From IMG/VR virus record IMGVR_UViG_3300020439_000111, positions 1-20,071 of that record: a DNA stretch of 20,071 nt. The stretch is one strand, 5' to 3'. A model generated the notes under the pieces. That model did no database searches. It was not told where the DNA came from and saw nothing but the letters and a program-made list of their open reading frames with translations. The position numbers were made by a program, and so were the translations under genes. Below, one piece after another: positions 1 through 20,071 of this stretch. Positions within the stretch are counted from its first letter, which is position 1. Every line of letters starts with the position of its first letter. Origin of the DNA: a virus.

Positions 1-2868
1 GCTGCGCTGAAAGGTACTCCTGACACCATTGATCTTTTGACTCTTGGTATTGGAACATTCCATAAGTTGACATCAACCAATCAAAATGCAAGAGCATTGT
101 TGGCTATTGATAATATGATTCAGGCTCCAGTTACTGAGGTTGTAGTATCAACAACTCTGAATGAGGAAGTTATATTTGATGTTGACTTTGAAGTCACTGG
201 AATCACATCATTCAAAGCAAATGATCTGATTAAGATTGATGATGAGATCATGTTGATTCAGAACGTTGGCGTAACTACAGAAAATAGTTTCAAGGTTCTG
301 AGAGCACAGATGGGTACTGGTGTTGGTACTCACGCTAACGGTTCTACGATTCAGAAGCTTGGTGGTAACTATAACATCATCGATAGTACCGTCCACTTTG
401 CATCTGCACCTTACGGTAATATTCCGATCGGAACGGATACTGCAGGTCCTGATAATGTAGATTGGTCAGGTATCACCACTCATTCTACATTCCAAGGTAG
501 AACATTCATGAGAAGTGGTATTGAAGATGAAACCACAAGCACTTACAGTAACAACTTCACTTTTGATAATATTCAAAAGGATTTCAATGGTCAGAAGAAG
601 GTATTCTCACTTCTTCAGAATGGAAGTAATGTAACTGGATTTGCAACTAACCAAGCAATCATCCTGAACTCTAACATTCTTCAAGAACCTCAGGGTGCTC
701 AGGCAACTACTGGCAACTTTACTCTAAGTGAAACTGCTGGTGTTACAAGTATTACTTACCTTGGTCAAAGTAGTTCTTCTGAGGATGATCCCAACAGAGC
801 AACTCTTCCAAGAGGTGGTACGATTATCTCGGTTGCATCGACACCAGGTTTTGGTTTCCAACCTCTGATCTCTGCTGGTGCTTCATGTTTCGTCTCTGGT
901 GGTGGTACAATCACTTCAATCGAAATTGGTAACCCTGGATCTGGATACAGAGTTGGTGTTCAGACAGTTCAGGTTGGTATCATCACAACCAACGTTGGTT
1001 TTGCAACCGTTGTCAACATTGGTACTGCAACAGTTCAAAATGGTGAGGTCGTAGCAATCACGACATCATTCTTCGGATCAAATCTTGATCAGAATAATCC
1101 ACCACAGGTTGTAATTGATGCACCTCTTCCATATCAAGGAATTCCACTTGTATATGCAGATGGAACAACTGGTATAGGTACTGGTGCTAGAGTTGATGTC
1201 AAGGTTGGTCAAGGTTCAAGTGTAATTAATTTTGAAATTGTAAGTGGCGGTCTTGCTTATGGTGAGAGTGAAGTACTCAGACTTGCTATTGGTGGTACTA
1301 CAGGTATTCAAACAACCTCAAGTGCATCATTTGAACACTTTGAACTTACTGTATCTGATGTTTATCGTGATACCTTCAATGGATTCACAATTGGTGAACT
1401 CGATGTATTTGATAGACTTGATCCTTTGTTTGATGGAGTCAGAAAGACATTCCCACTTGAAATTGCAGGAAACTTATATGCAATTGAAACTGCTAAAGGT
1501 TCAAACATTAATATTGCACAGTGTCTGATTGTCACCATCAATGACATTCTTCAGGTTCCTAATGCAGCATATAAGTTCAATGGTGGTAGTATTATTGAAT
1601 TTACAGAACCACCTAAGAAAGGTGATGTCTCTAAGATTATCTTCTACAAAGGTACTCCAGATATTGACGTTGTTCTGGTTGATATTCTCGAAACCATCAA
1701 GATTGGTGATACCTTACAACTGAAGAATGATTCAGGAAAGGGTCAGACATTGGCATTGTTCCAAGAGGAAAGAATTGTCACAGGTATCACAACCTTGGAT
1801 ACTGTCACAACTTTCGCTTATGATGGTCCTGGTATTACGACAAACCAATCTCTGGTAAGACCAGTAACATGGTGTAAGCAGATTGACGACATTGTTATTA
1901 ATGGTTCCTTTGTTACTAAGGATAGAGTTGATTATGAACCATCGATCTATCCTTATGGATATATCACTCAGTATATTGGTGTGAATACTACTGACGCATA
2001 TGTCGATAGTGTTAGACCATTCTTCAATTCAACAAATGAAACTGCACTTCTTGATTATAACGATAGAGTTACGATCATCGACCAGTCACCTATCGTTGGT
2101 GCAATAGCAACAGTTTCTGTCAGTACCGCTGGAACTGTCACTGGTTTTACAATCAGCAATGTTGGTTCTGGATATTCTGGTTCAGCTGTTGTTTCTATCT
2201 CACAACCAATTGACATCGTGGGTGGTACAAGAGCAACCGCAACAGCCAACATCTCTGGTGGTGGTGTGACATCATTCACAATCACTAATGCGGGTGCTGG
2301 TTATTCGGCTGCTAATCCTCCACAGATTCTTGTTGAGGTTCCTGAGGCAAGAAAAGAAGTTGTTGGTGTCAATTCGTATTTCGGTGATCAAGGTATTATC
2401 GTTGGTTATGCACAATCCACAAGTGCCCTTGGAACTCTTGAACTCTATCTCCCATACGATTCATTTATGAGAGATTCCACTATTGTAGGAACAGCTCTTA
2501 CAGTCAGTACAGTTAGAGGTGGTGATTTGTTTGTTGTTAATCTATCTAACTTTGGTTTATCGACAAACACTAGTGATGGTATCTATCGTGCATCTAAGGC
2601 GTATGACTTTACAGTTGATTTGACATCTGTTGGCATTGGAACAACCGTAGTTAGAAGAATTGAAGTAGAGAATGTTGGATTTGGAGAAACAGGTTCTGGA
2701 TTTGTAAGAGGTAAGGATCTGGGTGAATACACTTGGGGTAGAGTTCAATTTAAGAATAGAGTTGCTGGTAAAGCTCTCACATTTACACCAAATGGATATG
2801 CTGGATTGACTACATCTCCAATTATACAGAGGGCCAGACCTCTGAAGTTCAACAACTATCTAGTTTAA
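1..2868 (+). CDS. large virion structural protein, 5'-truncated (gene-7-position / possibly VrlC-like)
   Basis: The reading frame is open from the first base, so this is the C-terminal 955 residues of a longer protein; the TTG at 37 is internal, not a start. The visible part is glycine-, threonine- and valine-rich, beta-type, with no signal peptide or membrane segment. It holds a ligand-like module at visible residues 61-120 (IDDEIM, then RAQMGT and THANG) and four GxGY-type modules at about residues 304-327, 411-432, 713-736 and 756-780. It ends with a TWGRVQF segment and a basic tail. It lies upstream of gp8 in the T4 order, where gene 7 would be, so a baseplate or tail-periphery role is inferred from position and composition. 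Marine T4-like phages often carry a long protein here that is sometimes labelled VrlC; I cannot confirm that name from the sequence. The gene ends in TAA, overlapping the approach to a late promoter motif. Confidence 0.7.
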   Translation, partial: AALKGTPDTIDLLTLGIGTFHKLTSTNQNARALLAIDNMIQAPVTEVVVSTTLNEEVIFDVDFEVTGITSFKANDLIKIDDEIMLIQNVGVTTENSFKVLRAQMGTGVGTHANGSTIQKLGGNYNIIDSTVHFASAPYGNIPIGTDTAGPDNVDWSGITTHSTFQGRTFMRSGIEDETTSTYSNNFTFDNIQKDFNGQKKVFSLLQNGSNVTGFATNQAIILNSNILQEPQGAQATTGNFTLSETAGVTSITYLGQSSSSEDDPNRATLPRGGTIISVASTPGFGFQPLISAGASCFVSGGGTITSIEIGNPGSGYRVGVQTVQVGIITTNVGFATVVNIGTATVQNGEVVAITTSFFGSNLDQNNPPQVVIDAPLPYQGIPLVYADGTTGIGTGARVDVKVGQGSSVINFEIVSGGLAYGESEVLRLAIGGTTGIQTTSSASFEHFELTVSDVYRDTFNGFTIGELDVFDRLDPLFDGVRKTFPLEIAGNLYAIETAKGSNINIAQCLIVTINDILQVPNAAYKFNGGSIIEFTEPPKKGDVSKIIFYKGTPDIDVVLVDILETIKIGDTLQLKNDSGKGQTLALFQEERIVTGITTLDTVTTFAYDGPGITTNQSLVRPVTWCKQIDDIVINGSFVTKDRVDYEPSIYPYGYITQYIGVNTTDAYVDSVRPFFNSTNETALLDYNDRVTIIDQSPIVGAIATVSVSTAGTVTGFTISNVGSGYSGSAVVSISQPIDIVGGTRATATANISGGGVTSFTITNAGAGYSAANPPQILVEVPEARKEVVGVNSYFGDQGIIVGYAQSTSALGTLELYLPYDSFMRDSTIVGTALTVSTVRGGDLFVVNLSNFGLSTNTSDGIYRASKAYDFTVDLTSVGIGTTVVRRIEVENVGFGETGSGFVRGKDLGEYTWGRVQFKNRVAGKALTFTPNGYAGLTTSPIIQRARPLKFNNYLV

Positions 2869-2876
2869 AATAAATA
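2869..2876 (+). promoter_or_regulatory. T4-type late promoter motif AATAAATA
   Basis: AATAAATA follows directly on the stop codon of the upstream gene and lies 26 bases before the ATG at 2903. It resembles the T4 late -10 element TATAAATA. The same motif recurs at similar positions before gp8 and gp13, which supports it being functional. A purine-rich AAAGGA at 2886-2891 serves as the likely ribosome binding site. Confidence 0.55.
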
Positions 2877-2902
2877 AAACATAGAAAAGGATCCTACAGT
2901 AG

Positions 2903-4579
2903 ATGGCATACCAAGGTATTAATACTGGCACAACGCCAAATGATGGTACTGGTGACTCTCTAGTTGCTGGTGGTATAAAAATCAACAGTAACTTCACTGA
3001 GATTTATAATCTCCTTGGTAATGGAACCACTTTATCTGTTGGAATTGTATCTGCAATAACCGCAGGAACAAATGTTTCGTTAAACACAACAACTGGTAAT
3101 GTAACGGTATCTGTACCAACTCCAGTTTCTATTGCAACTACTGACGTAGACATCTCAAGAAACCTCAAATCTGCTGGGATCACAACTTTAGGTGTAACGA
3201 CGGTTACAACATTATTAACTGCGGGTATCACCACACTTGGAAGTCAGGGTGGTGTTACAACAACTGGTGGTGATTTGTATGTTGGTGGAGATCTATATGT
3301 ATCTGATGATATTGTCTATGATGAAGTGACTGGTAGAAATATCAATATTACTGGTGTTGGTACGATCACAACATTCAAAACAGATGATGCAACTGTTAAT
3401 AATAGTCTGAGTATTGGTTCTACTCAAGTCTTATCTAGTTCAAGACAACTTAGTAATATTGTTGGATTTGATTCTACAACGACTGTAGCAATTGAAAATG
3501 CAATAGCACAAGACCCTATTAGTTTTCCACATTTATTAGTATCTGGTGCCACAACAACAACTACACTTGGAGTGGCTGGACTTGCAACTTTTGCTCAAGT
3601 AACAAATTTCGGTGAATCATTATTTGATGGTGTTGTTACCATGGGTAGTTCCATACTCATGCCGGTAGATAAATCCATTATTTTTGACAGTAAGTTAGAG
3701 ATACTTCAGGATGACACTGAAGGTAGTATCATTAATGATAGGGTTGGAAGTGTCAAGATTAAACATGCAAACTCGACAGTATTTGAAACCACTGGTGCTG
3801 GTGTAAGTATTACAGGTGTTTGTACTGCAACGTCGTTCGTTGGTGACTTGAATGCTGGTGCTTTGGTGGTCTCTGGTGTAAGCACTCTGGGTGTTGTAAC
3901 TGGAGCAACATATTACGGTAATGGTGCTAACCTAACTGGTATTGCTAGAACTGATGTCATTGTTGCAGATTCATTAGTAGTATCTGGTGTTAGTACTCTT
4001 GGTGTTGTAACTGGAGCAACATATTATGGTAATGGTTCTGAAATAACAGATGCGAAATGGGTTGTTTCAAATAATGGTTCAAGTAACTACACATTTACTG
4101 GTATTGGTTTTACTCAAACCGCAAATCAACCAACACTTTATCTGTTGAAGGGTAACAAATATGAATTTGAAATTAATGTAGGAGCTGCTCATCCATTCCA
4201 GATTAGAAGATCAAATGGAGGTTCAGCATACAATATTGGTGTAGAAAATAATGGTGCACCTGCTGGTATTGTGACATTCAGGGTTCCTATGGATGCACCT
4301 GAGAAACTCTTCTATCAGTGTACAGTCCATGCTGGAATGGGTAATACCATTTACACGGTAGGAGGTAACTCAAATATCAGCGCAGATTCTTTAGTGGTTT
4401 CTGGAGTATCCACATTAGGTGTTGTTACTGCATCAAATCAATATAATACTGGAATTGTTACTGCAATTGGTGGATTTGTAAGTGCTGCATCTACTCAGGC
4501 TGTAAAGATTACATTCTCTGGAACAACTCTCACATTTAATGTGGCTGGTATTGGTTCTACAAGCCTTACATTATCATAA
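2903..4579 (+). CDS. fibre-like virion structural protein with inserted cupredoxin-like domain
   Basis: A 558-residue protein. The N-terminus (GTTPNDGTGDS, then KINSNFTEIYN) is a pattern I recognise from structural/tail-fibre-like proteins of marine T4-like phages. Residues about 50-380 are repetitive beta-strand sequence rich in GITTLG and GVSTLG units. A 28-residue unit beginning LVVSGVSTLGVVTGATYYGN occurs at residues 321 and 358, and a shorter copy at about 496. Between the second and third copies, residues about 384-487 are different: aromatic, without the repeat, with His430, Cys473, His476 and Met479 arranged as in type 1 copper proteins of the amicyanin type. No signal peptide is visible. 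The gene sits between the gene-7-position protein and gp8, a place with no gene in T4, so it is an added virion component, probably an appendage. Function is inferred; whether copper is bound is unknown. Confidence 0.75.
   Translation: MAYQGINTGTTPNDGTGDSLVAGGIKINSNFTEIYNLLGNGTTLSVGIVSAITAGTNVSLNTTTGNVTVSVPTPVSIATTDVDISRNLKSAGITTLGVTTVTTLLTAGITTLGSQGGVTTTGGDLYVGGDLYVSDDIVYDEVTGRNINITGVGTITTFKTDDATVNNSLSIGSTQVLSSSRQLSNIVGFDSTTTVAIENAIAQDPISFPHLLVSGATTTTTLGVAGLATFAQVTNFGESLFDGVVTMGSSILMPVDKSIIFDSKLEILQDDTEGSIINDRVGSVKIKHANSTVFETTGAGVSITGVCTATSFVGDLNAGALVVSGVSTLGVVTGATYYGNGANLTGIARTDVIVADSLVVSGVSTLGVVTGATYYGNGSEITDAKWVVSNNGSSNYTFTGIGFTQTANQPTLYLLKGNKYEFEINVGAAHPFQIRRSNGGSAYNIGVENNGAPAGIVTFRVPMDAPEKLFYQCTVHAGMGNTIYTVGGNSNISADSLVVSGVSTLGVVTASNQYNTGIVTAIGGFVSAASTQAVKITFSGTTLTFNVAGIGSTSLTLS
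3860..3949 (+). repeat. in-frame repeat unit, copy 1 (SGVSTLGVVTGATYYGNG)
   Basis: First of three in-frame copies within the 558-residue protein. Copies 1 and 2 are identical over 20 residues starting LVVSG and are 111 bases (37 residues) apart. At DNA level they differ mainly at synonymous positions, so the protein sequence is what is being kept. Confidence 0.8.
3968..4048 (+). repeat. in-frame repeat unit, copy 2
   Basis: Second copy of the SGVSTLGVVTGATYYGNG unit, preceded by ADS. It ends just before the cupredoxin-like segment starts with DAKW at residue 383. Confidence 0.8.
4049..4366 (+). other. cupredoxin-like domain with candidate type 1 copper ligands
   Basis: Codes residues about 383-488 of the 558-residue protein. 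The order seen is a Trp-containing start (DAKW), a TLYLLKGNKYEFEI strand, AHPFQIR holding His430, an FRVPMDAPEKLFYQC strand ending in Cys473, then TVHAGM giving His476 and Met479. Cys-x2-His-x2-Met with an upstream His about 40 residues away is the ligand layout of amicyanin (His53, Cys92, His95, Met98). Plastocyanin and pseudoazurin have Cys-x2-His-x4-Met instead. All four ligands being present argues against a decayed domain. Metal binding itself is inferred. Confidence 0.7.
4385..4435 (+). repeat. in-frame repeat unit, copy 3 (partial)
   Basis: Third, shorter copy (DSLVVSGVSTLGVVTAS) that resumes directly after the cupredoxin-like segment. It shows that the segment sits inside an array of repeats. 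Confidence 0.75.
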
Positions 4580-4585
4580 TAAATA
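4578..4585 (+). promoter_or_regulatory. T4-type late promoter motif AATAAATA
   Basis: AATAAATA overlaps the last two bases of the upstream TAA stop and lies 20 bases before the gp8 ATG at 4606. No good Shine-Dalgarno sequence follows; the leader holds only AAGAAAAAAG about 12 bases before the start. Confidence 0.55.
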
Positions 4586-4605
4586 AGAAAAAAGTCCTCT
4601 AACAA

Positions 4606-6165
4606 ATGGCTGCGATAATTACTGATCAACTGCGTATTTTGAATGCGAAGAATTTTGTAGATTCTGTACAAGATTCTTCTAATTCCTATTATGCTTGGAT
4701 TGGTCTTCCAGATGCTCCTGAGTTTCAGAGTGATTGGAATACTGCTCCTCCTGCACCAAAGGATAGTTTAGATGATTCCAATTATTATTGGGATACTATG
4801 TTGGCCCTTAAAAAGATCAACAGTGGTGATGTAAGTCAGGTTGTAAGAAAGATTTCTTGGCAGTCAGGTACCACATACGACATGTGGAGAAATGATATTG
4901 ACAGAGATAATCCTTCTCAACCATCTGGAGCATTTGACATCTATGACTCCAATTTCTATGTAATGAACAGTGAGTATAAGGTTTATATTTGTCTCTTCAA
5001 TAACGCAAATCCAGAGAATAGTTTTAGAGGTGGTCCTTCTCTTGATGAACCTAACTTCACTGACTTAGAACCAAGAGAAGCTGGAAGTAGTGGTGATGGT
5101 TATATTTGGAAATATCTTTATACTATCAAACCAAATCAAATTATCAAGTTTGATTCTACAAATTATATTGCCGTTCCAACTGACTGGGACACTAATGCAT
5201 CTTACCAATCAGTCAGAGAAAATGCAGGTACAAGCGGTCAGTTAAAAATCGTCACGATCAGAAATCGTGGTGTTGGTATTGGAACAGCTAATGTAACTTA
5301 CACAAGAGTTCCTATTCTTGGTGATGGTAGAGGTGCTGAAGCGACTGTTGTTATCAACAACGACTCTAAAGTACAATCCGTCACTGTATCAAGAGGTGGT
5401 GAAGGATATTCATTCGGTACACTTGATCTCGAAAAAGGTGGTGTTCCTACAGGAACGATTGCTCCAGTATTTGATGTAATCATTCCTCCTGGTGGTGGTC
5501 ATGGTGCTGACATTTATCGTGAGTTGGGTGCATATAATGTTCTCTCTTATGCAAGATTTGAAAATGATACTCAGAACCCAGATTTTATCACTGGTAACCA
5601 GTTTGCACAAGTTGGTATTGTTAAGAATCCTAAAGCATATAACTCTACAACCAATCTGACACTTGACAAAGCTAGTGCAGTATATGCACTCAAGTTAGTT
5701 GGTACTGGATACAGTGAAGCAAAATTCACAGCAGATACTTTTGTTACCCAGACTGTTGGTCTTGGTTCAACAGCTGTTGGTAGAGTTGTTTCATACGATC
5801 AACAAACTGGTATCTTAAAGTATTGGCAGGACAGAAGAACTGCTGGTTTCAATACGGATGGTACAAAACTTACCACACCTCAGTATGGATTCGAACAATT
5901 AAAGTTCACTGCAGACCCTGTAACTGGTGGTAGTTTAGACATCATTCCTACATCTGGAAATACTCTTCAAATTGACGGTGCTTTTACGGGTGTCTCAACG
6001 GTAATAAATAATCGTACCTACTACCTGGGTCAGGACTTCACTAAAGGAGTCTCTAATCCAGAGTCTGACAAGTACTCTGGTGACATCATTTATGTTGACA
6101 ACAGACCTTCAGTTACTAGATCAGCTTCACAGAAAGAAGACGTTAAAGTTATCTTGCAATTCTAA
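4606..6165 (+). CDS. 8: baseplate wedge subunit gp8
   Basis: A 519-residue homologue of T4 gp8, a dimeric component of the baseplate wedge that contacts gp6, gp7 and gp10 in T4. Recognised from recalled T4 gp8 sequence: GDGYIWKYLY at residues 163-172 (T4 GDGYVWEYLF), followed by a YIAVP segment (T4 YIVVP), and a C-terminus GDIIYVDNRPSV near residues 492-503 (T4 GEMIYMENRPPI), ending in VILQF (T4 ILFTF). T4 gp8 has 334 residues, so about 185 extra residues lie in the middle. Part of the extra sequence is a GxGY module (SRGGEGYSFG, residues 255-276) like those in gp14 and the large proteins. The start at 4606 is the first ATG after the upstream stop and matches the expected N-terminal region; the ribosome binding site is weak. 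It is 5 bases from the next gene, so the two are probably co-transcribed. Confidence 0.92.
   Translation: MAAIITDQLRILNAKNFVDSVQDSSNSYYAWIGLPDAPEFQSDWNTAPPAPKDSLDDSNYYWDTMLALKKINSGDVSQVVRKISWQSGTTYDMWRNDIDRDNPSQPSGAFDIYDSNFYVMNSEYKVYICLFNNANPENSFRGGPSLDEPNFTDLEPREAGSSGDGYIWKYLYTIKPNQIIKFDSTNYIAVPTDWDTNASYQSVRENAGTSGQLKIVTIRNRGVGIGTANVTYTRVPILGDGRGAEATVVINNDSKVQSVTVSRGGEGYSFGTLDLEKGGVPTGTIAPVFDVIIPPGGGHGADIYRELGAYNVLSYARFENDTQNPDFITGNQFAQVGIVKNPKAYNSTTNLTLDKASAVYALKLVGTGYSEAKFTADTFVTQTVGLGSTAVGRVVSYDQQTGILKYWQDRRTAGFNTDGTKLTTPQYGFEQLKFTADPVTGGSLDIIPTSGNTLQIDGAFTGVSTVINNRTYYLGQDFTKGVSNPESDKYSGDIIYVDNRPSVTRSASQKEDVKVILQF
6003..6010 (+). promoter_or_regulatory. possible internal late promoter motif AATAAATA
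   Basis: The same octamer found before three structural genes occurs here inside the gp8 coding sequence (Val-Ile-Asn-Asn codons), 160 bases before the giant gene, which has no room for a promoter in its 5-base gap. It may be chance in AT-rich coding sequence. Confidence 0.2.
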
Positions 6166-6170
6166 GAGAT

Positions 6171-9100
6171 ATGCCACAGGAAACTAATCTCAATGTCGCT
6201 CCGTATTTTGACGACTTTGATCCGCAGTCGAATTATTACAAGGTTTTATTTAAACCTGGTTTCCCAGTTCAAGCAAGAGAACTGACTGGTCTGCAGTCTA
6301 TTCTGCAAAACCAAGTTGAACAAATGGGTAACCATTTCTTCAAAGAAGGTGCGAAGGTTATTCCTGGCGATCTGACTTATATTAAGGATTATTATGGTAT
6401 TCAAATTGAACCAGAATTCTTAGGTATTCCTGTTGGTATCTACCTGGACCAAATTCTCAATACAACAATTACTGGTGCTACTTCTGGTGTCACCGCAAAA
6501 GTCGTAAAATATATTACAAACGAAGAATCGGAAAGAGGTGTATATACTCTTTATTTAAACTATGAGAACTCCGCAACTTCTGACGAAGAGGTTAGCACTT
6601 TCTTAAGCGGAGAAATTTTATTAACAAGTAAGAATATTACATATGCATCAACCTTTATCTCAGCAGGTGAAGGTTTTGCTACTACTATCCCATCAAATGC
6701 ACCTATCGTTGGTTCATCATTCAATATCTCTGATGGTGTATATTTCTTAAGAGGGCATTTTGTCAACGTAAATGCTGAGACTCTTATTCTTGATCAGTAT
6801 AGTAATACTCCTTCCTACAGGGTTGGTTTGGATGTTATTGAAGAAATTGTATCTTCAGATATTGATCCAAATCTCGCAGATAACGCTCAAGGTTTCAATA
6901 ATTACACTGCTCCTGGTGCAGATAGATTAAAAATTGGTACATATCTTGCTAAGAAACCACTAGACAATTTTGAAGATGCAAATTTTGTTCAGTTATCTGA
7001 AGTTAAGGACGGTGTACTTAGACTTGTAAATACAAATACTGACTATAACTTTATTGGTGATGAGTTTGCAAGAAGAACTTTCGATGAGTCAGGACATTAT
7101 TACGTAAAAGCTTTCAGAACATCTGTTAGAAATAGTCTTAACGATAACGAAGGAAACAGAGGTATATTTGAAGAGGGTCAAACCACCGATTATGGTCAAA
7201 CACCAAGTGACAATATCGGTATCTACAAGATCAATCCAGGTAAAGCTTATGTAAAGGGATATGAGGTAGAGACAATTGCACCAACACTGATTGACTTCTT
7301 CAAGCCAAGAACAAAGAAGACTATCAAAAATCAGGCTGTAAACTTTGGTTTTGGACCAACCCTTTCATGCAATAGAGTTCATAATTCTCCAAGTATCGGT
7401 ATTAACACAACTGGAATTATAAGCTTAAGAAATAGAAGAGTTGGTGCCAATAACTCTCCTGCAGGAAAAGAAATTGGTATTGCTAGAGTATATGACTTCG
7501 CTCTTGAGTCTGGTTCTTATGACTCAAGTATTCCTAATATCAACGAATGGGACCTCTCATTGTTTGACGTTCAAACATATTCTGATATTTCAGTAAACGA
7601 ACCTGTCACACTTACAACATCGACTCACATCAAAGGTGAGTCGAGTGGTGCTACAGGATTCCTCAAGTACAATGTATCTGCAGGAACGGCACTGACTGCT
7701 TATGGTGTCAATGGAAACTTCCACAGAGGTGAGAGACTTCTTTTCAATGGAGTCTTGAATGATTCTAGGTTCGTAACAGATGATACTAATTATTCAATAT
7801 CTGACGTAAAGTCTGTTCATAGTGCTCCAGGTGGCTTCGTTTCTGCTGGTGGTACATTTTGTGCAGACCTTGTTCAAGATTCTGTTCGTAATTTTGGTTC
7901 TGCAAATGTGGCAGCAGCAAGTGGTTCTCAGTCAAAAGTTTCTATCCCTGCTGACGCTGGATTTACTTTTGTTGGTATTGTCACCGTTGGTAATTTAGTC
8001 AGTTATTCAAGAGATTCACTCGACATTCAAAGTATTGGTGAAGTTGTTAGTGTTGCAACAACTAATTTTGACATAAGAGCTGTTCAAACTGTAAATGGTG
8101 TATGTAATGGTGCTCTTCCAACATCATCAGAGACTGTTCAAAACTTAAAATTAATTACAACTAAAGCCACAGGTGGTCCTGGGTCTGGAAATATTGCTGG
8201 TAATGAAGCGTTATATAGCACGTTACCTAAACTTAACATTAGTGATGTAAGTCTTGTTAATTCCGATATTGTAATTAGGAGACAATATACAACCAGTATC
8301 ACAAATAATTCCACTCCAGCTATTAATGCAGAAGATAATGAAGTATTTTTACCATTTGACGAAGAAAGATATAGTCTCACAAGATCAGATGGTTCGACTG
8401 AAATTTTAACAGAGGATAGAATTTCTCTGACAAATGGATCAACGACTTTGACCATTAATGGTCTCGGTGGTGCTGATACTAATTCACGATTGATTACCAC
8501 TCTCAGAAAGACTAACCTTAAATCAAAAGTTAAAACAAGAAGTATTGCAAAAGATCTTGTTATTAGTAAGTCAAGAGATTCTGCATCTGGTATTGGTTCT
8601 ACAACCTTAAATGATGGTCTTGTATATGGAGACTATCCATATGGAACTAGAGTTCAGGATGAAGTAATTTCACTGAACGTCCCAGATGTATATAAGATCT
8701 ACGGTATTTTTGAATCCGAAGATAACAATGATCCAGTTGCTCCTAATATGACTTTAGGACAACTTGATGGAGAAACTTCGACCACTAATGATCTGATTAT
8801 AGGTGAAACTTTAATCGGTCAGACAAGTGGTGCAAAGGCAATTTTATTATCAAAAATTGATGATACACAGGTTGTTTTTACTTACTTAAACAGTACAAAC
8901 TTTGCTAACAATGAAGTTATCAAATTCAAAACTTCAAATGTAAATGGTGTTTCGTCTGGTGTAAGGGCTGGTTCGAAGGAAATAACTGCAGACTTTAAAT
9001 TTGATAATGGTCAAAGACAATCGATTTATGACTATTCTCGTATATTGAGAAAGTCTGAGGTACCAGTACCTGCAAGAAAGATCAGAGTTTATTTTGCAGC

Positions 9101-12100
9101 TGCAGGATATCAAGATTCTGATGATGGTGACATCACCACAATCAATTCTTACGAAGGATTTAATTACGCTAAGGATATTGGTGTAATTGGAAATTCTAGA
9201 GTCTCTGATATTATTGATGCAAGACCAAGAGTTACTGAATATTCAATCGCAGAAGGGGCAAACTCTCCGTTCGAATTTAGTGGTAGAAATTTTGAAGATG
9301 GTCAAAGTGGTAGAACACATAGTTCATCTCACATCTTGGCGTCTGATGAATCTATGACTCTTGATTACTCCTATTTCTTAGGAAGAATCGATAGATTGTA
9401 CGTAGATACCACTGGTCGAATTGGTGTAGCTCAAGGTGCACCAGACGATAATCCAAAGGCACCTGATCCAATTAGCAATTGTATGAATATTGCTACGGTG
9501 TACCTCCCAGCATATCTTTATAATACTTCTGACGCTCAAGTATCATTCATTGATCATAAGAGATATCAGATGAGTGATATTGCTAAACTTGAGCAAAGAA
9601 TTGCAAGTCTTGAATATTATACATCACTGAGTTTAATGGAGACTCAGACTCTCAACCTGTTTGTCAGTGATGCTAATGGACTTAATAGATTTAAGTCTGG
9701 AATATTTGTAGATAACTTCTCTTCCCTTGCACCTCAAGATACAACAATTGGTATCAGAAATGCTATTGATAGAAAAAATGGTATCTTGAGACCATCTCAC
9801 TACACCACTGCACTTAATCTTCAACTTGCTACTAATGCAATTAGTGGTGTTGGAACAACCTCTAACACAAGCCAAGATGCTGAATTCGCAGATCCTGTAG
9901 GTGTAAATGTAAGAAGAACTGGTCAAATGGTAACACTTGACTATTCTGAAGTCGAGTGGTTGAATCAACCATTTGCAACAAGAGTTGAAAACGTTACTCC
10001 ATATCTGGTACAATTCTGGCAAGGAAATATTGAATTGATCCCAGATGTTGATGTCTGGATTGACACCAATCTGTTGGAAGTCAATAGTGTTATGATGGAA
10101 GGTTCCTTCCAAGGAATTGCAGAAGCACTTGGTGCTGAAATCACCACAAATGCAGATGGTCAGAGTGTAGGTGTTACTCCAATCATTTGGAACTCCTGGG
10201 AAACGACTGGTGTCAACTTGGATATATCCTTGGATAACCAAGTCAATCAGAGCACCTCAACATCTCAGAACACAGTTTCTTCAAATGCTTCTACCAACTT
10301 TGGTGATGGTGGTAGTGCAAGTGTTGGTATTGATATTGGTCAAACAACCACAACGACAACTACAACAAATAATATTACTGCAACATCATCAATCTCCCTC
10401 AATCAACAACAAACTGGTGTTCAGCATACAATTACTGAGAATATTGATACTGAATCACTTGGTACTAACGTAATTAATACTGAGATCATCAACTTTATGA
10501 GATCTCGTAATATTAATTTTGATGGAAGATCATTCAAACCATTTACTAGACTGTATTCATTCTTTGATTCTGTTGATGTCACAAAATTCTGCACTCCAAA
10601 ACTTATCGAAATTGAAATGCAGCATGGTACATTTACCATCGGAGAGACTGTAGTTGGTACAATGAACAATGGTGGTTCAGTGGCAAATAATACTGATTCC
10701 ATTCCAGAAATTACATTTAGAGTTGCCAATTCAAATCATAAGTTTGGTCCCTTCTCTGCACCTGAAGACATTTACATCACTAACCCATACAATCGTGACC
10801 TTACTATTCCTGCAAATTATTCGGAATCATCAACAATCCTCAATGTAGACCTCTTTAGTCTACAGTCTCAGGATACACCAGAATTCTATGGCTGGATTGA
10901 AACTGACATGATCTTAACGGGTCAAACCAGTGGTGCTCAGGCAAGGGTTACAAATAGAAGAATTACATCTGATAGAGTTGGTACTATTCAGGGTTCGTTC
11001 TGTGTTCCACCTACTGGCAATTCTGCAAATCCAACATTTGAAACTGGAACATCTTCATTCAGACTTACAAATAGTAGCACGAATAGCTCAATCGAAGGTG
11101 TAACAACCACCGCCGGTGAATCGCTCTTCTATTCACAGGGAACTCTTCAAACCACTCAAGAGACTACATTGTCTCTTAAGAATGCATCAGTCGTCACACA
11201 AGACTTTGTTCAGTTCCAGACTATCGGTGACACTGCAACATCTAATACTATTCAAGTTATCTCTACAGATACGAATACTCAAATTACAGATGTTGACCTT
11301 GATATTGACGTTGAGGCTCCTGATCCCCCAGAACCAATTGTTATTGTTGAACCAGCACCAGCTCCACCCGCTGGTGGCGGAAACGGTGGTGGTGACCCAC
11401 TTGCTCAAACATTCACGGTTGATGATACGACAGGTATCTTTGTTACGAAGGTTGACTTCTACTTTAGAACAAAGGGTGAAAGTGCTCCTGTCATATTCCA
11501 CATCAGAGAAACAACACTTGGTACACCAAATGCTAGAGTTCTTCCTTTCTCTGAAGTATCACTTGACCCAGATAAGATCAATCTTAGTGAAGACGGTACG
11601 GTAGCAACGACTTTCGAATTACCATCACCAGTCTATCTTGAGGGAGAGACCGAGTATGCAATGGTCTTGATGTCTCACTCAACAGACTATACCGTCTATA
11701 TTAGTAGACTTGGTGAAGCAGACATCACTACATTAGGTGGTGGTGAGTCTGATCAAGTTATTGTCTCAGAACAGCCTCTCCTTGGTTCACTGTTCAAGTC
11801 ACAAAACGCTTCTGTTTGGACACCAAGTCAATACGAAGATCTTAAGTTCAAACTCTACAGAGCTGACTTCAAACAAACTGGTAGTGTTTCCTTCTTCAAT
11901 CCAAAATTACCAGATTCTCTTGGTGCCATTGATCCAAATGGTCTTTCACTTGAGTCAAGACAAATTAGAGTTGGACTTGGTACAACTGTCAATGATGCTA
12001 GTGTACCTGAAAGACTAACACTTGGCAATACCGTCAAACAGTTAAGTATTGGTGCACAAGGTACTCTTGTTGCTTTAGCTGGTTCTGCGACAGGCGATCT

Positions 12101-13883
12101 TTCACTGACAAACGTTGGTGCTGGATACACACCTTCTTCTGGTGGATTTACTTACACTGGTGTTGCACTTACAGCAATTACTGGTAAGGGTATTAATGGT
12201 ACTGCAGATATTACAATTAATGGTGGTGTTGCAGTTGCAGCAACCATTAGAGCAGGTGGTTCTGGTTATGTAGTTGGTGATGTATTGACTCCAGTCAGTG
12301 TTGGTTCTCTTGATCTTGGATCTAATATCCAACTTTCGGTACAAGAAATTCTTGGAAACAATACTCTTGTTCTCGAAAATGTTCAGGGTAACTTCTCAAC
12401 AAGTTCTGCATATCCATTGTACTATGAGAACAACGTTGGTTTCACTACAGAACTCAACGGTGTGGGTGGAAATGTCGTTCCTACATCACCAATTGCTATC
12501 ACTCATCAAGGTGATTACATCAGAGTATTCAAGAGAAATCATGGTCTATACTCCAATATCAACAGAGTCACTATTTCAGATGCAAGAAGTGATGTAACTC
12601 CAAATACCCTTGCACAAGAGTATTCTTTCGATACGACATCCTTCATTACTCTTGAAACTGCTGCAACAGATTATGAAACATTTGAAAATCTTGGAGTTGG
12701 TGGTACAAACCCTGGATACGTGAAGATCGGTAATGAAATCATTAGTTACACAGGTACTTCTGGTAGAACACTCACTGGTGTCACCAGAGGTGTTGATAAC
12801 ACTACGATCGGAACTCACTCAGCTGATGAATTGGTGTACAAGTATGAGTTAAATGGTGTATCTTTGAGAAGAATCAATAGAGAACATCAATTGATTCAGG
12901 TAAATGCATCTGATCTTGAGGAGGCACCAATTGGACTTGATTACTACTATGTGAAACTTCAAATGAATGCCAATGGTACCAATAGAGCACCATCAAATTC
13001 TGAGGGATTCCCTCCACTCTACTTCAACGAAAGAAAGGTTGCTGGTGGTCCTGATGTGAAGTCTACTTATAACTTACCGTTCCATTTGATCACTCCAAGA
13101 GTTACAAACATCACACCTCTTGGAACAACTCTGATTTCTCAGGCTAGAACAGTCAGTGCATCAAGTGTTTCTGGTAATCAAGAGAATATGCTTGATCAGG
13201 GATATCAGAGAGTTAATCTGTTTAACGAGAATTATTTCGATTCTCTTAGAATGGTTTCATCGGCAAGAAACGAGGAACTCTTACTTGATTCCGATCTCTT
13301 CCCTGGTGACAGATCATTCTCCATGTTATTTAATATGGTAACAACGGATACTAGATTAAGTCCTGCAATTGACCTTGATAATGCATCTGTCGTATTCACA
13401 TCAAATAGAGTCAATCAACCGATTACTAACTATGCTGATGACTTTAGGGTAGCTACAACAACAGAAGATCCAAATAGATTCTTCTATGTCTCTAAGAACA
13501 TTGTTTTAGAAAATCCTGCTACATCTCTTGAGGTATTGTTGGATGGATACTGCACAAATAGAAATGACATTAGAGTCTTCTATTCTGTTGATCAAGACGC
13601 ACCTGTTGATGAGACGGTCTTCATTCCTTTCCCTGGATATGCAAACCTTGATTCGAGTGGTGCCGTTCTTGAACGTGGTAACAGTAACGGAACTCCTGAT
13701 ACGTTTGTACCTAAGAGAGACTCTTACGAGACTAATCCATCTCCAAACCTCTTCAGAGAATACCAGTACACTGTTGACGATTTAGTATCCTTTAGATCTT
13801 TCAGAATCAAGGTTATTGGTACTTCTACCGATCAGGCAGTTGCACCAATGATTAGAAACCTCAGAGCAATAGCATTAGCATAA
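6171..13883 (+). CDS. giant DUF4815-type virion structural protein (baseplate/tail-fibre-associated)
   Basis: A 2,570-residue protein. The N-terminus (DDFDPQSNYYKVLFKPGF, QARELTGLQSILQNQ, then FKEGAKV) fits the DUF4815 family of tailed-phage structural proteins, and later segments INPGKAYVKGYEVE and RRTFDESGHYYV also fit. A Ser/Thr/Gln-rich low-complexity stretch spans about residues 1357-1425, followed by NFMRSRNINFDG and FDSVDVTKFC at 1441-1474, a segment recurring in such proteins. A proline/glycine hinge lies at 1715-1741. A beta-sandwich-like region starts DPLAQTFTV at 1742. Two GxGY modules lie at 1974-1997 and 2020-2042, and a ligand-like module at about 2158-2228. Four SGA-type motifs occur at about 98, 488, 876 and 1579. 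In T4 the space between genes 8 and 13 holds 9, 10, 11, 12 and wac; this one gene fills it here. A peripheral baseplate role is inferred from position. It overlaps the next gene by one base (TAATG). Confidence 0.8.
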   Translation: MPQETNLNVAPYFDDFDPQSNYYKVLFKPGFPVQARELTGLQSILQNQVEQMGNHFFKEGAKVIPGDLTYIKDYYGIQIEPEFLGIPVGIYLDQILNTTITGATSGVTAKVVKYITNEESERGVYTLYLNYENSATSDEEVSTFLSGEILLTSKNITYASTFISAGEGFATTIPSNAPIVGSSFNISDGVYFLRGHFVNVNAETLILDQYSNTPSYRVGLDVIEEIVSSDIDPNLADNAQGFNNYTAPGADRLKIGTYLAKKPLDNFEDANFVQLSEVKDGVLRLVNTNTDYNFIGDEFARRTFDESGHYYVKAFRTSVRNSLNDNEGNRGIFEEGQTTDYGQTPSDNIGIYKINPGKAYVKGYEVETIAPTLIDFFKPRTKKTIKNQAVNFGFGPTLSCNRVHNSPSIGINTTGIISLRNRRVGANNSPAGKEIGIARVYDFALESGSYDSSIPNINEWDLSLFDVQTYSDISVNEPVTLTTSTHIKGESSGATGFLKYNVSAGTALTAYGVNGNFHRGERLLFNGVLNDSRFVTDDTNYSISDVKSVHSAPGGFVSAGGTFCADLVQDSVRNFGSANVAAASGSQSKVSIPADAGFTFVGIVTVGNLVSYSRDSLDIQSIGEVVSVATTNFDIRAVQTVNGVCNGALPTSSETVQNLKLITTKATGGPGSGNIAGNEALYSTLPKLNISDVSLVNSDIVIRRQYTTSITNNSTPAINAEDNEVFLPFDEERYSLTRSDGSTEILTEDRISLTNGSTTLTINGLGGADTNSRLITTLRKTNLKSKVKTRSIAKDLVISKSRDSASGIGSTTLNDGLVYGDYPYGTRVQDEVISLNVPDVYKIYGIFESEDNNDPVAPNMTLGQLDGETSTTNDLIIGETLIGQTSGAKAILLSKIDDTQVVFTYLNSTNFANNEVIKFKTSNVNGVSSGVRAGSKEITADFKFDNGQRQSIYDYSRILRKSEVPVPARKIRVYFAAAGYQDSDDGDITTINSYEGFNYAKDIGVIGNSRVSDIIDARPRVTEYSIAEGANSPFEFSGRNFEDGQSGRTHSSSHILASDESMTLDYSYFLGRIDRLYVDTTGRIGVAQGAPDDNPKAPDPISNCMNIATVYLPAYLYNTSDAQVSFIDHKRYQMSDIAKLEQRIASLEYYTSLSLMETQTLNLFVSDANGLNRFKSGIFVDNFSSLAPQDTTIGIRNAIDRKNGILRPSHYTTALNLQLATNAISGVGTTSNTSQDAEFADPVGVNVRRTGQMVTLDYSEVEWLNQPFATRVENVTPYLVQFWQGNIELIPDVDVWIDTNLLEVNSVMMEGSFQGIAEALGAEITTNADGQSVGVTPIIWNSWETTGVNLDISLDNQVNQSTSTSQNTVSSNASTNFGDGGSASVGIDIGQTTTTTTTTNNITATSSISLNQQQTGVQHTITENIDTESLGTNVINTEIINFMRSRNINFDGRSFKPFTRLYSFFDSVDVTKFCTPKLIEIEMQHGTFTIGETVVGTMNNGGSVANNTDSIPEITFRVANSNHKFGPFSAPEDIYITNPYNRDLTIPANYSESSTILNVDLFSLQSQDTPEFYGWIETDMILTGQTSGAQARVTNRRITSDRVGTIQGSFCVPPTGNSANPTFETGTSSFRLTNSSTNSSIEGVTTTAGESLFYSQGTLQTTQETTLSLKNASVVTQDFVQFQTIGDTATSNTIQVISTDTNTQITDVDLDIDVEAPDPPEPIVIVEPAPAPPAGGGNGGGDPLAQTFTVDDTTGIFVTKVDFYFRTKGESAPVIFHIRETTLGTPNARVLPFSEVSLDPDKINLSEDGTVATTFELPSPVYLEGETEYAMVLMSHSTDYTVYISRLGEADITTLGGGESDQVIVSEQPLLGSLFKSQNASVWTPSQYEDLKFKLYRADFKQTGSVSFFNPKLPDSLGAIDPNGLSLESRQIRVGLGTTVNDASVPERLTLGNTVKQLSIGAQGTLVALAGSATGDLSLTNVGAGYTPSSGGFTYTGVALTAITGKGINGTADITINGGVAVAATIRAGGSGYVVGDVLTPVSVGSLDLGSNIQLSVQEILGNNTLVLENVQGNFSTSSAYPLYYENNVGFTTELNGVGGNVVPTSPIAITHQGDYIRVFKRNHGLYSNINRVTISDARSDVTPNTLAQEYSFDTTSFITLETAATDYETFENLGVGGTNPGYVKIGNEIISYTGTSGRTLTGVTRGVDNTTIGTHSADELVYKYELNGVSLRRINREHQLIQVNASDLEEAPIGLDYYYVKLQMNANGTNRAPSNSEGFPPLYFNERKVAGGPDVKSTYNLPFHLITPRVTNITPLGTTLISQARTVSASSVSGNQENMLDQGYQRVNLFNENYFDSLRMVSSARNEELLLDSDLFPGDRSFSMLFNMVTTDTRLSPAIDLDNASVVFTSNRVNQPITNYADDFRVATTTEDPNRFFYVSKNIVLENPATSLEVLLDGYCTNRNDIRVFYSVDQDAPVDETVFIPFPGYANLDSSGAVLERGNSNGTPDTFVPKRDSYETNPSPNLFREYQYTVDDLVSFRSFRIKVIGTSTDQAVAPMIRNLRAIALA

Positions 13884-14116
13884 TGACAAATTTGATTCCA
13901 GTTGAAGGCATGGACGGGTATTATAGAGATGCCCGTTCTGGTGCCGTTGTCAATAAAAATAAGAATGATTTTGATTCCTATGTGAAACGTCGTGAAGCTT
14001 TGAATAATCAACAACAAAGTTTCGTTGATTTACAAGACGAAGTTGAAAACTTGAAAACTGATGTGAATGATATCAAGAATATGCTTCATACTATCACGGA
14101 TTTATTAAATAAATAG
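13883..14116 (+). CDS. small coiled-coil protein, function unknown
   Basis: A 77-residue protein starting MTNLIPVEGMDGYYRD, with an ARSGAVVNKN segment next. I recognise this type of small protein (LIPVEG followed by RD and SGA) from structural regions of T4-like and other myoviruses, without an established function. Residues about 43-76 have regular hydrophobic spacing (FVDLQDEVENLKTDVNDIKNML) and should form a coiled coil. The ATG overlaps the stop of the giant gene by one base, so translation is probably coupled. It could be a small virion oligomer or an assembly factor; the sequence does not decide. Confidence 0.75.
   Translation: MTNLIPVEGMDGYYRDARSGAVVNKNKNDFDSYVKRREALNNQQQSFVDLQDEVENLKTDVNDIKNMLHTITDLLNK
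14108..14115 (+). promoter_or_regulatory. T4-type late promoter motif AATAAATA
   Basis: AATAAATA (within TTAAATAAATAG) lies over the last codons and stop of the 77-residue gene, 25 bases before the gp13 ATG at 14141. It would drive the gp13-gp14-gp15-gp16 run. Confidence 0.55.
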
Positions 14117-14140
14117 ACATATAGATAGGTCTAATTATAG

Positions 14141-15004
14141 ATGGCACAGCCAAGTACTAGACAAGAACTTATTGATTATTGTTTGAGACAGTTGGGTGCT
14201 CCTGTATTGGAGATCAACGTTGCAGATGAGCAAATCGAAGATCTTGTAGATGATGCCATCCAGTATTTCCAAGAGAGACACTTTGATGGTGTAGGACAAA
14301 CATATCTCAAGTATCAAATCACTCAGGCTGATGTTGATAGAGGAAAGGCAAGACCTCCAGGTGCACCTTCTGCAGGTTCATCGGTTGGTATTGCTTCGAC
14401 ATCAGCAAGTACTAATATCGTAGGAACAGCAACAACATATACATACTACGAAAATAGTAACTATCTTCAGATCCCACCTAACGTTATCGGGATTAACAAA
14501 GTATTTCAATACGATGATGCTCAATCAATTAGCTCATCGAACATGTTCAGTTTCAAGTATCAACTGTTCCTGAACGATATCTACTATTGGGGTAACACCG
14601 ATTTACTGAGTTACTCAATGGCTATGTCGTATTTGGAGACGATGAACTTCCTTCTGAATACACATAAACAAATCAGATTTAATCAAAGAAAGGATAGGAT
14701 GTATCTTGATGTTGATTGGAGTAATCTGAGAGTCGGTGAGTTTATTATCATCGATTGTTGGAGAACTGCCGATCCTAATGATTATCCAAGAGTTTACAAT
14801 GACTCTTTCTTGAAACCATATCTAACTGCTCTTATTAAGAGACAGTGGGGTCAGAACTTGATCAAATTCCAGGGGGTCAAATTACCTGGTGGTATCGAGT
14901 TCAATGGAAGACAATTATATGACGATGCACAAGCAGAACTCGATCGTATTCAGGAGAGAATGTTGAGCACATATGAGTTACCACCTCTTGACATGATAGG
15001 GTGA
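14141..15004 (+). CDS. 13: neck protein gp13 (head completion)
   Basis: A 287-residue homologue of T4 gp13 (309 residues). gp13 and gp14 form the neck that closes the DNA-filled head and provides the site where the tail attaches. The N-terminus carries the typical pattern: a helix, then RQLGAPVLEINV, DEQIEDLVDDAIQYFQERHFDG, which parallels the T4 region LRRLGAPIINVELT... with YGEYHFDG. No signal or membrane segment. Order gp13-gp14-gp15-gp16 as in T4 supports the call. The start at 14141 follows a weak AGG at 14127-14129. The gene ends TGA six bases before gp14. Confidence 0.9.
   Translation: MAQPSTRQELIDYCLRQLGAPVLEINVADEQIEDLVDDAIQYFQERHFDGVGQTYLKYQITQADVDRGKARPPGAPSAGSSVGIASTSASTNIVGTATTYTYYENSNYLQIPPNVIGINKVFQYDDAQSISSSNMFSFKYQLFLNDIYYWGNTDLLSYSMAMSYLETMNFLLNTHKQIRFNQRKDRMYLDVDWSNLRVGEFIIIDCWRTADPNDYPRVYNDSFLKPYLTALIKRQWGQNLIKFQGVKLPGGIEFNGRQLYDDAQAELDRIQERMLSTYELPPLDMIG
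14998..15004 (+). promoter_or_regulatory. ribosome binding site AGGGTGA for gp14
   Basis: AGGGTGA overlaps the gp13 stop codon and lies 6 bases before the gp14 ATG at 15011. It fixes this start and suggests coupled translation of gp13 and gp14. Confidence 0.6.
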
Positions 15005-15010
15005 TGACAT

Positions 15011-16483
15011 ATGTTAAATCCCTTTTTTCTAAACGGTACTAGATCCGAACAAAACCTAATCCAGAGTCTTGTCAACGAACAGTTGCAGATGTATGGTGTG
15101 GAAGTGTATTATCTTCCAAGAACTTACGCTACTACCAATTCAATTATCAAGGAAGTAATTGAATCGGAGTTTAAGAATGCATATCCATTAGAAGCATATA
15201 TCGATAATTACGAAGGATATACTGGACAAGGAACTATCTTATCAAAATTTGGTATTGAAAATAGAGATGATCTTCAGTTGATCATTTCAAAAGAAAGATT
15301 TGAAAACTATATTGCACCACTGACTGAAGGTCTTTCCAACATGGAACTGACTGACAGACCTAAAGAGGGTGATCTTATCTACTTCCCACTAGGAGATAGA
15401 CTTTTTGAGATTAAGTTTGTTGAACACGAACAACCATTCTATCAACTCAAGAAGACGTATATCTATGAGTTGAGATGTGAACTCTTCAGATATGAAGACG
15501 AAGTTATCGATACTGGTGTTGATACAATCGACGACGAGATCGCACAAATTGGTTATATTCAAACACTGAATTTGATTGGTGTTGGATCTACTGCAACAGC
15601 AGAAGTGGACTGGTGTGCTACAGGTGCAGTTAATGAGATAACCATCCAAAATATGGGTAAGGGATTTACTGCCCAACCCGTAGTCGGTTTCTCTTCAGCA
15701 CCTCCAGGTGGAGTTACTGCAACAGGTATTGCCTCCGTTTCTTATGCATATCCTGCGTGTGATGGTAAGTCTGGAAGAGTATCTGCAATTCACATCACAA
15801 ATGCTGGTTGTGGATATACTGTCCCACCAGTAATCACGGTGAATGGTGGTGGTGGATCTGGATTTGCTGCAACCACTGGTATCTCTACTGCTGGTTCTAT
15901 TCAGGCTATCAGAGTTACAAATGGTGGTTCTGGTTACTACAAAGCTCCAACTGTTTCTATTGGTAATAGTTCTGGTGCGTATCCTATCTTCGATTCTTCT
16001 ATAGTCTATAGCTTTGATGCTAACACGTTTACGTTCGACTCAGCATTCCCACGTCCAACAAGAGATGCAGTCGGTCTTGCAACTATTTCTGCTTCTGGTA
16101 TTGTTACAGCTGTATACGTTATCGATGGTGGTGAAGGATATGACTCTGCACCACAAGTCACACTTTCTGGTCCTGCAGTCAATAATGTTGTTTCCGTTGG
16201 TGGAACGTTCATCTTCAATGAGGTTGTCACTGGATCTATTTCAAGCACCACCGCAAGAGTCAAGGAATGGGATGGTGTCAATGATATCATTGAGGTAAGT
16301 ATTGTAGATGGTTACTTCCAGGTTGGTGAGGTATTGACTGGTCAAGATTCTGGTGCTAAGTACGTCATTGGTGGAACAAATGATGATGATCTTGTCGATC
16401 CATATGCAGACAATGACAATATTGAAATCGAGGCTGACACTATCATTGACTTCTCACAAAGTAATCCATTTGGAATGCCTTGA
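15011..16483 (+). CDS. 14: neck protein gp14 with inserted beta-repeat region
   Basis: A 490-residue homologue of T4 gp14 (256 residues), the partner of gp13 in the neck. The N-terminal ~175 residues (NPFFLNGTRSEQNLIQSLV, YGVEVYYLPRTY, then DRPKEGDLIYFPL and FEIKFVE) are the conserved part. Residues about 190-430 are extra compared with T4 and hold four spaced GxGY modules: 208-227 (NMGKGF), 256-277 (NAGCGY), 296-317 (NGGSGY) and 364-385 (DGGEGY), each followed by a Pro-x-Val strand. An SGA motif (VLTGQDSGAKYVI) follows at 436-454. The acidic C-terminus (DPYADNDNIEIEAD, then NPFGMP) looks like the family's usual end, so the extra region is an internal insertion, not an extension. It starts after a good ribosome binding site. 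Confidence 0.88.
   Translation: MLNPFFLNGTRSEQNLIQSLVNEQLQMYGVEVYYLPRTYATTNSIIKEVIESEFKNAYPLEAYIDNYEGYTGQGTILSKFGIENRDDLQLIISKERFENYIAPLTEGLSNMELTDRPKEGDLIYFPLGDRLFEIKFVEHEQPFYQLKKTYIYELRCELFRYEDEVIDTGVDTIDDEIAQIGYIQTLNLIGVGSTATAEVDWCATGAVNEITIQNMGKGFTAQPVVGFSSAPPGGVTATGIASVSYAYPACDGKSGRVSAIHITNAGCGYTVPPVITVNGGGGSGFAATTGISTAGSIQAIRVTNGGSGYYKAPTVSIGNSSGAYPIFDSSIVYSFDANTFTFDSAFPRPTRDAVGLATISASGIVTAVYVIDGGEGYDSAPQVTLSGPAVNNVVSVGGTFIFNEVVTGSISSTTARVKEWDGVNDIIEVSIVDGYFQVGEVLTGQDSGAKYVIGGTNDDDLVDPYADNDNIEIEADTIIDFSQSNPFGMP
15632..16165 (+). repeat. four degenerate GxGY modules inside gp14
   Basis: Four copies of a roughly 20-residue unit, (V/I)-x-(V/I)-x-N-x-G-x-G-(Y/F)-x5-P-x-V-x-(V/I), begin at 15632, 15776, 15896 and 16100. 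They are conserved in protein pattern but not in DNA sequence, so this is an old protein repeat and not a recent DNA duplication. Confidence 0.75.
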
Positions 16484-16492
16484 TACAAAACT

Positions 16493-16500
16493 GTTAAATA
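16493..16500 (+). promoter_or_regulatory. late promoter-like motif GTTAAATA
   Basis: TTAAATA in the 38-base gap between gp14 and gp15, 21 bases before the gp15 ATG. It is a variant of the motif seen in the other junctions. Confidence 0.35.
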
Positions 16501-16501
16501 G

Positions 16502-16513
16502 AGGTATATACCT
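16502..16513 (+). promoter_or_regulatory. perfect 12-base palindrome AGGTATATACCT in the gp15 leader
   Basis: The palindrome lies between the late promoter-like motif and the gp15 ATG at 16522. It includes the only AGG-type purine block of the leader. It could bind a dimeric protein or form a short transcript structure; at this length it may be chance. Confidence 0.3.
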
Positions 16514-16521
16514 GTAAAATA

Positions 16522-17523
16522 ATGTTTGAGTATTTTTACAACGAGATCTTTAGATCTGTTATCATTGGTTTTGGATCAATGTTTAACGGTATACAGATCA
16601 AACATAAAGATGACTCTGATGATACCACAAGTATTATCAAGGTTCCTCTTGCATATGGTCCTACTCAGAAGTTTCTTGCAAGGTTGAATCAGAACCCTGA
16701 TCTGAATCATCCGACACAGATGACACTTCCAAGAATGTCATTTGAGTTTACCAATCTTGCTTACGATCCTTCACGTAAGACTACTCAAACACAACAGATG
16801 GTTGTCAAATCCTTGGATGGAACTGAGGAAAGAAAGACCTATCTGCCTGTTCCATATAATATGACGATTGTCCTTTCAGTTTACACAAAACTGAATGATG
16901 ACATGTTACAGATTGTAGAACAAATCGTTCCATATTTTCAACCAGGTTACACACTCCCAATTAAGTTCCTTGGCAACTTTAATGAGGTAAGAAATGTCCC
17001 TGTCGTCTTAGACAACATTGAAATGTCAGATGAATATGAGGGGAACTTCGATACAAGAAGAGCTCTTCTGTATACATTTACATTTACCGTCAAGACCATG
17101 GTCTTCGGTCCTCTCAAAGACGTTTCCAGCGATATCATCAAAAAGGTTTCTATCGGATACGTTGCTGGTAATAAGGCTGGTAATCAGTACGAGAGAGATA
17201 TTACATATCAGGTCACACCAAGAGCACTCAAAGATTATGATGGTGTAGTTGCAACTCTTCTCGCAGAGAACGTTGACATGACTGAGACTGTGATTGATGT
17301 TGAGAATGGGTCAGCAATCTCTGAAGGATCTTACATCTATGTGGATCAGGAAGAGATGTATGTAGAGACAGTCGCCGACAATAAGATTGTCGTCAGGAGA
17401 GCTCAAGATAGGACACCTCTTCAGAACCATGTCAGTGGAACAAAAGTCTTTAATATCAACGCTGCCGATAATGCCATGATCGAACTCGGAGATGACTTCG
17501 GGTTTGATGGTACTATTTTGTGA
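16522..17523 (+). CDS. 15: tail completion / proximal sheath stabiliser gp15
   Basis: A 333-residue homologue of T4 gp15 (272 residues), the hexameric tail terminator that stabilises the contractile sheath and joins the tail to the neck. Matches to T4 by recall: N-terminus MFEYFYNEIFRSVI with FNGIQIKHK (T4 MFGYFYN, SNIQIKR), a LPRMSFEF segment (T4 LPRINLHL), and QIVEQIVPYFQPGY at 130-143 (T4 QIVEQILPYFQP). Residues about 251-312 are an extension relative to T4: EGSYIYVDQEEMYV, VVRRAQDRT, NHVSGTKV. This is the same module as visible residues 61-120 of the first gene and residues ~2158-2228 of the giant protein. The gene starts after a leader with a 12-base palindrome and no clear Shine-Dalgarno, and ends in TGA 7 bases before gp16. 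Confidence 0.92.
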   Translation: MFEYFYNEIFRSVIIGFGSMFNGIQIKHKDDSDDTTSIIKVPLAYGPTQKFLARLNQNPDLNHPTQMTLPRMSFEFTNLAYDPSRKTTQTQQMVVKSLDGTEERKTYLPVPYNMTIVLSVYTKLNDDMLQIVEQIVPYFQPGYTLPIKFLGNFNEVRNVPVVLDNIEMSDEYEGNFDTRRALLYTFTFTVKTMVFGPLKDVSSDIIKKVSIGYVAGNKAGNQYERDITYQVTPRALKDYDGVVATLLAENVDMTETVIDVENGSAISEGSYIYVDQEEMYVETVADNKIVVRRAQDRTPLQNHVSGTKVFNINAADNAMIELGDDFGFDGTIL

Positions 17524-17528
17524 GGTGA
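17522..17528 (+). promoter_or_regulatory. ribosome binding site GAGGTGA for gp16
   Basis: GAGGTGA begins within the gp15 stop codon and ends two bases before the ATG at 17531, its GAGG core five bases away. It decides for 17531 over the in-frame ATG at 17492 inside gp15, and implies coupling. Confidence 0.6.
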
Positions 17529-17530
17529 GT

Positions 17531-17956
17531 ATGGATAAGTATGAAAAGCTCAATGAAACTTTTGATGTTGAACCCATCGAAGTAAAGAAGGAAGTTAAAA
17601 GTGTTGAAAAACAAATCCAAAAATTCGAAAACTCCAACGAAGATATCCGTAAAGACTACGAATATACCAGGGGTAATTTATATTCGATCATTGAAAAAGG
17701 ACAAGAAGCAATCAACGGAATCTTAGAACTTGCTCAAGAGAGTGAGATGCCTCGTGCATATGAGGTTGCTGGTCAGTTAATTAAAAATGTTTCCGATGCA
17801 ACTGACAAATTGATGGATTTGCAGAAAAAACTTAAAGATGTAAATGAAGAAAAGGATAAAGGACCTACCTCGGTAACTAATAATGCACTTTTTGTAGGCA
17901 GTACAGCAGATTTGCAAAAAATGCTTAAAAACGTTAATAAAGATCTAAATAGTTAA
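17531..17956 (+). CDS. 16: small terminase subunit gp16
   Basis: A 141-residue homologue of T4 gp16 (164 residues), the ring-forming small terminase that takes part in DNA recognition and stimulates the large terminase gp17 during head filling. The recalled T4 pattern is present: an acidic N-terminus, DYEYTRGNLYSIIEKGQEAI at residues about 40-60 (T4 DYGVVRRNMHF...), then ILELAQESEMPRAYEVAGQLI (T4 [21 protein letters not shown]), a coiled-coil helix DKLMDLQKKLKDVNEE, and NNALFVGSTADLQKML (T4 NATVFMGSPTELMDEI). An upstream in-frame ATG at 17492 would add 13 residues inside gp15; the 17531 start has the ribosome binding site and fits the family. In T4 gene 17 follows at once with overlap; here at least four other genes follow. 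Confidence 0.9.
   Translation: MDKYEKLNETFDVEPIEVKKEVKSVEKQIQKFENSNEDIRKDYEYTRGNLYSIIEKGQEAINGILELAQESEMPRAYEVAGQLIKNVSDATDKLMDLQKKLKDVNEEKDKGPTSVTNNALFVGSTADLQKMLKNVNKDLNS
17944..17951 (+). promoter_or_regulatory. late promoter motif TCTAAATA
   Basis: CTAAATA, a form reported for late promoters of T4-like cyanophages, lies over the last gp16 codons, 16 bases before the ATG at 17968. The leader is very short, so transcripts from here may begin close to the next start codon. Confidence 0.4.
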
Positions 17957-17967
17957 AAAGATAAGAG

Positions 17968-18303
17968 ATGGCCGCTACTCCTGTTGTCAACATAGTTATT
18001 GCTCAAGGTACAGACTTCAGTGAAAGTTTTACTTCTACTGAATCTGATGGAAGTGCTTCTAATTTGAGTGGGTTCTCTGGTGTATCTAAAATTAAAAAGT
18101 ATCCAGGTTCACCATCATCCGAATCATTTTCTGTGTCCATTGTTGGACTGACTGGCGAAGTTTCAATTGCTATGACAGCAGGTAAAACCGTAAATCTTAA
18201 ACCAGGTAGATATTATTACGATGTAGTATTGACATCTGGTAGTGGTGCGGTTTCAAGAATGGTAGAAGGGTCTGCTATGGTAACCGCTGGTATTTCAACC
18301 TAA
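17968..18303 (+). CDS. small beta-sandwich virion protein, function unknown
   Basis: A 111-residue protein starting MAATPVVNIVIAQGTDFSESF. The pattern (polar N-terminal strands with QGTDF, a LSGFSGVSKI segment, GEVSIAMTA, then LKPGRYYYDVVLTSGSG and a VEGSAMVTAG end) resembles small immunoglobulin-like domains found in phage baseplate and head-decoration proteins, such as the N-terminal domain of baseplate upper proteins. No signal peptide or membrane segment. It overlaps the next ATG by one base (TAATG) and begins a four-gene run. Its role as a fibre or decoration component is inferred from fold type and neighbours; I do not recognise a named family with certainty. Confidence 0.75.
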   Translation: MAATPVVNIVIAQGTDFSESFTSTESDGSASNLSGFSGVSKIKKYPGSPSSESFSVSIVGLTGEVSIAMTAGKTVNLKPGRYYYDVVLTSGSGAVSRMVEGSAMVTAGIST

Positions 18304-18626
18304 TGGCAACTGTAAGAAAAGGTGCCTCTGGCGCCAAAAGTATCTCTAAAAAACAAACAGCAACATCTGCAGTCAGAAATGTAAGACAACCCACTACCTT
18401 GGGTGATATGGGTGACACCAGTTTTGGTGTTCTTGATTCTACAAAAGATGGTCTGTTCGTTACCTTCAATGAAGTAACTAAAAAGTTTGAACTAACTACT
18501 GCAGATGTTTTGCTCGAAAGAGCAGCTGAAGATGGTGACATTGCGGATTCATTCGTAAGAGAAGTAGAAGATGAATTAAACCTTGGAAATCTTGAAGGGG
18601 CAGATGTTGATGGAGGTGCCTTCTAA
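18303..18626 (+). CDS. hypothetical protein, paralogue of the next gene
   Basis: A 107-residue protein with a basic N-terminus (VRKGASGAKSISKKQ) and an acidic C-terminus. From about residue 50 (GLFVTFNEVTKKFEL), through AAEDGDIADSF at 74-84, to the end (DVDGGAF), it aligns with the 79-residue product of the next gene (AVLQYDAAAGRFRL, AAEDGDIPDTF, YDGGSF). Start and stop codons overlap neighbours by one base on both sides, so the run is translationally coupled. No known domain recognised. Sitting between a beta-sandwich protein and a fibre gene it may be a virion adaptor, but that is inference from position only. Confidence 0.75.
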   Translation: MATVRKGASGAKSISKKQTATSAVRNVRQPTTLGDMGDTSFGVLDSTKDGLFVTFNEVTKKFELTTADVLLERAAEDGDIADSFVREVEDELNLGNLEGADVDGGAF

Positions 18627-18865
18627 TGCCTTTAAGAATAGTAGACACATCAGACATTTCTCCAGAATCAAGAAACATTCCTGCAGTACTTCAATACGAT
18701 GCAGCTGCAGGAAGATTCAGACTCAAGCAAATAGTAAATAATTCTTCAATTTTAACCTCAGCGGCGGAAGATGGAGATATTCCAGATACTTTCATAGCAG
18801 AGCTTGAAGAAAATGTTCGAGTTGATGCTATAAGTGATAGAAATTACGACGGTGGGTCTTTTTAA
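18626..18865 (+). CDS. hypothetical protein, paralogue of the preceding gene
   Basis: A 79-residue acidic protein (MPLRIVDTSDISPESRNIP...). The segment QYDAAAGRFRL at 23-33 looks like the beta hairpin of many phage fibre proteins, and AAEDGDIPDTF at 46-56 is nearly identical to the preceding gene. It lacks that gene's basic N-terminus. The ATG overlaps the upstream stop by one base. Function unknown. Confidence 0.75.
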   Translation: MPLRIVDTSDISPESRNIPAVLQYDAAAGRFRLKQIVNNSSILTSAAEDGDIPDTFIAELEENVRVDAISDRNYDGGSF

Positions 18866-18866
18866 A

Positions 18867-18874
18867 ACTAAATA
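18867..18874 (+). promoter_or_regulatory. late promoter motif ACTAAATA
   Basis: ACTAAATA begins one base after the upstream TAA, in the longest intergenic gap of the window (53 bases). A second AT-rich element, TATAAAAA at 18879-18886, follows. Either could serve the fibre gene at 18919. TATAAA (18879-18884) and TTTATA (18894-18899) could pair as a weak AT-only hairpin. Confidence 0.5.
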
Positions 18875-18904
18875 ATATTATAAAAAGTGTATCTTTATAC
18901 GTAG

Positions 18905-18912
18905 AAGGAGGG
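18905..18912 (+). promoter_or_regulatory. strong ribosome binding site AAGGAGGG selecting a GTG start
   Basis: The strongest Shine-Dalgarno sequence in the window. It lies 6 bases before GTG at 18919, and no ATG is near in that frame, so it decides the start of the terminal fibre gene. Confidence 0.8.
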
Positions 18913-18918
18913 TAGCTC

Positions 18919-20071
18919 GTGGCAGCACCAGTAATTCAGTTTAAGAGGGGTGTATTAGCCAACCTCCCTGCCCTTCGTGCAGGTGAGCCTGGTTTTACAA
19001 CCGATTCATATGATTTGTATGTTGGTGTAAACTCTACCAGTGCGTTAAACCAATTTGTTGGTTCTGGTAGATATTGGTCAGTAGGAACTGCATCCACTGG
19101 TAGTGGTGTAAAGCTTGTCGAAGGTACAAGCAATGGAACCAATACAATCACCATTAAATCACCTAATTCCCTGGCAGCAAGTTACACGCTGACGATGCCT
19201 GCGGACGACGGCAATAATGGTGATATTCTCACTAGCGATGGTTCTGGTAACCTGTCGTTCTCTGCACCTGCTGCTTCCAACTTCACCCTTGCTGCTGACT
19301 CTGGGTCTAACGACACCTTCAGCACTGGTAGTACGCTGACCTTTACTGGTGGCGAAGGTATTGATACTACCGTTAGTGATGACACCATTACTATCGCTGC
19401 AGAAGACGCAACCGATTCTAATAAGGGTGTTGCATCATTTGACTCTGGAGATTTTAGTGTAACCTCTGGTGCTGTAACTCTTGCGGATTCGGTTGTCAAA
19501 ACTGTTACTACAGACAGTGGTGCTTTAACTCCTTCATCCCATGGATTCTCTGTCCTTGGTGGTGAGGGTATGAATGTCACTCATTCATCGACCACTATCA
19601 CGGTTGCAGGTGAAGACGCTTCTACTTCAAACAAGGGTGTTGCATCATTCCTTTCTACCGACTTCAGCGTTTCATCTGGTGTAGTCTCACTTCAAGCAGA
19701 AAGAATTCAGGACATTGCTGGTGCAATGTTTGGAAGTAATACTGAAACTCTTATTACTGCAACCTATCAGGACTCTGATGGAACTATCGACCTGGTTGTT
19801 GATAATGACCTGTCCAACTACGACAACTCCAGTTCTGCATTCGTTACCGCATCTGGTTCGGCAACACTTACCAATAAAACCATTGATGCCAACGGTACTG
19901 GTAACTCAATTACAAACTTAGAAGTTGCTGACTTTGCAGCAGCTGCAATTGTTATTGAGTCTGAGGGCATCGGATCTAATGATAATGATACTACCATACC
20001 AACATCTGCTGCAGTTAAGGATTATGTTGATACAAATTTAACTGCACAGGATCTTGACGTTGCTGGTGATT
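18919..20071 (+). CDS. tail-fibre-like protein with Mtd-like N-terminus, 3'-truncated
   Basis: Open from GTG at 18919 to the window end, giving 384 residues without a stop. The N-terminus (VIQFKRGVLANLPALRAGEPGF, then YDLYVGV) is the pattern seen at the start of many marine phage fibre proteins and resembles the N-terminal domain of the Bordetella phage major tropism determinant. The rest is repetitive beta sequence: GEGIDTT, TITIA, SNKGVASF and DFSVTSG occur in two 46-residue units, followed by TNKTIDANGTG, a TSAAVKDYVDT segment and AQDLDVAGD, all usual in cyanophage tail fibres. It would be a trimeric host-contact fibre. The C-terminal tip, which would decide receptor binding, is outside the window. 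Base composition rises to about 51% G+C over 19201-19380 against about 33-37% in hand-counted lines from neighbouring genes, with more CTG, ACC and GAC codons. Confidence 0.8.
   Translation, partial: MAAPVIQFKRGVLANLPALRAGEPGFTTDSYDLYVGVNSTSALNQFVGSGRYWSVGTASTGSGVKLVEGTSNGTNTITIKSPNSLAASYTLTMPADDGNNGDILTSDGSGNLSFSAPAASNFTLAADSGSNDTFSTGSTLTFTGGEGIDTTVSDDTITIAAEDATDSNKGVASFDSGDFSVTSGAVTLADSVVKTVTTDSGALTPSSHGFSVLGGEGMNVTHSSTTITVAGEDASTSNKGVASFLSTDFSVSSGVVSLQAERIQDIAGAMFGSNTETLITATYQDSDGTIDLVVDNDLSNYDNSSSAFVTASGSATLTNKTIDANGTGNSITNLEVADFAAAAIVIESEGIGSNDNDTTIPTSAAVKDYVDTNLTAQDLDVAGD
19348..19485 (+). repeat. 46-codon fibre repeat, copy 1
   Basis: Unit GGEGIDTTVS...TITIAAEDATDSNKGVASF...DFSVTSGAVTLA in the fibre gene. 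Copy 2 starts 210 bases downstream and has exactly the same length. Confidence 0.75.
19558..19695 (+). repeat. 46-codon fibre repeat, copy 2
   Basis: Unit GGEGMNVTHS...TITVAGEDASTSNKGVASF...DFSVSSGVVSLQ. The stretch coding SNKGVASF is well conserved in DNA too (AAGGGTGTTGCATCATT in both), so the duplication may be fairly recent or kept by conversion. Confidence 0.75.

Follow-up and report, generated by a model that had tools for sequence, protein, structure and literature searches.

The C-terminal part of a baseplate wedge protein encoded in a virus-derived DNA stretch (IMG/VR record IMGVR_UViG_3300020439_000111, positions 1 to 20,071; this whole 20,071-nucleotide stretch is hereafter called the window) is probably a true cupredoxin domain that holds a functional mononuclear type 1 copper site. 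We put the probability of this reading at roughly 0.6. What computation establishes is the fold, the right placement within it of four residues, His430, Cys473, His476, and Met479, and selection on these residues as a unit. Hundreds of related viruses retain or lose the four ligands jointly, which suggests that the virus particles carry copper. Cupredoxins are known in the form of exported electron carriers and of oxidase domains; here the fold, with the full set of copper ligands under joint selection, appears as a building block of baseplates and fibers in abundant marine phages.

Baseplate context and fold of the domain

The wedge protein gene lies on the plus strand at positions 2903 to 4579, starts with ATG, and encodes 558 amino acids. 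Residues 1 to 486 of its product matched the phrog_677 profile (“baseplate wedge tail fiber protein connector”; 4.7e-51), and amino acids 4 to 46 matched PF07880 (T4_gp9_10_N; 1.3e-7, 32.2 bits against a cut-off of 25). PDB chains of T4 gp10 matched the N-terminal part at 9e-8, and gp9 did so at 0.0026. The neighboring gene (4606 to 6165, plus strand) encodes a gp8-like baseplate wedge subunit (phrog_438, 3.2e-155) with 90% identity to Synechococcus phages RB11-B and S-B05. These matches, together with the gp8-like neighbor, identify the window as derived from a marine cyanomyovirus and the gene as a baseplate wedge gene of the T4-like gp9/gp10 family. The N terminus is of the gp9/10 type and, as noted in a preliminary description of this DNA, the protein carries no signal peptide. 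The likeness to T4 gp9/gp10 is found in this N-terminal part and in the gp8-like wedge gene neighborhood, whereas the C-terminal part of the phage wedge protein is a cupredoxin domain; to our knowledge, no such domain is present in T4 gp9 or gp10. When searched alone, the domain matched the end of the phrog_677 profile at 7.3e-36.

The domain comprises residues 383 to 488 (4049 to 4366, plus strand). The cupredoxin fold proposed for it in the preliminary description was borne out by structure prediction and fold search, which gave a confident model with copper cupredoxins at the top of the lists, and we regard this fold as almost certain. The AlphaFold2 model of residues 377 to 494, computed from a 40-row domain alignment limited to the window sequence and loci recovered in scans, has eight strands, with a pLDDT of 91.1 and a pTM of 0.83. 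Against the PDB, Foldseek returned six matches at E ≤ 0.001, all of them copper cupredoxins, i.e., four chains of Hyphomicrobium copper nitrite reductase (CuNIR; best, 1.2e-5) and two rusticyanins; the CuNIR region matched was the N-terminal cupredoxin domain, residues 24 to 137. The top matches by VIA-align 2 reached Z scores of 9 to 11, with 11.0 for 2dv6 (99 residues, rmsd 3.7, 20% identity) and about 9.7 for rusticyanin and small laccases, and AcoP was also among the best solved-structure matches. Foldseek TM-scores were moderate (0.50 to 0.57 by query length), which points to a cupredoxin fold of its own branch. Greek-key connectivity was judged from the Foldseek and VIA alignments. The best structural match, the three-domain CuNIR of Hyphomicrobium (2dv6), likewise has its cupredoxin domain fused to others; it is a catalytic electron-transfer enzyme, in contrast to the phage protein, which has no catalytic copper domain. 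Matches to the model in BFVD included giant-virus “beta-sandwich proteins” from Pithovirus LCPAC304 and Marseillevirus LCMAC201 (1e-6 to 1e-5).

In sequence searches, the window domain alone had no match in Pfam and only chance-level matches, all of them laccases, among PDB sequences. With a profile of nine domain members, matches extended to CuNIR (3.1e-4), amicyanin (5.2e-4), and plastocyanin (2.7e-3), and a 40-member profile gave weaker values (CuNIR, 5.4e-4; others, 0.026 and worse). Relatives of the domain scored 13 to 20 bits against PF00127 (Copper-bind; best relative, E = 1.4e-4), below the cut-off of 21.2 bits; the domain is therefore not filed in this family, although a distant relation is likely.

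Candidate copper ligands and their conservation

The four residues had been described as a complete candidate type 1 copper site, with numbers that proved accurate and fall within the domain. According to the DSSP assignment of the model, His430 (model residue 54; 4190 to 4192), the first equatorial ligand, sits just before strand 432 to 435 (56 to 59 in the model), and Cys473 (model residue 97; 4319 to 4321), the thiolate ligand, terminates strand 468 to 473 (92 to 97), in agreement with the strand-end position previously attributed to it. His476 (model residue 100; 4328 to 4330), assigned as the second equatorial ligand from the model and its conservation, and Met479 (model residue 103; 4337 to 4339), the axial ligand at the end of the His476 loop, both precede model strand 104 to 110 and lie in the loop that joins the last two strands. 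All four codons are on the plus strand. The domain thus has the order of a type 1 site (His...Cys-x-x-His...Met, with one Cys, two His, and one Met) and also its topology, with the Cys at the end of the penultimate strand and the second His and Met in the loop that follows.

Ligand spacing in the wedge protein is H-x42-C-x2-H-x2-M. The amicyanin-like spacing claimed in the preliminary description (amicyanin ligands, His53, Cys92, His95, and Met98; PMC12723479) is identical after the Cys (C-x2-H-x2-M) and close before it (43 versus 39 residues). The residue after the first His, which is Asn54 in amicyanin and Ser86 in rusticyanin and influences the site in both (PMC12723479), is Pro in the phage domain, and this counts against a working type 1 site. 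Amicyanin, among the best single-domain sequence matches of the phage domain, shares with it the cupredoxin fold, the His/Cys/His/Met set, and the length of the C-x2-H-x2-M loop; it differs in being an exported periplasmic electron carrier with a partner enzyme (methylamine oxidation), whereas the phage domain has Pro instead of Asn after the first His and resides within a virion-type protein without a signal peptide. The HMM alignment with amicyanin placed the first His two residues off; as this His is matched in the alignments with PetE and CuNIR, we regard the offset as an alignment slip. A profile-profile alignment with cyanophage PetE superimposed His430, Cys473, His476, and Met479 on the PetE ligands (probability 70%, E = 4e-5, one comparison). 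The pattern H-x30-60-C-x2-H-x2-M arose in 5 of 200,000 post hoc shuffles of the same 558 residues; conservation of the site among relatives with a median identity of 51% is stronger evidence against chance than the shuffle.

To assess conservation, domains were gathered with a profile masked at the four ligand columns, and IMG/VR was scanned with three DNA patterns located outside all four ligands, one just before the Cys and two before the first His, both on the strand preceding it. Loci from a scan whose patterns required C-x-x-H-x-x-M were for this reason excluded from the ligand-conservation counts, and a scan aimed at ligand-less copies was left out as well. The resulting set comprised 183 domains with <85% mutual identity and at least 80% domain coverage; some single odd states were present in rows below this coverage, which fall outside the statistics. 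The site was complete in 166 of the 183 nonredundant domains: 164 were exact, one had a two-residue insertion (C-x4-H, L231), and one was misaligned, with the His present one column off (L378). His430 was kept in 92% of the domains and Met479 in 96%. Where the site was lost (17 domains), Cys and the second His were both gone without exception, and the first His was also gone in 14 cases. Consistent with this, pairs of ligands ranked first to third among 406 pairs of well-conserved columns (phi of 0.97 for Cys473-His476, 0.87 for His430-Cys473, and 0.84 for His430-His476). The correlations of Met479 with the other ligands were weaker (0.67, 0.65, and 0.42), in part because a Met-Gly turn often persists where the site is gone.

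In a tree from which the ligand columns were omitted, about 10 changes of the Cys state were counted, at least three of them on well-supported branches, and the second His changed in the same way in every supported pair tested, the three pairs being too few for formal significance. All 38 domains found in the context of a gp9/10-type N terminus were complete (median identity of 51% among 29 nonredundant). A natural single change was found in L149, where His476 is replaced by Tyr, and its near-twin L102 is intact. A variant loop, C-x4-H-x2-M (CTVPSHASM, CGIPSHVNM), occurs in L223, L231, L252, and L273, with two extra residues between Cys and His.

The earlier claim of a complete site is therefore sustained by the number of whole sites, the all-or-none mode of loss, and the profile alignment onto the plastocyanin ligands, and the homologues do not freely lose any of the four residues. 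As judged from sequence comparison, joint retention and joint loss are the pattern expected of one metal site and not of a decaying relic, and the four residues very probably form a functional metal site. The opposite reading, a metal-free beta-sandwich for surface binding that was inherited from a copper protein and retains the ligands as a conserved relic, draws support from ligand-less copies in working phages, i.e., in a tail fiber of about 782 amino acids in S-B43 and RB11-B (L336:2446-4788 and L497; GGFPFYLKT...YYQASNVAGMG), and from two phages, S-PM2 and S-CREM2, without a convincing copy of the domain (see below). A relic, however, would decay residue by residue, whereas here Cys and the second His were lost jointly in 17 of 17 cases, the ligand pairs are the most correlated columns, and there were no losses in the 38 wedge-protein cases; we thus consider this reading improbable. 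RB11-B has both a complete site in its wedge protein and the ligand-less copy in its 782-amino-acid tail fiber, and the latter can serve as a natural negative control since the complete copy is in the same genome. For the ligand-less variant, modeling yielded a poor structure (pLDDT 70) with mixed matches, RhoGDI coming first (Z, 7.1) and CuNIR reaching around 5.5.

Metal and role of the site

Copper is likely the natural metal of the site formed by the four residues. Alternatively, the site could be real and purely structural and hold another metal in nature, be it cytoplasmic zinc or a mixture of metals. Cupredoxins made in Escherichia coli pick up zinc, and a protein with a gp9/10-type N terminus and no signal peptide would fold in the cytoplasm, where zinc far exceeds copper in availability. 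Set against this, the axial Met is kept in 96% of the domains, Cys/two His/Met is a copper set and not a usual zinc set, and copies without ligands retain the remainder of the domain sequence, so that a metal is not always needed. Another natural metal is unlikely in our estimation, although less so than a metal-free relic.

The preferred reading, a copper site on the particle, has to account for its loading. The cytoplasm holds almost no free copper, which counts against copper loading of the wedge protein. As there is no export signal, the protein would fold in the host cytoplasm, so that it would encounter copper only once the cell lyses or at the host envelope. We envisage that the wedge protein, synthesized in the cytoplasm and not exported, is assembled into the baseplate, and that the site would take up copper at lysis or after release of the particle. 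Copper may then lock the loop and stiffen the surface-exposed domain, which could aid particle stability or a weak contact with the host envelope. The domain would thus probably be a surface module whose mononuclear copper site stabilizes either the domain itself or host contact. The role is the weakest step of this proposal, and stability or adhesion as the function of the copper-site domain is put forward tentatively, at somewhat less than even odds. That working blue copper centers on the baseplates and fibers of marine phages would tune attachment or DNA release through their copper state (bound or free, oxidized or reduced), making the infection of marine bacteria responsive to copper or redox conditions at the cell surface, is a speculative extension that we consider improbable.

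Among open-access full texts, no paper was found that describes a structural cupredoxin domain in phages, the cyanophage structure and proteome papers searched mentioned copper only for microscope grids, and no metal content, spectrum, or structure was found for any member of the domain, nor any listing of the wedge protein among accessible virion proteomes. The fold and site would thus be familiar ones, placed in a setting not previously reported. The nearest published idea is the binding of iron by HxH motifs in phage tail fibers such as T4 gp37, the “Ferrojan horse” (PMC11705849). In both cases a transition metal would be held by conserved residues on the tail, with a proposed link to marine trace metals; the HxH sites are octahedral His sites for iron, in contrast to the mononuclear Cys-His2-Met site predicted here within one folded domain. 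Copper, if bound, would add a second kind of metal to phage tails besides the iron of the HxH sites and would enter the debate on phages as marine trace-metal carriers; it would also offer a simple test of whether metal supply affects infection.

Spread among marine phages and relation to plastocyanin

A protein search at E 0.01 found the domain in 359 phage records, nearly all of them marine cyanophages. Records named Synechococcus, Cyanophage, or Prochlorococcus numbered 352 with the domain and 458 with the gp8-like protein, a proportion of about three quarters that is rough because the two lists were unmatched and near-identical records are abundant. One correction to the preliminary description is that the domain is not confined to this phage: hundreds of marine cyanophage records contain it.

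The domain is at the C terminus of wedge proteins in S-SSM4, Syn9, P-SSM7, S-B64, and S-SM1; the S-SM1 orthologue (gp9-like, SSM1_103) has a complete site, and the virion of this phage was analyzed by mass spectrometry (PMC3037559). P-SSM2 carries the domain twice in its tail spike and four times in the genome. It is also found at the N terminus of the podovirus tail protein of P-GSP1, inside tail fibers of Bellamy and of the Methylophilales phage Melnitz, fused to an S8 peptidase in S-H9-1, and as a stand-alone protein in S-SCSM2R. By sequence, then, the domain looks like a modular unit that marine phages place on wedge proteins, tail fibers, and spikes. The genome of S-PM2 gave only a marginal partial match and no convincing copy, and that of S-CREM2, a phage with a published virion proteome, gave no match to the domain; these two genomes characterize it as an accessory module. 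Given that the site is gone from a few members and that the domain seems to be absent from a few phages, it is not essential everywhere. Genes for S8 (subtilisin-like) peptidases recur with the domain, being fused to it in S-H9-1 and immediately upstream in P-SSM2 and S-SCSM2R; the coordinates of these peptidase genes are L011:812-2818, L006:477-2312, and L009:11-2275.

In the window, positions 3853 to 4464 contain three copies of an 84-nucleotide direct repeat (LVVSGVSTLGVVT), and the domain lies between the second and third, copy two (3964 to 4047, plus strand; ADSLVVSGVSTLGVVT...) directly preceding it and copy three (4381 to 4464, plus strand) directly following it. These flanking repeats likely provide a route for swapping the domain in and out.

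An origin in host genomes received little support. Only five genome contigs matched, four of which are in marine bins (L330 to L333, binned as Prochlorococcus, Rhodopirellula, Thaumarchaeota, and Flavobacteriales) and have a phage-like matching stretch, the fifth contig being from Bacteroidetes. At least L331 and L333 carry T4-like wedge genes, so that the four contigs look like phage DNA in host bins.

The list of carriers bears on a further reading, namely a redox or copper-sensing role in the virion, in which the copper center would exchange electrons with the host envelope, or sense conditions there, and thereby tune adsorption or triggering. The site is of the electron-transfer type with its full ligand set conserved, the hosts are photosynthetic cells, and their infection is light dependent. 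Against it, the analysis turned up no partner, electron path, or docking patch, and the domain is also present in phages of non-photosynthetic hosts, a methylotroph (Methylophilales phage Melnitz) and an actinobacterium (Actinomycetia phage DSL-LC01), which argues against a role tied to photosynthesis. It is the most interesting of the rival readings, and we rate it as less probable than even the metal-free relic.

Cyanophages also encode plastocyanin, and the domain might be this auxiliary protein (PetE), either joined to a structural protein or misread as one. The two families are found in the same phages and share the four ligands, which align with each other, and one stand-alone copy of the domain is annotated as PetE. 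Nevertheless, six of eight cyanophage genomes examined encode, elsewhere and in addition to the sub-cut-off structural domain, a true petE with a leader peptide and PF00127 matches of 1e-19 to 1e-21. The true PetE is a separate, small, exported protein of the host photosynthetic chain with the longer loop C-x2-H-x4-M, whereas the structural domain has C-x2-H-x2-M and is internal to a leaderless 558-amino-acid protein. We therefore rejected identity with the auxiliary plastocyanin as very improbable; the structural domain and PetE are distant relatives at most. The annotated copy is a 169-amino-acid “PetE” in S-SCSM2R (L009:2297-2803) that consists of the leaderless structural cupredoxin domain, with the real petE located elsewhere in the same genome, a warning for annotators that a stand-alone structural copy already bears this label.
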